A stretch of 64,000 nt of DNA from Lusitaniella coriacea LEGE 07157 (GTDB lineage: Bacteria > Cyanobacteriota > Cyanobacteriia > Cyanobacteriales > Spirulinaceae): NCBI RefSeq assembly GCF_015207425.1, contig NZ_JADEWZ010000021.1, positions 1-64,000 of the forward strand, written 5' to 3'. Below the pieces are notes generated by a model. It worked only from the letters and a program-made list of their open reading frames with translations. It made no database searches and was not told the DNA's origin. The position numbers and the translations under genes are program-made. Every line of letters starts with the position of its first letter. The first letter of the stretch is position 1. Shown piece after piece: positions 1 through 64,000 of the stretch.

Positions 1-126
1 GAAGGCGCAGGGGAATAGCAGCAGTCCAGACCACCCGATAAAGACGAAGCGATCGCGCTTGAGCCAGTCATCGAGAACGTCAAACCATCCTCGACCGGCG
101 CTTGCACGTCCGACTGCAATAGTCAT
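1..126 (-). CDS. psbD: Photosystem II reaction-centre protein D2, N-terminal part
   Basis: Read on the minus strand, an ATG at 126 opens a frame that runs off the left edge after 42 codons. It begins [20 protein letters not shown] and continues with a WLKRDRFVF...[10 protein letters not shown] segment, which is the characteristic start of cyanobacterial D2. D2 pairs with D1 to bind the special-pair chlorophylls, pheophytin and plastoquinone QA in the thylakoid membrane. Only the stromal N-terminus and the start of the first membrane helix lie in the window. The promoter must lie in 127-407, shared with the divergent UPF0367 gene. Whether psbC follows cannot be seen here. Identification rests on sequence recall and is strong. 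Confidence 0.95.
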
Positions 127-407
127 ATGCGTAAATCTCCGAAAAATATCACTAAATAAGTGCAGAGTTTTAACTTTACTCTCGCTCGGTTCAATCCCCG
201 TTAAAAATTAGAATTAGGGAAGGAACGAGCTGGATTGTGAGGAAAGTTTACTTTTCTTTACGTCTTTATAATAAAAGATACAGTTTGAGTTTGCCACCCC
301 AATTCTTAACAAAAGCTTAAATTTCGCCGCGATCGCGGACTGGAGCAGATGCCCCAATCTTAGGAAAATCGCAGATAATGGAGTCTTGGAATTTTACGAG
401 GGAATGA
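127..407. other. Divergent intergenic region between psbD and UPF0367 gene
   Basis: This 281-base A+T-rich stretch must contain the psbD promoter and leader (leftward) and the promoter of the rightward small gene. A HIP1-like GCGATCGC lies near 331. I could not assign -10/-35 boxes with confidence and see no tRNA, riboswitch or inverted repeat of note. Confidence 0.4.
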
Positions 408-674
408 ATGTTTAGCATTGATGTCACGCTTAAGTACAGTCCTATCCCAGTCTCGGTTCAACGCAAAGAAGTTGAAGACGCAGAAGGGGTTTATCAGCAA
501 ATTCTCAAAGCAATGGGAGGAGGAAGTTCGGAGTTAATTGAGTTGACCTGTGAAAAACAAACCAGTAAAAAAGTAGCGATCTTCAGCGACCAAATCAGCG
601 CGGTGATCCTGTCCGATAAATCTGGTGCTGCGGCGGCGGGACGAGCGCCCGGTTTCTTGATTGGTTCGGAGTAA
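408..674 (+). CDS. UPF0367-family conserved cyanobacterial protein
   Basis: This 88-residue protein matches the UPF0367 family by its opening ([20 protein letters not shown]), the middle motif [14 protein letters not shown] and the glycine/alanine-rich tail [11 protein letters not shown]. The family is small, soluble and widespread in cyanobacteria and some plastids. Its function is unknown. A GAGGGA sequence just before the ATG could serve as ribosome binding site. No signal peptide or membrane helix is seen. It is divergent from psbD and is followed after 76 bases by an ABC ATPase gene, with no sign of a functional link to either. Confidence 0.8.
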
Positions 675-750
675 TATTCTTGAGGTGGGAGGTCGATCGT
701 CAACAACTGTCAACCTCCTATCGCGCTCGTTGATATAACTGATAACTGAA

Positions 751-1416
751 ATGACCTCACCTGCCGTTAGCGTGCAAGATTTGTATTTTAGTTGGCATCA
801 GGACAAACCGATTTTAAAATCCTGCTCTTTGACGGTTCCCCAAGGAGAGTTTTGGATGCTCCTGGGAGCCAATGGGAGTGGCAAATCGACCCTTCTTAAA
901 TTGTTAGCGGGTTTGTTGGTTCCCCAGTCTGGTGTTATCGAGGTAAAACCACCTGTTGGGTTTGTGTTTCAAAATCCAGATCATCAACTGGTCATGCCAA
1001 CGGTGGGTGCAGATGTGGCATTCGGTTTGGTTGAAGAAAATCTGTCTGCGATCGCGGTTATTGCGAGAGTTCGAGAAGCATTGGACGCGATGAACTTGCT
1101 CGATTTTCAGCGAAGACCGATTTATGCCTTGAGTGGCGGACAAAAACAGCGGATTGCAATTGCTGGCGCGATCGCGCGACGATGTGAAGTTCTAATTTTA
1201 GACGAACCCACCGCATTACTCGATCCTGACGCTCAGATTGAATTGGTCGTTCAGGTTCAAAACCTCGTGAAAAGTCGCGGTATCGCGGCACTTTGGGTGA
1301 CTCATCGCCTGGATGAGTTGGATTATTGCGATGGTGCATTGCTCCTTGAAAACGGTTGTGTGGTCGATCGCGGAGAGCCTTTGCGCTTGAAACAGCGATT
1401 GATGCGAGAGGATTAG
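751..1416 (+). CDS. ABC transporter ATP-binding protein, ECF/CbiO type
   Basis: This 221-residue ATPase has a Walker A (GANGSGKST, about residues 38-46), a Q-loop (FQNPDHQL), an ABC signature (LSGGQKQR), a Walker B with catalytic Glu (LILDEPTALLD) and an H-loop (VTHRLDEL). The FQNPDHQLVMPTV block and short length are typical of energy-coupling-factor ATPases of the CbiO/EcfA kind, which power uptake of vitamins or metal ions. No membrane T or S component is adjacent, so the substrate cannot be inferred. It would act at the cytoplasmic face of the inner membrane. Confidence 0.85.
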   Translation: MTSPAVSVQDLYFSWHQDKPILKSCSLTVPQGEFWMLLGANGSGKSTLLKLLAGLLVPQSGVIEVKPPVGFVFQNPDHQLVMPTVGADVAFGLVEENLSAIAVIARVREALDAMNLLDFQRRPIYALSGGQKQRIAIAGAIARRCEVLILDEPTALLDPDAQIELVVQVQNLVKSRGIAALWVTHRLDELDYCDGALLLENGCVVDRGEPLRLKQRLMRED

Positions 1417-1507
1417 GCTTGCAGAAATTGAGAAATGTTTAGATTTTGTTAAAAATTGTGTTTACAATGAAAAACAGTTCTCTCTGTAGGCAAACAATGC
1501 AACAATC

Positions 1508-2065
1508 ATGTCCTCTTCACAACTTCATGGATTTTTACTGGTTGATGGCTACAATATCATCGGTTCTTGGACGAATTTGAAGCGATCGCGCGATCGCGAC
1601 GGACTAGAAACGGCTCGCCGGGATTTAATTGAAGCTTTGACCAACTACAGCGTATTAGAAGGGTTTAAGACCGAAATTGTTTTTGACGCTCACTATCAAA
1701 AAACCCCCGGTTATCGCGAACCCCAAACCCCCAACCTATCGGTGTACTACACCAACTTTGCCCAAACTGCCGATACTTATATTGAAAAAGTTTGTGCCTC
1801 CTTATATCGCCAACTCAATCGACCGATTTCTCGATTTATTGTTGCCACTTCAGATCGAGCGCAACAGCTCACGGTAATGGGATATGGTGCTGAATGGCTT
1901 TCGGCACAAGAACTGGCAAAGGCTGTCGAAAGCACAGCTCGTGCGGCACAACGCAAAACGCGACCTCAAAAAAAACCACGGGGTCGTTTTTTATTTGATT
2001 CTCTCGATGCCAAGTCTCAACAGCGTTTAGCTGAATTGCGATTGGGAACTCGAAAAAAGACTTGA
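1508..2065 (+). CDS. NYN-domain (YacP/Rae1-like) putative ribonuclease
   Basis: The 185-residue product opens with FLLVDGYNIIGSW, the acidic strand motif of NYN/PIN-like nucleases. A second acidic motif (IVFDAHYQKT) and ATSDRAQQ follow in the expected order. The family includes YacP/Rae1, which cleaves mRNA on the ribosome in Firmicutes; cyanobacterial and plastid homologues are common. The C-terminus (after about residue 150) is basic and lysine/arginine rich, consistent with RNA contact. The gene ends 46 bases before tRNA-Glu. Activity is inferred from the fold only. Confidence 0.8.
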   Translation: MSSSQLHGFLLVDGYNIIGSWTNLKRSRDRDGLETARRDLIEALTNYSVLEGFKTEIVFDAHYQKTPGYREPQTPNLSVYYTNFAQTADTYIEKVCASLYRQLNRPISRFIVATSDRAQQLTVMGYGAEWLSAQELAKAVESTARAAQRKTRPQKKPRGRFLFDSLDAKSQQRLAELRLGTRKKT

Positions 2066-2111
2066 CAATTCTGGAAATATTCGTTAGTCTTATAAAGGTC
2101 TGAAAAATCAA

Positions 2112-2184
2112 GCCCCCATCGTCTAGAGGCCTAGGACACCTCCCTTTCACGGAGGCGACAGGGATTCGAATTCCCTTGGGGGTA
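2112..2184 (+). tRNA. trnE: tRNA-Glu (anticodon UUC)
   Basis: A 73-base cloverleaf can be folded. The acceptor strands are GCCCCCA and TGGGGGT, with discriminator A. The anticodon stem CCTCC/GGAGG encloses loop CTTTCAC with anticodon TTC, and the T-arm contains GATTCGAATTC. CCA is not encoded. In cyanobacteria this tRNA serves translation and also supplies glutamyl-tRNA to glutamyl-tRNA reductase for haem and chlorophyll synthesis. Confidence 0.97.
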
Positions 2185-2201
2185 TTAAAAATAATAAAAT
2201 A

Positions 2202-2242
2202 GAAGCTAGTTTTTGTAAGGGTTTTTCCTCAAATTCTAGCTT
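2202..2242 (-). terminator. Possible terminator at the 3' end of the symporter gene
   Basis: Seven-base arms AAGCTAG (2202-2208) and CTAGCTT (2236-2242) form an inverted repeat that overlaps the last codons of the leftward symporter gene. On the minus strand a T-rich stretch follows, which suits intrinsic termination. The loop is long (27 bases), so the call is weak. Confidence 0.3.
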
Positions 2243-3725
2243 TTGTCTTTGGTGCTTTTTCCGGGGAAAGTGCGATGGTTTTTTCCCACTGGAGAGTATT
2301 GAAGTAGTCTTTTAAATCGGCAGAAACTTCTCCAGAGAGAAGGAAACAGCCGATAAGGTTCGGAATCGTCATCAAAAGCAGCATCATATCGCTGAAATTA
2401 AGAACTGCGCCGACATTTGCCACAGAACCGAGAAAGAGGCAACTGAGGAAGAGAATTTTAAAGGCGATCGCGGAATTTGGATTGAACAGGTAAACCCAAC
2501 ACTGTTCGCCGTAATAACTCCAGGAAACAATGGTTGAGAAAGCAAACAGGAAGACAACGCCAGTTAGCACAAAAGGAAACCAAGATACCGCAGAACCAAA
2601 AGCAGCAGCCGTCAATTCAATCCCATTAATGCTGGCGGGATCGCTACTGCCATAAACTTGGGTAATGACGATCGCGATCGCGGTTAAATTGCAAATCAGG
2701 ACGGTATCGATGAAGGGTTCGAGGATTGCGAGAATACCTTGGCGAATAGGTTCTGGGGTTTTGGCTGCTGAGTGCGCGATCGCGGCGGAACCAGAACCCG
2801 CACCATTCGAGAAGATACTGCGCCGAATTCCTTGAACCAAAATGCCGACGAAACCACCGCCAACAGCTTGGGGGACAAAAGCTTCTGTAACAATTTTCGC
2901 GATCGCGTGGGGTAAATCACCAGCGTGAGTTGCAATAATCCACAAACAGCAGGCAATATAAATCGCCAGCATTGCCGGAATTAGTTTACTCGCCACCGTC
3001 CCAATCCGGCTAATTCCGCCAACAATCACCAACGCAACCATCAGCGTCAAAAGCAGTCCGTACAGCCAACTATAATTTTCCAGTGCGGGAATAACCGTTG
3101 CAACCGCCGCAAAAGACTGATTCGCTTGGAACATATTTCCACCTCCCAACGCTGCGCCAACGCAAAGTGCCGCAAACATCGCCGCCAAACCGCGTCCCAA
3201 CTTCGGCAATCCTCGCGCCGCTAAACCTTGAGAGAGATAATACATGGGTCCCCCCGCGATCGCGCCATCGGTTTTGATGAGGCGATACTTCTGTCCTAGG
3301 GTACATTCCACAAACTTCGTAGACATTCCCAGGACTCCCGCTAGCGTCATCCAGAAGACTGCACCCGTTCCTCCCAATTCAATCGCGATCGCAACCCCCG
3401 CAATATTTCCCAATCCCACCGTTGCAGACAGCGCCGTTGCCATCGCTTGGAAATGAGAAACATCCCCCTCCTCCTCGTGGTTATCGTACTTCCCGCGCAA
3501 CACATCCAGCGCGTGTTTAAATCCCCAAATGTTGATGAATTTCACGCGCAAAGTTAAAAAAATTCCGCCGCCAAGAACCCAGAGAACAATTAGAGGAATT
3601 CCCCCAATCTCAAACAGAACAATCGGTTCAATAACGTTAACTAGATGGGAAAAAACCGTATCGATCGGAGCGAACCAATCATTAGAGATATTCTCGATAG
3701 TGCCTGAAATGGCAAAAAAAGACAA
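2229..3725 (-). CDS. Sodium:alanine/glycine symporter (AGCS family)
   Basis: This 498-residue multipass inner-membrane protein belongs to the alanine or glycine:cation symporter family (AlsT/DagA type). The family block GNIAGVAIAIELGGTGAVFW lies at about residues 107-126, followed by KFVECTLGQKYR, GGPMYYLSQGL and the IFSNGAGSGSAAIAHSAA region. About ten hydrophobic segments are visible. The protein couples Na+ entry to uptake of small neutral amino acids. Length is normal for the family and the frame is intact. It converges on tRNA-Glu. The precise substrate cannot be told from sequence. Confidence 0.9.
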   Translation of the reverse strand: MSFFAISGTIENISNDWFAPIDTVFSHLVNVIEPIVLFEIGGIPLIVLWVLGGGIFLTLRVKFINIWGFKHALDVLRGKYDNHEEEGDVSHFQAMATALSATVGLGNIAGVAIAIELGGTGAVFWMTLAGVLGMSTKFVECTLGQKYRLIKTDGAIAGGPMYYLSQGLAARGLPKLGRGLAAMFAALCVGAALGGGNMFQANQSFAAVATVIPALENYSWLYGLLLTLMVALVIVGGISRIGTVASKLIPAMLAIYIACCLWIIATHAGDLPHAIAKIVTEAFVPQAVGGGFVGILVQGIRRSIFSNGAGSGSAAIAHSAAKTPEPIRQGILAILEPFIDTVLICNLTAIAIVITQVYGSSDPASINGIELTAAAFGSAVSWFPFVLTGVVFLFAFSTIVSWSYYGEQCWVYLFNPNSAIAFKILFLSCLFLGSVANVGAVLNFSDMMLLLMTIPNLIGCFLLSGEVSADLKDYFNTLQWEKTIALSPEKAPKTKARI

Positions 3726-3799
3726 AAATCAACCTTTATAAACAAAATATGCAGAAATCCTAGCATATTTGCCCGATAGCGATTCTCTGTCTGGAGAGA

Positions 3800-3985
3800 T
3801 ATAGCAATAGCCAGGAGTATTAGGACATTGGTGAAGGTGAGATGGGGAAGCTAGGGGAGCTTTTTGAGACGCGGTGACGCGGTGACACAGTGATGACTGA
3901 ATGATTGATAACTGAAAAAACCTATTCCCTGTTCCCTGTTCCCTATTCCCTCTGATGACTGATAACTGTTATGGAGACTGCTATA
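3800..3985 (+). repeat. MITE-like element R1, copy 1
   Basis: The left end TATAGCAATAGCCAGGAGTA and the right end TGTTATGGAGACTGCTATA match the ends of the copy at 34373-34480. The terminal heptamers TATAGCA/TGCTATA are inverted. The interior differs from copy 3 and holds four tandem heptamers (TATTCCC/TGTTCCC, 3923-3950) plus GACGCGGTG-type tracts. It carries no coding capacity. It lies between the symporter and a Uma2 gene. Confidence 0.65.
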
Positions 3986-4152
3986 CACTTTTTCTCGGCT
4001 AGGGGAAAGCGCTGGGAACCCACATTAATATTGGTCGCTCTACCATAGTTGTAATATGAAATCGTGAAAACAACGCTACAGATTTCTCACCGTGTCGATC
4101 TCATGTAGCAAGCTTGAAACTATTTCATATAAAATCCTTCCCCGTAAAAGCG

Positions 4153-4857
4153 ATGGTTTCCACTACCCCTAAATACCTCCAAATTCCTCCCCTGGAAAAC
4201 GGCGATCGCCTCACGCGCTATGAATTTGAACGGCGCTATAACGCCATGCCTCATCTGAAAAAAGCCGAACTCATCGAAGGAATCGTACACATGGCATCAC
4301 CGCTTCGCTTTGAACCCCACGCCGAACCCCATGCCAGAATCATAACGGGCTTAGGTGTTTATCAAGCATTAACCCCAGGCGTTCGACTGGGAGATAACCC
4401 AACGGTTCGCCTCGATTTGGATAACGAACCCCAACCGGATGTCGTATTACTCATCGATCCCGCATCAGGGGGACAATCTCAATTGAGTAAAGATGGGTAT
4501 ATCGAAGGTGCGCCAGAGTTGGTAGTAGAAATTGCCGCAAGTAGTGCCGCGATCGATCTCCACGCTAAAAAACGAGCTTATCGGCGCAATGGAATTAAAG
4601 AATATATTGTCTGGCAAGTGTTGGACGAGCGATTGAGTTGGTTTTATTTGGAAAAGGGGGAATATCTGGATTTACCTGTGGATGAGGACGGGATTCTACG
4701 CAGTCGGGTGTTTCCAGGGTTATGGTTAGCGGTGAGTGAGCTACTTGGGGGAAAGATGCAGCAGGTTTTGGCAGTGTTGCAGCAGGGTTTGAGTTCGGCG
4801 GAACACAAAGGTTTTGTACAAGATTTGGCAAAGGTGAGAGATGTACAAAGCGAGTGA
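4153..4857 (+). CDS. Uma2-family (DUF820) putative endonuclease
   Basis: The product (234 residues from the ATG at 4153) has the Uma2 fold signature. It shows the N-terminal RLTRYEFERRY, KAELIEGIVHMASP, then DNEPQPDVVLLI and PELVVEIAASSAAIDLHAKKRAYRRNGIKEYIVW. The D...E-x-A...K arrangement is that of PD-(D/E)XK nucleases. Uma2 genes are greatly expanded in cyanobacteria, and their biological role is not established. An in-frame ATG 13 codons upstream (4114) is possible, but homologues usually begin near the later one. This is one of four apparently intact Uma2 genes plus a pseudogene in the window. Confidence 0.85.
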   Translation: MVSTTPKYLQIPPLENGDRLTRYEFERRYNAMPHLKKAELIEGIVHMASPLRFEPHAEPHARIITGLGVYQALTPGVRLGDNPTVRLDLDNEPQPDVVLLIDPASGGQSQLSKDGYIEGAPELVVEIAASSAAIDLHAKKRAYRRNGIKEYIVWQVLDERLSWFYLEKGEYLDLPVDEDGILRSRVFPGLWLAVSELLGGKMQQVLAVLQQGLSSAEHKGFVQDLAKVRDVQSE

Positions 4858-5196
4858 GTAAGCTTCTATGCATTTAAATTGTGACTGAGGCTGACAGGGT
4901 GACGGGGTGAGATATGTGCCTCTATTACAATCTGCGGGAGAGCCGGAGAATGTTAGAGTGATTTTTTAGGTTTCTTAATCGCGTTAACGTTACCAATCTC
5001 TCTCCCTGTCATATCAAATCCTTCAAATTGCCCATGATAAAAATTCGACCTGTCTCCAAATCCTCCTCTCCGTGTCTCCTCGGTCAGCGTTCCCTTGCGC
5101 CTTTCGGCGGCGCGGGGTCTGACCGTTCCCCCTTTCCCCGTGTCAATCCTCACTGAGGGCATTCAACCGGATCTTATATTAAAGGCATAAGCCGTT
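4858..5196. other. Intergenic region with dispersed repeat R5 (5151-5179)
   Basis: No gene is supported here. The stretch contains G-rich tracts (GACAGGGTGACGGGGTGAG near 4890), C/T-rich runs around 5055-5145, and at 5151-5179 on the minus strand a copy of the repeat GATCCGGTTGAATGCCCTCA that recurs at 24643 and 63657. A minus-strand open frame at 4953-5162 looks like low-complexity by-product of these repeats. Confidence 0.5.
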
Positions 5197-6408
5197 ATGC
5201 GAACCATTGAAGAAATCAACGACAAAATTCGCCACAAAAAAGCTGTCGTTTGTACCGTTGAAGAACTCAAAGATCGGGTTGCAGAAAGTAGCGTCGCGAA
5301 AGTCGCAAAGCAGGTGGATGTTATTGCCACGGGAACCTTTGAGCCAATGGAGTCCACTGGTGCAACTATTAATTTAGGTCATACCGATCCCCCTATTAAA
5401 ATTCGTCAGTGTTGGTTGGATGGCGTTCCCGCCTATGCGGGTTTAGGCGCAGTGGATTTGTACATCGGAGCGACGGCAATGGCGGATGATGTGGGGACAG
5501 GGGAGGTGGATGGTGAACTGCGTCCGAGAAGTGCAATCCAACGGGGTGGGGGTCATGTGATTGAAGATTTAATTGCAGGCAAACCCATTCAACTGCGTGC
5601 GCGGGGACAAGTCACCGATTGCTATCCCAGAGCATCTTTTGAAACGACAATCGCGCGAGATACCATCAATCAATTCTATTTGTTTAATCCGCGCAATTTA
5701 TACCAAAATTTTATTGTTGGCGTAAATGGTGGAGATCGACCCTTATTCACCTATCTGGGCCCTTTGTATCCTCAACTTGCCAACGCCGTATATTCCAATC
5801 CCGGTGAGATTTCTCCCCTTTTCAACGATCCGGATTTAGAGTTGGTGGGTATTGGAACGCGCATTTTTCTCGGTGGCGGCATCGGTTATGTCGCCTGGGA
5901 AGGAACGCAGCATTTCCCTCTGCAAAAACGATTGCCAAACCGCACTCCCATTGGTCCTGCGGCAACTCTTTCTCTAATTGGCGATGCGAAACAAATGGAT
6001 GCGCGTTGGGTACGGGGATGTTATTTCCAAAATTATGGACCATCTTTAATGCTGGGGGTTGGCGTGCCGTTTCCCGTTCTCCAAGAAGCTGTTGTAGAGC
6101 GCTGTGCCGTGCGAGATAAGGAGATTGTGGCTCCTGTGGTAGATTTTTCCATTCCTCGCCGCGTTCGACCGACTTTCGGCTTGGTGAGCTATGCTCAACT
6201 GAAGAGCGGTCGTATTACAATTGAAGGCAGAACCGTTCGTGCTGCGCCTCTAGCAAGTATTGCCTTATCGCGACAGGTGGCAAAGGAGTTGAAAGGGTGG
6301 ATTGAAGCGGGGACATTTACTCTCACCGAACCCGTTGCGTCGATTCCGCGCGATCGCGCGTTTTTGCCTCAAGATAGTTGGGGAGCGCAAATTACCTTAG
6401 ATTCATAA
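5197..6408 (+). CDS. Homocysteine biosynthesis (HcyBio/DUF39) protein
   Basis: This 403-residue protein is a full HcyBio (DUF39, COG1900) domain. Features include the N-terminal RTIEEINDKIRHKKAVVCT, GHTDPPIKIRQCWLDGVPAYAGLGAVD, TDCYPRASFETTI and a glycine-rich IFLGGGIGYVAWEGTQH. Characterised archaeal relatives help convert aspartate semialdehyde to homocysteine using persulfide sulfur carried on cysteines. Here Cys72 (RQCW) and the Cys of TDCYPR are the visible candidates. The protein ends after this domain, so the CBS or ferredoxin extensions of methanogen versions are absent. It lies 49 bases upstream of the rnc start. The exact reaction in cyanobacteria is inference. Confidence 0.85.
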   Translation: MRTIEEINDKIRHKKAVVCTVEELKDRVAESSVAKVAKQVDVIATGTFEPMESTGATINLGHTDPPIKIRQCWLDGVPAYAGLGAVDLYIGATAMADDVGTGEVDGELRPRSAIQRGGGHVIEDLIAGKPIQLRARGQVTDCYPRASFETTIARDTINQFYLFNPRNLYQNFIVGVNGGDRPLFTYLGPLYPQLANAVYSNPGEISPLFNDPDLELVGIGTRIFLGGGIGYVAWEGTQHFPLQKRLPNRTPIGPAATLSLIGDAKQMDARWVRGCYFQNYGPSLMLGVGVPFPVLQEAVVERCAVRDKEIVAPVVDFSIPRRVRPTFGLVSYAQLKSGRITIEGRTVRAAPLASIALSRQVAKELKGWIEAGTFTLTEPVASIPRDRAFLPQDSWGAQITLDS

Positions 6409-6457
6409 TAAAGAGAAGATTCGCTATCTTAATCCCAAGAAAGTGAGTCGAAAAACA

Positions 6458-7153
6458 ATGAATCTAACTCTGCCACCCATTACGAATCGCCAACTGTACC
6501 AACAAGCACTAACTCATCGTTCCTACGCCAACGAACATCCCCAGGAATCCGAGCATAACGAACGCTTAGAATTTCTCGGAGATGCCGTTTTGGGATTTCT
6601 TGTGGGAGAACTCCTCTATCAACGTTACCCGGAAATGAGCGAGGCGCAACTCACTCGTTTGCGTTCGGTGTTAGTGGACGAACAACAGTTAGCTCAGTTT
6701 GCAAGAATTGTTGGTGTCGGCACACAAATGCGTTTGGGAAAAGGAGCAGATAAAGATGGGGGACGCGACAATCCCGCCTTACTCAGCGACACATTTGAAG
6801 CACTCATTGGTGCATATTTTCTCGATTCGGGTATCGATGCAGTTAGGAGCTATATCACCGCTCTTTTCTTGGATATTATCGATCGATTTGTTGTCCCTCA
6901 ATCGGTTATTGAAGAGCAACATCTGGTTGACTCCAAAAATCGCTTGCAACAATGGGCATTAGCTCAATTTCAAGAAAATCCTCAATATGAAATTATTGCT
7001 GAATTTGGGCCCGATCATTCTAAAACTTTTACCGCTCAAGTTCGGGTGCAAGGTAATGTATATGGGGTAGGAACCGATCGCCGCAAACAAGAAGCAGAAA
7101 AACGAGCAGCGGAAGATGCATTGAAGAAGTTAGGTATTGTGTCAGTAAAGTAA
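6458..7153 (+). CDS. rnc: Ribonuclease III
   Basis: This 231-residue enzyme cleaves double-stranded RNA and processes rRNA precursors and regulatory duplexes. The RNase III signature NERLEFLGDAVLGFL with its catalytic acidic residues is near residue 35. A second acidic helix (ALLSDTFEALIGAYFLDSG) is near residue 105. The dsRNA-binding domain occupies roughly 155-228, with KNRLQQWAL and the terminal KQEAEKRAAEDALKKLG helix. A GTG five codons upstream (6443) is an alternative start. I prefer the ATG because cyanobacterial homologues begin with a similar short LTLP lead. It is intact and of normal length. Confidence 0.93.
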   Translation: MNLTLPPITNRQLYQQALTHRSYANEHPQESEHNERLEFLGDAVLGFLVGELLYQRYPEMSEAQLTRLRSVLVDEQQLAQFARIVGVGTQMRLGKGADKDGGRDNPALLSDTFEALIGAYFLDSGIDAVRSYITALFLDIIDRFVVPQSVIEEQHLVDSKNRLQQWALAQFQENPQYEIIAEFGPDHSKTFTAQVRVQGNVYGVGTDRRKQEAEKRAAEDALKKLGIVSVK

Positions 7154-7231
7154 TTATAAAAAAGCATTTGTTGTCTTTGCAAATTCCTCTGTTCAATACA
7201 TTTAAGGAAAGTATTCTTCTCTACCAAAAGC

Positions 7232-7735
7232 TCAACTAATATATAGAATAACAGCATCTCCTCGTGAAGAAACAGATTGATAAAATGCAAGCGTTAACTC
7301 ATAGTAATGAAGTAAGTATTCAAGTGCTTTGTCGCCTTCAGACTCCCATATTTCAGTAGGGTAAATGTTATTTTCCTCAAAAGCACTTGGGATATAGCCT
7401 TGAGCTAAATCTTTTTTGGATACATCACGAAGCGCGGTAGCAATTTCATGAACTTGTTCTGGAGTTAAATAGCGCATTGTACTGTATTCTAAATCCTTAC
7501 TGATTTCCGTTCCTCCAAAAATCGTCATTGCTAGAGGGCTTTCGTTAGAGTAAGATTCTCCTGTCAAAAGAAAGTGAATGCCGTGCCATGCTTTCTGAAT
7601 ATTGATTTTCTCAGTGGGCTTTTTTTCATTTTTAGGTGTTTCGGAGTCAATAAAATCTTCAACTTTGGAAGGTTCATTAATAAGCCATTGGAGTTGTTTT
7701 AGTGTTAATGCTACTAGCTGTCCCGTCATTCCCAT
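7232..7735 (-). CDS. DUF1877 (YfbM-like) protein
   Basis: This 167-residue soluble protein has the DUF1877 pattern. It begins MGMTGQLVALT, contains KAWHGIHFLLTGE followed by SPLAMTIFGGTEI, then RYLTPEQVHEIATAL, and ends with ALEYLLHYYELTLAFYQ. The same order is found in E. coli YfbM. Function is unknown. It is convergent with rnc, with 78 bases between the stop codons. An ATG with GGGAAATTG upstream fits the family start. Nothing around it indicates a pathway. Confidence 0.8.
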   Translation of the reverse strand: MGMTGQLVALTLKQLQWLINEPSKVEDFIDSETPKNEKKPTEKINIQKAWHGIHFLLTGESYSNESPLAMTIFGGTEISKDLEYSTMRYLTPEQVHEIATALRDVSKKDLAQGYIPSAFEENNIYPTEIWESEGDKALEYLLHYYELTLAFYQSVSSRGDAVILYIS

Positions 7736-7959
7736 AACAATTTCCCTCGTGTCAAAAAGTGAAAATGAGTCAACGCTTTAAGAATATATGTACCACAATA
7801 GCGTAATTGCTAGAAAAACTGGGGAGAAAATGAGGAAGGCTTTGCTATTTATAGCAATTCTCACTCTGGTGAGGTACAAAGCTTTAAGCTTGAGGCAATG
7901 GACAATAGAGGTATTAGGCATTGAGATATGGATCTCATGAGTCCGAGAAAGGCTATATC

Positions 7960-9717
7960 TTACGGAGAGAATTCAAAAGAGTTCATGAGTAACCTTTGTT
8001 TGAGGAGTAATTGAAATTCAGTTCTCGGAATTATTAATAGCGAATACCCAAAAGCTTCGGGTTTTTGCATTAATTCATTAAAATCTTCATCGTTAATAAA
8101 TTTATGATGTTTAACTAGATCGTGACTGAGAATGATGGCATTGATTTGTCGCTTTTGGGCAAACTCTGAAAAACGATCGTATTTTAAATATTCTCCAACG
8201 CGGTTGTAATTATCGCCTAGATAAATGTGGAATCCACCTTCTGCTTCGAGTAAGTTTACTGGATCTTTAATATTCAAAGATTTGAGGAATTGAATGGTTT
8301 TTAGATTGGGTGCAATAAGAGGCGTATTTGGATTTCTTGGTGCAATGCAAGCGTTTGGGAAAATACACCATCCCCTGGATAAGTTGGGTACGAGGAGAAG
8401 GAAGATTAAACCGATCGCGCACGCAAATTTCAATGTTCTATAATTCAGTCTGTGCTTGGGAAGAGAGGATTCAAGTAAGTATGCCGCGATCGCGAAAATC
8501 AGAGTTCCTTGGATAACAAGGTAATGTTCTCTGGGGTAAACGAGTAAAACAGAAGGAATAATCGCGATAAGCAATCCCAAAACTGCGATAACTAATTTTT
8601 TAGTTAAAGATGGATCTAGATTTTTTGCAACGATTTTTCGCTGCTTGATGATATAAAAAATTACGGCAATTAATACAATCACTTCAAGGCACGCGATCGC
8701 GCGATTTAAAATCGGAAAAAATTGATAGCGATCGAAGTCAACAAAAAGTATCTCGATCGAGTTAATAATATAGTTTTTGAAGTTCGTTAAAATGTGCGCA
8801 AAAAAGAGAGTAGGATTTACACTTAGAGCTTCGGAAATATTTTCCGCATTTCCAAATACGGATTTTACAATCTCAACATAATTTGTCCAAGGAATCAGAT
8901 CGCTTTGGTTCCATTCCACCCAATTCACCGAAAAGTGTTGTCGAAATGCCCACCAACTGCGATCGCCGCCTAAAGGATTGCCGAGAATGGTGATGAATAA
9001 CAAGGAGGTGAGGGTTAAAAAGGAAATTTTCGCGATCGCGCGCAAGGATGCTCTTTTAGCAATCCAAATTGTTTTAATAAAATGAAAGAAGTAGAATGAG
9101 AAAATTGCACAGAAAGGAACAAAATATTCCGGTCTGATAAAAGAAATCAATAAAAAGCCTAAAGAGAGGATGCCATAGTAACTATCTTTTGCTCTTGCTT
9201 TAATTGCTAGCAAAAAAACAAGAGCAAAAATCAGAAAAGCAAAATTCGTCGGACGAGGATCAACTTGATGAATTCCTGAAACTAAGTAAAGGCTGCTTGT
9301 TAGAAATGCAAGAATAGGTCTGACCTTTATACTTCTGAGGAATAGGTAAAAGACTAAAGTGGTCAATGAAACTAAAAGCTGATGATTGAGAAAATGGAGC
9401 TGAATAGGATTGGGTTCGAGCGAAGATAAGAAATAATACCAAATTGTATAAAAAGGGGCCCACTCTGGTTCGGGTAATCCTTCTTGTAATAAATTAACGC
9501 CGCTATAAAGATAATAAGTTTCGTCGTGTAATTGAATATCTGCAACTGTTTCAATTGCAAACATCAACTTTAAAGCAGCGAAACCAAGGAAAATGAAATA
9601 GATAAAATCGACAGGATGTTGTTGGGAAAAGTCAAAGATACGCGATCGCGGCGCAATAAAACGCAGATTCCTAAGTTTCTGGCGTAAAATAGTCCAATTC
9701 ACCTTATTCAGGGTCAA
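7960..9717 (-). CDS. Multipass membrane protein, GT-C-like glycosyltransferase candidate
   Basis: This 585-residue hydrophobic protein has about ten membrane segments. An acidic motif after the first helix (HDETYYLYSG, about residue 83) resembles the luminal or periplasmic acidic loop of GT-C (PMT/ArnT-like) transferases, which use polyprenyl-phosphate sugars. A C-terminal soluble part contains LLEAEGGFHIYLGDNYNR. No family was recognised with certainty. The start is a TTG at 9717 that lies inside the end of the upstream Uma2 gene (overlap 9704-9717), suggesting translational coupling. The start codon is uncertain, and a GTG a few codons downstream is an alternative. Four HIP1-type sites are embedded. 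Confidence 0.6.
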   Translation of the reverse strand: MTLNKVNWTILRQKLRNLRFIAPRSRIFDFSQQHPVDFIYFIFLGFAALKLMFAIETVADIQLHDETYYLYSGVNLLQEGLPEPEWAPFYTIWYYFLSSLEPNPIQLHFLNHQLLVSLTTLVFYLFLRSIKVRPILAFLTSSLYLVSGIHQVDPRPTNFAFLIFALVFLLAIKARAKDSYYGILSLGFLLISFIRPEYFVPFCAIFSFYFFHFIKTIWIAKRASLRAIAKISFLTLTSLLFITILGNPLGGDRSWWAFRQHFSVNWVEWNQSDLIPWTNYVEIVKSVFGNAENISEALSVNPTLFFAHILTNFKNYIINSIEILFVDFDRYQFFPILNRAIACLEVIVLIAVIFYIIKQRKIVAKNLDPSLTKKLVIAVLGLLIAIIPSVLLVYPREHYLVIQGTLIFAIAAYLLESSLPKHRLNYRTLKFACAIGLIFLLLVPNLSRGWCIFPNACIAPRNPNTPLIAPNLKTIQFLKSLNIKDPVNLLEAEGGFHIYLGDNYNRVGEYLKYDRFSEFAQKRQINAIILSHDLVKHHKFINDEDFNELMQKPEAFGYSLLIIPRTEFQLLLKQRLLMNSFEFSP

Positions 9718-10393
9718 TTCCTAAACTTCGCAATTGTTCGGCTAAACGTTCTGCACGTTCTCGTTCTTCTTCAAATCGTTCTTCAGGTGAGAGCAATCTT
9801 TGACCATTTTGGTCGTACCAATAAAGCCATTCTCGCTCCCAATTAGCATAAATTCCTACCTCGCGACCAATTCCCAAGCCAATTTCCGGCATCCAACAGG
9901 GTTCGCTTTCTTGAGGAACGTATTCTCCCTCAACTAAACGATATAACTCAAAGGATTCGTGTCGATCGCGCGCGTGATATTGCGGGTTATAAATTAAGTA
10001 GTACAACACCCCCAAACGAGCGTAATCGTCCATTTTCTTGTCATACTCTCCCCCATAGGTGCGCGAAACGTATTCCAAAACAAAAATCGGAACAATCCCA
10101 TTTTCATGCCAAACAATGTAACTCGGTCGTCCAAAAGGTTGGATTGTGCGTTCGACTCCTAAACTCAACAGCGCATCGGGAATAATTGGGATTCGAGGGT
10201 TTTCTCCTGTCGCGTGGAAGATTCCCATATTGACCCCAAAAAACCAATCGTTGCGCTCTGCCCACAGCCAATTTAGGATGACGCGAAGTAGGGTGGGGAC
10301 AATAATTTGTAGCTCGTTATCCACAGGGCGATCGTCGGAGTCGGGGAGTTCTTCGATGGGGGGCAAGTTTTGTGGCGGATTATAGCTTACCAT
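9704..10393 (-). CDS. Uma2-family (DUF820) putative endonuclease
   Basis: This 229-residue Uma2 protein has PDALLSLGVERTIQ, a conserved VPIFVLEYVSRTYGGEYDKKMDDYARLGVLYYLIYNP core carrying the PD-(D/E)XK-like E...K residues, and a charged C-terminal coiled segment (SPEERFEEERERAERLAEQL) ending LRSLGIDPE. The same tail type occurs in the Uma2 at 25244-26020. Its stop codon overlaps the start of the downstream GT-C-like gene. It is divergent from cbiA. Nuclease activity is family inference. Confidence 0.8.
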   Translation of the reverse strand: MVSYNPPQNLPPIEELPDSDDRPVDNELQIIVPTLLRVILNWLWAERNDWFFGVNMGIFHATGENPRIPIIPDALLSLGVERTIQPFGRPSYIVWHENGIVPIFVLEYVSRTYGGEYDKKMDDYARLGVLYYLIYNPQYHARDRHESFELYRLVEGEYVPQESEPCWMPEIGLGIGREVGIYANWEREWLYWYDQNGQRLLSPEERFEEERERAERLAEQLRSLGIDPE

Positions 10394-10459
10394 AAGCGAG
10401 TCAAGATAGCGTCATTGCTGCAATTGTAGCGCTTTAAAATTCGATCGAACCCAACCAAA

Positions 10460-11812
10460 ATGTCTATTGTCATTGCTGGCGAACGAAGCGGTGCGGGAAA
10501 AACCACAGTGACCCTGGCGTTGCTCTCCTTTTTATCCCAACAGCGCGTACAATCCTTTAAGGTAGGGCCCGATTACATCGATCCCATGTTCCACACTGCC
10601 ATTGTCGGTCGTCCCTGTCGCAACCTCGACCCCGTTCTCACCTCAGAAGATTACGTGCGGCAATGCTTTCATCGTCACTGCCAAGATGCAGATTATGGGA
10701 TTGTTGAGGGGGTGATGGGACTCTTTGATGGGATTGCGCGAACTGCTTCGTTTCCTGCGAAGGACTTTGCCAGTACCGCTCATATCGCCCGTTTGCTGGA
10801 TTTACCCATCCTTTTAATCCTCGATTGCCGTCGCTTGTCCCATTCCGTTGCCGCGATCGCGCACGGTTATTCTACCCTCGATCCGAGATTAAAAATTGCT
10901 GGATTAATTTTGAATCGCGTGGGGAGCGAACGTCACCGAGAACTCCTCACTGAAGCTCTAGAACCCCTAAGAATTCCAATTTTGGGCATTTTGCATCGCC
11001 ATGACGAAATTACCATTCCCGATCGCCATCTCGGTCTGGTTCCTACCGAAGAACTCCCGAAATTAGAACATTTTTTCGCGAAATTAGCGAGTTTAGCGCA
11101 AAAGAGTTTTGATTGGGATCGACTCTTACCTCTGCTGAAAGTGGAGAAAGTTCGATCTCCCAAACCTCCAACATATCGAGAAAAAACTGTCAGAATTGCG
11201 ATCGCGCGCGATCGCGCCTTTAATTTTTATTACCCCGATAATCTCGACCTCCTCGAACAACTCGGTGCAGAACTCATTCCCTGGAGTCCCTTGAGCGATT
11301 CCCAACTCCCTCCCAACATCCAAGGACTCTATTTTGGTGGCGGTTTTCCCGAAGTTTTTGCCCAACCCCTCAGCGAGAATCAAACTGCTCGAAACGCGGT
11401 TCGCACAGCCATTCAAGGCGGTATCCCCACCTACGCGGAATGTGGCGGATTAATGTATCTCTGCGAAAATTTGATTGATTTTGACGGTCAATCTCGACCA
11501 ATGGCGGGAGTCCTCCACACAACAACTCGCATGAGTCCAACCCTGACTCTTGGTTATCGTCAAGCGACCGCCTTACAAAATAGTCCGATTCTTAATTGCG
11601 GAGAAACCCTTTGGGGACACGAATTTCACCGTTCTCAACTCAGTACAAATGCCCCTCATCCCCTGTATCAAATTCAAAATCCCCCAATTGCCGAAGGATG
11701 GCAAATTCACCAACTTCACGCTTCTTATATTCACCTTCATTGGGGCGCGCGTCCATCCGTTCCCCAACGATTTTCACAGTTCTGTTCGACTTACCAAAAT
11801 CTTGGGGTTTAA
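10460..11812 (+). CDS. cbiA: Cobyrinic acid a,c-diamide synthase
   Basis: This 450-residue enzyme amidates the a and c carboxylates of cob(II)yrinic acid in cobalamin synthesis, using glutamine and ATP. The N-terminal ATP-binding part shows a P-loop (AGERSGAGKTTVTLAL), FKVGPDYIDPMFH and VEGVMGLFDG. The C-terminal class I glutamine amidotransferase part has the nucleophile Cys328 (YAECGGLMYL) and a late His in HASYIHLHWG. The final five codons and the stop (QNLGV-stop) appear to come from the left end of the IS element that begins right after TTAC at 11791-11794, so the native C-terminus has been exchanged. The catalytic parts are complete. Confidence 0.93.
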   Translation: MSIVIAGERSGAGKTTVTLALLSFLSQQRVQSFKVGPDYIDPMFHTAIVGRPCRNLDPVLTSEDYVRQCFHRHCQDADYGIVEGVMGLFDGIARTASFPAKDFASTAHIARLLDLPILLILDCRRLSHSVAAIAHGYSTLDPRLKIAGLILNRVGSERHRELLTEALEPLRIPILGILHRHDEITIPDRHLGLVPTEELPKLEHFFAKLASLAQKSFDWDRLLPLLKVEKVRSPKPPTYREKTVRIAIARDRAFNFYYPDNLDLLEQLGAELIPWSPLSDSQLPPNIQGLYFGGGFPEVFAQPLSENQTARNAVRTAIQGGIPTYAECGGLMYLCENLIDFDGQSRPMAGVLHTTTRMSPTLTLGYRQATALQNSPILNCGETLWGHEFHRSQLSTNAPHPLYQIQNPPIAEGWQIHQLHASYIHLHWGARPSVPQRFSQFCSTYQNLGV

Positions 11813-11824
11813 AGCCTCCCCCTT

Positions 11825-11919
11825 CTAGTGGTCTGTCAGTTTTCAATTTGTGGATCGATTCTTTCTCCGCGTCCCCGCATCACCCTCAAAGCACAAGATC
11901 GAGGTTGACGAACCACTAG
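11825..11919 (+). repeat. MITE-like element R2 inside the IS leader
   Basis: The ends CTAGTGGTCTGTCA (left) and TGACGAACCACTAG (right) are inverted repeats around a 95-base element. One-ended copies with the same termini occur at 15587-15611 and 40613-40634. It sits between the IS left end and the tnpB start, so it lengthens the tnpB leader. Confidence 0.6.
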
Positions 11920-11969
11920 GGGGAGATTTGTTTCTTGATTTATTTATGCTCATGAGGCAGCATAAATCC

Positions 11970-13121
11970 ATGTTAGTCTTAGAAGCAAAGGTATACGCAA
12001 ATCAGGCACAGTATAGTGCGATGGATGAAGCCATAAGAACGGCACAATTCATCCGTAACAAGTCACTGCGCTATTGGATGGACAATAAAGGCGTAGGAAA
12101 ATACCAGCTATCGGCATACTCAAAAGTGTTGGCAGAGTCATTTCCTTTTGTTCAAAAGCTCAATTCAATGGCTAGACAAAGTAGTGCCGATCGAGCTTGG
12201 GCTGCCATATCTCGTTTCTATACCAACTGTAAAGCTAAAGTCAAAGGAAAGAAAGGATATCCTAAGTTTAAGAAACACTCTCGCTCGGTTGAGTATAAAA
12301 CTTCAGGCTGGAAACTATCTGAAAACAGAAAGCAAATAACCTTTACTGACGGAAATAATATTGGGCGGGTCAAGCTAAAAGGAACTAGAGACTTGAATGG
12401 GTATGAGATTAAGCAGTTTAAGCGGGTGCGAATAGTTAGACGTGCTGATGGTTATTATTGTCAGTTTCTAGTTGCTGCTGACAATCGAGAGAAAATAGAA
12501 CCGTCTTATTCCGAGATTGGTTTAGATGTCGGTTTAAATCATTTTTATACCGACGACAAAGGAAATAAAATTGAGAATCCACGATTTTATCGAAAAGGTG
12601 AAAAAGCACTCAATCGATTAAATCGAAGCAAGTCTAAAAAATATAAGAAGAACCAAAAACCGCAATCAAATAACTATCATAAGGCTAGAAAAAGGTATGC
12701 ATTGAAGCACCTTAAGATAAGTAGGCAGCGTAAAGATCGTGCTGTGAAGCTGGCACGATGCGTAATCACATCTAACGATGTAGTAGCTTATGAAGACTTA
12801 AGAGTTGCCAATATGGTCAAAAATCATAATCTAGCTAAGTCAATAACTGATGCGGGTTGGTATCAATTTAGAGTTTGGTTGGAGTATTTTGGCTACAAGT
12901 TCGGCAAGATAACAGTTGCCGTGCCACCTCAGTACACTTCGATTAACTGCTCTAATTGTGGGGCAAAAGTCCTCAAGGCTTTGAGTACAAGAACTCATAA
13001 ATGTCAGTGTGGCTGCATCTTAGACAGAGACGAAAACGCAGCTAGAAATATCCTCTCGTTAGGATTAAGTACCGTAGGGCATACGGGAACTCAAGCTTGG
13101 GGAGACGAAACCTCTATTTAG
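11970..13121 (+). CDS. tnpB: TnpB RNA-guided nuclease (IS605 OrfB)
   Basis: The start at 11970 gives a 383-residue TnpB beginning MLVLEAKVYANQ, as in copy 2. The open frame extends 40 codons upstream only through the R2 insert. The RuvC-like triad is visible: Asp186 (IGLDVGL), Glu275 (VAYEDL) and Asp354 (DRDENAARNI). A zinc-ribbon with CSNC...CQCG lies between the last two. TnpB proteins are transposon-encoded, RNA-guided DNA endonucleases that use an RNA from the element's right end. All key residues are present, so the protein could be active. It is roughly two-thirds identical by eye to copy 2. Confidence 0.92.
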   Translation: MLVLEAKVYANQAQYSAMDEAIRTAQFIRNKSLRYWMDNKGVGKYQLSAYSKVLAESFPFVQKLNSMARQSSADRAWAAISRFYTNCKAKVKGKKGYPKFKKHSRSVEYKTSGWKLSENRKQITFTDGNNIGRVKLKGTRDLNGYEIKQFKRVRIVRRADGYYCQFLVAADNREKIEPSYSEIGLDVGLNHFYTDDKGNKIENPRFYRKGEKALNRLNRSKSKKYKKNQKPQSNNYHKARKRYALKHLKISRQRKDRAVKLARCVITSNDVVAYEDLRVANMVKNHNLAKSITDAGWYQFRVWLEYFGYKFGKITVAVPPQYTSINCSNCGAKVLKALSTRTHKCQCGCILDRDENAARNILSLGLSTVGHTGTQAWGDETSI

Positions 13122-13167
13122 GCTGGTGCAAACCTGTCTGAGTAAGTTTTTTCTGTGAACCAAGAAT

Positions 13168-13188
13168 CCCCGTCTCTTTAGAGCGGAG
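13168..13188 (+). other. Right-end bulged hairpin of IS copy 1
   Basis: CCCCG-T-CTC, loop TTTA, then GAG-CGGAG form a 5-bp stem (one mismatch), a one-base bulge, a 3-bp stem and a 4-base loop. The hairpin ends four bases before the terminal TCAA. Copy 2 keeps this shape with different bases. It is the likely 3' hairpin of the guide (omega) RNA and/or the TnpA recognition hairpin. Confidence 0.6.
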
Positions 13189-13331
13189 AGTGTCAAAAGA
13201 GAGATTAATTCTAGAGCGATGAAGTTATTTCTTTGCAGCTCCTTAGAATAGGCTTTGAACCGTCTCTGTATTACGGTACGGTATGCAATAACAGAATTAT
13301 TCAGTTTTTGAACCGATAGAAAGGGTGTTGG

Positions 13332-15278
13332 ATGTTGCTGAGAGTGCTAGTGGGATTGTTAATCGTTTTCGTGGGATTTCCCCTTCCCGCTTTTGCCGTT
13401 CCAGCAACGATCGAGCGAATGCCTTTAACCCTAGAATTATTGGAAGAACGGCTGGAAACTCCGATTCAACAGGATGGCAAAGAAACTATCGATTTGCGCC
13501 AATTATCGATCGATTTTAGACCGGAAAATGGAGAGTTGCGCGATCGCGCGTTCCTGGCATTACAAACTCGCATTAACCGCTCCAAAACCCCATTGAATAT
13601 CGATTTGAGTCAATCGATCGTTCGAGGCGACTTCAGCATTCAAGAGTGGGGAGTCAAAGCACAATTAGTAGAGGAAGTCTTATCGGGATTGTTGGCGACA
13701 GAGGAGCGAGAATTGTTGCAGCAAAGGCTTCAATTACCCACTTCAATTAATGTGGGAGAACAGTTTCAAGAAATTCCTTACGCCACTGTTTTTCGCGCTT
13801 TTCTCAACCTAAAGGAAACACGCTTTCAAGGTCGGGTTGATTTTTCTAATACGGTGTTTTTACAACCTCTAGAAGCCTCAGACGCAGTGTTTCGACAGGA
13901 GAGCGATTGGTCTGAAAGCTATTTTGTTCAAGGGGTCGATTTTCGGGGAACGCGGTTTGAAAAAGAAGCGATGTTTGCAAATAGCCATCTTTGGGATGCC
14001 ACACAATTCGATCGCGCGCAGTTTCAAGGGGTTGCTTACTTTCAATCGACCATTTTTGAAGGAAAAGCCAATTTTGAGCGCGCCATGTTTGCAGATTTAG
14101 CGGATTGGACGGGTTCTCGATGGTTGCAACCCACCAACTTCAGTCAGGGAATGTGGCGATCGCGCGCCCTCTTCAGCAATAATTTATTCGCAGAGTCCCT
14201 AACCTTCAGCAATTCAACCTTTGAAAAAGCCGTTTCTTTCCGCGACACGCGGTTTCAGGGACCCCTCGATCTCCAGCAAGTCAATTTATTAGAGCAGATC
14301 GATTTTGGAAATGCTCGATTTGCAGAGGATGCAAACTTAAACGTGGACGGTTTGGCGTTTGAGTCGGAAGCAGCGAAGATTGTCGGCAATACGGGGGAAA
14401 TTGGCTCGGAAATCCGCGTTTCGCAGTTACAGGGAAATGAAACAGTTCTGCGCAATCTCGTGCGCAACTTTCGCCGCCGGGAACAGATCCCCGATGCAAA
14501 TGCCCTAGAATACCTGAGAACGCGCTTGAGAGTGGAACAGGCAAGAAAACACCTTTCAGAGCATTCTTTTCGTTTAACCGCCTTTCTAAGGGAAATTTGG
14601 ATGGGATTAGTCCTGAGTTTGCTGTTGCTATTAAGCGATTACGGCACGAATTTTGGCTTGGTTTTAGCGGTGGGAATTATGGCAAGCGGTTATTTTGGTT
14701 TATTGTTTTGGTTGGTGGATCGCGCGCGCCGTCGCATTCCTCAACCGATTCTCCCGTCTCGCAGCGAAACAATTTGGATGTCCGGTAGTTTTGGCGCGAT
14801 CGCGCTTTTGGGAGGAGGATTAATTTTCCAAACCGCCACGCAACCCTGGCTCACGTTACTCTGTTTGGGTTTCATTTTACTACCCCTACCGCTCTTTTTC
14901 GTCGGTTTGCTCTATTACCGGGGACGCTACCACGATTTGATGGACAAAACCTATTTTGTAGAAGATGGGGAATTGCGAAGATTGCGCCTCTTAATCGCGC
15001 GTTTGCCCATTATGCCGCGATTTTTCTTTTTCCGCGATCGCTATCTCCCTATTTTGACCGATCGCCGTTGGAGTTGGCTGAATTACTACGATTTCAGCCT
15101 CAACAATCTGCTCAAATTTGGCTTTAATGATATTCGTTTGCGCGATCGGCATCTCCCCGGTTTAATTTCCGCGATCGTATGGTACGAATGGAGTTTGGGA
15201 ATGCTCTACATTACGCTCCTATTTTGGACGCTATCTCGCACCATTCCTGGGTTAAATTTATTGATTTATTTGAGTTAG
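13332..15278 (+). CDS. Pentapeptide-repeat membrane protein
   Basis: This 648-residue protein starts with a signal peptide or anchor (LLRVLVGLLIVFVGFPLPAFA). A long run of degenerate pentapeptide repeats follows (about residues 150-335), with phenylalanine-centred units such as TRFQG, VDFSN, ANFER, SLTFSN and VSFRD, expected to form a right-handed quadrilateral beta-helix. After it come an arginine-rich linker (NFRRREQIPDA) and several hydrophobic helices (from about residue 418), then a final helix near the C-terminus. The repeat domain would lie outside the cytoplasmic membrane if the signal peptide is cleaved. The function is unknown. It is the only gene between the IS element and the hisB region and seems complete. 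Confidence 0.75.
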   Translation: MLLRVLVGLLIVFVGFPLPAFAVPATIERMPLTLELLEERLETPIQQDGKETIDLRQLSIDFRPENGELRDRAFLALQTRINRSKTPLNIDLSQSIVRGDFSIQEWGVKAQLVEEVLSGLLATEERELLQQRLQLPTSINVGEQFQEIPYATVFRAFLNLKETRFQGRVDFSNTVFLQPLEASDAVFRQESDWSESYFVQGVDFRGTRFEKEAMFANSHLWDATQFDRAQFQGVAYFQSTIFEGKANFERAMFADLADWTGSRWLQPTNFSQGMWRSRALFSNNLFAESLTFSNSTFEKAVSFRDTRFQGPLDLQQVNLLEQIDFGNARFAEDANLNVDGLAFESEAAKIVGNTGEIGSEIRVSQLQGNETVLRNLVRNFRRREQIPDANALEYLRTRLRVEQARKHLSEHSFRLTAFLREIWMGLVLSLLLLLSDYGTNFGLVLAVGIMASGYFGLLFWLVDRARRRIPQPILPSRSETIWMSGSFGAIALLGGGLIFQTATQPWLTLLCLGFILLPLPLFFVGLLYYRGRYHDLMDKTYFVEDGELRRLRLLIARLPIMPRFFFFRDRYLPILTDRRWSWLNYYDFSLNNLLKFGFNDIRLRDRHLPGLISAIVWYEWSLGMLYITLLFWTLSRTIPGLNLLIYLS

Positions 15279-15310
15279 AATAGCCCAAGTTATAGCCGTT
15301 AGCCGTCAGC

Positions 15311-15512
15311 TATAGCATTGACCTTTGGGATATGGGACTTTGCGCGACGGCAAAAGGGAATAGGGAATAGGGAATAGGGAATAGGGAACAGATGATAAAT
15401 ATCTCCGCGTCCCCGCGTCTCCCGGTCACTGAGCGTGTCGAAGTGCCGCGTCTCAAGAAAGCTCCCCCAGCTTCCCTTCACCGATGTCCTAATACTCCTG
15501 GCTATAGCTATA
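15311..15512 (-). repeat. MITE-like element R1, copy 2
   Basis: The right part, read on the minus strand, gives TAGCCAGGAGTATTAGGACA then TCGGTGAAGG, matching copies 1 and 3. The other end has TATAGCA but matches less well, so this copy may be degraded. Its interior holds five tandem heptamers (GGGAATA with a final GGGAACA, 15356-15390) and CCGCGTC-type tracts. Confidence 0.55.
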
Positions 15513-15586
15513 TTTGGAGGATATGAGAAATGGGTGTTGGGTTTCGCGCGACCTTTGGAAACGCTATATCAGCCCAAACCTTCCAC

Positions 15587-15611
15587 CAATTGAAAACTGA
15601 CAAACCACTAG
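15587..15611 (-). repeat. Single end of MITE family R2
   Basis: Read on the minus strand this starts CTAGTGGTTTGTCAGTTTTC, matching the first 26 bases of the R2 element at 11825 with few changes. The opposite end was not found. It stops eight bases before the hisB stop codon. Confidence 0.5.
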
Positions 15612-15618
15612 GCGTAAT

Positions 15619-16245
15619 TTACAAAACCCCTTTAGAACTGGGAATTTGGGAAGCACGTCGAGGATCGATTTCAATCGCCATGCGGGTTGCTCTAGCAAAA
15701 GCTTTAAAAGTCGCCTCGATAATATGATGGGAATTAATTCCATCCAGTTGTCGGATATGTAGCGTCATTTGAGAGTGGTTGACAAGGGCAACAAAAAACT
15801 CCCGAACCAATTGCGTATCGTAGGTTCCCACTCGTTGCGTCGGAATTTCCAAACCATAACTTAAATGGGGTCGTCCGGAAAAGTCCAAGGTGACTTGTAC
15901 CAACGCTTCGTCTAAAGGCGCAAGAAAATGACCGAAGCGATGAATCCCTTTACGATCGCGCAATGCTTGAGCGAGGGCTTGACCCATTGTAATCCCCACA
16001 TCTTCGTTGGTGTGGTGGTCGTCAATTTCAATGTCTCCTGTCGCTTGCACGTCAAGATCGATTAATCCGTGGGAGGAAATCTGGTGCAGCATATGATCCA
16101 AAAACGGAATTCCCGTATTCGCTTGGCAGTTTCCCGTCCCGTCAAGGTTCAGCGTGACTTCCACATCGGTTTCTCCGGTTTTCCGTTGCACAGAAGCCGT
16201 GCGGAGGGGTTGAGTGGATGTAATGGGGCGATCGCGAAGCTGCAT
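15619..16245 (-). CDS. hisB: Imidazoleglycerol-phosphate dehydratase
   Basis: This 208-residue enzyme dehydrates imidazole glycerol phosphate to imidazole acetol phosphate in histidine synthesis. The manganese-binding repeats are visible: [13 protein letters not shown] and [17 protein letters not shown] in the first half, and NHSQMTLHI...[18 protein letters not shown] in the second. This is the monofunctional form, without the phosphatase domain found in enterobacteria. An AGGAG motif sits seven bases before the ATG. The length is about normal. The only odd point is the R2 repeat end that abuts its 3' end. Confidence 0.96.
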
Positions 16246-16323
16246 AAAGATTCTCCTGGAATATTGATTGTTCTGGGGATATTACCATTTTCCTACAGGT
16301 GCGCGATCGCGCGTTTTCCCTAA

Positions 16324-17787
16324 CTAAAATTTTACGCGATCGCGCCCGCCTTCTTTTGCCTCCCGAACTTTATCGCTCGCACGCTGACACAATGCAATCA
16401 AATCCGCATCTTCTGGTAAGCGTTCGACAATCCCAATACTGGCGGTAATTTGGAATTTTCGCCCGTCGTAAGCTTCTATAATTTGTTCCTTGAGAGTTTG
16501 ACGAATTCTCTCCCCCACTCGAACGCCTTCTTTAAGACTGGTATTTGGCATCACAACGCAAAACTCCTCGCCGCCATAACGCGCAATCCAATCTGTTTCG
16601 CGCACGCATCCCCGAACGGCTTCGATTGCAATTTTAAGGGCGCGATCTCCCGTGGGAAAGCCGTAGGTTTTGTTAACCATACCAAAGTGGTCTAAATCCA
16701 GAAGCGACAGCGTTAGGGGTTTGTCCTGTTTGTAAAATTCTTCCAATTGACGCGACAGCAAGCGGTCGAAATAGCGGCGATTAAACACCTCCGTCAAGCC
16801 GTCGAGGTCTGCTTCTGTGCGATACTGTTTTGCTAGTCGGCGAGCATTGAGAACGAGCGCCTCAGTCATCCGTTCGGTTATCACTCGAATTTTGTTCTCA
16901 AATGCAGTAATTTGGATATCTTGACCGATAGCATCCGCACTCGCATCAAATTCTTCTGCTGTAACAGTTCGGTTGCGTCCGAGTTTTTTTGCAGCGTAGA
17001 GGCATCGGTCTGTTTTATCCACCAACTCCTCAAAGGTCAAATCTCCGTTGGTTGCAGCAATACCAAAGGATGCAGAGGTGTGAATGGGCGATTTTTCCGT
17101 ACAAAATGGGTGGGAGGCGATCTGAGTTCGGAGAAACTCGGCAAATGCCTTTCCTTGTGCTAAACTCCCCCGTAGCGCGATCGCGAACTGCTCGCCACCA
17201 TAACGCGCAACAATTTCTACACCCCTCGAATACTCTTGCAATAACTGTGCCAACTCTTGCAAAATTTCGTCACCCACCCTATGACCGTAACGATCATTTA
17301 TTGACTTAAATCGATCGATATTGAGAAAAATTAGGCAGAATGATTCTTCTAAAGGATTCGATCCTAACAATGCTTTCACATGATTATCTAAGGAACGACG
17401 ATTGGCAATTGAGGTGAGTGGATCTCTGTCAATTTTTTGATTCCCCAGACCGCAACAGCGCTTTAAGCGCCAACCGATTTGCTGTTGGATTGCATCTCGC
17501 CGACAGATATCGTCTTTAGCGTGCAACCATGCGAGTGCATCTGTTTCTTGCTCGATCGTATCGACAACCACTAATACGTTCGGGTAGCCAAGAGTTTCAT
17601 AAATGTTTCGGATCTCCTCTAGCCCCGCGAACGCCTCGATATCAAAGAGAATTAGATCGATCGCGCGATCGAAGATTGGGGTCGTCAATTGAAATACCTC
17701 AAAACCGCCAGGAAGATTTTTGGGCATCTCCATTGGACTGCACCAAGCAACCTGAATTGCCTTAAAAGGTTGATTTTGGTCGGTCAC
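16324..17787 (-). CDS. Tandem-GGDEF protein (diguanylate cyclase candidate) with receiver-like N-terminus
   Basis: This 487-residue cytosolic protein starts at GTG (17787), supported by AAGGAG six bases upstream. Residues 1-115 resemble a receiver-like fold (DLILFDIEAF, VLVVVDT). The first GGDEF domain (about 120-280, DRDPLTSIANRRSL) has ARYGGEQF in place of GGDEF or GGEEF, replacing a metal-binding Glu with Gln. The second (about 325-487, DLDGLTEVFNRRYF) has an intact ARYGGEEF and DLDHFGMVN. The second domain could make c-di-GMP, while the first is probably regulatory or GTP-binding. No EAL or PAS domain is present. It is divergent from the IS copy 2 region and upstream of hisB on the same strand. 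Confidence 0.88.
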   Translation of the reverse strand: MTDQNQPFKAIQVAWCSPMEMPKNLPGGFEVFQLTTPIFDRAIDLILFDIEAFAGLEEIRNIYETLGYPNVLVVVDTIEQETDALAWLHAKDDICRRDAIQQQIGWRLKRCCGLGNQKIDRDPLTSIANRRSLDNHVKALLGSNPLEESFCLIFLNIDRFKSINDRYGHRVGDEILQELAQLLQEYSRGVEIVARYGGEQFAIALRGSLAQGKAFAEFLRTQIASHPFCTEKSPIHTSASFGIAATNGDLTFEELVDKTDRCLYAAKKLGRNRTVTAEEFDASADAIGQDIQITAFENKIRVITERMTEALVLNARRLAKQYRTEADLDGLTEVFNRRYFDRLLSRQLEEFYKQDKPLTLSLLDLDHFGMVNKTYGFPTGDRALKIAIEAVRGCVRETDWIARYGGEEFCVVMPNTSLKEGVRVGERIRQTLKEQIIEAYDGRKFQITASIGIVERLPEDADLIALCQRASDKVREAKEGGRDRVKF

Positions 17788-17840
17788 GCGAACTCCTTAC
17801 TGCTATGACTCCATATTAGAGCTTGAATTCTTTTGACACT

Positions 17841-17861
17841 CCTCAGCCTAGAGGCGTGAGG
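17841..17861 (-). other. Right-end bulged hairpin of IS copy 2
   Basis: On the minus strand CCTCA-C-GCC, loop TCTA, then GGC-TGAGG. Bulge position, stem lengths and loop size match copy 1 while most paired bases differ, which is covariation supporting a functional hairpin. The tnpB reading frame runs into it (stop TAG at 17850-17848). Confidence 0.65.
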
Positions 17862-19098
17862 ATTCTTCCTTCATTGACCCGGCTTGTTTGGACAGGTTTT
17901 CACCAATCCAAATAGAGGCTAAGTCTCCAGAAGCTTTAGTTCCGGTATGCCCTACCGTACTTAAGGCTTTGTTCAGAATATTGATGGCTGCATTATGGTG
18001 AGACAGCGCGGTCTTGGGGGTTTCCCCCATGAGCGACTGCGAACCCGAAGGGTCGCGGTCTAGGGTGCATCCGCACTTGCACGTATGAGTACGAGTACTG
18101 AGCGACTTTTTGACCGTTGTTCCACAACTAGAGCAATTTTGGGAGGTATATGCCGGATTAACCGCAACGGTTACCTTACCGAATACCTTCCCATAACGCT
18201 CTAGCCATGTCCTGAACTGATACCAACCCACATCGTTAATCGATTTAGCCAGACAGTGATTTTTCACCAAATTCCGTACTCTCAAGTCTTCGTATGCCAC
18301 CAGATCGTTAGACTGGATAACGCACCGTGCCAGCTTTACGGCATGGTCTTTACGTTGCCTACTTATCTTGAGGTGCTGTCTACCAAGTCGATTGACGGCT
18401 TTTTTGCGGTTGGCAGAGCCTTTCTTTTTGCGAGAAACGCGACGTTGATGAAACCTTATGCGCTCCTCACCTAAGCGATAAAATCGGGGATTGGGGGCTG
18501 TTGAGCCGTTGGAATCGGTATAGAATTCCTTCAGTCCGACATCTAACCCAATTGCTCGTCCGCTTGGTCGGGTAGATTCAGTCCGTTCCACTCTCACGCA
18601 GAACTGAACATAGTACCCGTCTACACGGCGAACAATGCGAACGCGCTTAATCTCGTCAATGTCGTAGAAGTGGAGATCGTATCCTCCTTTCAACTTCAAT
18701 CGCCCGATTCCCTTCTTGTCGGTAAAAGTGATGTGCTTGCGCTCTTGGGAAAGTTTCCAGCCGCTCGCTTTATACTCGACGGAGCGCGCGTTTTTCTTGA
18801 ATTTCGGATAGCCCTTCCTTCCCGCCACCTTGAGCTTGCAATTGGCGTAGAATCGAGAGATCGCCGACCATGTACGCTCTGAGCTAGCTTGCCGAGCCTG
18901 GGAGTTTAACTCTTTAACAAAGGGAAACTCTTTTGCAAGGACAGTAGACAATTTACTGAGATCGTATTTATTGACCTTTTCGTTATCCATCCAATAGCGC
19001 AAACATTTATTGCGAATGAACTGCGCGGTGCGAATGGTTTCTTGAATCGCCTTTTCTTGGTGCTGATTAGGATAGGCTTTGAATTCTAGGACTATCAC
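17848..19098 (-). CDS. tnpB: TnpB RNA-guided nuclease with an 18-codon insertion
   Basis: This 416-residue TnpB aligns along its whole length with copy 1. Asp186 (IGLDVGL) and the Glu of VAYEDL are present, as is the zinc-ribbon CSSC...CKCG. The third RuvC motif is split. DRD (Asp349) is followed by PSGSQSLMGETPKTALSH before HNAAINIL, whereas copy 1 reads DRDENAARNIL directly. The extra 54 bases (17998-18051) are palindrome-rich and look like a reading-frame-invading repeat. The catalytic Asp remains, but its neighbouring Asn-Ala-Ala is displaced, so activity is doubtful. The C-terminus is longer than in copy 1 and overlaps the right-end hairpin. Confidence 0.9.
   Translation of the reverse strand: MIVLEFKAYPNQHQEKAIQETIRTAQFIRNKCLRYWMDNEKVNKYDLSKLSTVLAKEFPFVKELNSQARQASSERTWSAISRFYANCKLKVAGRKGYPKFKKNARSVEYKASGWKLSQERKHITFTDKKGIGRLKLKGGYDLHFYDIDEIKRVRIVRRVDGYYVQFCVRVERTESTRPSGRAIGLDVGLKEFYTDSNGSTAPNPRFYRLGEERIRFHQRRVSRKKKGSANRKKAVNRLGRQHLKISRQRKDHAVKLARCVIQSNDLVAYEDLRVRNLVKNHCLAKSINDVGWYQFRTWLERYGKVFGKVTVAVNPAYTSQNCSSCGTTVKKSLSTRTHTCKCGCTLDRDPSGSQSLMGETPKTALSHHNAAINILNKALSTVGHTGTKASGDLASIWIGENLSKQAGSMKEESSRL
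17998..18051. repeat. Palindromic repeat inserted in frame in tnpB copy 2
   Basis: The 54-base segment contains the stem-loop TGGGGG-TTT-CCCCCA and a CCCGAAGGG-like arm at its edge. It is absent from copy 1 at the homologous place. Its translation (SGSQSLMGETPKTAL) resembles an insert I recall from other cyanobacterial proteins. Confidence 0.6.
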
Positions 19099-19283
19099 GA
19101 TTATCGACCTCTTATCGCTATATCTTATACTACCGAATCTGGCGATAGTTTTTCGGAAAGGTTCCGCATACCTCGACCTCAGAAGTTTATGCCGGACGCT
19201 TGGCTTGCTATCGGAGCAATCGCGTAAGACGGGGGAGGCTTTAGACCCATTACTTTCGGTAACGCTTTCTTTGTGAAATCAGA

Positions 19284-19296
19284 CTAAACGGTTTAG
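19284..19296. promoter_or_regulatory. Possible TetR-type operator upstream of the HlyD-type gene
   Basis: CTAAAC-G-GTTTAG is a perfect 6-bp inverted repeat followed by a further TTTAGTTTA. It sits about 70 bases before the HlyD ATG, beside TATA-rich promoter-like sequence. TetR-family repressors commonly control such transporters and bind similar AAAC/GTTT palindromes. No TetR gene is in the window, and the IS copy 2 left end lies only 22 bases further upstream. Confidence 0.4.
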
Positions 19297-19365
19297 TTTA
19301 GTTTAAAATATAGTTATAAATAAAGACTGTAATTAACACTATTTTTAAGAATAAAGAGGGCTATT

Positions 19366-20628
19366 ATGACTCAAACCAGCTTAAATCAACCAAAATCGCC
19401 AGAAAAAGAAGCGATCGCGCGACCCAAGCGAAAAATATCGCCCAAACTCCTCATTCCAGTTGGGGTGTTGATTGCCGGGATTGCAGGGGCAAGCTGGTAT
19501 TTCCTCTCTCCCTCCCCAGAGGAACCGTTAGCGGTGAGCGGTCGCATTGAAGGCTACGAAACCTTGATTGGCGCTAAAGTTGCGGGTCGCGTTGAATCGG
19601 TTGTTCCGCGCGAGGGGGATGTGGTGAAAGCGGGAGAAACGATCGCGCGAATGGATGACGACGAGCTACAAGCGCAGCTACGAGGGGCAAAAGCACGCCT
19701 AATTGCCGCCGAGCAACAGTCAGAACAAGCGCGTTTGCAAATAAACGTTTTGGAAAGCCAAATTCAAGAAATGCAGCTCAATCGGCAGCAAGCTCAAGGA
19801 GATGCCCAAGGAAGAGTGGGTCAAGCAGAAGCGGCAATTGCGGCAAACATTGCCCAACTCAAAGCAACAGAAGCCCAGAGAGAACAAGCCCAAGCCGAGT
19901 TAAGATTAGCAAAAGCCGATCGCGATCGCTTTTCTCAACTGGTGGCTCAAGGAGCAGTTCCCCAACAGCGATTCGACCAAGCCCAAACCGCATTTGAAAC
20001 CACCAGCGCCAACGTCCAAGCCAGACAAGCGGCGGTCGAGTCTGCCCGAAAACAAGTGAACGTAGCGAGAAGTCAACTCACCCAAGCCCAAACCAGCGAA
20101 CTCAACCCCGATATTCGCAATACGCAACTGCAAAGTTTGCGAACCCAACTCGCCCAATCGCGTCTCAAACTCGCAGCCACCCAAGCGGACGTAACCAGTG
20201 TAAAAGCACAGCAGCAGGAAATTCAAAGCCGTATTAACGATCTCAATATTATCAGTCCCATCGATGGGGTCGTGGTGACGCGCAGTGTAGAACCCGGTGC
20301 GGTAGTGACGACGGGAAAAACATTACTGACGGTGATTAATCCCGATGAAGTGTATTTGCGCGGCTTTATTCCCGAAGGCAAAATTGGCGAGGTTCGCATA
20401 GGACAAGATGCGAGAGTGTTTCTCGATTCTGCACCCGATCGCGCGTTAGATGCTAAAGTGAGCGCGATCGATACCCAAGCCTCGTTTACCCCCGAAAATA
20501 TTTACTTCAAAGAAGATCGCGTCCAACAAGTGTTTGGGGTCAAAATAAGCCTCGAAAGCCCGGAGGGTTACGCCAAACCTGGAATGCCTGCGGATGCGGA
20601 AATCGTGACGGAATTGGCAAATCGATGA
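19366..20628 (+). CDS. HlyD/YbhG-type membrane-fusion protein
   Basis: This 420-residue protein has a cytoplasmic lead, one membrane anchor (about residues 28-48, LLIPVGVLIAGIAGASWYFL) and a biotinyl-lipoyl-like half (SGRIEGYETLIGAKVAGRV). A long alpha-helical hairpin follows (about 95-285, glutamine- and alanine-rich), then the second lipoyl half and a beta-barrel (LNIISPIDGVVVTRSVEPG). Such proteins link an inner-membrane ABC or MFS pump to an outer-membrane channel. The ABC ATPase and permease genes that usually follow are missing: the next genes are a toxin-antitoxin-like pair. The partner pump must be encoded elsewhere. Confidence 0.88.
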   Translation: MTQTSLNQPKSPEKEAIARPKRKISPKLLIPVGVLIAGIAGASWYFLSPSPEEPLAVSGRIEGYETLIGAKVAGRVESVVPREGDVVKAGETIARMDDDELQAQLRGAKARLIAAEQQSEQARLQINVLESQIQEMQLNRQQAQGDAQGRVGQAEAAIAANIAQLKATEAQREQAQAELRLAKADRDRFSQLVAQGAVPQQRFDQAQTAFETTSANVQARQAAVESARKQVNVARSQLTQAQTSELNPDIRNTQLQSLRTQLAQSRLKLAATQADVTSVKAQQQEIQSRINDLNIISPIDGVVVTRSVEPGAVVTTGKTLLTVINPDEVYLRGFIPEGKIGEVRIGQDARVFLDSAPDRALDAKVSAIDTQASFTPENIYFKEDRVQQVFGVKISLESPEGYAKPGMPADAEIVTELANR

Positions 20629-20632
20629 AGAA

Positions 20633-20685
20633 GGGGCGCAAAACGCTCCCCCAGGGGTTATTTCGCAAGCATTGCCGAATTGCTC
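20633..20685. repeat. Left copy of the duplicated clpB 3' end
   Basis: GGGGCGCAA, a hairpin, then TTATTTCGCAAGCATT (20658-20673) repeat the DNA at 21301-21354, where the same 16-mer starts with the clpB stop codon. On the minus strand this left copy would read SNSAMLAK-stop, like the true ClpB end SELEMLAK-stop. The two copies flank the DUF433/DUF5615 pair. The hairpin may also terminate the HlyD transcript. Confidence 0.6.
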
Positions 20686-20724
20686 GATAAGATGGAGACA
20701 ATCAACGTCATTTGCAGCAACCTT

Positions 20725-20958
20725 ATGGATTCAACAATCGACTTGCTAGCTCGTATTACCCAAACCCCTGGGCAATGTGGTGGTCGTCCCTGTATTCGAG
20801 GGATGCGAATTCGAGTCACCGATATTTTAGAAATGCTAGCTGAAAATGTCAGTTTTACTGAAATTTTAGAAGACTTCCCTGACTTAGAATTGGCAGATAT
20901 TCAAGCTTGTCTGCTCTTCGCAGCACGACGTACTCATTTTCCTAGACTGATAGCATGA
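20725..20958 (+). CDS. DUF433 antitoxin-like protein
   Basis: From the ATG at 20725 this is a 77-residue DUF433 protein with TQTPGQCGGRPCIRGMRIRVTDIL (a winged/helix-turn-helix-like core), a LAENVSFTEILEDFPDLELADI helix and the C-terminal CLLFAARR. DUF433 proteins are typically encoded directly upstream of PIN-like DUF5615 proteins and are regarded as antitoxins or DNA-binding regulators. The stop overlaps the next start (ATGA), which supports coupled translation. In-frame ATGs at 20680 and 20692 are less likely because they fall in the flanking repeat or lack family similarity. Confidence 0.85.
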   Translation: MDSTIDLLARITQTPGQCGGRPCIRGMRIRVTDILEMLAENVSFTEILEDFPDLELADIQACLLFAARRTHFPRLIA

Positions 20959-21296
20959 AGATTTGGGTTGATGCTCAATTGCCTCCTACCCTGGCAAATT
21001 GGCTGTCAGCTACCTTTGCTCTAGAAGCTTCTGCATTGCGAGATTTTGCACTTCGGGATGCTCAAGATATAGAAATTTTTGAAGCAGCACGAGCTGAAAA
21101 TGCTGTAATTATGACAAAAGACAGTGATTTTATCGACTTAGTGTGTCGATTAGGATCGCCGCCACAGATTTTATGGCTAACCTGCGGCAATGTGACAAAC
21201 CGCAACTTGCGGCGATTATTGACCGCAACCTTACCTGATGCACTAGAGCAATTGCAGCAGGGAGAAATGATTGTGGAAATCAGTAATATTGAATGA
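20955..21296 (+). CDS. DUF5615 PIN-like toxin candidate
   Basis: This 113-residue protein begins MKIWVDAQLPPTLANWL, with the first PIN acidic residue at Asp6. ALRDAQDIEIFEAARAENAVIMTKDSDF carries the second acidic cluster (TKDSDF), followed by GSPPQILWLTCGN. This is the DUF5615 (Mut7-C-like PIN) pattern, expected to be an RNase. It overlaps the DUF433 gene by four bases and forms a presumed type II toxin-antitoxin pair. The pair lies between two copies of the clpB 3' end. Confidence 0.87.
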   Translation: MKIWVDAQLPPTLANWLSATFALEASALRDFALRDAQDIEIFEAARAENAVIMTKDSDFIDLVCRLGSPPQILWLTCGNVTNRNLRRLLTATLPDALEQLQQGEMIVEISNIE

Positions 21297-21300
21297 ATGA

Positions 21301-21354
21301 GGGGCGCAATTTGCGCCCCCGGAAGTTTATTTCGCAAGCATTTCCAACTCGCTG
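21301..21354. repeat. Right copy of the duplicated segment: clpB 3' end and terminator hairpin
   Basis: The hairpin GGGGCGCAA/TTGCGCCCC (21301-21319) lies between the convergent DUF5615 and clpB stops and probably terminates one or both. The next bases are the last codons of clpB. The block is about three-quarters identical by eye to 20633-20685. Confidence 0.65.
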
Positions 21355-23951
21355 GGCAAACGCTTAAAGGTTAAGCGTTCTGATTCGACATCCACAAAGA
21401 TGGTATCGCCGCCTTTAAATTCCCCGCGTAAAATAGCTTTCGCGATCGCGGTTTCAAGATAGCGTTGCACCGCACGCTTGAGAGGACGCGCCCCATAGCT
21501 GGGATTGTAGCCGATGTCTACAAGGTAATCGAGGGCGAGATCCGAGAGTTTGAGAGACATTTTTTGCTCTGCCAAACGCTTTTGGAGATGTTGCACTTGC
21601 AGCGCCACAATTTGCCGCAACTGTTCTTTCACCAAACTGTGGAAGATGATAATTTCATCAATGCGATTGAGGAATTCCGGGCGGAAACTCGCTTGCATCG
21701 CTTCCATGACGCGGGATTGCATTTCGCTGTAACGTTCCTCATCCCCCGCCACATCCAAAATATATTGGGAACCAATGTTACTGGTCATGATGATGATGGT
21801 ATTTTTGAAATCCACCCGATGACCTTGGGAATCCGTTAAGCGTCCGTCGTCGAGAATTTGCAGCAGGATGTTGAACACGTCGGCGTGGGCTTTTTCAATC
21901 TCGTCGAAGAGAATCACAGAGTAGGGACGGCGGCGCACAGCTTCGGTGAGTTGTCCTCCCTGTTCGTACCCCACGTATCCAGGAGGCGCGCCCACCAAGC
22001 GGGAAACCGCGTGTTTCTCCATGTACTCAGACATATCGATCCGTACCATCGCCTCTTCGGTATCGAAAAGATTGGCGGCGAGGGCTTTGGCAAGTTCCGT
22101 TTTTCCCACCCCCGTGGGCCCTAGGAAAATGAAGCTGGCAATGGGACGCTGGGGATCGGCAAGTCCGGCGCGCGATCGTTGGATGGCATCGGCAACAGCG
22201 GTTACGGCTTCTTCCTGTCCGATGACGCGCTGATGCAATTCCTCTTCAAGATGCAGGAGTTTTTCTTTTTCAGACTCCACCAATTTACTCAGGGGAATTC
22301 CCGTCCATTTGGAGATAATTTCTGCAATATCCGCTTCTAGAACCTCTTCCCGCAAGAGGGATGTGCCGGAGGTTTGAATATTTTCCAGTTGGCTTTCTGC
22401 ATCCTTGCGTTGACGTTGGAGGTCGGTTAGTTTGCCGTAACGCAGTTCGGCAGCGAGGTTGAGGTTGTAATCCCGTTCGGCTTGTTGGATTTCGAGGTTG
22501 GTGCGATCCACTTCTTCCGCGATCGCGCGAATTTGGTCGATCACCTCTTTTTCCGACTGCCATTGGGCATTTAAGCGGGATTGTTCTTCCTTTAAATTGG
22601 CGAGTTCCTTCTCCAACTTTTCCAACCGTTCCAGCGACACCTCATCATTCTCTTTTTGCAGAGATAGGCGTTCCATCTCCAACTGCAACACCTTGCGATC
22701 GATCTCGTCGAGTTCTTCCGGTTTGGAGGTGATCTCCATTTTTAACTTCGCGGCAGACTCGTCTACAAGGTCAATGGCTTTGTCGGGAAGAAAACGGTCG
22801 CTAATATAACGATCCGAAAGCATTGCCGCTGCAACCAAAGCAGTATCGGAGATTTTAACTCCGTGGTGGACTTCGTAGCGCTCTTTCAACCCGCGCAAAA
22901 TGGAAATCGTATCCACCACATTGGGTTCGTTCACCAAAACTGCTTGGAAACGCCGTTCCAATGCCGCATCCTTCTCAATATACTGGCGATACTCATCCAG
23001 GGTCGTTGCACCGATACAGCGCAGTTCTCCCCGCGCCAGCATGGGTTTGAGGAGGTTCCCCGCATCCATCGCTCCTTGGGTTGCACCCGCACCGACAACC
23101 GTGTGAATTTCGTCGATAAACAGGATAATTTGACCGCCAGATTCGGTGACTTCCTTGAGAACTGCTTTCAGGCGTTCCTCAAATTCCCCGCGATATTTTG
23201 CCCCGGCGATTAACGCACCCATATCCAACGCAATCACTTTGCGATCGCGCAGAGATTCTGGAATATCGCGACTGACAATCCGTTGTGCCAATCCTTCCAC
23301 AATCGCCGTTTTCCCCACCCCCGGTTCCCCAATCAGGACGGGATTATTCTTCGTTCTCCGGGAGAGAATTTGAATCGTGCGGCGAATTTCGTCATCTCGA
23401 CCGATCACGGGATCGAGTTTGCCCTCCCGCGCCATGTCCGTCAAGTCGCGACCGTACTTTTCTAAGGATTCATACTTACCTTCGGGATTTTGATCTGTCA
23501 CTTTATGGGTTCCTCGAATTTCTTGAATGCTTTCTCGCAGTTTGGTTTCATCCAAACCGAATTCCTTAAACAGGGGTTTGCCAAATCGATCGTCCTTCGC
23601 ATATGCCAGAACCAGGTGTTCGATGGAGATAAAATCGTCCTCAAAATCCTTGCGATAATTCTCCGCGCGATCGAGCAGCGTATCCAAACTCCGCCCTAAA
23701 TATACCGAGTCACTCAGTTGAGAGAGTTTGGGCTGGCGATTGATAAATTCCTCGGTTTTGTCCCGCAGGCGTTGCAGGTTGACCTCAGCCTTATTGAAAA
23801 TACTGGCAGCGAGTCCCTGTTCTTCAACCAGAGACTTCATCAAGTGTTCGCTTTCGATTTGCTGGTGTTTGTACTGTTTGGCAATATCGGGAGTGCGAAC
23901 AATCGCAGCCCAGGCTTTTTCTGTAAATTGATTGGGATTGGTTGGTTGCAT
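21327..23951 (-). CDS. clpB: ClpB disaggregase
   Basis: This 874-residue AAA+ chaperone threads aggregated proteins through its hexamer together with DnaK. It has the N-domain (FTEKAWAAI, about 1-150), NBD1 with Walker [14 protein letters not shown] (about 207) and Walker [10 protein letters not shown], the coiled-coil M-domain (about 410-530, [16 protein letters not shown]), NBD2 with Walker [15 protein letters not shown] (about 605) and Walker [12 protein letters not shown], and the C-terminal domain ([17 protein letters not shown]). No ClpP-binding loop is present. A second paralogue is at 40634-43288. In other cyanobacteria one paralogue is heat-induced and one is essential; which is which here is not clear. 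No CIRCE element was seen upstream. Confidence 0.97.
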
Positions 23952-24160
23952 GGTTATCTGTATAAATTATCCATAATTGACTCACGGCAATCCAAACTGC
24001 TAGGACGCTCCAGCAATTGAATGACCTTGATGTTATTTTAATTTGAGGCGGCTTTACAGTTCTGCTGGAAAACCCTACCTCTTAGGGTTGGATTTCTCGC
24101 TATTTCAGCTTTCAGTAAAGGATCGCTCTACAATGAAAAGTAGCTATCTCTACATGGGGT

Positions 24161-24652
24161 TTGATGATGGTCACTCTCCAACTTCAGCAACTACACGTTC
24201 CTCCCGGTCAGCGATTGTTAGTTCGCGATGTTGATTGGTCGGAATTCGAGCAAATCTTGGCAGAACTCGGCGAAAAACGCGCTGCTCGAATTGCCTACAG
24301 CCAGCACGTCTTAGAAATCAGGATGCCACTTCCCAAACACGAGCGAGAAAAATCTCTCATTGGCGATGTCGTCAAAATTGTACTTGAAGAATTAGAAATC
24401 GACTGCGAATGTTTTGGGTTGGACAACCTTTAAACGTCAGGAAATGGGTTATGGCATCGAACCCGATGAATGCTTTTATCTCGAAAATCATCAGGTCATG
24501 GTGGGGAAGGAGCGCATCGATTTATCCATAGATCCACCGCCAGACCTTGCCATTGGAATGGGTGACAGAGGTTCTCGAACAAAGTATCGCCATTGGGAGA
24601 AGCCCAGCTTTACGAGCCTTTCGCAAGACAATTCGCGCCCTCATATGAAATC
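24161..24652 (+). pseudogene. Decayed Uma2-family gene
   Basis: The first frame (24161-24433) encodes a Uma2 N-terminus (LHVPPGQRLLVRDVDWSEFE). The protein continues in another frame from about 24420 (TTFKRQEMGYGIEPDECFY, then KERIDLSIDPPPDLAI). The usual catalytic middle is then missing, and a third frame gives the family tail (LPLEWVTEVLEQSIAIGRSP, then ALRAFRKTIRALI) up to 24652. So there is at least one frameshift plus an internal deletion. It is divergent from clpB and runs toward the DUF29 gene. Confidence 0.8.
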
Positions 24653-24674
24653 TGGTTGAATGCCCTTAGTGAAG
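24643..24674 (+). repeat. Dispersed repeat R5, copy 2
   Basis: ATATGAAATCTGGTTGAATG followed by CCCTTAGTGAAG matches the copies at 5151-5179 (minus strand) and 63657-63687. It overlaps the end of the Uma2 pseudogene. Confidence 0.5.
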
Positions 24675-24747
24675 AGTGACACGGGAAACACGGGGACGCG
24701 GGAGAAGCAAGAAGAGGTTTTGTCTATGCACATCGCCTCAAACTCGA

Positions 24748-25221
24748 TTATTCCATCAGCTCATCCGCCGCAGGTTCGCCGGGATAAAAGCGATCGCGTA
24801 AAATTTCTTCCATTGTATAAGGACAATTTGTTGGAAACATTTTGAGCGGAAGATTTGTCTCTTTTACCGCTAAATCTCTACCACTCTCATAACTTATCTG
24901 CTGTGCTTCTTCCAGATAGGGCTTAAGGCTCGGATTTTCTGCAAGTAATTCTTGCGCATCGCGACGTTGAACGCGAATCGTCATTAACCAACTCCGACTG
25001 CGTTTTGAGGCTTGATACTCCCATTTCAACAAATATCCAATCAACACTTTTAAGCGATTTCTGAGTTCGGCGCGTTGCTGCTTTCCCAAAGACTCAATCT
25101 CCTCAATCAAATTAGGTAAGTCCAGTTGACTCCATTGCTGGTGTTTGAGCAATTCAGCCTGTTCTTGCGTCCAGGCGTAGAAGTCCGTTTCATAGAGTTC
25201 GGCTTTTTTAGGGATTTGCAT
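24748..25221 (-). CDS. DUF29-domain protein
   Basis: From the ATG at 25221 this is a 157-residue DUF29 protein. It has YETDFYAWTQEQAELLK, the conserved LDLPNLIEEIESLGKQQRAELRNRLKVLIGYLLKWEYQ helix pair, and SWLMTIRVQR followed by a YEEAR-type region. DUF29 proteins are common, multi-copy and uncharacterised in cyanobacteria. The frame is open 34 codons further upstream, but that part lies in the preceding Uma2 gene and lacks family similarity. The gene follows the Uma2 gene after 22 bases, so co-transcription is likely. Confidence 0.83.
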   Translation of the reverse strand: MQIPKKAELYETDFYAWTQEQAELLKHQQWSQLDLPNLIEEIESLGKQQRAELRNRLKVLIGYLLKWEYQASKRSRSWLMTIRVQRRDAQELLAENPSLKPYLEEAQQISYESGRDLAVKETNLPLKMFPTNCPYTMEEILRDRFYPGEPAADELME

Positions 25222-25243
25222 CGTCTGTGTCGTCCTGAAAGGC

Positions 25244-26020
25244 TTAAATGAGATCGGGATCGATTCCCTGAGAGCGCAAATATGCTGCCAATCTCTCTTT
25301 TTGTTGTTGTTCGCGATCGGCACGTTGGCGTTCTAATGTAGCTCGTTCGCTCCCCGTTAGCAATAAATTTCCCTGATTATCCCACCAGCGCAACCATCGC
25401 TGTGTCTGGTTTTGATAGCTTCCTTCCCAAATCCCTAACTCAACTCCCATCAGGTCAATGGGATAATGTCCGCGATCGTTGGGTTCCAAGCGGCGATAGC
25501 GCGTATTCACCCAGTTATAGACTTCTAATTCGCTCGTTTTGATGGTGTAAATTGCATAGTAAGGAATCCGAATAATTTGCTCGTAAACCCAAAACTTTCC
25601 CGGTTTCTGGTTTCCCCCTTCTGGTAAACGAGATAAGGGAGTATTGTCTCGTTCCTCAGAACCATTGCCACTGGCAAACTCGATCGCGATTAATGGCACG
25701 ATATACTCGCGCCACAGCACGTAGGAACGGCGAATTTCCCCATCAAAGAGAGGTGGTACGTTGGGAACGTAGAACCAGTCAGGCGCTTCTGCACCGCGTT
25801 CTGGGGGGTCGGTTTCTCGCCAGTAAATGCCGCAATCTTGCCCGATCGCGTACTGTCCGTCAGGATGAAGAGCCTGTAGAGTAGTTTCGAGAGAATCGGT
25901 GAGCAGGATGCTCTGGGGATGCGCTAGAAAGTTCTTCACAAACGTGCCGTCAGAATCGGGAAGTTGCGTGTGGTCGGGAAAAGCAGGGGGGACGGCTGTT
26001 GGGTTGAGACTCTGGGTCAT
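25244..26020 (-). CDS. Uma2-family (DUF820) putative endonuclease
   Basis: This 258-residue Uma2 variant has RGAEAPDWFYVPNVPP (the conserved PDW strand), YIVPLIAIEFASGNGSEERD with the core Glu, and KFWVYEQIIRIPYYAIYTIKTSELEVYN. The tail is a charged helix ending YLRSQGIDPDLI, like the Uma2 at 9704. It lies directly upstream of the DUF29 gene. The ATG at 26020 is preferred over the TTG three codons before it. Uma2 and DUF29 genes are often neighbours in cyanobacteria, but no function is proven. Confidence 0.8.
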   Translation of the reverse strand: MTQSLNPTAVPPAFPDHTQLPDSDGTFVKNFLAHPQSILLTDSLETTLQALHPDGQYAIGQDCGIYWRETDPPERGAEAPDWFYVPNVPPLFDGEIRRSYVLWREYIVPLIAIEFASGNGSEERDNTPLSRLPEGGNQKPGKFWVYEQIIRIPYYAIYTIKTSELEVYNWVNTRYRRLEPNDRGHYPIDLMGVELGIWEGSYQNQTQRWLRWWDNQGNLLLTGSERATLERQRADREQQQKERLAAYLRSQGIDPDLI

Positions 26021-26038
26021 GGCTATCAACTATAGCGG

Positions 26039-26071
26039 AATGGCGCTGAAATAAGCTTTAACAAATCCTTC
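26039..26071 (+). repeat. Single end of MITE family R3
   Basis: AATGGCGCTGAAATAAGCTT followed by TAACAAATCCTT matches the left end of the complete R3 element at 47778-47870, with 25 consecutive identical bases. It lies at the 3' side of the carbonic anhydrase gene, whose stop codon is ten bases away. No right end was found. Confidence 0.55.
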
Positions 26072-26080
26072 ACATCAGGT

Positions 26081-26812
26081 TTAATAGGTACTCGAACCGC
26101 GATAAATGCGGTCTGCTTGTTCGGGAGACAGCCAACTGGCAGGATGTCCGGGAGAGGGAGGAAGTAATTCTTCCGGGTCTAGGGGTTGCAAGGGACTGGC
26201 TGGGGCGACATACTCGTGGCGTGTAGCATCGTAGGCGAAAACAGATCCCGTATCAATTTGGTACACCCAGGCATTGAGGGAGAGTTTGCCTTGGCGAATT
26301 TTGGAGTGAATGACGGGGTAGGTTCGTAAATTTTCAATTTGGGTGAGAACATTTTCTGCAATCGTAATGTTCAAAAGTTCTTCGCCAGAGAGGGTTGAAT
26401 AATTCTCTTTAACCAATCGCCGCGTCGCTTCGGCTTGCAAAAGCCAATCGTACACCAGGGGCATTTCTTCTCTTAATTTATCTAATTTGAGCAATCCTTT
26501 CATCGCCCCACAGTTAGAGTGACCGCAGACGATGATTTGATCGATGCCTAATGCCTGTACCGCATATTCAAGGGCTGCGCCTTCACCGCCGTTGGTTGCG
26601 CCGTAGGGAGGGATCATATTTCCTGCATTGCGGATGACAAAAAGTTCGCCCACTTTAGCGTTGGTGATTAAGTTGGGATCCACTCTCGAATCAGAACAGG
26701 TGATAAATAAGACTCTTGGTTTTTGACCGTGAGCGAGTTGTTCGAAGAGTTCGTGGTGAGTGTCGAAGTAGTTCGATTGGAATTGTCGCAGACCTTTGAT
26801 TAGTTTTTCCAT
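26081..26812 (-). CDS. ccaA: Beta-carbonic anhydrase, carboxysomal CcaA/IcfA type
   Basis: This 243-residue enzyme interconverts bicarbonate and CO2 to supply Rubisco inside the carboxysome. The active-site residues are present: Cys39, Asp41 and Arg43 (CSDSRVDP), and His98 and Cys101 (CGHSNCGAMKGL). The core is closely similar to Synechocystis CcaA (VGELFVIRNAGNMIPPYG; VYDWLLQAEATRRLV). It ends with QADRIYRGSS, the conserved C-terminal tail of carboxysomal members, joined by a shorter linker than in Synechocystis. Ccm or Rubisco genes are not nearby. A MITE end lies just behind the stop. Confidence 0.9.
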   Translation of the reverse strand: MEKLIKGLRQFQSNYFDTHHELFEQLAHGQKPRVLFITCSDSRVDPNLITNAKVGELFVIRNAGNMIPPYGATNGGEGAALEYAVQALGIDQIIVCGHSNCGAMKGLLKLDKLREEMPLVYDWLLQAEATRRLVKENYSTLSGEELLNITIAENVLTQIENLRTYPVIHSKIRQGKLSLNAWVYQIDTGSVFAYDATRHEYVAPASPLQPLDPEELLPPSPGHPASWLSPEQADRIYRGSSTY

Positions 26813-26951
26813 GCAACCGATAGAGAAGAAAAGTGTTTCTTCTTATCATATAACTCCCGCGATCGCGTCGGTAAAATCTCTACCAAGCTTATGTACCAAG
26901 GGATATAACAAAGAGATAAATAAGGGTTAAGGTTGCTCTGCCTTCGCGCTA

Positions 26952-27365
26952 TTATTTTTGTATGGCAAGGGACACGCGATCGCCTCCAATCGCCGCCATT
27001 TTTTTGAGCAATTGAGTAATATCCTTATAAGCTAGCACGCGATCGGCTTTAACCACAATCTTTCCGTCTGGTTTTTCAGCAAGATAAGCTTGCATTTCTT
27101 CAGCAAGTTCCGCCTCGCTTATCGCCTGATTGTCTATTAAAATAGCCCCTTCTTTATCCAATCCCACCACCAAAGGTTGTACCTTCTCTTGAATCGCGCC
27201 GCCGCCACTCCCCGCATTAGGAAGATTGATATTACCTAAACGCTGACCCGTGAGCGTCATTGAAGTAATAATAAAAAAAGTGAGTACAGACATTAACACG
27301 TCCATCATCGGGACGAGATTGACTTCGGGAACGGAGGAGGTTTGGCGGTTTCTAAAGCGCATCAC
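26952..27365 (-). CDS. exbD: ExbD/TolR-family biopolymer transport protein
   Basis: This 137-residue protein has a short cytoplasmic N-terminus (RFRNRQTSSVPEVNLVPMMD), one membrane helix with the key Asp of the family (LVPMMDVLMSVLTFFIITSMTL), then a periplasmic ExbD domain (DGKIVVKADRVLAYKDITQLL). It forms a proton-driven motor with ExbB to energise outer-membrane or peptidoglycan-linked processes. Its start overlaps the exbB end by 14 bases. No TonB gene is nearby. Confidence 0.9.
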   Translation of the reverse strand: MMRFRNRQTSSVPEVNLVPMMDVLMSVLTFFIITSMTLTGQRLGNINLPNAGSGGGAIQEKVQPLVVGLDKEGAILIDNQAISEAELAEEMQAYLAEKPDGKIVVKADRVLAYKDITQLLKKMAAIGGDRVSLAIQK

Positions 27366-28032
27366 TCTCGTTTATTGTGGATGGGGTTTGTCGCTCTAAA
27401 GTAGGTTCATACCACACTTGACGATAGATTAATTCTAGTTCGCTTCCCACTTCCGAAAAATAATCCATTTGTTGCGCTTGTAGCGTTACGAATATCCGAA
27501 ATACCAGCAATGCAAGAATTGCCACAATCATGCCTGCCGCCGTTGTCAATAATGCCTCACCAATCCCTGCTGCTGCTTTTGAAGCACTTTCTGAGGTTCC
27601 GCCGCCGCCAATGTCGAGGCTATTGAAGGTTGCAATTAAACCTGTCACAGTTCCCAGAAGACCCAATAGCGGCGCAACTGCAACAACGGTTTCTAAAAAT
27701 TTGTCTCCTTTGCGCATTTGTACAAACTCTTTATCTCCCGCCGCTTCCATTGCAAGGCGAAAAGTTTCTGGCGTGGGATGGGTAAGTTGCAAAGGAGCGA
27801 GGAGAAAGCGACCAATGGGTAAAAAACGGGCGTGCTGGGCGATTTTTTCAGCTTCCTGAAGGTCGCGGCGAGTTGCACTGAGGACATCGCTGACAATACG
27901 ATCTTCCTGACTCAAGAGTCGTATCCAGAACCAAGTTCGTTCCAGGGCTACTGTTAGGGTAAAGACAGATAAACCGAGCAAAGGCCACATGACCGGGCCG
28001 CCGTCAAGGAAAAGATCGTAAAGACGAGTCAT
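27352..28032 (-). CDS. exbB: ExbB/TolQ/MotA-family proton channel protein
   Basis: This 226-residue protein has three membrane helices: about residues 14-35 (VMWPLLGLSVFTLTVALERTWF), a second near 117-140 (VAVAPLLGLLGTVTGLIATF) and a third near 160-182 (LLTTAAGMIVAILALLVFRIF). The conserved LLGLLGTVTG and GIGEALLTTAAG blocks are those of ExbB/TolQ. It pairs with the overlapping ExbD to form a proton-motive-force-driven complex. The membrane system it powers cannot be identified here. Confidence 0.9.
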   Translation of the reverse strand: MTRLYDLFLDGGPVMWPLLGLSVFTLTVALERTWFWIRLLSQEDRIVSDVLSATRRDLQEAEKIAQHARFLPIGRFLLAPLQLTHPTPETFRLAMEAAGDKEFVQMRKGDKFLETVVAVAPLLGLLGTVTGLIATFNSLDIGGGGTSESASKAAAGIGEALLTTAAGMIVAILALLVFRIFVTLQAQQMDYFSEVGSELELIYRQVWYEPTLERQTPSTINESDAL

Positions 28033-28181
28033 GGGTGTTGAATTATTTCCGTTATTAGCAATCAGTTATCGTGAAGGCAGATGACAGGTGGCAAGAGATC
28101 GGTCAAAAAGAGCATACTTATCGTCAGCATACCCGAATCTTTGACGCTGGAGATTAAGTGAGAATTAAGGATTGCACTCAC

Positions 28182-28200
28182 AAATTACGCCTGATGTGAA
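28182..28200 (+). repeat. Single end of MITE family R4
   Basis: AAATTACGCCTGATGTGAA matches the outer ends of the R4 elements at 36116 and 56382. It lies in the 274-base gap between exbB and carB. A partner end was not found. Confidence 0.45.
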
Positions 28201-28306
28201 TTGGTTATTTGCTCAAACCGACAAGAACTCAAGTTCTTGGCTAATAGCCTAGCGAATGCTCAATCATCACTAAATATCTCCAATGTGAGGTTGAGCAAGT
28301 TTGCAG

Positions 28307-31300
28307 CTAAAGTTCCGTGAGATAGTTTTGCAACGCCTTGACCTCCATTGGATGAGACTGTAAGGAACGAATCGCCGCCGCCGTTGCTTTTGCTCCAGCA
28401 ATGGTTGTAATAATGGGGATTTTGTAGGTCAAACAACTGCGACGAATCAAGCGTCCGTCTTCGTGGGCTTCCTGTCCGGAGGGAGTGTTGATGACCAGTT
28501 GGATTTCCTCATTTTTGATGGCATCGAGGACGTGAGGGCGACCTTGATGGAGTTTTAAGATCAATTCCGCTTCTATGTCATTGTTGAGCAAAACTTGCTG
28601 CGTGCCTTCGGTGGCGATGATTTTAAAACCGAGGTCGATAAAGTCGCGGATAACAGGAACGACGGTTTGTTTGTCGCGATCGCTCATGGAAACAAAGACG
28701 CTTCCAGACAAGGGTAATTGCTCCCCTGCGGCAAGTTCTGCTTTGGCGAAGGCTTTGCCAAAATCGCGATCGATGCCCATTACTTCGCCTGTAGAACGCA
28801 TTTCAGGGCCCAGGAGAGTGTCGGTTCCGGGAAACTTATTGAAAGGCAAAACCGCCTCTTTCACCGCAACGTGTTTTGGAACGATCTCTTTTGTCACGCC
28901 GAGGGAGTCGAGGGTTTGTCCCGCCATGACTTTGGATGCCATTTTCGCGAGGGATACGCCTGTTGCTTTGGAGACGTAAGGAATGGTTCTGGAGGCGCGG
29001 GGGTTGGCTTCGAGGATGTAAACCGTGTCCCCTTGTACGGCAAATTGGATGTTCATTAATCCAATGACTTTCAAGGCTTGCGCTAACTGTACCGTCCAGG
29101 TGCGAATGGTGTCTAGGGAGGCGGAGGAAAGGGAAGTGTAGGGGATGGAACAGGCAGAATCGCCGGAGTGAATGCCCGCTTGTTCGATGTGTTCCATAAT
29201 GCCGCCCACGGTCACTTTTCCGGTACGATCCGCGATCGCGTCCACATCCACTTCTACCGCATTCTCTAGGAATTTATCGATCAAAATCGGATGGTCGGGT
29301 TCCACTTGCACCGCAAAGGTCATGTACCGTTCGAGGTCTGCATCGGAATAGACAATTTCCATTGCCCGACCGCCCAAAACATAGGAAGGACGCACGACAA
29401 CGGGATAGCCAATGCGATTGGCAACTCCTAGGGCCCCTTCATAACTCCTGGCAATCCCATTAGGCGGTTGTTTGATGTCCAATTCTCGGAGAATTTTTTC
29501 AAACCGTTCTCGATCTTCGGCAATATCGATAGAATCCGGGGACGTTCCCCAAATTTTTGTAGTTTTATCGTCGGAGTTATTGAGATAGTCCTGAAGGGGA
29601 ACCGCCAATTTCAAAGGGGTTTGTCCGCCGAATTGGATAATAATGCCTTGGGGATTTTCCGCCTCAATGATGTTGAGAACGTCTTCTTTGGTGAGGGGTT
29701 CAAAATAGAGGCGATCGCTCGTATCGTAGTCAGTGGAAACTGTTTCTGGATTGGAGTTGACCATAATCGTCTCGTAGCCTTCGTCACTCAAGGCGTATGC
29801 TGCATGACAGCAACAGTAGTCGAATTCAATCCCCTGTCCGATGCGGTTGGGCCCTCCCCCCAAAATCATCACTTTGGGTTTATCGGTTTGGGTGACTTCT
29901 GATTCGTCGGGTTCGTAGGTGGAATAGTAGTAGGGGGTATAGGCTTCAAATTCCGCCGCACAGGTATCTACCACCTTGTAAACGGGAACCACGCCGAGAG
30001 ATTTGCGATATTCTCGCACTTCGTCTTCTGTTGTGTGGGTGGCGAAGGCGATTTGGCGATCGCTAAACCCGTCTTGCTTGATGGCGCGCAGGTGTTCTGC
30101 GTTAATCTCCTTGAGGGGCGTGCGTTTGAGGAACTTCTCGGTTTCGAGCAATTGGCTCAATTTATCGAGAAACCAAGGATCGATCGCGGTTAGTTCGTGA
30201 ATATTCTCCACAGACATCCCCAATTTAAAGGCGTGGTACACGCTGAAAATGCGATCGGGGTTGGGGGTACGCAAGGATGCGCGAACCTGTTGGAGAGAGG
30301 GAAGTTGTTCCGCGCGATCGCAACCAAACCCATATCGCCCGGTTTCGAGAGAACGCAGGGCTTTTTGAAACGATTCGCAAAAGGTGCGCCCAATTGCCAT
30401 CGCTTCCCCGACTGATTTCATTTGGGTAGTCAGGATAGGTTTGGAACCGGGGAATTTTTCAAAGGCAAAGCGGGGAATTTTTGTGACGACGTAATCGATT
30501 GTCGGTTCAAAGGATGCCGGGGTTTTTTGGGTAATGTCGTTGGAAATTTCGTTGAGGGTATAACCCACAGCGAGTTTTGCGGCAAATTTGGCGATGGGAA
30601 ATCCTGTCGCTTTTGATGCGAGGGCGGAAGAACGAGAAACGCGGGGATTCATCTCAATGACAATAACTTCCCCGTTGCTTGGATTGACCGCAAACTGAAT
30701 ATTTGAGCCTCCAGTTTCTACGCCAATTTCGCGGATAATCGCAATAGAGGCATCTCGCAAGCGTTGATATTCTTTGTCGGTGAGAGTTTGGGCGGGGGCA
30801 ACGGTAATCGAGTCTCCGGTGTGAATGCCCATTGGATCGAGGTTTTCAATGCTGCAAATAATGACGACGTTATCGGCAAGATCGCGCATTACCTCTAATT
30901 CGTATTCTTTCCAGCCTAATAGCGATCGCTCCACTAGAATTTGCGATACGGGGGACGCATCGATCCCGATTTGCGCCATTTCTTCGTATTCTTCTTGGTT
31001 GTAGGCGATTCCCCCTCCAGTTCCGCCCATTGTAAAAGCAGGGCGGATGATTAATGGGTAAGAACCGATTTCCTGGGCAATTGTTTTGGCTTCTTCTAAA
31101 TTATTGGCAATTCCTGAAGGACAAACCCCTACGCCAATCCGTCCCATTGCTTCTTTGAAAAGAAGGCGATCTTCTGCTTTTTCAATGGCGGGTAATTTTG
31201 CCCCGATCAGTTCCACATTGTATTTCTCTAAAACCCCATTTTTAGCGAGGGCAACCGCGACGTTGAGGGCGGTTTGTCCCCCCATTGTGGGCAGAAGTGC

Positions 31301-31552
31301 GTCGGGGCGTTCTTTTTCAATCACCTTTTCGACTATTTCCGGCGTTAGGGGTTCGATGTATGTCCGATCTGCGGTTTCAGGATCGGTCATGATCGTCGCG
31401 GGATTTGAGTTTACGAGGACGACTTCGTAGCCTTCTTCTCGCAGGGCTTTACAGGCTTGCGTGCCAGAATAGTCAAATTCACAGGCTTGTCCGATGACGA
31501 TAGGACCAGAACCGAGGAGCAAGATTTTGTGCAGATCTTCGCGGCGAGGCAT
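28307..31552 (-). CDS. carB: Carbamoyl-phosphate synthase large subunit
   Basis: This 1081-residue enzyme makes carbamoyl phosphate for arginine and pyrimidine synthesis from bicarbonate, ATP and ammonia delivered by CarA. It has two homologous halves, each an ATP-grasp synthetase: N-terminal [20 protein letters not shown] with [12 protein letters not shown], and second-half [20 protein letters not shown] with [15 protein letters not shown]. The oligomerisation region lies between them (about 420-560). A C-terminal methylglyoxal-synthase-like regulatory domain occupies about 950-1081 ([28 protein letters not shown]). Full length and intact. carA is not in the window. Confidence 0.97.
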
Positions 31553-31741
31553 AGAATTTGTCGCTTTAGGTGATTGTTTCTAAACCTGACTATTCTATAG
31601 GTTCTTGCTCCAGTTCGTTGTGTTTGCTTTATCCAGATTTTATGACTGACGCTCGATTTCCACTGTATCTCTGTGTCTGTCAGCCACTATCGAAGAACCG
31701 GCTAGAACTTCGCCTATACCCGTAGGGTTAGAGGGAGAGCA

Positions 31742-32800
31742 TCAATCTAAGACTTCTTGGTATTGCAGGATTTTGGCATAGTCGCCTAGGGCATAACAAG
31801 TAATGCGTAAGTTATCGAGGGTTTGCTTTTCAACACGTTCGTCTGAGATCGCGCGAGCAACGTTCAAACGCTGTTCGTAGCAATGTACGGCTTGGGGATA
31901 GTTTCCGATGGCTTCGTAGGCATTTCCTAGGCTGCTGAGGGCTTGTTCTTCTGCACGATAGTCGGCGATGAGACGGGCATTTGCCAATCGCTGTTCGCTG
32001 TAGACGATCGCGCACTGGTAATCTCCTAGGGTGTAACAGGCATTGACTAAGTTTCTTAGGATTTGTCCTTGCATTCGCTGGTTGCCTTGTTCTTGAGCGA
32101 GAAGCAAGCGTTCTTCATAATATTCAATGGCTTGTCTGTAGTCTCCCAAGGCGTAACAGGCATTGCCTAGATTTTTGAGGATTTGTACCATTGTTTCGCG
32201 ATCGCGCAGGGATTTGGCTAGGGCAAAACTGTGCTTTTGACAGTCTAGAGCGTCTTCGCCGTCTCCTCGCGCTTTGTGGGCTAACCCAAGATTATTCCAA
32301 GCTGCCATTTGTGCCGCACTGTCTTCTTGTTGTTGGGCGATTTCTAAGCTTTGTTGTTGGTATTCTATTGCGCGATCGTAATCCCCCAAGTGGCGGTACG
32401 CATTGCCCAGATTTCCGAGTACCTGTCCCATCAGGCGAGGGTTATTTATGGTTCCCGCGATCGCGAGACTCTGTTGGTTATACTGGATGGCTTGTTGGTA
32501 ATCTCCCAAGCTATAAAGAGTTAACCCTAAAAAACAATAAATCCTGGCAATTTTGGGTTGATTATCCAGGAATTGATAGGAAATCAGCGCTTGCTCGAAA
32601 TATTCTTTTGCTATATCAAATTTTCTTGCTTTTCGTGCTTGAATTCCTTGGGTCAGTTGTTGTTCTGCTTCGGTGGATGGCGACATCGGTATTGTTGGTT
32701 TTTGGGATTCGTCAAGATGCACCCGTAAACCAGTTTTTATGCCTTTTTCTTCAAGAGAGTCGCGGTTGCTACGATTGTTATCTTGAAATTGTTCGCCCAC
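31742..32800 (-). CDS. Tetratricopeptide-repeat protein
   Basis: This 352-residue soluble protein has a charged N-terminus of about 50 residues, a TEAEQQLTQGIQARKARKFDIA helix, then about seven TPR units of 40 residues each (for example LGNLGNAYRHLGDYDRAIEYQQQSLEIA). The 40-residue spacing is that of the TPR_12 subclass. Such proteins are scaffolds, and no catalytic domain is attached. It stands alone, divergent from the sucrase/ferredoxin-like gene. The partner is unknown. Confidence 0.85.
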   Translation of the reverse strand: MGEQFQDNNRSNRDSLEEKGIKTGLRVHLDESQKPTIPMSPSTEAEQQLTQGIQARKARKFDIAKEYFEQALISYQFLDNQPKIARIYCFLGLTLYSLGDYQQAIQYNQQSLAIAGTINNPRLMGQVLGNLGNAYRHLGDYDRAIEYQQQSLEIAQQQEDSAAQMAAWNNLGLAHKARGDGEDALDCQKHSFALAKSLRDRETMVQILKNLGNACYALGDYRQAIEYYEERLLLAQEQGNQRMQGQILRNLVNACYTLGDYQCAIVYSEQRLANARLIADYRAEEQALSSLGNAYEAIGNYPQAVHCYEQRLNVARAISDERVEKQTLDNLRITCYALGDYAKILQYQEVLD

Positions 32801-33040
32801 AGCCTTTGCCTCTCAAGCTTGCGTGCAATCTGACTTGTTCTGCCTAAACAAGCAAAGTGCTAGATCATTGTTTAATATGCCCAAATCGATCCGATAAATC
32901 TCATTTTCCCCTTCGCCCCTGTCTTCAAAAGCCTTGCAATGCTAATTTCACTGGAATTATTGACAATCTTTTTCAGTAAAGTTAAACTCGATGAAGAAGT
33001 ATGAATAATTTGTGAAGACTAAAACCTTTTTGAACAGACG

Positions 33041-34021
33041 ATGAGTCATTTTTTCTGTGCCAATTTATCCCGCGAGTCGGGAGAAGATATTATCGGAAGC
33101 GCGCCGGGACACTCCATTTATATCGCGATCGAATGCCCGCAACCCTGGTCGGCCAAAGCTTTAGAATCAAAGGGAATTCCCGATAATTTGCGCGCATTGG
33201 CAGAAAAAGTCAAGCAGTCCAAACAATCAGTTCGCTTCCTCCTTATCAACTCCAGCCGTACAGAACCGAGTTCCGGGACAAAAGTTATCCTGTGCCGAAA
33301 AAAGGAAGGACTCGCCGACGGATACACCAAGCGGGAATTTGAGGCGAACGAGATTGAGAAAGTTGCACCGATTTTAGAGGAATATTTAGCAGGTGAAGAG
33401 AGCGGTGCAGATTGGGTTGAGAGTTTTAGTAAAGACATTTTAGTTTGTACCCACGGCAGCCACGATAAATGCTGTGCCAAGTATGGTTATCCCTTTTTCC
33501 GGGAAGCGCGCGCGATCGCGTCCGAAATGGACTTAAGAAACGTTCGGGTGTGGGAAGCCAGTCACATCGGCGGACATCGCTTTGCTCCCACCTTCTTGAG
33601 CTTACCCGACGGCAGATATTACGGTGCAGTGGACACAGAATCCTTCAAATCGATCCTGTTGCGCAAAGGAGACATTCATTGTTTCAACCGCGTGTATCGA
33701 GGCTGGGGACTGCTCCCAATGCCCATTCAAGTATTGGAGAGAGAACTAATCCTACAAAAAGGCTGGGAGTGGTTTAACTACAAAGTGTATTGCAACGTCC
33801 TTGCCGAAACCTACAATCGCACCCTCACCAAAGTTGAATTGTTCTGCAAACCTCCCAACGAAACGCCTTTGGTTTATAGAGCCAATATCGTTCTCGATGA
33901 AAGTCGAACGTTGCACTTCAAAGGCTCTTGTAACAGCGACAAAGAATCAACCTACTTCAAATTTGCCGTTGAAAACCTCCATCTTGTTGAAATGAGTCCG
34001 GTATTAGATGCTGTCGGCTAA
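33041..34021 (+). CDS. Sucrase/ferredoxin-like (Apd1-type) thioredoxin-fold protein
   Basis: This 326-residue protein matches the Suc_Fer-like family. The iron-sulfur/thioredoxin-like half contains CTHGSHDKCCAKYGYPFF (about residue 137) and a second motif WEASHIGGHRFAPTFL (about 172). Yeast Apd1 of this family binds a [2Fe-2S] cluster through Cys and His in these motifs. The N-terminal third and the last 90 residues are less conserved. A role in redox or iron-sulfur metabolism is inference. It is a single-gene unit with an A+T-rich upstream region. Confidence 0.82.
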   Translation: MSHFFCANLSRESGEDIIGSAPGHSIYIAIECPQPWSAKALESKGIPDNLRALAEKVKQSKQSVRFLLINSSRTEPSSGTKVILCRKKEGLADGYTKREFEANEIEKVAPILEEYLAGEESGADWVESFSKDILVCTHGSHDKCCAKYGYPFFREARAIASEMDLRNVRVWEASHIGGHRFAPTFLSLPDGRYYGAVDTESFKSILLRKGDIHCFNRVYRGWGLLPMPIQVLERELILQKGWEWFNYKVYCNVLAETYNRTLTKVELFCKPPNETPLVYRANIVLDESRTLHFKGSCNSDKESTYFKFAVENLHLVEMSPVLDAVG

Positions 34022-34562
34022 TAGGCTTCTTATCCCGAACAAGATAAATTACGCTTGATGTAAGCTAAAACACATTCAAATTGGGTATTGAGCGCTCTGT
34101 ATAAAAGCCGTCAATCTCTCACCGCACTGCTTCAGCTATCACCTTAACCGTTATCAGTCATCAGAAGGGAATAGGGAATAGGGAATAGGGAACAGCGCCT
34201 GACGGCAAGACAGAGGGCAGGTGGCAAAAGGTTTCTCAATCTCCCCCAGCTTCCCCAGCTCCCCCCAACTTCCTTCTCTCCGCGTCACCCTAAGTCACAA
34301 TTTAAATGCACAACAGCTTATCTTACCCAGAAGCCCCGATAGACCTCACCCCCAGCCCTGGGAAAGGGGAGATATAGCACTAGCCAGGAGTATTAGGACA
34401 TTGGTGAAGGCGAGCAGGGGGAGCTGAGGGAGAGAGAGGGTGTGAATTTGGGTGTCCTAACTGTTATGGCGACTGCTATAAATACAGGAGAATGTGGATT
34501 TTGTGACTCTAATTCACATTAGGGGTAAATTATCTTAAAGTGAATGGCGCTGAAGTCAGTAT
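34022..34562. other. Intergenic block of nested short repeats
   Basis: No gene is supported. The block contains, in order, an R4 left end (34046-34063, AAATTACGCTTGATGTAA), four tandem GGGAATA-type heptamers (34167-34194), C/T-rich sequence, the complete R1 element (34373-34480), an inverted R4 end (34511-34531, minus-strand AATTTACCCCTAATGTGAAT) and an R3-like end (34542-34560, GAATGGCGCTGAAGTCAGT). It reads as an R4 element swollen by internal insertions, immediately followed by a tnpB relic. Confidence 0.55.
34373..34480 (+). repeat. MITE-like element R1, copy 3 (most compact)
   Basis: This 108-base copy has imperfect terminal inverted repeats of about 28 bases. The left end is TATAGCACTAGCCAGGAGTA then TTAGGACA; the right end read inward is TATAGCAGTCGCCATAACAG then TTAGGACA. 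By eye 21 of 28 positions match. It has no coding capacity. The TA-rich ends would suit a TA target as used by IS630/mariner-type transposases, but no such transposase is in the window. Confidence 0.7.
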
Positions 34563-34704
34563 AATTTAGCCACGGCGGTAGGACTATCGTCGTCAGGCGT
34601 GGATGGTCAAACCTCTATCTAGTAGAGCCATCAGGACTCGAAAAGGTAAGTTTCCCGCGTGAAGCGTCAGAAACTCATTCCAAATTTTGGATGGTGTAGT
34701 TCAA
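34563..34704 (+). pseudogene. Relic of a tnpB 3' end and IS right end
   Basis: The frame 34563-34622 reads NLATAVGLSSSGVDGQTSI-stop. This lines up with the C-terminus of TnpB copy 1 (LSTVGHTGTQAWGDETSI-stop). Downstream DNA includes a bulged hairpin (CATTCC/GGATG around 34676-34694) and GTTCAA ending at 34704, corresponding to the IS right end with TCAA. The rest of tnpB is missing. The relic reaches to 35 bases before the amidase start, so it now forms part of that gene's leader. Confidence 0.65.
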
Positions 34705-34739
34705 TAGCGTTAATCCCGGTCGGAAGGAATAGAGCAAGC

Positions 34740-36086
34740 ATGGGTAGAATTTTCATCTCGGCAGGTCATGGTGGGCTTGAAAGCGGCAAGCGCGATCCTG
34801 GAGCTATTGCTGGGGGGACAACAGAAGCACAGCAGATGATTTTGTTGCGCGACCAAATCGTTCCCGATTTACGATCGCGCGGCTACGAAGTTCTCTCTGT
34901 CCCCGACGATCTCAGTCTGCGGCAAAGCATCGATTGGATTAATGCGCGAGATCGTCAAGGCGATGTCGCCATCGAAATTCACGCCGACTCCTTTTCCAAC
35001 CCTAGTGCCAGAGGAGCCAGCGCCTTCTATATTGCCGGGAATAGTACGCGGAAAAAACACGCAGAAATGATTCTCCTCGCACTGCTGCGTCGCCTTCCCC
35101 AACTTCCCAGTCGCGGAGCAAAAGCGGACACGGACACCGGAGTGGGAAGTCTCGGTTTTTGTCGCCAGGTTGCCGTCCCGTCCCTCCTGCTCGAAGTTGG
35201 CTTCCTTTCTAACCCCGACGATCGTTCCCTGCTGCTCAACCGCCGCAAAGACATCGCTCAAGGCATTGCCGACGGACTTGAAGCCTGGGTGAGAGAAGTC
35301 TCAGGACTCGGCCCGGTCGAAACTACCTATCCCATCATTAATATTCGCCTCAACAACCAGTCCTACGACGAACAAGGCATCCTCGTTAACGGCAACTCCT
35401 ATATTCCCATCGATCTTGTCGATCGTTTGGGCATTGACCTCACCCAAGACGAGAACGTGCGCCTCTTGCAATATCGCGGCATCGTCTACGTCAAAGCGGT
35501 CGATCTTCGCAATAAAAACGTTTCAATTGGTTGGGATAACCCCGCTCGTGCTGTTGTCCTCCGTTCCATTACCAATGTTTGTCCCGGCGTATTCGACCGC
35601 ATTATGGGTCACGGCAACACCTCTGAAGTCCAACTCCAGGTATTCCTCAAAAATAATCACGAGAATGCCCTCAACGCTTTCCCCAATTTGCCCAAATTGT
35701 ATCGGCAAGAAGCGGCTCTCGAAGGTGTGAACTACGATATTGCCTTCTGTCAAATGTGTCTCGATACGTCTTTCCTCCGTTTTGGCAGTTCGATCAAATC
35801 TTCCCAAAATAACTTTGCTAATTTAGGAACCATTGGCGGGGGGGCAGAAGGCGCAAGCTTTCCCAGTTCGCAAATCGGAGTCAGAGCGCACATCCAGCAC
35901 CTCAAAGCTTACGCGAGTTTAGAACCCCTCGTTCAAGAGGTCGTCGATCCTCGCTTTCGGTTCGTCACGCGGGGAATTGCACCGCTTGTGGGTCAATTGA
36001 GTGGTCGTTGGTCTTCAGACCCCCAGTACGGCGAAAAAATCCTTGCCATTCTTCGCCGCCTCTACGAATCTGCAAGCCTCTTGTAG
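34740..36086 (+). CDS. N-acetylmuramoyl-L-alanine amidase fused to a glucosaminidase domain
   Basis: From the ATG at 34740 (AAGGAA upstream) the product has 448 residues. Residues 1-185 form an Amidase_3 zinc domain: His9 (SAGHGG), a Glu in TTEAQQMILL, the IEIHADSF motif and PSLLLEVGFLSN. A short beta domain like copper-amine-oxidase stalks follows (about 197-280, NNQSYDEQGILVNGNSYIPIDLV). The C-terminal part (about 285-448, YDIAFCQMCLDTSFLRFG; NNFANLGTIGGG) is a GH73-like glucosaminidase. No signal peptide is evident, which is odd for a wall enzyme. Related cyanobacterial amidases (TftA) shape hormogonium filament ends. The extra 27 upstream codons fall in the IS relic and are rejected. Confidence 0.85.
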   Translation: MGRIFISAGHGGLESGKRDPGAIAGGTTEAQQMILLRDQIVPDLRSRGYEVLSVPDDLSLRQSIDWINARDRQGDVAIEIHADSFSNPSARGASAFYIAGNSTRKKHAEMILLALLRRLPQLPSRGAKADTDTGVGSLGFCRQVAVPSLLLEVGFLSNPDDRSLLLNRRKDIAQGIADGLEAWVREVSGLGPVETTYPIINIRLNNQSYDEQGILVNGNSYIPIDLVDRLGIDLTQDENVRLLQYRGIVYVKAVDLRNKNVSIGWDNPARAVVLRSITNVCPGVFDRIMGHGNTSEVQLQVFLKNNHENALNAFPNLPKLYRQEAALEGVNYDIAFCQMCLDTSFLRFGSSIKSSQNNFANLGTIGGGAEGASFPSSQIGVRAHIQHLKAYASLEPLVQEVVDPRFRFVTRGIAPLVGQLSGRWSSDPQYGEKILAILRRLYESASLL

Positions 36087-36115
36087 ATGTTTCGTCATCC
36101 CGAATTCTATTTCCC

Positions 36116-36246
36116 AATCACGCCTGATGTGAACACCCTGAAACCCTTGCTAGGAATAGGGAATAGGGAATAGGGAATAGGGAATGGTAAGAAGAAATTA
36201 CCGTAGAGTAAGGGTTCTAGCTTCTAATACACATTAAGCGTCAATT
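36116..36246 (+). repeat. MITE-like element R4, copy A
   Basis: The ends AATCACGCCTGATGTG and (read inward) AATTGACGCTTAATGTG are inverted repeats, and both ends and interior resemble 56382-56499. The interior holds GGGAATA heptamers (36159-36186). The right end overlaps the last codons of the leftward GT4 gene and provides its TAA. Confidence 0.65.
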
Positions 36247-37457
36247 GCCATTTGAATATAATTTTTCCAATACTCCATTGCCGTTTTTGGTTCAAATTGC
36301 ATGGCGTTCAACCGTTGTTGAATAAATTGAATGATTTGTTCTGCACGATTGTCCCAGGTTAATTGTTGTACTTCTTGGAACGCGCGATCGGCAATGTCCC
36401 GGCTCAATGGGAGATTTTCTAATAATCGCGCGATCGCGTCCCGAAATGCAACAGGATTATCGGGTTCTGCCAGCAGTGCATTCTCGCCATCCCTCACAAC
36501 CGTCATAATCGTTGGCAGTGCCGAAGCAACAATTGGACGTTGACTCGCCATATAATCGAATAACTTCAAGGGACAAGTGAAATCTGCCAACTCCCAGGAT
36601 TGACTGGTGGGTAACAATAAAACATCCGCCGCATACAAATAAGAAGAGAGTTTTGATTGTTTGACATGACCCGTTAAACAAACATTTTTAATTCCCTTTT
36701 CTTCAATTTTTCTCACCGTTTCTTCTCGTCCGCCAACTAAAATAAATTCACACTCCGGCATCATTCTAGCCACATCCAAAATTGTTGGAATTCCCTTGTA
36801 ATCGTAAAGGCTTCCGGAGTATAAAATAATTTTTCTCTCTGTCGATAAAGAAAGCTGGGAACGAGCAGATTCTTTGGTTTGATGGGGTAGGATATTATTA
36901 ATATCAGCCGCGTTTGGAGCAATCAAAAGTTGCGCGCGATCGTACCCTTGCAAAAAAAAAGTCTCTGCAATTTGCGGTAGCGTTGTCACCACTCCCACTA
37001 AATTTTCAGCCTTTAAAAACTTACAATAAGCAGAATTAGAATCAATAGGTTCGTGCCATTCCCACAACACCGGAAACCCCAACTTCAAAAAGAAATCAAC
37101 AACTAATGTATTGCGGCTGTAAATTAAAGCGGGTGCTTTTGAACAAGTATAAATTCCAGCAATCTTCAAATAGCCTTGTGGCAGATAATACCCTTCTTTC
37201 AAAGGATAACTTTGTTTAAACTTCAAAGGAAGACGGACAACCTTAAACCTCTCCTCAAGACCGTACCAATCTTGGAAAAAAGAATCCATTCCTTTCAAAC
37301 TCACACTCAAATCGCCACTGGTAACCAGCTCAAAATTTTTCAGCTTTGCAGCAAAAGCTTGTGCCATTTTTGCCATTTGAATAGAATTTGCTGCTCTAGA
37401 TGGCATACAACCATTAGAGACATAAAGCATTGAATTTAGTCGAGCTAAGTCTTGCAT
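36234..37457 (-). CDS. GT4-family glycosyltransferase
   Basis: This 407-residue GT-B transferase has an N-terminal acceptor domain (MLYVSNGCMPSRAANSIQMAK) and a C-terminal donor domain. The donor domain contains KIILYSGSLYDYKGIPTILDVA, VCLTGHVKQSKLSSYLYAADVLLLP and the sugar-nucleotide motif CPLKLFDYMASQRPIVAS. It probably adds a sugar to an exopolysaccharide or lipid-linked glycan at the inner membrane. It is divergent from the GT2 gene at 37580. The terminal Ile-Asp-Ala and stop lie in an R4 MITE end, so the original C-terminus may have differed by a few residues. Confidence 0.88.
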   Translation of the reverse strand: MQDLARLNSMLYVSNGCMPSRAANSIQMAKMAQAFAAKLKNFELVTSGDLSVSLKGMDSFFQDWYGLEERFKVVRLPLKFKQSYPLKEGYYLPQGYLKIAGIYTCSKAPALIYSRNTLVVDFFLKLGFPVLWEWHEPIDSNSAYCKFLKAENLVGVVTTLPQIAETFFLQGYDRAQLLIAPNAADINNILPHQTKESARSQLSLSTERKIILYSGSLYDYKGIPTILDVARMMPECEFILVGGREETVRKIEEKGIKNVCLTGHVKQSKLSSYLYAADVLLLPTSQSWELADFTCPLKLFDYMASQRPIVASALPTIMTVVRDGENALLAEPDNPVAFRDAIARLLENLPLSRDIADRAFQEVQQLTWDNRAEQIIQFIQQRLNAMQFEPKTAMEYWKNYIQMAIDA

Positions 37458-37579
37458 CTTAATTCAAAAAACTATAGTGTTTCCTAGTTGAGCAAGTTAC
37501 AATGTCCACAACCTGCGGCAATAGTCAATAATAAAAGAATTGCTATAATTAAATTAAAAGTTTCTTCGAGAAATAAGTT

Positions 37580-38512
37580 ATGCCTGCAATCTCCATTGTA
37601 ATTCCAGTCTACAATGGCTCGACAACAATTCAAGAGACAATCGAATCTGTTTTAAATCAAACCTTTCAAGACATTGAAATTCTTATTATTAATGATGGCT
37701 CTAAAGACGAAACCCTAGAAGTTATATCTAAATTTGAAGACCCACGAATTCAAGTCTTTTCCTATTCTAATGCAGGACTCGCTATCAGTCGAAATCGCGG
37801 TATTGCCAAAGCAACAGGAGACTATATCGCATTTCTCGATGCAGACGATCTTTGGACTTCCGATAAACTCCAAGCACAATGGCAAGCACTACAAGAGAAT
37901 CCAGACGTTGCGGTTGCGTACAGTTGGACGGATTATATTGATGAGTCGAGTCAATTCTTATTCTCCGGTCGCCGTACCTCTTTAAGTGGCGATGTTTATC
38001 CAGAACTTTTGGTTCGTAACCTGCTTGAAAATGGTTCCAATCCCCTCATTCGCCAACAAGCATTAAAGGAAATTGGCGATTTCGATCCTTCAGTCAATGC
38101 AGCAGCAGACCGCGATATGTACCTGCGTTTAGCGGCACGCTATTCCTTTATTTGTGTCCCCTCCCCTCAAATTTTATATCGCGTTTCCGCACAATCTATG
38201 TCTGCTAATTTGACTCAACAAGAACAACACTCCGTTGCGGTCATTGAAAAAGCATTCAAACAAGCACCCCAATCTTTACAGCATCTAAAAAAGCAAAGTC
38301 TGGCAAACATTTATAAATATTTAGCCTGGAAATCACTGCAAGGTTTACCTTCCCCTCAAAAAGGAAGAACTGCAACCCGCTATAGTTTGCAATATGCTCG
38401 TCACGAACCCGAACTCTTGAAACAGTGGAAATTTGTCCTTAAGATGTTAGTAAAAAGTACAGCGTGTGCGCTCTTACCTCCGAGACAATCTCAAGCCTTA
38501 TTTAAAAAATAG
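37580..38512 (+). CDS. GT2-family glycosyltransferase
   Basis: This 310-residue GT-A transferase starts AISIVIPVYNGSTTIQETIESVLNQTF and contains IINDGSKDETLEVI, the DXD-type metal motif AFLDADDLWT (about residue 92) and a LIRQQALKEIGDFD acceptor loop. A C-terminal helical segment follows. It lacks obvious membrane helices. It lies divergent from the GT4 gene and convergent with the HpsE-like pair, suggesting a polysaccharide locus. The upstream 120 bases are A+T-rich and could hold two divergent promoters. Confidence 0.9.
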   Translation: MPAISIVIPVYNGSTTIQETIESVLNQTFQDIEILIINDGSKDETLEVISKFEDPRIQVFSYSNAGLAISRNRGIAKATGDYIAFLDADDLWTSDKLQAQWQALQENPDVAVAYSWTDYIDESSQFLFSGRRTSLSGDVYPELLVRNLLENGSNPLIRQQALKEIGDFDPSVNAAADRDMYLRLAARYSFICVPSPQILYRVSAQSMSANLTQQEQHSVAVIEKAFKQAPQSLQHLKKQSLANIYKYLAWKSLQGLPSPQKGRTATRYSLQYARHEPELLKQWKFVLKMLVKSTACALLPPRQSQALFKK

Positions 38513-38533
38513 CGAATAGATTTTACAGACTAG

Positions 38534-39469
38534 CTAACTTTTCTGGAGACTTCGTTTCAAAAAGTAGAAAGGACTCATCATCGAACCCCAAAAAAAAGCG
38601 AATTCGCAAGCAGCAACTAAATCCGTTTTCACTTGCCAGCGATACTTAAGAACGTGCCGCAGCAATCGTCGCAGACCGCCAAGAAACGTCCGAGAAAAGA
38701 CAATCGGTTTTTGCCAGGTTGTTGCAGGAATCATCCGCCATTGACAAGACCGCAACCCGTAAAGATGAGCCAGAGACAGAAGATATTCGCGATCCAGCCG
38801 TTCTGAGGGAATATGATGGTAAAGGTGCATATTGGGGTTGTACCAAATTTCCCACCCCCCTCGATACATATTCATAGAGATTTCGTAATCGTTCCCCCCG
38901 CGACCGGGATTGAGTAACTGCTTGGGAACGCAGTCTAACCAAGCTTGTCTGCGAACGACTAAACCCGCACCGGAAGGTAATTGCAACTTCTCTGGGTTAA
39001 ATTGTTGGGGTTCATTTCCGCCTTCGCGAATCGCCAACAGCAAATGTTCGACTCGTTTAAATTCTGGTGGCGGTTCGACTTCAAAATCGCTGTGAATTTG
39101 TCCGCCAAAAGACCCAGCTTGAGAATGTTGCGTACCAAATTGATAGGCTTGTGCGACCCAATCTTGCGTTACAAAGTTATCATCATCGAGAAACCCAACG
39201 AAAGTTGCATCAGAAGTTCGTACTGCTTTTTCCCTCGCAAAAGCTAATCCTTGCTGGGGTTCAAAACAATATTTGAGAGGAAAGGGAGAATTCCAATGGG
39301 ATTGCAACTCTCGAACCACTTCGGCGGTATTATCGCGGCTATTATTATCCACAATGAGTATTTCCCAAGCAATGGCTTCCGTCTCGACTTGCGCTTGCAG
39401 TTTCTCTAATACTCCGGATAAGCGTTCTGCACCGTTATAGGTGGGAATGGCAACGGTAAAATCGGTCAT
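38534..39469 (-). CDS. HpsE-like GT2 glycosyltransferase, second of tandem pair
   Basis: This 311-residue protein begins DFTVAIPTYNGAERLSGVLE, with ILIVDNNSRDNTAEVV, the DXD-type FVGFLDDDNFV and GRGGNDYEISMNMYRGGWEIWYNP. It resembles HpsE, a glycosyltransferase for the hormogonium polysaccharide of filamentous cyanobacteria. The start overlaps the stop of the upstream paralogue (ATGA at 39466-39469), indicating translational coupling. By eye the two share about half their residues and the same motif order, so they are a tandem duplication. The hps assignment is by resemblance only. Confidence 0.82.
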   Translation of the reverse strand: MTDFTVAIPTYNGAERLSGVLEKLQAQVETEAIAWEILIVDNNSRDNTAEVVRELQSHWNSPFPLKYCFEPQQGLAFAREKAVRTSDATFVGFLDDDNFVTQDWVAQAYQFGTQHSQAGSFGGQIHSDFEVEPPPEFKRVEHLLLAIREGGNEPQQFNPEKLQLPSGAGLVVRRQAWLDCVPKQLLNPGRGGNDYEISMNMYRGGWEIWYNPNMHLYHHIPSERLDREYLLSLAHLYGLRSCQWRMIPATTWQKPIVFSRTFLGGLRRLLRHVLKYRWQVKTDLVAACEFAFFWGSMMSPFYFLKRSLQKS

Positions 39470-40446
39470 GACTTAGAAGACCTCTTCCACAGGTAAAACG
39501 GACTTAAAATGCTGCTGCGTAAAAACTCCATTTCACAACTTGCAACAACGTCGTTGTTTTTTAGTTTTTGGCGATGTTTGAGGAAATAAAAGAGCGCTTT
39601 TTGGGTATCTTTTGCCAACCCAAAGGGAAAAAGTAGGGGTTTTTGCCAATTCTTAAGGCGCAACATTCGGATATGGTGTCTTGCCAAACCCGTAGAGCGC
39701 ATGAGATAGAGCAAATACTCCTTTTCTAGACGATCGCGCGGAATTTGATGATAAATTTCCATATCGGGGTTATACCACACTTCCCACCCCGCATTTTGGA
39801 TGTGCAAAACCGCTTCGAGGTCTTCGCTATTCAGGATAGAATCGTTCGATCTCCCGCTCAAAACTGGATTTTTCGGTACGTTTGCGCGCCATGCTTCCTT
39901 GCGCACCACCAACCCCGCAGACGGGGGAAGCATTTTCATCTGGGGGTCGTAAAGATGAGGTTGAGAACCCCGTTCGGTAATGGCGAAAAAACTGGCAATG
40001 CGATCAAAATCAGGCGGCGGTTCCACTTCGTAGTCGCCGTGGACTTGAGAACCGTAAGCACCCGCTTGGGGATGCGCTTCGCTAAATTTGCAGGCAGCCG
40101 CAACCCAATTTACCGCAGGAACCGTGTCGTCATCGAGAAAACCGACCCATTCTCCCTTTGCTTCTTTTATCGCCCGAATGCGTGCAAAAGCAGCACCCTG
40201 CTGGGTTTCACAGATATATCGCAGCGCAAAGGGTTGGGACCACTGGGACTGATATTCTCGTATCACCTCAGCCGTCTCGTCGCTGCTGTTATTATCCACA
40301 ATGAGAATTTCCCAGTTAATGAATTCCGCATTGCTTTGCAAGCGCAGTTGTTCGATGACAAATGGGAGTCGGGTTGCTCCGTTGTAGGTGGGAATTGCGA
40401 CGGTGAGATTGATAGCGTGCAGATTTTGGTGTTCTGAGTGTGACAT
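39466..40446 (-). CDS. HpsE-like GT2 glycosyltransferase, first of tandem pair
   Basis: This 326-residue GT-A enzyme has INLTVAIPTYNGATRLPFVIE, ILIVDNNSSDETAEVI, EWVGFLDDDTVPAVNWVAAACK (DXD metal site), the PPSAGLVVRKEAW acceptor region and GWEVWYNPDMEIYHQIPRDRLEKEYLL. The same blocks occur in the following gene. It probably transfers a sugar in extracellular polysaccharide synthesis. A stretch of 187 bases separates it from the clpB2 3' end. That gap holds an R2 MITE end. Confidence 0.83.
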   Translation of the reverse strand: MSHSEHQNLHAINLTVAIPTYNGATRLPFVIEQLRLQSNAEFINWEILIVDNNSSDETAEVIREYQSQWSQPFALRYICETQQGAAFARIRAIKEAKGEWVGFLDDDTVPAVNWVAAACKFSEAHPQAGAYGSQVHGDYEVEPPPDFDRIASFFAITERGSQPHLYDPQMKMLPPSAGLVVRKEAWRANVPKNPVLSGRSNDSILNSEDLEAVLHIQNAGWEVWYNPDMEIYHQIPRDRLEKEYLLYLMRSTGLARHHIRMLRLKNWQKPLLFPFGLAKDTQKALFYFLKHRQKLKNNDVVASCEMEFLRSSILSPFYLWKRSSKS

Positions 40447-40612
40447 TTTTGCCTTGTGTTCTTATCGTCTTCAACCTCAGTCTGTATGCGATAAGGTTCA
40501 GTTACCGACAGTGGATATATCCTTATTATTCCCAAAAGTCGCGGGCAAACGAACAGTCCCGATTGGTTTCTTTGTAGATATACCCCTGATGAGGTTATAG
40601 CAGCGTAACGCC

Positions 40613-40633
40613 CTAGTGGTTCGTCAAGCTCGA

Positions 40634-40634
<1 letters not shown>
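40613..40634 (+). repeat. Single end of MITE family R2
   Basis: CTAGTGGTTCGTCAAGCTCG matches, with one change, the right end of the R2 element at 11825-11919 in inverted orientation. It runs directly into the stop codon of clpB2 (complement of 40634-40636). Confidence 0.5.
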
Positions 40635-43288
<2,654 letters not shown>

Positions 43289-43464
43289 TTCTGACTCTAT
43301 TGGCGAGCGGGAGGATTGGGAGAGACGCGGCGATGCGAAGAGGGAAAATCTTTGGTTCGAGAGAGGGGGAAGGGGAAGGGTTGTTGTTTCTCCCCTTCTT
43401 TTTCCCCTGTCGCGTAGCGACTCCCTTATTCAAGCAGTTGGCTTTCCCTTTTCGCGATCGCGGT

Positions 43465-44001
43465 CTACTTACTAGGAAGATACCCTAATTCTTCGAGTTT
43501 GTTGAAGACTTTTGTGACGCTTTCTTCTAATTCTTCGCGATCGGTGCGACATTCTATATCTGGATTGAGAGGGGGTTCATAAGGATCGTCAATTCCAGTA
43601 AACCCTTTGATTTCGCCGGATCGCGCCTTTTTGTATAGTCCTTTGACATCTCGTCCTTCGCAGACTTCTAGCGGTGCGTTGACAAAAATTTCCACAAAGT
43701 TGCCAATTCGTTGGCGCACTTCTTCGCGAATTTCTCGATAGGGAGAGATCGCAGAGACAATGACGATGACATCATTACGGGTGAGGATGTGAGCGACAAA
43801 TCCGATCCGGCGGATATTTTCATCGCGATCTTCTTTACTAAATCCCAAGCCTTTGGTTAAATTTTGGCGCACGATATCGCCATCAAGGACTTCGAGTTTA
43901 CAGCCGCGCGATTTCAGTTGTTCTGCAACCGCTTGACTGATTGTGGTTTTTCCAGCACCACTTAAACCGGTAAACCAGAGGGTCACACCGCGTTGCTCCA
44001 T
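43465..44001 (-). CDS. cysC: Adenylylsulfate (APS) kinase
   Basis: This 178-residue kinase phosphorylates APS to PAPS in sulfate assimilation or sulfation. The P-loop GLSGAGKTT (about residue 12) is followed by LEVLDGDIVRQNLTKGLGFSKEDRDENIRRIG and the lid region KGLYKKARSGEIKGFTGIDDPYEPP, all diagnostic for CysC. The ATG at 44001 begins EQRGVTLWFTG as in homologues. The frame is open for 31 further codons upstream, which lack family similarity. Upstream on the same strand is a small ORF of unknown function. Confidence 0.95.
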   Translation of the reverse strand: MEQRGVTLWFTGLSGAGKTTISQAVAEQLKSRGCKLEVLDGDIVRQNLTKGLGFSKEDRDENIRRIGFVAHILTRNDVIVIVSAISPYREIREEVRQRIGNFVEIFVNAPLEVCEGRDVKGLYKKARSGEIKGFTGIDDPYEPPLNPDIECRTDREELEESVTKVFNKLEELGYLPSK

Positions 44002-44077
44002 GATTTTTTTTACTCCAACTTTATTTCTGTCTATCTTCAACGATCGTTTGCCCCAATCCGAATCATTTAGAAAACTT

Positions 44078-44314
44078 TTACTCAGATTCGACAAACGTAC
44101 AATATTGAGTTAGGGTTTCGTCACATTGATTATACGCTTTTATTCCTTTTTCTAAGAGTTTTGGGGCGAGTTGAGGATCGCTTTTTTTCTCTTTTCTGAT
44201 AATTTGTCCTGTTTTAATATTTTCAGATCGATCGCCAATATGTTTTTGTCGTGTTATATCTGAAATTTCATATTCCTCGGAAAAGGGATGCTGTACTTTG
44301 AGGAATTCTTTCAT
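44078..44314 (-). CDS. Small hypothetical protein
   Basis: A 78-residue open frame with ATG start, rich in charged residues (EEYEISDITRQKHIGDRSEN, then KKSDPQLAPKLLEKG). I do not recognise it. It has no signal peptide or membrane helix, and codon use is plausible but the frame is short. It lies 76 bases upstream of the cysC start on the same strand and may be transcribed with it. It could also be a spurious frame. Confidence 0.35.
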   Translation of the reverse strand: MKEFLKVQHPFSEEYEISDITRQKHIGDRSENIKTGQIIRKEKKSDPQLAPKLLEKGIKAYNQCDETLTQYCTFVESE

Positions 44315-44456
44315 CGAGGCAAACGTTGGCTCGGTATGTCAAATTGATTGTCCGTAAGTCATAACAAAACAGTGTTTTTTGTGATTAATTCGTTAAGCAT
44401 TTTTTTTCTAATTTTGCCAAGCGCTTAACATAGTATTCGATTGCTTGTTGTCGATT

Positions 44457-44592
44457 CTAATGTGGTTTGAGTTTAATTAAACTAAGGATAGTTTCTTCCA
44501 ATTCTCGAATCAGGAAAATGATATCAATTTGCGAAATTTCGATTTTTTACCTCCCGAAGTGCAACACTAATTTCCTTGGAAATATTTTTCAT
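44457..44592 (-). pseudogene. Possible decayed small gene
   Basis: On the minus strand the frame from 44592 reads MKNISKEISVALREVK and then stops. Shifted by one frame it continues IEISQIDIIFLIRELEETIL and SLIKLKPH-stop (44457). The two halves look like one amphipathic helical protein broken by a frameshift near 44545. The family is unknown. The rest of the 445-base gap 44315-44758 is A+T-rich without other visible features. Confidence 0.25.
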
Positions 44593-44758
44593 TGCTCTAT
44601 TTTTCAAAAACGTTTTAGTGGATTTTGTTGTCGATCTGATGTAATTAACTTCAAATATAGCGTTTCCTTAGTTGGTTGGGGACACAACTTATAACTTTAG
44701 GGAATTGGTAATAGAGAATGCACTTTATGAGTCCGAAAATTGCGATCGATCGTCGCGT

Positions 44759-45190
44759 TTATTTATCTACAATCCATTGAACGGTTTTGGGTAGATCGTC
44801 TACATTGACAGTAGGAAGTTCGGCTGCACCCAGAATGATTTTTACGTCCTCCGTTTTGCTCAGACGGTTGAGATAGTCAACTAAAGAAGGCTTTTCAACA
44901 ACGCCTTCTAGAATCACTTCAACTTGCTCGACTTTGCGTTGAACTCGTTCGAGAACGTCGTCTGCTAAGGCACGATACCCTTGGGACATGGAATTTTGCA
45001 GGGTTCGCAGAGAACCCGGTCCCAACCAACCCATTTCGCTTAAATCCTCAACCATTCCGCTTACGGCATTTTGTTCGATAAAAAAGACAACCCGAAGTGG
45101 CGTTTCCTGGCGTTTTGCAACTTTCTCTGCTTTTTTCATCGCGCGATCGTAAGCGTAAGGACTCATGAGAACGAGCCATACAGTGGTCAT
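44759..45190 (-). CDS. Small alpha/beta protein coupled to the SLC13 permease (stress-protein-like)
   Basis: From the ATG at 45190 this is a 143-residue protein (TTVWLVLMSPYAYDRAMKKAEKVAKRQ; LRVVFFIEQ; VKIILGAAELPTV). The alternating strand-helix pattern and the opening resemble the universal-stress-protein/HUP fold, though the typical G-x2-G-x9-G nucleotide motif is not seen. Its ATG shares one base with the stop of the permease gene (TAATG), so translation is coupled. It may be a cytosolic regulatory partner of that permease. Function is not established. Confidence 0.6.
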   Translation of the reverse strand: MTTVWLVLMSPYAYDRAMKKAEKVAKRQETPLRVVFFIEQNAVSGMVEDLSEMGWLGPGSLRTLQNSMSQGYRALADDVLERVQRKVEQVEVILEGVVEKPSLVDYLNRLSKTEDVKIILGAAELPTVNVDDLPKTVQWIVDK

Positions 45191-46629
45191 TAGATACCCC
45201 CCAGTCCGACTAAAGGCCAGTAAAACTTTGCCATGACTAAAAATAACAAAAATCCGCTCAACTTCAGCCAAAAGCCGCGACGAAAGGCTTCAAAAGGACG
45301 GACGTAACCGCTACCAATCACGATCGCGATCGCGGGAGCCGAAGAAGGGAGCATGAAAGCCAAGCCAGAAGGGACGGTGACCCCCAAAGTCATGGCTCTG
45401 GGATCGACTCCATATTGTGCCGCTAAGGCGAGGGCAATGGGCATTAACACGGCGACAGAAGCTGCATTACTCATCCCTTCGGTGAGCAAAATCGTGAGCA
45501 TCACAATGGCGATAAAACTGAGGGTAGGAGCGTGAATCCAGGTTACCAATCCTTCGGCGAGAGCAGAAGCGGTTCCGGTTTCCCGCAGCATGGCACTGAG
45601 CGCGATCGCGCTGCCATACATGATGAAAATTCCCCAATTCACATCTTCTTCCACCTCTCGCCAGTCTGCCACTTGCGAAATAAAACAGAGAAGGACTCCC
45701 GAAAACGCGATCGTATCCAATCCCCAAACTTCGCCGCGAAACACCCACAAGAGGATCGTCAGCAGCGTAATGAGGGCCGTAACGCTCTCTCGACGAGAAA
45801 TGGGACCAAGGTGGCGCGATCGCGCTTCTAGGTAGCGATGAGCCTCTTTAAGGGATACTGCCGTCCCCTGCCCGATTTGTAAAATCAAACCGTAAGCCAC
45901 AAGCAACAAAACAAAAACCACAGGAATCGACCACATCGTCCATTGAACGAAACTAATGCTTTGTCCCGTCGTACTTTGCAGCAACCCAATCGCCAAAGGC
46001 GTTCTCGCACCCCCTAATAAAGTTCCCATCCCCCCAATCGATGCCCCCCACGCTAGGGACAGGAAAGCCGCCAACCCAAACCGTCCTCCCGGTTGTGCGC
46101 CAGCCGCCTGAACCACCTCCAAAATGACCGGGAAGAGCATTGCCACCACCGCATGGGTGCTAAGGACAAAAGACATGGATGCCGCAAGCAGCAGAATCGC
46201 TGCCATTAATGCCTGTTGGGAACGACCGAATCGAGACACTACCGCTAAAGCGAGGCGCGTACTCAACCCAGACCGCATAATCGGACTAGCAAGGATAAAG
46301 GCTCCCAACACAAAAAACACCGCGCGGTTGCCGAAATACGCATAGGTTTGTTCGGAGGAAAGCGCTCCACTCACCGGAATTAGGAACAGGACGATGATTC
46401 CCGTGACCGCCAATGGAAGGGTGTTTGTCCCCCATAAAAAGGCGGCGACGGCGAATACGCCCAAAGCAGGCTTCGCATCGCCTTCAATTCCCGGCAAAGG
46501 CGCATTGAGAATGAATCCATAAATCCCTGCGGCAAACAAGCACCACAACCAGCGATACTGCGGCTGTCGCGACCAACGTATTCCATTGCGCAAGGTTTGA
46601 TAAGCTTTTTTAGGGAGAGTTTTGAGCAT
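45190..46629 (-). CDS. SLC13/DASS-family anion permease
   Basis: This 479-residue membrane protein has 10-12 hydrophobic segments and the two signature motifs of the divalent-anion:Na+ symporter family: STHAVVAMLFPVIL in the first half, and EGMSNAASVAVLMPIALALA with LAFMLPSSAPAIAIVIGSGY in the second. Family substrates include sulfate, phosphate and di- or tricarboxylates. cysC lies 1.2 kb downstream on the same strand, which makes sulfate attractive but unproven. It starts 15 bases after the epimerase stop, so one transcript could cover epimerase, permease and the small partner. Confidence 0.85.
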   Translation of the reverse strand: MLKTLPKKAYQTLRNGIRWSRQPQYRWLWCLFAAGIYGFILNAPLPGIEGDAKPALGVFAVAAFLWGTNTLPLAVTGIIVLFLIPVSGALSSEQTYAYFGNRAVFFVLGAFILASPIMRSGLSTRLALAVVSRFGRSQQALMAAILLLAASMSFVLSTHAVVAMLFPVILEVVQAAGAQPGGRFGLAAFLSLAWGASIGGMGTLLGGARTPLAIGLLQSTTGQSISFVQWTMWSIPVVFVLLLVAYGLILQIGQGTAVSLKEAHRYLEARSRHLGPISRRESVTALITLLTILLWVFRGEVWGLDTIAFSGVLLCFISQVADWREVEEDVNWGIFIMYGSAIALSAMLRETGTASALAEGLVTWIHAPTLSFIAIVMLTILLTEGMSNAASVAVLMPIALALAAQYGVDPRAMTLGVTVPSGLAFMLPSSAPAIAIVIGSGYVRPFEAFRRGFWLKLSGFLLFLVMAKFYWPLVGLGGI

Positions 46630-46644
46630 AAATGGGCGATCCCG

Positions 46645-47625
46645 TTACACCTGATAGTAGGCACGATACCATTGGACAAATTTTTCAATTCCAACCTCAA
46701 TCGGCGTATCGGGCTTGAAACCCACATCCCGCATTAAATCGTTCACATCAGCGTAGGTTACGGGTACGTCACCCGGTTGCATGGGGAGCATATTTTTGAT
46801 CGCTTTTTTCCCAATACAATCCTCCAGCACCTCAATCATCTTTAAGAGTTCGACGGGCTGATTGTTGCCAATATTATAGATTTTGTAGGGAGCGCCACTT
46901 TCCCCTTGGGGTGGCGGGATGGTACCCATTGTCCGCACGACTCCTTCCACCACATCGTCAACGTAGGTAAAGTCTCGTCGCATCTGACCGTTGTTGAACA
47001 CGTTAATCGGTTCTCCTGCCAAGATTGCTTTAGTGAAGAGGAACAGTGCCATATCCGGACGACCCCAAGGGCCATAAACGGTAAAGAACCGCAAACCCGT
47101 CGCAGGGATAGCGTACAAATGGCTGTAACAGTGCGCCATTAATTCATTCGCTTTTTTGGAGGCAGCGTACAAACTGATGGGGTGGTCTACGTTATCTTCT
47201 ACGGAGAAGGGAATTTTTTTGTTGACTCCATAGACGGAACTAGAAGAGGCAAAAACAAGGTGTTTGACTTTGCTGTGGCGGCACCCTTCAAGAATATTGA
47301 CAAATCCCACTAAATTGCTATCGACGTAAGCGTGGGGATTTTGCAGAGAGTAGCGGACTCCGGCTTGTGCGGCTAAGTGAGCGACAACATCAAACTGCCG
47401 TCCTGCAAATAATTCTGTCATACCCGCGCGATCGGCAAGATCGAGTTCACAGAAACTAAACGCGGGGTGGTTTTGCAGTTGCGCGAGTCGATCTTTTTTT
47501 AGGGCAACCTCGTAATAGGCATTGAGATTGTCCGCGCCAACCACCGTATCTCCTCGATCTAATAATCGCTGAGCAAGGTGAAAACCAATAAATCCAGCCG
47601 CACCAGTGACTAAAGTAGTGACCAC
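46645..47625 (-). CDS. UDP-glucuronate 4-epimerase-like NAD-dependent epimerase
   Basis: This 326-residue short-chain epimerase has the NAD motif [12 protein letters not shown], the catalytic YAASKKANE (Tyr-x3-Lys) and the sugar-binding [25 protein letters not shown] block typical of UDP-glucuronate/galacturonate epimerases. The length and C-terminal [21 protein letters not shown] agree. It would supply UDP-galacturonate for cell-wall or extracellular polysaccharide. The glycosyltransferase cluster lies several kilobases away. It is complete and probably leads the transcript that includes the SLC13 permease. Confidence 0.92.
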
Positions 47626-47777
47626 GAGATAACCTCAAAATCCCAATAATTCATTTTTTCCATCCCAACTCTAACTCAATTCTCTCGAAATTCTCCTTCT
47701 TGATGGGATTTATTGCGTTTAGGGAGGGGTCGCGCGTTCTCTCGCAGGGAAGATCCCTGTGAGAAGTCTTTTAAATC

Positions 47778-47870
47778 GAATGACGCTGAAATAAGCTTTA
47801 ACAAATCCTTGAAAGCCTTGTTGTTTTGTAGGGTGAGCATCGACCACCAGCCTTAAGTCAGTGCCATTCA
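47778..47870 (+). repeat. MITE-like element R3 with 9-bp target duplication
   Basis: The left end GAATGACGCTGAAATAAGC and the right end read inward TGAATGGCACTGACTTAAGGC are imperfect inverted repeats. The flanks carry the same nonamer TTTTAAATC (47769-47777 and 47871-47879), as expected for a target-site duplication. It is 93 bases long and non-coding. It lies between the dynamin-like gene (stop at 47882) and the epimerase start. Confidence 0.65.
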
Positions 47871-47881
47871 TTTTAAATCCC

Positions 47882-50107
47882 TTAAAGTCCTGGTTTCCAA
47901 GTATTTAATACCTCTTTGAGAGTCACCAACTCTCCCATATATTCGTGCAACTCATCCCGTTGAAACTCAAGAATTGCAACGATTCGATCCGCTTTTGCTT
48001 CCTTATTAGCTCGTTCTTTTAATAATCGCTCGAACTCTTCTTGAAAGCGTTCGATGTAATCATAAATTTGCCGTTCTGCATTGCGAAAATCCTCTGAAAC
48101 TTGTTTCTTGATTGCCTTTTCCACAATCGCCAAACTCCCCAAAGTTTGATTGTCAATTTCTGTTTTAATCGATTCGGTTGTTTTGCGCAGATCGATTCCA
48201 TAATAAGACAACTGTTCTTCTACGGGAATATCGACTTCATAGTCGCGACAAAACCCTTTTCTTTTTTCTGTCGTTAACTTTGTAAAAGTTTCGGTATAGT
48301 ACTGAACTTGAGAATCAATTCCTTGAAATTCAAACCCTAGAGATTGAATTGGATTGATATTGAGCGCAATATCCAAAGACTCACCGATATGCTTAGAGAG
48401 ATCGTCAGAAATCATCTGAATATTATTATGAATTTCCGCCACAAGTTCTTGTCTAATTTCGCTGCCATCCCTAGATAACTTATCCTGAGTATTAGACCAC
48501 CAATTTTTAATCAGAACCGCACAAACTCCATTGATATCCTCCTTAATCGCTTGAGCTTCTTCCTCTGTTTCGCAGCGAATTTCATAAGGACTTTCCGAAC
48601 GACTCAGAACGTTAGCAAATATTTTTGTCAAGGATTCTTTTAGCCGTTGGGGAACGTCCAGTTTTGGCAAGGATTCTTCTTCATTTAATTCATCTGGTAA
48701 TGAAGGCTCCAATTCAGTCGATTCAGAGAGCCACGATTGAACGAAAAGATCGATTTCTTCTTGAATAGTTTGCTTTGCTTTTTCTGCAAATTCAGTAATC
48801 TCATCTCTGAACTGAGAGATCAACTTTTTCTCTTGCTGTTCTACGAGGGCTTTAACGCCTTTAACTTGACCAATGGCTCCTCGTGCAACATTGGCATAGT
48901 CTTCAATTTTTTCTCTCAAAGGTTGAAGTTCCATCTCCCAGCCATTAATTCGCAGATTAATACTATCTTCAATCGCTTTTGCTGCTTTATCGAGTTTTGC
49001 GAGAACATCATGTAATAAATTCCATCCCGAATTCCCAATTACATTTTGAATTACTAAAGCTTCAACTTTTTTGATAAGACTATCTTCTAATGCTTGAGGG
49101 GCGATTTTTTTCGGTGCGGGAGCAATTAAATCACCTTCTTCATTCTCGCGAGCATAGCGACCGCTAAAAAAATTCTTAAAGTTTTTCAAATGACTCGATG
49201 TTGCTGTTTCTTGTTGAATGAGTTTAGCTAGTAATCCCTGCCAAGCACTGGTGGGATAGATATTGGGATTGGGAATGCCAAAGTCAACGAGCATTTGACG
49301 AAGATCGGAAATCACCTCATCAATGGGTCTATCATCTTCTGTTTTACGGTCAATTTTATTCAGAATAAAGTAAATTTTTCCCGTGTTGTGTTGTAATACT
49401 TCCTGACGCTGTTCGATTAACTCTTGTAGCAGTTCGGAGTTTGTATTGTCTTTAAAGGAACAATAATCCAAAATAAATAAAATGGCATCGCAAGTTCGCA
49501 GTGCTTCTAATGCCGTTTGTTTGAGAGAGACAAAATTCAAATCTTCCGATTGCCATTCGTTGGGTCCTGGGGTATCAACGAGGGTTAAACCTTTGAGGGA
49601 AGAGTAGTCGTGAATGGCTTCGATGGGGTGTTCGAGTTGAAAGCGAAGCGTTCCTTCTTTATTGGCTGTGGTACGAATATCGTGAGTTCGTTGGAGAAAT
49701 TGCTTTTGTATGGCTGCGGCACTCCCTTGGGCAACGACGAGCGGTTTGCGCTGTCCTTGACGATATTCTAGAAGCTTGGGAACGCCGTCTGGGGGGAGGG
49801 GGTAAATGTCGGTACGGCAAACGGTACAAGCTTCTGTTTCGCTGGCGAGGACATCTGCACCAATTAAAGCGTTGAGGAAGGTGCTTTTTCCTGCTTTCAT
49901 TGCTGCGATGACCGCAACTTGATATTTTTGCTCTTGGAGTGCTTTGAGTGCAGTAGTGATTTCTGCTTCGATGGTTTGTAAGCTTTGGGCGTTGTTTCCT
50001 TCACTGAGTTGTCCAGCTCGCATTTCCTGGAGGTACTGTAAGAGTTTAATACCAGTGGTGTAGATGCTTTCGTAGGTTTCCTGGAACTGTTGAGAAGACA
50101 TACTCAA
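47882..50107 (-). CDS. Dynamin-like GTPase 1 (no obvious membrane paddle)
   Basis: This 741-residue protein has a large GTPase domain. The P-loop is AAMKAGKSTFLNALIG (about residue 71), followed by EACTVCRTDIY (switch I threonine), LVDTPGPNEW (G3) and FILNKID (G4). The rest is long coiled-coil helices as in bacterial dynamin-like proteins. The C-terminal 200 residues are charged and helical. No hydrophobic paddle or membrane helix is visible, unlike the second dynamin at 57457. Bacterial relatives remodel or protect membranes by nucleotide-driven assembly. It is a single gene, with its 3' end next to an R3 MITE. Confidence 0.85.
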   Translation of the reverse strand: MSMSSQQFQETYESIYTTGIKLLQYLQEMRAGQLSEGNNAQSLQTIEAEITTALKALQEQKYQVAVIAAMKAGKSTFLNALIGADVLASETEACTVCRTDIYPLPPDGVPKLLEYRQGQRKPLVVAQGSAAAIQKQFLQRTHDIRTTANKEGTLRFQLEHPIEAIHDYSSLKGLTLVDTPGPNEWQSEDLNFVSLKQTALEALRTCDAILFILDYCSFKDNTNSELLQELIEQRQEVLQHNTGKIYFILNKIDRKTEDDRPIDEVISDLRQMLVDFGIPNPNIYPTSAWQGLLAKLIQQETATSSHLKNFKNFFSGRYARENEEGDLIAPAPKKIAPQALEDSLIKKVEALVIQNVIGNSGWNLLHDVLAKLDKAAKAIEDSINLRINGWEMELQPLREKIEDYANVARGAIGQVKGVKALVEQQEKKLISQFRDEITEFAEKAKQTIQEEIDLFVQSWLSESTELEPSLPDELNEEESLPKLDVPQRLKESLTKIFANVLSRSESPYEIRCETEEEAQAIKEDINGVCAVLIKNWWSNTQDKLSRDGSEIRQELVAEIHNNIQMISDDLSKHIGESLDIALNINPIQSLGFEFQGIDSQVQYYTETFTKLTTEKRKGFCRDYEVDIPVEEQLSYYGIDLRKTTESIKTEIDNQTLGSLAIVEKAIKKQVSEDFRNAERQIYDYIERFQEEFERLLKERANKEAKADRIVAILEFQRDELHEYMGELVTLKEVLNTWKPGL

Positions 50108-50296
50108 ATCGCTCTTGATGAAGGAGCAAGCTAAATTTAGCTACAGCTTACCAAAATATTTGAGTCTCGAAGCCTTACCTTTATCGACCTCAGTTCAATC
50201 CTGCTATTGCCACAGGACAAAGAATTGGGTGAGGGAAGGAATAACCCCTTTTGTTAAATTCGCGTCTACCTTGTGGGACTTGACTCAATTTTAAAA

Positions 50297-50346
50297 AGCA
50301 AAAAGCCGGATTGACTGAAGGCAACGAGTGCCTGTCCAATCCGGCT
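50297..50346 (-). terminator. Rho-independent terminator of the small lipoprotein gene
   Basis: Perfect 10-base arms AGCCGGATTG (50304-50313) and CAATCCGGCT (50337-50346) enclose a second small hairpin (AGGCA/TGCCT). On the minus strand they are followed by TTTTTGCTTTTT. It stands 34 bases after the lipoprotein stop. Confidence 0.88.
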
Positions 50347-50379
50347 AGCGACTGCTGGAGAGTCGATAGTCTAGGTTAA

Positions 50380-50505
50380 CTACTCGGCTGGAGCTTCGGT
50401 AGGAGCCTCTTCAGGTACCTCATCTACAGCGTCGTCTCCGCCGCAAGCCACCAAAGGCATTGTTAAAGCCAGTAGGCAAATCAGACCGAAAATTTTCTTA
50501 GTCAT
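50380..50505 (-). CDS. 41-residue lipoprotein
   Basis: The minus-strand ATG at 50505 is preceded by a strong AAGGAGG. The peptide has a basic start (MTKKIFG), a hydrophobic stretch (LICLLALTMP) and a lipobox (LVAC) with the acylated Cys at residue 21. Twenty mature residues rich in Asp, Glu, Pro and Ala follow (GGDDAVDEVPEEAPTEAPAE). The ideal RBS, lipobox and downstream terminator together make this a real single-gene unit despite its size. The mature peptide is acidic and probably disordered, anchored on the periplasmic side of a membrane. Similar tiny entericidin-like lipoproteins exist elsewhere, but no homologue is claimed. Confidence 0.85.
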   Translation of the reverse strand: MTKKIFGLICLLALTMPLVACGGDDAVDEVPEEAPTEAPAE

Positions 50506-50609
50506 ATGCTCCTCCTTGTCATGGGTAGGTTAAAGAGTATTGCTGGATCGATAACAATTATGCACTATTCATACAAAAAATGTACGGATTGCAAAATGTT
50601 GGGGTCGAG

Positions 50610-51989
50610 TTATTTCTCCGGTAAATTACGTGGTGGCACGGCTCGACCTTCGTAAAACTTACGTTCTAGCTGACTCAAACCCCACCCGGTTGCGAGTAAT
50701 AAGAGGGCGAAGAGGGAGAAAAAAATGGCAGAACTGTTCCCCAGAGTTAGGGTTGCTAGGGGAATTATCACCCACGCGATCGCGCCCAGAAGAAAAATCC
50801 CAAAGCGAAGACGCTGAAGATTTGCCAAAGCCCCCGAACAACTGGCACAGTGAAGCGTATGAGAATGGTAGCGATCGAGGAGTTTTTCTTTTGGTAGAGG
50901 CGGCGGTAAAGGAGTATCGGGGAAAGGCTTCGCTCGATACTGGTTGACCCACTGACGAAACTCAGACACAAACCGATCTGCCGCTGTGGGTAAATAGAAA
51001 GCACGGGCAAACTCTTCGCTTCCCCCCGCCGCTTCGAGGTAGCGTTCTTGGTAGTGGAGAAAAATTTGATCGTCTTCAAGAACGCCGTTTTGGTTGATAT
51101 GGGAGTACCAGCGAGGAGTGAGCTTCAAAAATAATCTCGGTAGTTTTGCGGAAAACTTGAAGGGGAAGCGAGCAAAAAGGCGGCATTCTCCCGAACGAAT
51201 GGGAGTCGCATAAACAACCGTAAGGGTTCTGCCAAACTGTTCTGAGGTGAGATCGTGCCACATTAAACCCGGTGCGACAAAAAGGGTATCCTGTCGCCCT
51301 AACGTTCCTTTTCGGGGTCCCTCAGCCCACATTCCTTGAAACCCTTGTTTGCCAGAGGCAAGGATTTCCAAGTCCACAGGACTCACGTTAACGCGATTTC
51401 CAACGGTTTTATGGTGGGTATAGGGAATATGGCTGGAGTCGAGAACATTTTCTAGCAGGGTGAGGGCATCGTAGGGCAAATCCCTGAAAATATCGAGGCA
51501 AACCCACTCGTCAGAATCATCTAAAAGCGGTTCGACCAGGGGTAGAGGTGTTTGGGTGGCGTTATCTCGATTGCCGGGATAGACAAATAATAACCCTTGG
51601 GCAGTTGCAGTCGGAAAGGATGTGGCGCAGGCTCTTTGGGCAGTTTGAGCGCTTCCTCCTTCCCTTTGTTGGGGGATAAACTCACAGCGACCCGTCCCGG
51701 AAAATGCCCAACCGTGGTACGGACATTCCAACCAACCGCTTTCGTTTATTCGACCTTCTGAGAGGGGAGCAAGACGATGAGGGCATTGGTCGAGGAAGGC
51801 TTGCCAGGATTGAGCGGCTTCGTCCCACCAAAGGACTAAATCTCGGTCGAGGAGCGTAAATTTTGTGAGTTTTTCTGGGTTGAGGTCTTTGAGGTAGTAA
51901 ACAGGATACCAAACTTCTCGAACGTCGAAGCGAGTTGGGTCGTTCCCGCCTGCGGGGTGGTGTTTTGGCTTGGTTTCAAGGGCGGTCAT
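50610..51989 (-). CDS. Rieske non-haem iron oxygenase, pheophorbide a oxygenase-like
   Basis: This 459-residue protein has a Rieske [2Fe-2S] site (DQCPHRLAPLSEG and LECPYHGWAF), the mononuclear iron motif (ENVLDSSHIPYTHH), a PaO-type domain and two C-terminal membrane helices (about 400-440). Before the helices lies a CxxC (LHCASCSGAL), typical of chloroplast PaO/Tic55-type enzymes and a proposed thioredoxin target. Plant relatives open the pheophorbide ring in chlorophyll breakdown or hydroxylate phyllobilins. The substrate in cyanobacteria is uncertain. It probably sits on a thylakoid or plasma membrane. The frame is intact. Confidence 0.9.
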   Translation of the reverse strand: MTALETKPKHHPAGGNDPTRFDVREVWYPVYYLKDLNPEKLTKFTLLDRDLVLWWDEAAQSWQAFLDQCPHRLAPLSEGRINESGWLECPYHGWAFSGTGRCEFIPQQREGGSAQTAQRACATSFPTATAQGLLFVYPGNRDNATQTPLPLVEPLLDDSDEWVCLDIFRDLPYDALTLLENVLDSSHIPYTHHKTVGNRVNVSPVDLEILASGKQGFQGMWAEGPRKGTLGRQDTLFVAPGLMWHDLTSEQFGRTLTVVYATPIRSGECRLFARFPFKFSAKLPRLFLKLTPRWYSHINQNGVLEDDQIFLHYQERYLEAAGGSEEFARAFYLPTAADRFVSEFRQWVNQYRAKPFPDTPLPPPLPKEKLLDRYHSHTLHCASCSGALANLQRLRFGIFLLGAIAWVIIPLATLTLGNSSAIFFSLFALLLLATGWGLSQLERKFYEGRAVPPRNLPEK

Positions 51990-52142
51990 AGGTTCAGGGA
52001 GTTGTGAGTTCGGGGTTCAAAATGGACATTAGGTCTAATTTCCCACATTCCGCTATCTATCGCGAAGCCATGACAGGACTGAGCCTCTAGTTTGTTCGGA
52101 CGCGCTTGCACTCTGCTATTGGAGAGAGAACTAATTTTGCTC

Positions 52143-52343
52143 TCAAGCGTTGGAAGGGTTCGCTTCGCGAGACTGCTGGCGCACAATTCCTGCCATTGCC
52201 GCTTTTTGTAAGTGCATAAAAGCACTAACATCTTCCCAGCCATATTTGGTTTTTTGTAGCAATTGTCGCAGTTGGTCTTCTGCTTCGATGGTTAAATAGC
52301 CTGTCTCTAAAGCCTGTTGTACAACGTCACGAATTGAAATCAT
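52143..52343 (-). CDS. Small conserved cyanobacterial protein
   Basis: This 66-residue protein (SIRDVVQQALETGYLTIEAE; DQLRQLLQKTKYGWEDVSAF; MHLQKAAMAGIVRQQSRE) is preceded by GGAGG at good spacing. I recall near-identical small proteins in many cyanobacteria, all uncharacterised. It is helical, with no signal or membrane segment. It ends 153 bases before the Rieske gene start on the same strand. A second open frame on this strand overlaps it but lacks an RBS. Confidence 0.7.
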   Translation of the reverse strand: MISIRDVVQQALETGYLTIEAEDQLRQLLQKTKYGWEDVSAFMHLQKAAMAGIVRQQSREANPSNA

Positions 52344-52677
52344 GTTCGGTGTCCTCCGTGTGTGATGTCCCTGGCGGTTGCAGTGAATTTTCTGGACTCT
52401 TACTCAAGGTTTGGTAATTTATGTCCGATCTTATGCAATTTTTCCTATTTTTTTACAAAAATTTACAAATTTAGACAATGATTGAGGATTTTGCCTCTGT
52501 AATTTAACGGATATTTTATAACAGTTTTCCAAATTTTGCGCTCTCTCTATATGAAGAGTTTGTCCCTAAAATGTTGCATTTTCTGGAATAAACCTGCATC
52601 CTCTTGAAGTCTAGGTTTAAGCTGTGGATTGTCTTCGCCACGAGCGTTGGTAAATCGCGTACCTTTCTCAAGCAATA
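52344..52677. other. A+T-rich divergent intergenic region
   Basis: This 334-base region lies between the leftward small gene and the rightward ABC ATPase gene and should hold both promoters. T-rich runs occur at 52435-52470. No repeat, tRNA or convincing operator is seen. Confidence 0.4.
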
Positions 52678-53628
52678 ATGGAACAAGAATTTGCAATTGC
52701 AACTCAAGGACTCACGAAACAGTTCGATCGCCACATCGCTGTCAACGAACTCGATCTACAAATTAATAGTGGCGAAGTTTATGGGTTGATCGGTCCTAAT
52801 GGCGCGGGAAAAACCACCCTAATTCGGATGCTCGCCGCCGCCGAAGAACCCACGATTGGAGAAATTTATATTTATGGCGATCGCCTTCTGTGCGATGGGA
52901 GTAACCCCAAGTTAAAGCAGCGCATTGGCTATCTCCCGGACGATTATCCGGTCTATGAGGACTTAAATGTATGGGATTACCTGGACTATTTTGCTCGACT
53001 CTATCGCTTGCGACAGCCGCACCGTCGCCGTCGGATTTATGAAGTATTGGAGTTAGTCCAACTTGCCAATAAGCGCAATAGTCTGATTTCTACTCTGTCG
53101 CGGGGGATGAAACAACGCCTCAGTCTGGCTCGTACTATTATTCACGAACCGATTTTGCTGCTTCTTGACGAGCCTGTGTCGGGTTTAGATCCTATTGCTC
53201 GAATGCAGTTCCGGGACATTATTAAAGTCTTGCAAGAAGCGGGAATGACCATTTTTATTTCGTCTCACGTTTTGAGCGATCTGGCGGAGTTATGTACTTC
53301 TGTGGGCATTATGGAAATGGGTTTTTTGGTGGAGAGTTCGTCGCTCAAGGAGTTGTATGCTCGCCTGTCTCGCCAACAAATTGTTATCTCTACGTTGGGT
53401 TCCCTCGAAGGGTTAGAGGCGGAGTTAAAAAATTGTCCTTGGGTTGAAGATTGGCAAACGATTCAAGGAACGTCCAGTCTGCGAGTTCACTTTTCCGGAA
53501 CGCTGGAGGAGAGCGCTGAGTTGCTGCGAGCGCTTGTGAGTGCAGAAATTCCCGTTACCGAGTTCCGCACGACTCAAGAGGATTTAGAAAGCATTTTCTT
53601 GAAAATGGGTCACCAACAAGCATCTTGA
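52678..53628 (+). CDS. ABC transporter ATP-binding protein, CcmA/ABC-2 type
   Basis: This 316-residue ATPase has Walker A GPNGAGKTTLIRML (about residue 40), an atypical signature LSRGMKQRLSLARTI, Walker B LLLLDEPVSGLDP and an H-loop FISSHVLSDLAEL. A C-terminal extension of about 90 residues follows (FSGTLEESAELLRALV; TEFRTTQEDLESIFLKMG), as in ABC-2 exporters. The ABC-2 permease that normally follows is absent: a terminator comes next. The substrate is unknown. The ATG at 52678 follows a CTCAAGCAATA leader without a strong RBS. Confidence 0.88.
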   Translation: MEQEFAIATQGLTKQFDRHIAVNELDLQINSGEVYGLIGPNGAGKTTLIRMLAAAEEPTIGEIYIYGDRLLCDGSNPKLKQRIGYLPDDYPVYEDLNVWDYLDYFARLYRLRQPHRRRRIYEVLELVQLANKRNSLISTLSRGMKQRLSLARTIIHEPILLLLDEPVSGLDPIARMQFRDIIKVLQEAGMTIFISSHVLSDLAELCTSVGIMEMGFLVESSSLKELYARLSRQQIVISTLGSLEGLEAELKNCPWVEDWQTIQGTSSLRVHFSGTLEESAELLRALVSAEIPVTEFRTTQEDLESIFLKMGHQQAS

Positions 53629-53694
53629 ATTCCTGATGTATCTAAATTTACATTAGACGTAAATTGGGAATTAAGGCTGAAGGCTTACAAAAAG

Positions 53695-53730
53695 AGGGGG
53701 TTAGACCCCCTAATAATTTATATTTTTTCT
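53695..53730 (+). terminator. Rho-independent terminator of the ABC ATPase gene
   Basis: AGGGGGT (53695-53701), loop TAG, ACCCCCT (53705-53711), followed by AATAATTTATATTTTTT. It lies 67 bases after the stop codon. Confidence 0.8.
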
Positions 53731-54521
53731 CTTTCTACGAAGAAAATTTATGATTTCTTAGTATTAGTTGTGGGGAATGATTTCGCGATCGCGCTCGTAA
53801 AAAAGAAGATATATCTTCCCCAATCCTTGATATTCAAGCAATTGAGGTTTTTCCCATCGACTCTATCGGTTACTCAATTGGGAACAAAAAGCTGACTCCA
53901 TTTTGACAGAGAGTTAGGATGGACAGCGCCTATCGAGATTTGTGAGAAATTTTAAGAATTTAAATTGAGTGAATGGGTTACAAAAATGCTAAAATTCGGA
54001 ACACTAAAGTCAGTTTTGCTGTAGCATAGTCTGGGCAATCTTCCACAAGATAGAGTACCAGCCCCAAAATTAACTGTAATATGTAGCCTTGAACTCTGGT
54101 TTAACTACAAGTTGACGGGTTGAGTGGAGCTAAAGAAAATCGACGTTACTTCTGAGGTCTGCGACAGACGAATTGGTGTGAGGAGCGCGCGATCGAAACC
54201 CAAAGTCTGGATTCAATATTTCTTGTCTTTCGGTAAAGATAGCTTTTAGTTAGAGTTTGACCTCAGTATTTAGCACAGTCCGTTTGAGGAACTTGGTGCG
54301 ATAGCAGTCGTCCCGTACAATTGCATCGCTTGCTAGTGCTAAACACTCATTTTGAAACGGAACATTGCTAGCGAAGTAACGGTTAATAGCAGACTTTTCA
54401 GTTGAGAAGAGAAAGCAACCTATTTTGAAGTAGTCGGTTTTGCGAGTGTCTATTCCGTGCCTGTTTATAAAATCCTTTGATGACACAATAAAATTTAAGA
54501 TGCCAATAGGCTGTAAATGCC
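53731..54521. other. Gene-poor intergenic stretch
   Basis: About 790 bases without a well-supported gene. It is A+T-rich. A 78-codon minus-strand frame (54250-54486, GTG start) exists, but I cannot recognise it and see no RBS. No tRNA, repeat array or palindrome of note was found. Confidence 0.4.
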
Positions 54522-54716
54522 ATGATAAACCCTATGAATTGCAATCGATTCCTCCGCTTTCTCCATGACGATCTGGCGCTTTCAACCGATTCAATCGCGA
54601 TCGCGCAACGCTATTCAGAAAAAAATCCCAGCCAAATTCCCATGATTCTTTGGCAGTATGGTTTAGTGACTTTAGAACAACTCGACCGTATTTTTGATTG
54701 GCTAGAAAGCGCTTAG
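54522..54716 (+). CDS. DUF2949-family protein
   Basis: This 64-residue protein has RFLRFLHDDLALSTDSIAIA, QRYSEKNPSQIPMILWQYGL and VTLEQLDRIFDWLES. The IPMILWQYGLVTLEQLDRI core is the DUF2949 signature, a short cyanobacterial family of unknown function. A downstream T-rich region precedes the convergent PLD gene. A second ATG four codons in could also be the start. Confidence 0.8.
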   Translation: MINPMNCNRFLRFLHDDLALSTDSIAIAQRYSEKNPSQIPMILWQYGLVTLEQLDRIFDWLESA

Positions 54717-54816
54717 GAAATACTCGATCGAAGATCGGGAAAAAATGCGTTTTGAGCCTTTTTTAAACCTGAGATTTTTAGTAACCACAATTATTAATTA
54801 AGTTTGTTTTAGCTTT

Positions 54817-56250
54817 CTAATTTGGGTTCAATTCAGCACAATTTTGATGTTGTGCGGCGATTTTCTTTTGCAGGCGAGTGGGAACCCCTAAAACGGCGTT
54901 TTTGTACAAACGCTCGAATTCTCGTTCAAAGTGAGCGGCAACCACTGGATTTTCAATAACGAGCAGCGTTTCGTCGTTGGTATGATTGGCAGCAGCAGAC
55001 CAGTTATGGGAACCGGTGATGACGATTCGTTCGTCCACTACACCAAATTTGTGGTGTAATTTATCGCCGGGAGGGAGTTGGGGAACTCCAACAGTGGAAA
55101 TTGGGGAAGACCAAGGCTGATTATTAGCTTCGTATTTACAACCTTTGCTCAAGGCTACGCCGAGCATATCCAGCGCTTCGCTGTAGTTTGGGTAAGCAAA
55201 ACTGGGGTCGATTAATGCACTGATACTCGCGCCTTGTTGGTGTTTGGTTTCGAGGATGTTGGCGAGGGGTTGTTCGGAGAAGACAAAGAGTGCGAGACGC
55301 ACAGATTGAGTGGCGCGGTTTAAGGTTTTACCGATTAATCCGTTGCTGCTGAGATTCCAGGCGCGGGTGGGGGAGATGGGGGAGAATTGAAGGGTTACAA
55401 CGGATTCTCCAATTTTTAGCTGTTTTGCGGGACGAAATGGCTTTTTGAGTCCAAATTTACTGTTGGGTTTGCCGCCGGGACCATCTCCCCAAAGGATGTT
55501 GAATTCTTCGGTGAAGTGTTGGGTTAAGGGTGCATTTTTAATAACGAGGAGGTGGTTGGCGTTTCCTCGGCTGCTGGTGGGACGAAAATCCCCGTGAATG
55601 CCACTGGTGGTGAAGTTTGCAGAACCTGTCACGACTGTCGCGCGATCGATCGCAACAAATTTATGATGCATTAATCCGGAGCCTTTGCTCCCATCTGCCG
55701 TGTCGTCCAGAATGGGAATACCTGCATCGCGCAAGATCGCTAGTGCATCTCCGTTTTTAATTTCTTCGGCGGTGAGGGAGCCGTTTTTATCGCGATCGAC
55801 CAGTGCAACAAATTCATCGTACCGATCGCGCGCTCTCGGTTGCAACTGACTCACTTCCCCCGGATACAATTCACTCCAAGGACGATTGTAGGTATTTTCT
55901 AAAATAACCCGAACTTTGACTCCCACTTTGTGACGGTCTGCGAGTGCCTGCGCAATTTTGGGTAAGCGCAATTCTTGAACGGCAACATCAACGCTGGATT
56001 TAGCAGTTTTAATGGCATCGACAACAACTTGCTCTAAGTCGTCTCCTGGACGTTCTAACGGACGGTACGGTTCGGTATAATCAGCTCCCTTTGCTTGATT
56101 TTGGTTCGCGTAAACTTGAATAAACGGGTCTTGGGGAAGAGGATCGGGACGTTGAGATTGTGACTGACGAAGCCAAAAGTACCGTCCAATCCCGGCAGTC
56201 ATTATTAAACCAAAAATTACAAATAAGAGCGTAAATCGATGCTGCTTCAT
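54817..56250 (-). CDS. Phospholipase D-superfamily protein with EF-hand loop
   Basis: This 477-residue protein has an N-terminal membrane anchor (residues 6-27), then two HKD modules. HKD1 is His195-x-Lys197-x4-Asp202 (MHHKFVAIDRATVVTGSANF); HKD2 is HHKFGVVDERIVITGSHNWS near residue 425. Inside the first module a canonical 12-residue EF-hand loop (Asp152, Asp154, Asn156, Gly157, Ser158, Thr160, Glu163; DRDKNGSLTAEE) suggests Ca2+ control. PLD-family enzymes cleave phosphodiesters of lipids or DNA. The anchor puts the catalytic part in the periplasm. Both active sites are complete. Confidence 0.88.
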   Translation of the reverse strand: MKQHRFTLLFVIFGLIMTAGIGRYFWLRQSQSQRPDPLPQDPFIQVYANQNQAKGADYTEPYRPLERPGDDLEQVVVDAIKTAKSSVDVAVQELRLPKIAQALADRHKVGVKVRVILENTYNRPWSELYPGEVSQLQPRARDRYDEFVALVDRDKNGSLTAEEIKNGDALAILRDAGIPILDDTADGSKGSGLMHHKFVAIDRATVVTGSANFTTSGIHGDFRPTSSRGNANHLLVIKNAPLTQHFTEEFNILWGDGPGGKPNSKFGLKKPFRPAKQLKIGESVVTLQFSPISPTRAWNLSSNGLIGKTLNRATQSVRLALFVFSEQPLANILETKHQQGASISALIDPSFAYPNYSEALDMLGVALSKGCKYEANNQPWSSPISTVGVPQLPPGDKLHHKFGVVDERIVITGSHNWSAAANHTNDETLLVIENPVVAAHFEREFERLYKNAVLGVPTRLQKKIAAQHQNCAELNPN

Positions 56251-56381
56251 AGCCTTTGCGCGATTGGGAGGGTTACTGTTTTAACCGGCATCCCAATCTT
56301 CTCGTCAATCTTAGTGGGCAGCTTTACAATGCCAGAATGGTGTTTTCAGGGTCAAGAGGCACGTTTCTTTACTCTTTTCCC

Positions 56382-56499
56382 AATTTACGCCTGCTGCGAA
56401 TACTCTGATAACCCTTGCTAGGGTGAGGGAACAGGGAATAGTCAGAAAAACAACCACAGATTCAGGGTTTTAGCTTCTGATGCACATTAAGCATCAATT
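56382..56499 (+). repeat. MITE-like element R4, copy B
   Basis: The ends AATTTACGCCTGCTGCG and (read inward) AATTGATGCTTAATGTG are inverted. The interior shares CCCTTGCTAGG, GGGTTTTAGCTTCTGATGCA and other blocks with copy A at 36116. It contains one degenerate GGGAACA/GGGAATA pair. It lies just downstream of the Psb35-like gene. Confidence 0.65.
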
Positions 56500-56530
56500 G
56501 AGAATTGCCACAGCAACATCGAGTTTAGCT

Positions 56531-56728
56531 TTATTTGTCCTTTGAGTCGCTGACTTTAGGAACGATATCGGGACGATCTTTTCCTTCCCAACCGGGGGGA
56601 CGTTTGGAGTTGTACCACGCGATCGAACCAATTCCAACCGCCGCAATAAACCCTACGACGTACACGGCAACAAACGCAACGGGAAAGTTTCCGCCACTCG
56701 CGGCGGTTGCTTCCATCAATATCTGCAT
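56531..56728 (-). CDS. Psb35-like photosystem II assembly small protein
   Basis: This 65-residue single-span protein has GGNFPVAFVAVYVVGFIAAV, GIGSIAWYNSKRPPGWEGKD and RPDIVPKV. The WYNSKRP-GWE block after the helix is what I associate with Psb35, a thylakoid protein tied to high-light-inducible proteins and PSII assembly. AAGGAG lies nine bases before the ATG. No other photosystem gene is adjacent. The name rests on recall of a short family and is moderately sure. Confidence 0.6.
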   Translation of the reverse strand: MQILMEATAASGGNFPVAFVAVYVVGFIAAVGIGSIAWYNSKRPPGWEGKDRPDIVPKVSDSKDK

Positions 56729-56922
56729 CTTTATGTAACTCCTTTGTTATTCTCTGCCAATCGTAACAAATCTTTGCAAATATTCTAAGAATCAGGTGGA
56801 AATTGGGAATTAGCAAATCCGAACTTCAAAGGTTTAGACGCTATTAAGATTTCTTTTATGAATCAGCTCTCAAGCCCGTCGTAAGATGAGAAATGTTAGC
56901 CTCACGACAAAGGAATTCAACC

Positions 56923-57195
56923 ATGAATACTTTAGAGTTTCTCTCACAACTCAACGATTCTGAGAAAGAATGGGGACTTTGGATCGATCGCGAAAATCGA
57001 GACGAGCATCATGTGGGACAGTATGCGTTTGAGAACGATCGATTGCCTAAAGCCTTTGTTCACGTTGCCAGTTTAGAACGTTTGGCACACCTGCGTCAGA
57101 AGTATATTCTTGAAAATAATGCCTCTGCTAAAAGTGAGTCTGTATTAGGTCAAGAGTGGGCAAAACAATTTTTGTCTCAATGGCAGCCCCAGTAG
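56923..57195 (+). CDS. Small conserved hypothetical protein
   Basis: From the ATG at 56923 (AAGGAA nine bases upstream) this is a 90-residue acidic protein: NTLEFLSQLNDSEKEWGLWI, DRENRDEHHVGQYAFENDRL, then PKAFVHVASLERLAHLRQKY. It has no membrane segment and no recognised domain. The good RBS and compositional regularity make it likely real. It is divergent from Psb35 and convergent with the second dynamin gene. A start ten codons upstream is less likely. Confidence 0.6.
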   Translation: MNTLEFLSQLNDSEKEWGLWIDRENRDEHHVGQYAFENDRLPKAFVHVASLERLAHLRQKYILENNASAKSESVLGQEWAKQFLSQWQPQ

Positions 57196-57456
57196 GGTTT
57201 TGAGAGGGGTTTGTTAGATTGTCTGCGTTGATAGACACGGGGACGGGGTGACGCGGTGAAGTCCCAATCGTAGGATGTGTTAGGCGATAGCCGTAACGCA
57301 TCGCTGGTATCTTATTTTTACGCAAGTCCCTAAGCGTGATTTAGGCATTTGTGATGCGGGGACACGGGGACGCGGTGAGAAAGAATGTGAGAGTGTCTAT
57401 CCGGCGCTATTCTCTATTCCCTCAACCCATCACCCGAACTCAAGATCGCGCGTTTT
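57196..57456. other. Convergent intergenic region with G-rich degenerate repeats
   Basis: Tracts such as ACGGGGTGACGCGGTGAAG (57243-57261) and GGGGACACGGGGACGCGGTG (57358-57377) are tandem-like degenerate 8-9-mers. Similar tracts occur at 3866-3890, 4890 and 24680. No gene is seen. Confidence 0.5.
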
Positions 57457-59535
57457 TTAAGTGGCAGCCTCCAGGAAAGCTTGGTAGGCTGTTTCTACGG
57501 TTTCAACGGCTGTATTGACTTCCCCTTCAAAGTTTCTCAACCGTTCGACTTCCGTCGCGCGATCGATTTCGTAGGATTCTTTCTGCTTCACTAAATTATC
57601 TAACTCTGTCTTGCGTGCCGTAATATCTTCATTAATGCGGTTAGTGACTTCTTGTTCGTAGGTTTTGAAGCATTCCGCGATCGCGTCATGAACGGGTTGC
57701 CATTGTTCCTCTGCAACTTGGGGGAGGTATTTCACTAATTCCTTTTTCGCCGCCTTGACCAATTCCTTACGCGCCTGGTCTGCTTGTACCATCCCTACGC
57801 CTAACCCTAAAACGGCAAATCCGAGGGGTCCTAAAACAACTCCCGTCGCTGTGGTGATAATGCTGCCGATGCCGAAGACGGTAATAAAATTGAGAATAAT
57901 ATTCTTCCAATCAAACCCCGCACCTGCCATCGCCACCCCTGCAATATTCCCCCTGGCGAGAGAAAAGATTCCGGCTGCCCATTTTGCCCAAGCGGGGGCA
58001 TTATCCTCTTGGGTGTAGCCTGATATGGAAGGGATTTTGTGTCCGGTGAGTTTTTCCGCGATCGCGTCGGTCACTTTGGTGTAGGATGCCCCGTAGCGAG
58101 TCGCACTTTTGGAGAGTTGTGCAAATGCCGCATCCATCTCCTTCTCAGCCGTCAGACTCCACGCGGCGAGTTTGTCGTTGATATACTGTTCAAAGGCTTT
58201 ACGCAGTTGCGCTTCAAAAGCATCTCGTTTTTTGGAAGAGAAGAAATCGAAAAAATTCAATGCCGGTTGGTAGCGAATAAAATCCGCTTCAAAGGTATTG
58301 CCAAGATTCAAAATATAATCGCGGAAGGAATCGGCAATAATTTTAGCTTTTGTGTCTCGAAGTTCCTGAATTTCGCCCTTAAATTGTCTTTGTATCTCGT
58401 GCAGTTGGTTGAATTCCGGTTCGACGGAACGAATTCTTTCTTTTAATTGGTTAACATCATCTTCGAGTAACGGGATGCGACGTTCTACGCTTTCGCGAAT
58501 GCGACTGTTGGTTTGTCTAGCGAGGGTTCTTGCTTGTCGAAGTTCCGCGATCGCGCGTTCTTGAGTTAAAAAGGTATTTAATGCCGCCATAAACTCCGGA
58601 AACCCCGTTCCTTCAAGAGACGCATTGGCATCCTTAATTCGCCGTCGCAATGCCAACAAAGAAGAGAGTTCAAAAACACGCTCTTCGTACCAATCGTAAC
58701 CGTCAATCTGGCAATATTCCGCTAAATTTGCCTTGAAAACGCGCTGCAATTTCCACTCCGCTTCCTCCAATTCTTCCGGGTCATCAGGATCGATTAAACT
58801 CTCTTTAACTTGATCCCAAGCATTGATTAAAAAGAAGACCGTTAAACCCCGATCTTTAATATAATTTTCTAAGTAACGTCGCTCTCCTAACGTACAAGGC
58901 TGTGTGGCTCGCAGCACAAATAAAACTGCGTGACAATTGTTGATATATCCCAAAGATAATTCATTCCTCGCCTCCGTATCATTCAATCCCGGACTATCGA
59001 CAATTTCAATGCCTTTTTCTAATAAAGGTAGGGGATATTCTACCACTGCATAATCGACATTGGGAAACGCCTCTTTTTTCTGTTCTTCCAATCGCTTCGC
59101 TTCTGCCGAATCGATCGTATAGTTGCGTTTAAAACTCTTGAAATCAATAGTTTCTGAAGGCGTATTGTCATTGAAATGTACCGTCACCTTCTTCTCAGAA
59201 CCGTAACGCAGAACTGTCAGAATCGCCGTACAAGGATTGACATCGCTGGGTAGCAAATTTTCGCCAATTAAGGCATTGAGAAACGTACTTTTCCCTCGCT
59301 TCATATCTCCCAACACTAACAAGCGAAAAACTCCTTGCTGCAAGCTTTGCGCGACACGGCTCAAATCTTCCACATCACGATCCAACTCCAGAGAACCGGA
59401 CTGCTTTTTACCTTCCAATTCGGCTTGCTGTAAGGTTTGAACGAGATGGCTTAGAGTGTCGGCAATATTGGCACGAGTTTTTGCCACGCGATCGAGATCG
59501 TTTAAGAAATTAGTGGTTTCAATTTTTTGATTCAT
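57457..59535 (-). CDS. Dynamin-like GTPase 2 with membrane paddle (BDLP type)
   Basis: From the ATG at 59535 the protein has 692 residues. The GTPase domain shows VLGDMKRGKSTFLNALIG, PCTAILTVLRYG, IVDSPGLNDTEARNE and LINAWDQ as G1-G4. A long helical stalk (about 330-520) follows. Then two hydrophobic segments (LARGNIAGVAMAGAGF and ILNFITVFGIGSIITTATGV, continuing VLGPLGFAVLGLGVGM) form a paddle, and the C-terminal helices return to the stalk. This is the layout of cyanobacterial BDLP, which tubulates membranes. The longer frame (from 59589) overlaps the LRR gene and is rejected. It starts 13 bases after the LRR stop. Confidence 0.9.
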   Translation of the reverse strand: MNQKIETTNFLNDLDRVAKTRANIADTLSHLVQTLQQAELEGKKQSGSLELDRDVEDLSRVAQSLQQGVFRLLVLGDMKRGKSTFLNALIGENLLPSDVNPCTAILTVLRYGSEKKVTVHFNDNTPSETIDFKSFKRNYTIDSAEAKRLEEQKKEAFPNVDYAVVEYPLPLLEKGIEIVDSPGLNDTEARNELSLGYINNCHAVLFVLRATQPCTLGERRYLENYIKDRGLTVFFLINAWDQVKESLIDPDDPEELEEAEWKLQRVFKANLAEYCQIDGYDWYEERVFELSSLLALRRRIKDANASLEGTGFPEFMAALNTFLTQERAIAELRQARTLARQTNSRIRESVERRIPLLEDDVNQLKERIRSVEPEFNQLHEIQRQFKGEIQELRDTKAKIIADSFRDYILNLGNTFEADFIRYQPALNFFDFFSSKKRDAFEAQLRKAFEQYINDKLAAWSLTAEKEMDAAFAQLSKSATRYGASYTKVTDAIAEKLTGHKIPSISGYTQEDNAPAWAKWAAGIFSLARGNIAGVAMAGAGFDWKNIILNFITVFGIGSIITTATGVVLGPLGFAVLGLGVGMVQADQARKELVKAAKKELVKYLPQVAEEQWQPVHDAIAECFKTYEQEVTNRINEDITARKTELDNLVKQKESYEIDRATEVERLRNFEGEVNTAVETVETAYQAFLEAAT

Positions 59536-59548
59536 TTTTGCAAGAATT

Positions 59549-60886
59549 TTAGAAAGGATAATAAGTTCTATGAGGCGGTTTGAAATCACAGAATAAAACA
59601 GGACACTCTTCTGTAACTAAAGGATTACTGTACGCATAGATTACACGAAGTTTTTCTAGTGAAGATAATGAACTGAGATCGGTGATTTGATTATTGCTAA
59701 CATTCAAATAAGTGAGATTAGTTAAATTAGCAAGTGGACTCACATCAATAATGATATTGATCGGCAGAGATAGATGAGTTAAATTGGTAAGGTTGGATAG
59801 CGGACGAAGATCGACGATCTTATTATTCACCAGAACCAATTTAGTGAGTCGAGTTAAATTGCTTAACGGCTCGATATCGGATATCAAATTATTATTAATA
59901 GAGAGTTCAGTGAGTTCGACCAAATTCCTGAGCGAACCAATATCACGAATATTATTACGTTCGAGGATTAGTTTGGTTAACTTGTTCAGAGTTGCCAAAG
60001 GACTGATATCAAAAATTCCAGTTCCCATAAGACGGAGTTGTGTTAGGTTTACGAGGTGAGACATGGGAGTCAGATCGATGCGTCGATCTCGCCTCAAGGT
60101 AAACTGAGTTAAATTTGTTAGACGAGACAGTGGAGTAAGAGTTTCTATTTGATCTCCAGAGAGAGAAAGCTGAGTTAGATTTTCGAGATGAGCGAGTGGA
60201 CTGATATCTTTGATTTTTTCTCCACCGAGATGCAGTTGAGTTAAGTTTGTTAAACCCGTAAGCGAACTCACGTTATTAATATTTTCTCCCCCAATTTCTA
60301 ATTCAGTTAAATTGGTTAGGCGAGCGAGTGGGTTTAGATCGTTAATATTCTTTCCACCAAGGTGCAGTTGAGTTAAATTCGTTAAGTTAGAAAGCGGACT
60401 CAGATTGCTGAAATCTCCTCCACTTAGATGAAGTACAGTGAGGTTAGTTAGGCGAGTGAGCGGACTCAGATCGGCAATATTATTATTGGTGAGGCTCAGT
60501 CCAACAAGATTAGTTAGAGTTGCTAGCGGACTAATATCGGTAACATTGTTAAATTCTAAATTGAGTCCCGTAAGATTTGTGAGAGTTGCGAGCGGACGAA
60601 CATCTCTAATATTCCTCCAACTGATATCGATTACAGTGCGGCTAGATAAAGAATCAGAAGCATTTTTACAGTCAACTTCCAAAGCTCCACCCAACAGCAC
60701 ATCTACCGTATGTTTTGCTTCTGGAGAAAGGTTTTCTCTATTCTCGCACCATTGAACAAAACTGTTATAAGTTTGGGGTGTTTGTGCGATTGAAGGAATA
60801 TGAAAACTTAAGATGAGAGAGAGTCCCAAGCAAAAAGCGATCGCTTGAGAGATAAATTTGGAAGGTCGTATCTTTGAAATAGCCAC
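59549..60886 (-). CDS. Secreted leucine-rich-repeat protein, internalin type
   Basis: This 445-residue protein has a signal peptide (residues 1-35, FCLGLSLILSFHIPSIAQ), a short cap with two Cys (FVQWCENRENLS; LEVDCKNAS), then about fifteen 22-residue LRRs with consensus LTNLTxLxLxxNxIxDISPLA (about 95-425). It ends with a Cys-containing cap (EECPVLFCDFKPP). This is the bacterial LRR_4/internalin class, a protein-binding solenoid. It is presumably periplasmic, surface or extracellular. The dynamin-like GTPase 2 follows after 13 bases on the same strand, an unexpected partner. Confidence 0.88.
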   Translation of the reverse strand: MAISKIRPSKFISQAIAFCLGLSLILSFHIPSIAQTPQTYNSFVQWCENRENLSPEAKHTVDVLLGGALEVDCKNASDSLSSRTVIDISWRNIRDVRPLATLTNLTGLNLEFNNVTDISPLATLTNLVGLSLTNNNIADLSPLTRLTNLTVLHLSGGDFSNLSPLSNLTNLTQLHLGGKNINDLNPLARLTNLTELEIGGENINNVSSLTGLTNLTQLHLGGEKIKDISPLAHLENLTQLSLSGDQIETLTPLSRLTNLTQFTLRRDRRIDLTPMSHLVNLTQLRLMGTGIFDISPLATLNKLTKLILERNNIRDIGSLRNLVELTELSINNNLISDIEPLSNLTRLTKLVLVNNKIVDLRPLSNLTNLTHLSLPINIIIDVSPLANLTNLTYLNVSNNQITDLSSLSSLEKLRVIYAYSNPLVTEECPVLFCDFKPPHRTYYPF

Positions 60887-60933
60887 AGGTTGTAAATTTT
60901 CACCCCAGTCAAAATGTATTTGTTCGTTCGAGG

Positions 60934-61674
60934 TTATGTTGATGGCGAATCACTTTCAGATAAGCTGCCAAATCGTTCTTGGTAGCGTTGTAATTGCTCT
61001 TCCAGTTGCTCTGCACGTTGGCGCTCTTGTTCTGCACGCTGGCGCTCTTCTTCTGCTTGTTCTTCTGCCTGTAATTTTGCGCTAGTTGCCTCCTCTAACG
61101 CTTGACTTAACTCTTCAGGAATCAATAATTTTTTCCCGTTATCTTCTCGATAAAATCCGATGAGTTTTCCTTCCGCTTCAAGGTGTAATTGGAGAGCGGT
61201 ACTGCAATTGTCTAAAATAGGAAAATACGTTCCCTCATGAAGGCGATATCCTTGGAGTTGTCCTTCAATCCATTCATTTTTTGGGTCGAATAACCAGTAC
61301 TCTTCTACTTCTAATCCAGCGTAAAGGTTTTTTTTGAAGATGAGATCGTTATCTTTTGTTCCTCGCGAGGTGATCTCGAAGATAACACGAGGTACTTGTC
61401 CTTCTTCCCACAGTTTATAGCTATCTCGCCCTCCCGGTTCTACGTCAAAAATGACCATGATATCGGGAACGACGTAAATTTTAGGCAGTCCTTGAGCGTA
61501 GTACAAAATTTGATTGCCTAATACCGTTGCGCGACGGTTTTTCAAGTATTGTTTGAGGACTTCGAGGGTTGTCAGCAGTGCATAGAGATGGTCGAAAGTT
61601 TCTGCCACGGGTTGACCGTCCGAACTAGGGTAGATAATAGGGGTTTTTGGGGGAGTTGAGGGAGAGGCGACCAT
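60934..61674 (-). CDS. Uma2-family (DUF820) putative endonuclease
   Basis: This 246-residue Uma2 protein has FDHLYALLTTLEVLKQYLKN, PKIYVVPDIMVIFDVEPGGR (the PD of the nuclease core), VPRVIFEITSRGTKDND (core Glu) and KKNLYAGLEVEEYWLFDPKNEW (Lys and the EYW strand). A charged alpha-helical tail with tandem AEEERQRAEQERQRAEQLEE-like repeats follows, like those of several Uma2 proteins. It lies between the LRR gene and a decayed LRR fragment. Its catalytic core seems complete. Confidence 0.85.
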   Translation of the reverse strand: MVASPSTPPKTPIIYPSSDGQPVAETFDHLYALLTTLEVLKQYLKNRRATVLGNQILYYAQGLPKIYVVPDIMVIFDVEPGGRDSYKLWEEGQVPRVIFEITSRGTKDNDLIFKKNLYAGLEVEEYWLFDPKNEWIEGQLQGYRLHEGTYFPILDNCSTALQLHLEAEGKLIGFYREDNGKKLLIPEELSQALEEATSAKLQAEEQAEEERQRAEQERQRAEQLEEQLQRYQERFGSLSESDSPST

Positions 61675-61775
61675 TATTTTTTCGGCGCGATATCTTTATC
61701 TTTGCTATTGTATTCAATCAGAAATCGAGAGTGTGAAGAATTTTTGCTTATCTCTATCTCTAAAAGCTCAAAAAT

Positions 61776-61892
61776 TCAATTGTCATACAGTGCGAGAACG
61801 ATAAGCTGGGTGAAGTTTTCTAAAGAACGGAGATCGCGAATTGGGTTGCGTTCGAGATTGAGTTTGGTTAAATACGTGAGGGTGGTGAGGGG
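61776..61892 (-). pseudogene. Decayed LRR gene fragment
   Basis: On the minus strand 38 codons read PLTTLTYLTKLNLERNPIRD, then LRSLENFTQLIVLALYDN-stop, one and a half LRRs of the same class as the protein at 59549. One extra base near 61893 breaks the upstream SPL motif, and no signal or cap is present. It may be the 3' remnant of a second LRR gene or of a duplication separated by the Uma2 gene. Confidence 0.65.
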
Positions 61893-62030
61893 AGGATATC
61901 AATTTGATAGAAGGCTCTTTGAATTTAAGGTTACCCTTGCTTAGATTATTTCGCGCTGACCGACTCTGACTGGCAAAGGTCGGTCGGTCTATGGGAATAT
62001 TGAGAGAAGCTTTATTTTGACCTTGCAACT

Positions 62031-62735
62031 ATGGCAACTTCCGACCCCTCCTCAACTCGCTTCCGATCTGCCACCGAGTTTCCCAAAAAAATCAAAGATT
62101 TAGACCGTTCCGATCTCGCCAAACTCTACAGCGAAATGAGAGACAGCTTAATCTTCATAAACCGCAGTCGAGCGCAGTTATTGCGGCAGAGTGAAGAACA
62201 TCAGCAGTCCGTAGAAAAACTCGAAAAGAAAGTAGAACACCTGCAAACCCTGATTGACAGTTCGGAGTTAGAGAAACAAGCCTTAACCCAAGCTAACCAA
62301 TCGACTGCTGCTGAGTTAGAGCGCGAAATTGAAAGTCGAGAGCAATTGTCGCAACAGAACGAAGAAGATCGGCAGTCCGTAGAAAAACTCGAAAAGAAAG
62401 TAGAACACCTGCAAACCCTGATTGACAGTTTGGAGTTAGAGAAACAAGCCTTAACCCAAGCTAACCAATCGACTGCTGCTGAGTTAGAGCGCGAAATCGA
62501 AAGTCGAGAGCAATTGTCGCAACAGAATGAAGAAGATCGGCAGTCTATCGAAAAACTCGAAAAGAAAGCAGAACACCTGCAAACTCTTGTTGACAGTTTG
62601 GAGTTAGAGAAACAAGCCTTAACCCAAGCTAACTTACCTATCGCTTCCGGGTTAGGGCGCGATATTAGCTTAATGAGAGGTCAACTCTCTACGACTGTTG
62701 ATGCCATCGCAGACCTCGATACTTGGCTCCTTTAA
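62031..62735 (+). CDS. Repeat-built coiled-coil protein
   Basis: This 234-residue soluble protein has an N-terminal segment (about 1-58, TRFRSATEFPKKIKDLDRSD; SEMRDSLIFINRSRAQLL) and a glutamate/glutamine-rich coiled coil made of tandem 56-residue units (SVEKLEKKVEHLQTLIDSLE, then LEKQALTQANQSTAAELERE, then IESREQLSQQNEEDRQ). It ends with a C-terminal cap (SGLGRDISLMRGQLSTTVDA). Two full units and a partial third are present. Fifty-six residues equal eight heptads, so the register is kept. No family was recognised. The start is preceded by a TTGCAACT leader without a clear RBS. Confidence 0.7.
   Translation: MATSDPSSTRFRSATEFPKKIKDLDRSDLAKLYSEMRDSLIFINRSRAQLLRQSEEHQQSVEKLEKKVEHLQTLIDSSELEKQALTQANQSTAAELEREIESREQLSQQNEEDRQSVEKLEKKVEHLQTLIDSLELEKQALTQANQSTAAELEREIESREQLSQQNEEDRQSIEKLEKKAEHLQTLVDSLELEKQALTQANLPIASGLGRDISLMRGQLSTTVDAIADLDTWLL
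62208..62640 (+). repeat. 168-bp tandem repeat within the coiled-coil gene
   Basis: Units start at 62208, 62376 and 62544, exactly 168 bases apart, the third incomplete. Units 1 and 2 are nearly identical at DNA level (only a few changes by eye), which points to recent duplication or concerted copying. Confidence 0.85.
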
Positions 62736-62820
62736 CGCTTAATGGGCATTAGGTACTCATCTCAAATCCTTCAAATAGCCTCCATCGCCTATAATTTCAA
62801 AGACTTGTCAATCCACTGAA

Positions 62821-63618
62821 ATGAGACAACCGATTATTCAAGTTGACGCTTTTACCAATACGCCGTTTCGCGGCAATCCGGCTGCGGTGTGCGTGCTGAA
62901 CGCATCTCAAGATGGAGACTGGATGCAAACGGTGGCGCAGGAGATGAATTTATCGGAAACGGCTTTCCTAGAGAAGCGAAAGGACGGATTTAATCTGCGC
63001 TGGTTTACCCCCACAATAGAAGTGCCACTCTGCGGTCATGCGACCCTTGCTAGCGCTCACGTTCTTTGGTCGGAAGGCTATCTATCCCCTAATGAGGTTG
63101 CTCGTTTTCATACCCAAAGTGGGTTGCTGATGGCGCGAAAACAGGGGGATTGGATTGAGTTGAATTTCCCAGCAAATCCCGTACAAACCATTGTCGTCCC
63201 CCCGGAGTTGGAGCAAGCTTTGGGCGTACCCATCAAATCCGTGTGGCACAATTCTTTGGGCTATTTGGTGGAGGTGGAAGCGGCAGAATCTGTCCGACAG
63301 ATGCAACCGAATATTGCCTTGCTGAAGACTTTACCCGTTGACGGTGTAATTGTGACGAGTCAAGACGATCGCGAAAAGTACGATTTTATCTCTCGCTTTT
63401 TTGCGCCTGCCCTTGGTGTTGATGAAGATCCGGTGACGGGTGCGGCTCATTGTTGCCTCGCTCCTTTTTGGCGATCGCGCTTGGGGAAAGATTCCTTTTT
63501 GGCATACCAAGCTTCCACGCGGGGAGGCGTTCTCAAAGTTCGCTACGACGGGGAAAGTCGCGTCTTTCTGAGCGGACAAGCGGTAACGGTGTTGCGTGGT
63601 GAATTAGTTTCGTTTTGA
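62821..63618 (+). CDS. PhzF-family isomerase-like protein
   Basis: This 265-residue protein shows the PhzF pattern. It has QVDAFTNTPFRGNPAAVCVL, the catalytic Glu in EMNLSETAFLEK, the FNLRWFTPTIEVPLCGHATLASAHVL block and the late GVDEDPVTGAAHCCLAPFW motif. PhzF enzymes isomerise phenazine precursors, but most members have other, unknown substrates. No phenazine genes are nearby. It is a single-gene unit with an intact frame. Confidence 0.92.
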   Translation: MRQPIIQVDAFTNTPFRGNPAAVCVLNASQDGDWMQTVAQEMNLSETAFLEKRKDGFNLRWFTPTIEVPLCGHATLASAHVLWSEGYLSPNEVARFHTQSGLLMARKQGDWIELNFPANPVQTIVVPPELEQALGVPIKSVWHNSLGYLVEVEAAESVRQMQPNIALLKTLPVDGVIVTSQDDREKYDFISRFFAPALGVDEDPVTGAAHCCLAPFWRSRLGKDSFLAYQASTRGGVLKVRYDGESRVFLSGQAVTVLRGELVSF

Positions 63619-64000
63619 ATTTTATGTAGCACTCAGCTATCAGCTTGTCAGATTGAGATGAAATCCGGTTAAACAGCCTCAGTGAAAATCGCCGAATACC
63701 CTATTGCTATAGGATTACATCAATGGTCAATTTAAAGGCTGAAGGCTTACAAATTCCTTTAATACGTCGTACTAAACAAACAAATTTTTTTCAAGATTAA
63801 CTCGCCCTGATTTTTACTTAAGTTTGAACGAAAGAATGCGAGTTTAAGTGCTGTTAAACGCAAATTGCCTATAAATACTACCCAATACATTAAGTATTTA
63901 TATACTAAAATCGAATTTCACCCTTGTCAACCAGTCTCCAAAAATAGGAGGCAATTAACTGCGAAACAAGCGCGTATATTGGGTTTCGTGTCCCATGCTG
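63619..64000. other. Right-edge intergenic region with repeat R5 (63657-63687)
   Basis: The R5 repeat copy GATGAAATCCGGTTAAACAG with CCTCAGTGAAA lies at 63657-63687. The 19-base AAGGCTGAAGGCTTACAAA at 63735-63753 is identical to 53673-53691. The rest is A+T-rich. An AGGAGG near 63946 could precede a gene outside the window, but no start codon is certain. Confidence 0.4.

What the first reader, a model, noticed from the sequence alone, without database searches (positions are those of the whole stretch)
55760..55800. EF-hand loop embedded in the first HKD half of a PLD-family protein
Residues 152-163 (DRDKNGSLTAEE) fulfil all six EF-hand ligand positions, and lie about 30 residues before the HKD1 histidine. 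With an N-terminal membrane anchor this predicts a periplasmic phosphodiesterase gated or stabilised by Ca2+. I recall similar inserts in a few cyanobacterial homologues but no functional study.
Basis: partly seen in the sequence, partly recalled or inferred. Interest (0 to 1): 0.5.

Follow-up and report, generated by a model that had tools for sequence, protein, structure and literature searches.

The report
Calcium-loop nuclease in cyanobacterial DNA uptake
The flagged calcium-binding loop is real and kept almost unchanged across cyanobacteria, and it sits in what is probably an enzyme these bacteria use to process DNA they take up from their surroundings, a step their usual DNA-import protein appears no longer able to do.

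Summary
The window gene (54817-56250, minus strand, 477 aa) encodes a membrane-anchored double-HKD (phospholipase D-type) protein with a canonical 12-residue EF-hand loop at residues 152-163, modelled (pLDDT 95.8) as helix-loop-helix inserted in the first PLD half. Of 169 distinct homologues, 145 carry the loop with Asp1 and Glu12 invariant; 24 have lost it by deletion; none is half-decayed. It is a selected metal site and not confined to 'a few' homologues.

The protein is the larger finding. In 74 of 169 homologues the same chain ends in a ComEA-type helix-hairpin-helix tail. Presence tracks ComEC in one family of small-genome cyanobacteria (107 both, 38 neither, 6 discordant of 151), less well in the window's order. 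The literature's Synechocystis ComA/ComEA (slr0197), required for transformation, fits this architecture; its sequence could not be compared. In 34 of 34 ComEC loci of the window's class the motif of ComEC's own nuclease is gone; 15 of 18 loci from other classes keep it.

Best reading: a ComEA-linked PLD nuclease standing in for the dead ComEC nuclease, with a Ca2+ site that stabilises or tunes it. DNase activity, the identity with slr0197 and any Ca2+ effect are inferred. The window copy lacks the tail.

The parts
54817..56250 (-). Membrane-anchored double-HKD PLD-family protein, 477 aa; proposed cyanobacterial ComA/ComEA-type nuclease without the HhH tail
   Evidence: ORF; PLDc_2 5.5e-45; NucT-like below cut-off; model; homologues
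56173..56235 (-). N-terminal hydrophobic helix (about residues 6-26), membrane anchor; 126 of 169 homologues show a lipobox-like Cys pattern in this region, the window copy does not
55798..55839 (-). Entering helix of the EF-hand (residues 138-151)
   Evidence: DSSP of the predicted model
55762..55797 (-). EF-hand loop DRDKNGSLTAEE (residues 152-163)
   Evidence: D1 and E12 in 145 of 145 loop-bearing homologues
55750..55770 (-). Exiting helix of the EF-hand (residues 161-167)
   Evidence: DSSP of the predicted model
55645..55668 (-). HKD1 (H195, K197, D202)
   Evidence: 169 of 169
55033..55056 (-). HKD2 (H399, K401, D406)
   Evidence: H and K in 169 of 169, D in 168 of 169

Best explanation
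The gene belongs to what is most likely the cyanobacterial ComA/ComEA family: membrane-anchored periplasmic double-HKD phosphodiesterases that act on incoming DNA during natural transformation. The enzyme most likely degrades or nicks the strand that is not imported, because the beta-lactamase-like nuclease domain of ComEC has lost its catalytic motif in this class. In many lineages the same chain carries a ComEA-type tandem helix-hairpin-helix tail that would hold the DNA; the window copy has no tail. The single EF-hand, inserted between strands 112-117 and 180-182 of the first PLD half, most likely binds one Ca2+ in the periplasm and stiffens that insert, so that the enzyme is Ca2+-stabilised or Ca2+-tuned. 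Shown here by computation: EF loop and its all-or-none conservation, fold, intact HKDs, HhH tail in relatives, association with ComEC in one family, loss of the ComEC motif. Inferred: identity with slr0197, DNase activity, which strand is cut, Ca2+ binding and its effect.
For: EF loop: 145 of 169 intact, 24 deleted, 0 degenerate; 17 of the 24 deletions lose exactly 14 residues; 5 state changes on a FastTree tree, 4 independent pairs on supported branches. HKD residues kept. HHH_3 in 38 of 89 members at E<=0.1; C-terminal tail of 50 or more residues in 75 of 169, 74 of them HhH by pattern (70) or by eye (4). ComEA model TIGR00426 over its cut-off in 34 of 195 genomes of the order; by my comparison of coordinates, 32 of the 34 lie directly 3' of the PLD match, one (G010) is a separate protein, one (G155) could not be checked. 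ComEC in 151 genomes of family f41: both 107, PLD only 4, ComEC only 2, neither 38 (recounted in 117; fragments counted as present; Fisher p 1e-28, not corrected for kinship). ComEC HxDxDH-type motif absent in 34 of 34 loci of the window's class, present in 15 of 18 loci of other classes; Lactamase_B in 0 of 10 against 9 of 10 scanned. [quoted passage not shown] a comEA knockout abolished transfer (PMC10667661); [quoted passage not shown] Near folds include PLD3/PLD4 at Z 30.3-31.6.
Against: Of 15 genomes of the order without a match to the PLD gene, 8 still have ComEC; two of these 8 were examined (G147, G149) and their ComEC lacks the nuclease motif too, so there neither nuclease is seen. 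The nearest folds include lipid enzymes (7e0m, titled phospholipase D, at the top; vaccinia F13 and phosphatidylserine synthases 1 to 4 Z lower), so fold does not settle the substrate. 94 of 169 homologues, the window's included, lack the tail. The loop is missing in at least three lineages that keep both HKDs, so Ca2+ cannot be essential to the core reaction there. HKD catalysis needs no metal (established knowledge); added Mg2+ or Mn2+ did not change PLD3 activity (PMC10783504 passage). EF-hands usually work in pairs; this one is single.
Confidence: 0.6

Rival explanations
1. A periplasmic competence nuclease in which the EF-hand is only a structural Ca2+ staple, always filled at periplasmic Ca2+, without regulatory role. 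(A sub-case of the best explanation, set against tuning.)
For: Single EF-hand, all-or-none loss, insert modelled with pLDDT above 90, no second EF-hand in any homologue.
Against: Lineages that lost the loop keep the enzyme and would need other stability; nothing excludes tuning.
Confidence: 0.5
2. A periplasmic phospholipase D or phosphatidyl transferase acting on membrane lipids, with Ca2+ aiding lipid binding.
For: 7e0m (titled phospholipase D) is the top fold match, F13 and phosphatidylserine synthases are close; membrane anchor.
Against: HhH tail in 74 of 169 homologues; association with ComEC; sequence-level relatives are NucT, DrmC, MitoPLD-type and Nuc.
Confidence: 0.15
3. A DNA-scavenging or defensive surface nuclease unrelated to transformation, whose loss together with ComEC in small genomes merely reflects streamlining.
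For: Most genomes lacking both in f41 are small (1.6-2.0 Mb among those listed); 8 of 15 PLD-less genomes of the order still have ComEC.
Against: In f41 genomes of 1.9-2.4 Mb partial decay of one gene goes with absence or decay of the other (G402, G435, G500, G539); ComEA-type tail; reported transformation defect of comEA mutants, if slr0197 is this protein.
Confidence: 0.18
4. The loop is a chance EF-like stretch without metal.
For: Pfam EF-hand scores are below cut-off in the window copy.
Against: D1 and E12 in 145 of 145 while most neighbouring positions vary; helix-loop-helix in the model; 65 of 200,000 shuffles.
Confidence: 0.03

Closest known systems
Synechocystis ComA/ComEA (slr0197)
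   [quoted passage not shown]); the tailed members here fit that
   Different: Its sequence was not compared; the window copy lacks the DNA-binding tail; no passage that I read mentions an EF-hand
Human/mouse PLD3 and PLD4
   Same: Double-HKD, N-terminal membrane anchor (PLD3), lumenal active site; Z 30.3-31.6, 3.0-3.4 A over 319-333 residues
   Different: 17-19% identity; no EF-hand insert that I know of; lipid enzymes score nearly as high
NucT of Helicobacter pylori, Nuc (1byr), MitoPLD-type hydrolases
   Same: Sequence-level relatives of the PLD halves
   Different: One HKD per chain, dimeric (recalled); no EF-hand, no HhH tail (recalled)
EndA of Streptococcus pneumoniae
   Same: Works-like comparison only: a separate membrane nuclease where ComEC's nuclease domain is likely inactive (PMC12455585 passage)
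   Different: Unrelated fold (recalled); not fused to a ComEA domain (recalled)
ComEA-type HhH proteins and fusions
   Same: Tandem HhH tail; a tree legend in PMC4777378 already lists PLDc_SF among domains fused to such HhH domains (section 25 read)
   Different: B. subtilis ComEA has an SLBB and an HhH domain and no catalytic domain

Membership tests
PLD superfamily (double HKD) | Two HxK(x)4D motifs | tested here: met
   H195/K197/D202 in 169 of 169; H399/K401 in 169 of 169, D406 in 168 of 169; PLDc_2 in 89 of 89
PLD superfamily (double HKD) | PLD fold | tested here: met
   predicted model: Z 32.4 to 7e0m, 30.3-31.6 to PLD3/PLD4
EF-hand | 12-residue loop with ligands at 1, 3, 5, 7, 9, 12, Gly6 and hydrophobic 8 | tested here: met
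   window copy; family
EF-hand | Helix-loop-helix | tested here: met
   predicted model only
EF-hand | Pfam profile score over the curated cut-off | tested here: not met
   window copy 13.5 bits against 25.4
EF-hand | Ca2+ binding | not testable with these tools
   needs biochemistry
ComEA (cyanobacterial ComA/ComEA type) | ComEA-type tandem HhH domain in the same protein | tested here: not met
   absent from the window copy; present in 74 of 169 homologues
ComEA (cyanobacterial ComA/ComEA type) | Orthology to slr0197 | not tested
ComEA (cyanobacterial ComA/ComEA type) | Co-occurrence with ComEC | tested here: inconclusive
   145 of 151 genomes of f41 agree; but 8 of 15 PLD-less genomes of the order keep ComEC
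Competence nuclease | DNase activity needed for transformation | not testable with these tools
   needs mutants and assays

The most novel reading that the evidence does not exclude
Photosynthetic cyanobacteria replaced the nuclease of ComEC by a PLD-family 5' exonuclease fused to the DNA receptor ComEA, and this enzyme is gated by periplasmic Ca2+ through one EF-hand, so that DNA processing during uptake responds to calcium; lineages that cut the loop out precisely escaped that control.
Probability: 0.22. Interest if true: 0.8.

Novelty: new variant of a known kind. Interest (0 to 1): 0.6.

Why it matters
How cyanobacteria turn incoming DNA into a single strand is called poorly or not fully understood in the reviews seen here (passages). 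The data point to one widely conserved gene and to a matching loss in ComEC, and supply point-mutation tests (HKD histidines; D152/E163) in organisms that are routinely transformed. If Ca2+ matters, it gives a molecular handle on calcium and DNA uptake.

Tried and rejected
Rejected: chance EF motif. Rejected: loop confined to a few homologues. Tried: tail against loop loss; all 75 proteins with a long tail have the loop and all 24 loop-less ones lack the tail, but only 4 independent supported pairs exist and the sign test has no power, so no claim. Tried: recognising slr0197 by gene neighbours in a genome (G019) that might be a Synechocystis; the neighbours were a TPR protein, a phosphomannomutase-like protein, dnaG and exodeoxyribonuclease III, which neither confirmed nor refuted it. 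Tried: a stand-alone secreted ComEA in the window genome; its three HHH_3 hits are a 727-aa frame (Tex by size, recalled), a 183-aa protein in which I see no signal sequence, and PsbU. The separate HhH proteins of 273 and 276 aa in G008 and G010 look cytosolic to me (by eye). Promoter and terminator scans around the gene gave promoter hits at the shuffle level (2 against 2.4) and 6 terminator-like sites against 2.7, none placed convincingly at the gene's end. The distance from the EF loop to the active site could not be measured: no model coordinates were on hand. Papers: searches for EF-hand with PLD, HKD and cyanobacteria, EF-hand proteins of cyanobacteria, EF-hand with ComEA (10 of 36 listed) and ComEA with phospholipase D (20 of 26 listed) listed no paper on this EF-hand; only titles and abstract starts were seen there. 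Yura 1999, cited for the endonuclease domain, is not held.

Full report
The feature. The ORF at 54817-56250 on the minus strand (477 aa) holds DRDKNGSLTAEE at residues 152-163, window 55762-55797. Positions 1, 3, 5, 7, 9 and 12 are D, D, N, S, T, E, with Gly at 6 and Leu at 8. Pfam finds two PLDc_2 stretches and only sub-threshold EF-hands; the best NCBIfam relatives, NucT and DrmC, are below their cut-offs; solved relatives by sequence are MitoPLD-type hydrolases, Nuc and NucT.

Group names. 'Window's class' means genomes marked same family, order or class; I take them to be the photosynthetic cyanobacteria, and those marked 'same phylum' only to be non-photosynthetic relatives. I take family f41 (1.6-4.1 Mb) to be the picocyanobacteria. 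These identifications are inference from genome size and gene content.

Conservation. The gene has a match in 13 of 13 genomes of its family, 180 of 195 of its order and 255 of 292 of a phylum-wide draw; in that draw the listed matches outside the class are weak and partial (best 1.6e-19). From loci I assembled 169 distinct homologues of at least 380 aa including the window's (6 shorter dropped, distinctness rechecked). In 145 the EF loop is canonical: D1 and E12 in all 145; position 3 N (106) or D (39); position 5 D (127), N (17) or S (1); position 9 S, T, D or N in 142; Gly6 in 108; position 7 variable. Most flanking positions vary widely. In the other 24 the loop is absent; 17 of these lack exactly 14 residues. 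None has a half-decayed loop. The losses lie in family f14 (6 sequences), one sequence of f9 (L127) and f41 (17 sequences); parsimony on a FastTree tree built without the insert and tail needs 5 changes, with 4 independent pairs on supported branches. Side-chain ligands kept together or lost together is what a working metal site predicts.

Structure. AlphaFold2 with 113 homologues gives mean pLDDT 95.8. The EF-hand lies in an insert between strands 112-117 and 180-182 of the first PLD half: helix 138-151, loop 152-160, helix 161-167. Best structural matches are 7e0m (titled phospholipase D, Z 32.4) and PLD3/PLD4 (Z 30.3-31.6), then vaccinia F13 (29.3-29.9) and phosphatidylserine synthases (27.8-29.0). 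PLD3 is a 5' exonuclease made as a type II membrane protein (PMC10783504, abstract and passages; PMC11653685, abstract start and passages), but as lipid enzymes score nearly as high or higher, fold does not fix the substrate. A tailed homologue (L026) gives pLDDT 91.4, with a low-confidence linker at 478-493 and a folded HhH domain at the C-terminus.

Link to competence. A tail of 50 or more residues follows the PLD core in 75 of 169 homologues; 74 are HhH, 70 by pattern and 4 by eye. HHH_3 is found in 38 of 89 scanned. The ComEA model TIGR00426 passes its cut-off in 34 of 195 genomes of the order. Comparing coordinates, 32 of these lie directly behind the PLD match, one is a separate 276-aa protein, one could not be checked. 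It also matches below cut-off in many more genomes (176 of 195 in all), partly in these tails and partly in frames of about 710-780 aa, the size of Tex (recalled). [quoted passage not shown]). I take this family to be that protein; I could not compare the sequence. In 151 genomes of f41 (completeness 95% or more asked for), 107 have both this gene and ComEC, 4 only this gene (G435, G442, G477, G534), 2 only ComEC (G402 partial, G522 weak), 38 neither; fragments count as present. Against this, of 15 genomes of the order without a match to the gene, 7 lack ComEC and 8 have it; 17 genomes with the gene and 2 with a weak or partial match all have ComEC.

The ComEC side. In the ComEC studied in PMC12455585 (passages; [quoted passage not shown] in pneumococcus that domain is likely inactive and EndA does the work. 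I examined ComEC loci of 34 genomes of the window's class (14, 20): the HxDxDH-type motif is absent in 34 of 34, although the residual domain still aligns in those shown (L245 is a partial frame). Of 18 loci from 17 genomes of other classes, 15 keep the motif; of the three without it, L223 looks misframed in my alignment. Pfam Lactamase_B is found in 0 of 10 and 9 of 10 scanned. A 2018 survey already has the DUF4131-Competence profile, without Lactamase_B, as the main one in Cyanobacteria (PMC6299819, passage). I saw no paper that pairs this loss with the PLD protein or notes the EF-hand, within the searches named in Tried and rejected. A result against simple replacement: G147 and G149 have no match to the PLD gene, yet their ComEC lacks the motif as well (L201, L206).

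Mechanism, with steps marked. Membrane anchoring and periplasmic location: from the hydrophobic helix, a lipobox-like Cys pattern in 126 of 169 (a simple pattern) and the literature. Phosphodiesterase chemistry: expected from the kept HKDs. DNA as substrate: inferred from the HhH tail, the ComEC association, nuclease relatives and the literature. Stand-in for ComEC's nuclease: inferred. Ca2+ binding: strongly suggested by the kept ligands; its effect unknown. Structural stabilisation is at least as likely as gating, since HKD chemistry needs no metal and several lineages do without the loop. A Mn or Mg ion about 20 A from the PLD3 active site is on record, with no effect of added metal on activity (PMC10783504 passages).

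The window copy. It has no HhH tail: the gene ends at residue 477, the following bases in frame hold none, and the HHH_3 hits of the genome lie elsewhere. ComEC is present (C28), without the nuclease motif (L194). How DNA is held without the tail is open.

Noticed in passing
L194:993-3236 (window genome, C28): The window genome's ComEC keeps the DUF4131 and Competence domains but lacks the beta-lactamase catalytic motif, as in 34 of 34 loci of its class.
   Followed up: yes
55675-55707: A highly conserved Asp-rich stretch, DDTADGSKGSG (residues 182-192, D182 invariant in the 113-row alignment), directly before HKD1; perhaps a second functional loop.
   Followed up: no
56531-56728: Small 65-aa ORF on the minus strand with one hydrophobic stretch, no Pfam hit at 1e-3; resembles a small photosystem-associated protein (Psb35-like) from memory only.
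   Followed up: partly
57457-59589: Bacterial dynamin-like protein (Dynamin_N and helical domain); another GTPase at 47882-50107 matches dynamin-like and Era-type models weakly.
   Followed up: partly
59549-60886: Leucine-rich-repeat protein of 445 aa upstream of the dynamin-like gene on the same strand, the two ORFs as listed overlapping by 41 bases.
   Followed up: no
L127 (G161): A homologue without the EF loop; its genome has a second, full-length match elsewhere, whose loop was not checked.
   Followed up: no
G471, G435, G538, G346: Several f41 genomes hold extra short copies of the C-terminal HKD2 part, like partial duplications or pseudogenes.
   Followed up: no
L133:1315-1746: The HhH tail also matches PsbU (27 of 89 members at E<=0.1) and PsbU itself gives a weak HHH_3 match, suggesting kinship of this photosystem II protein with ComEA-type domains.
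   Followed up: no
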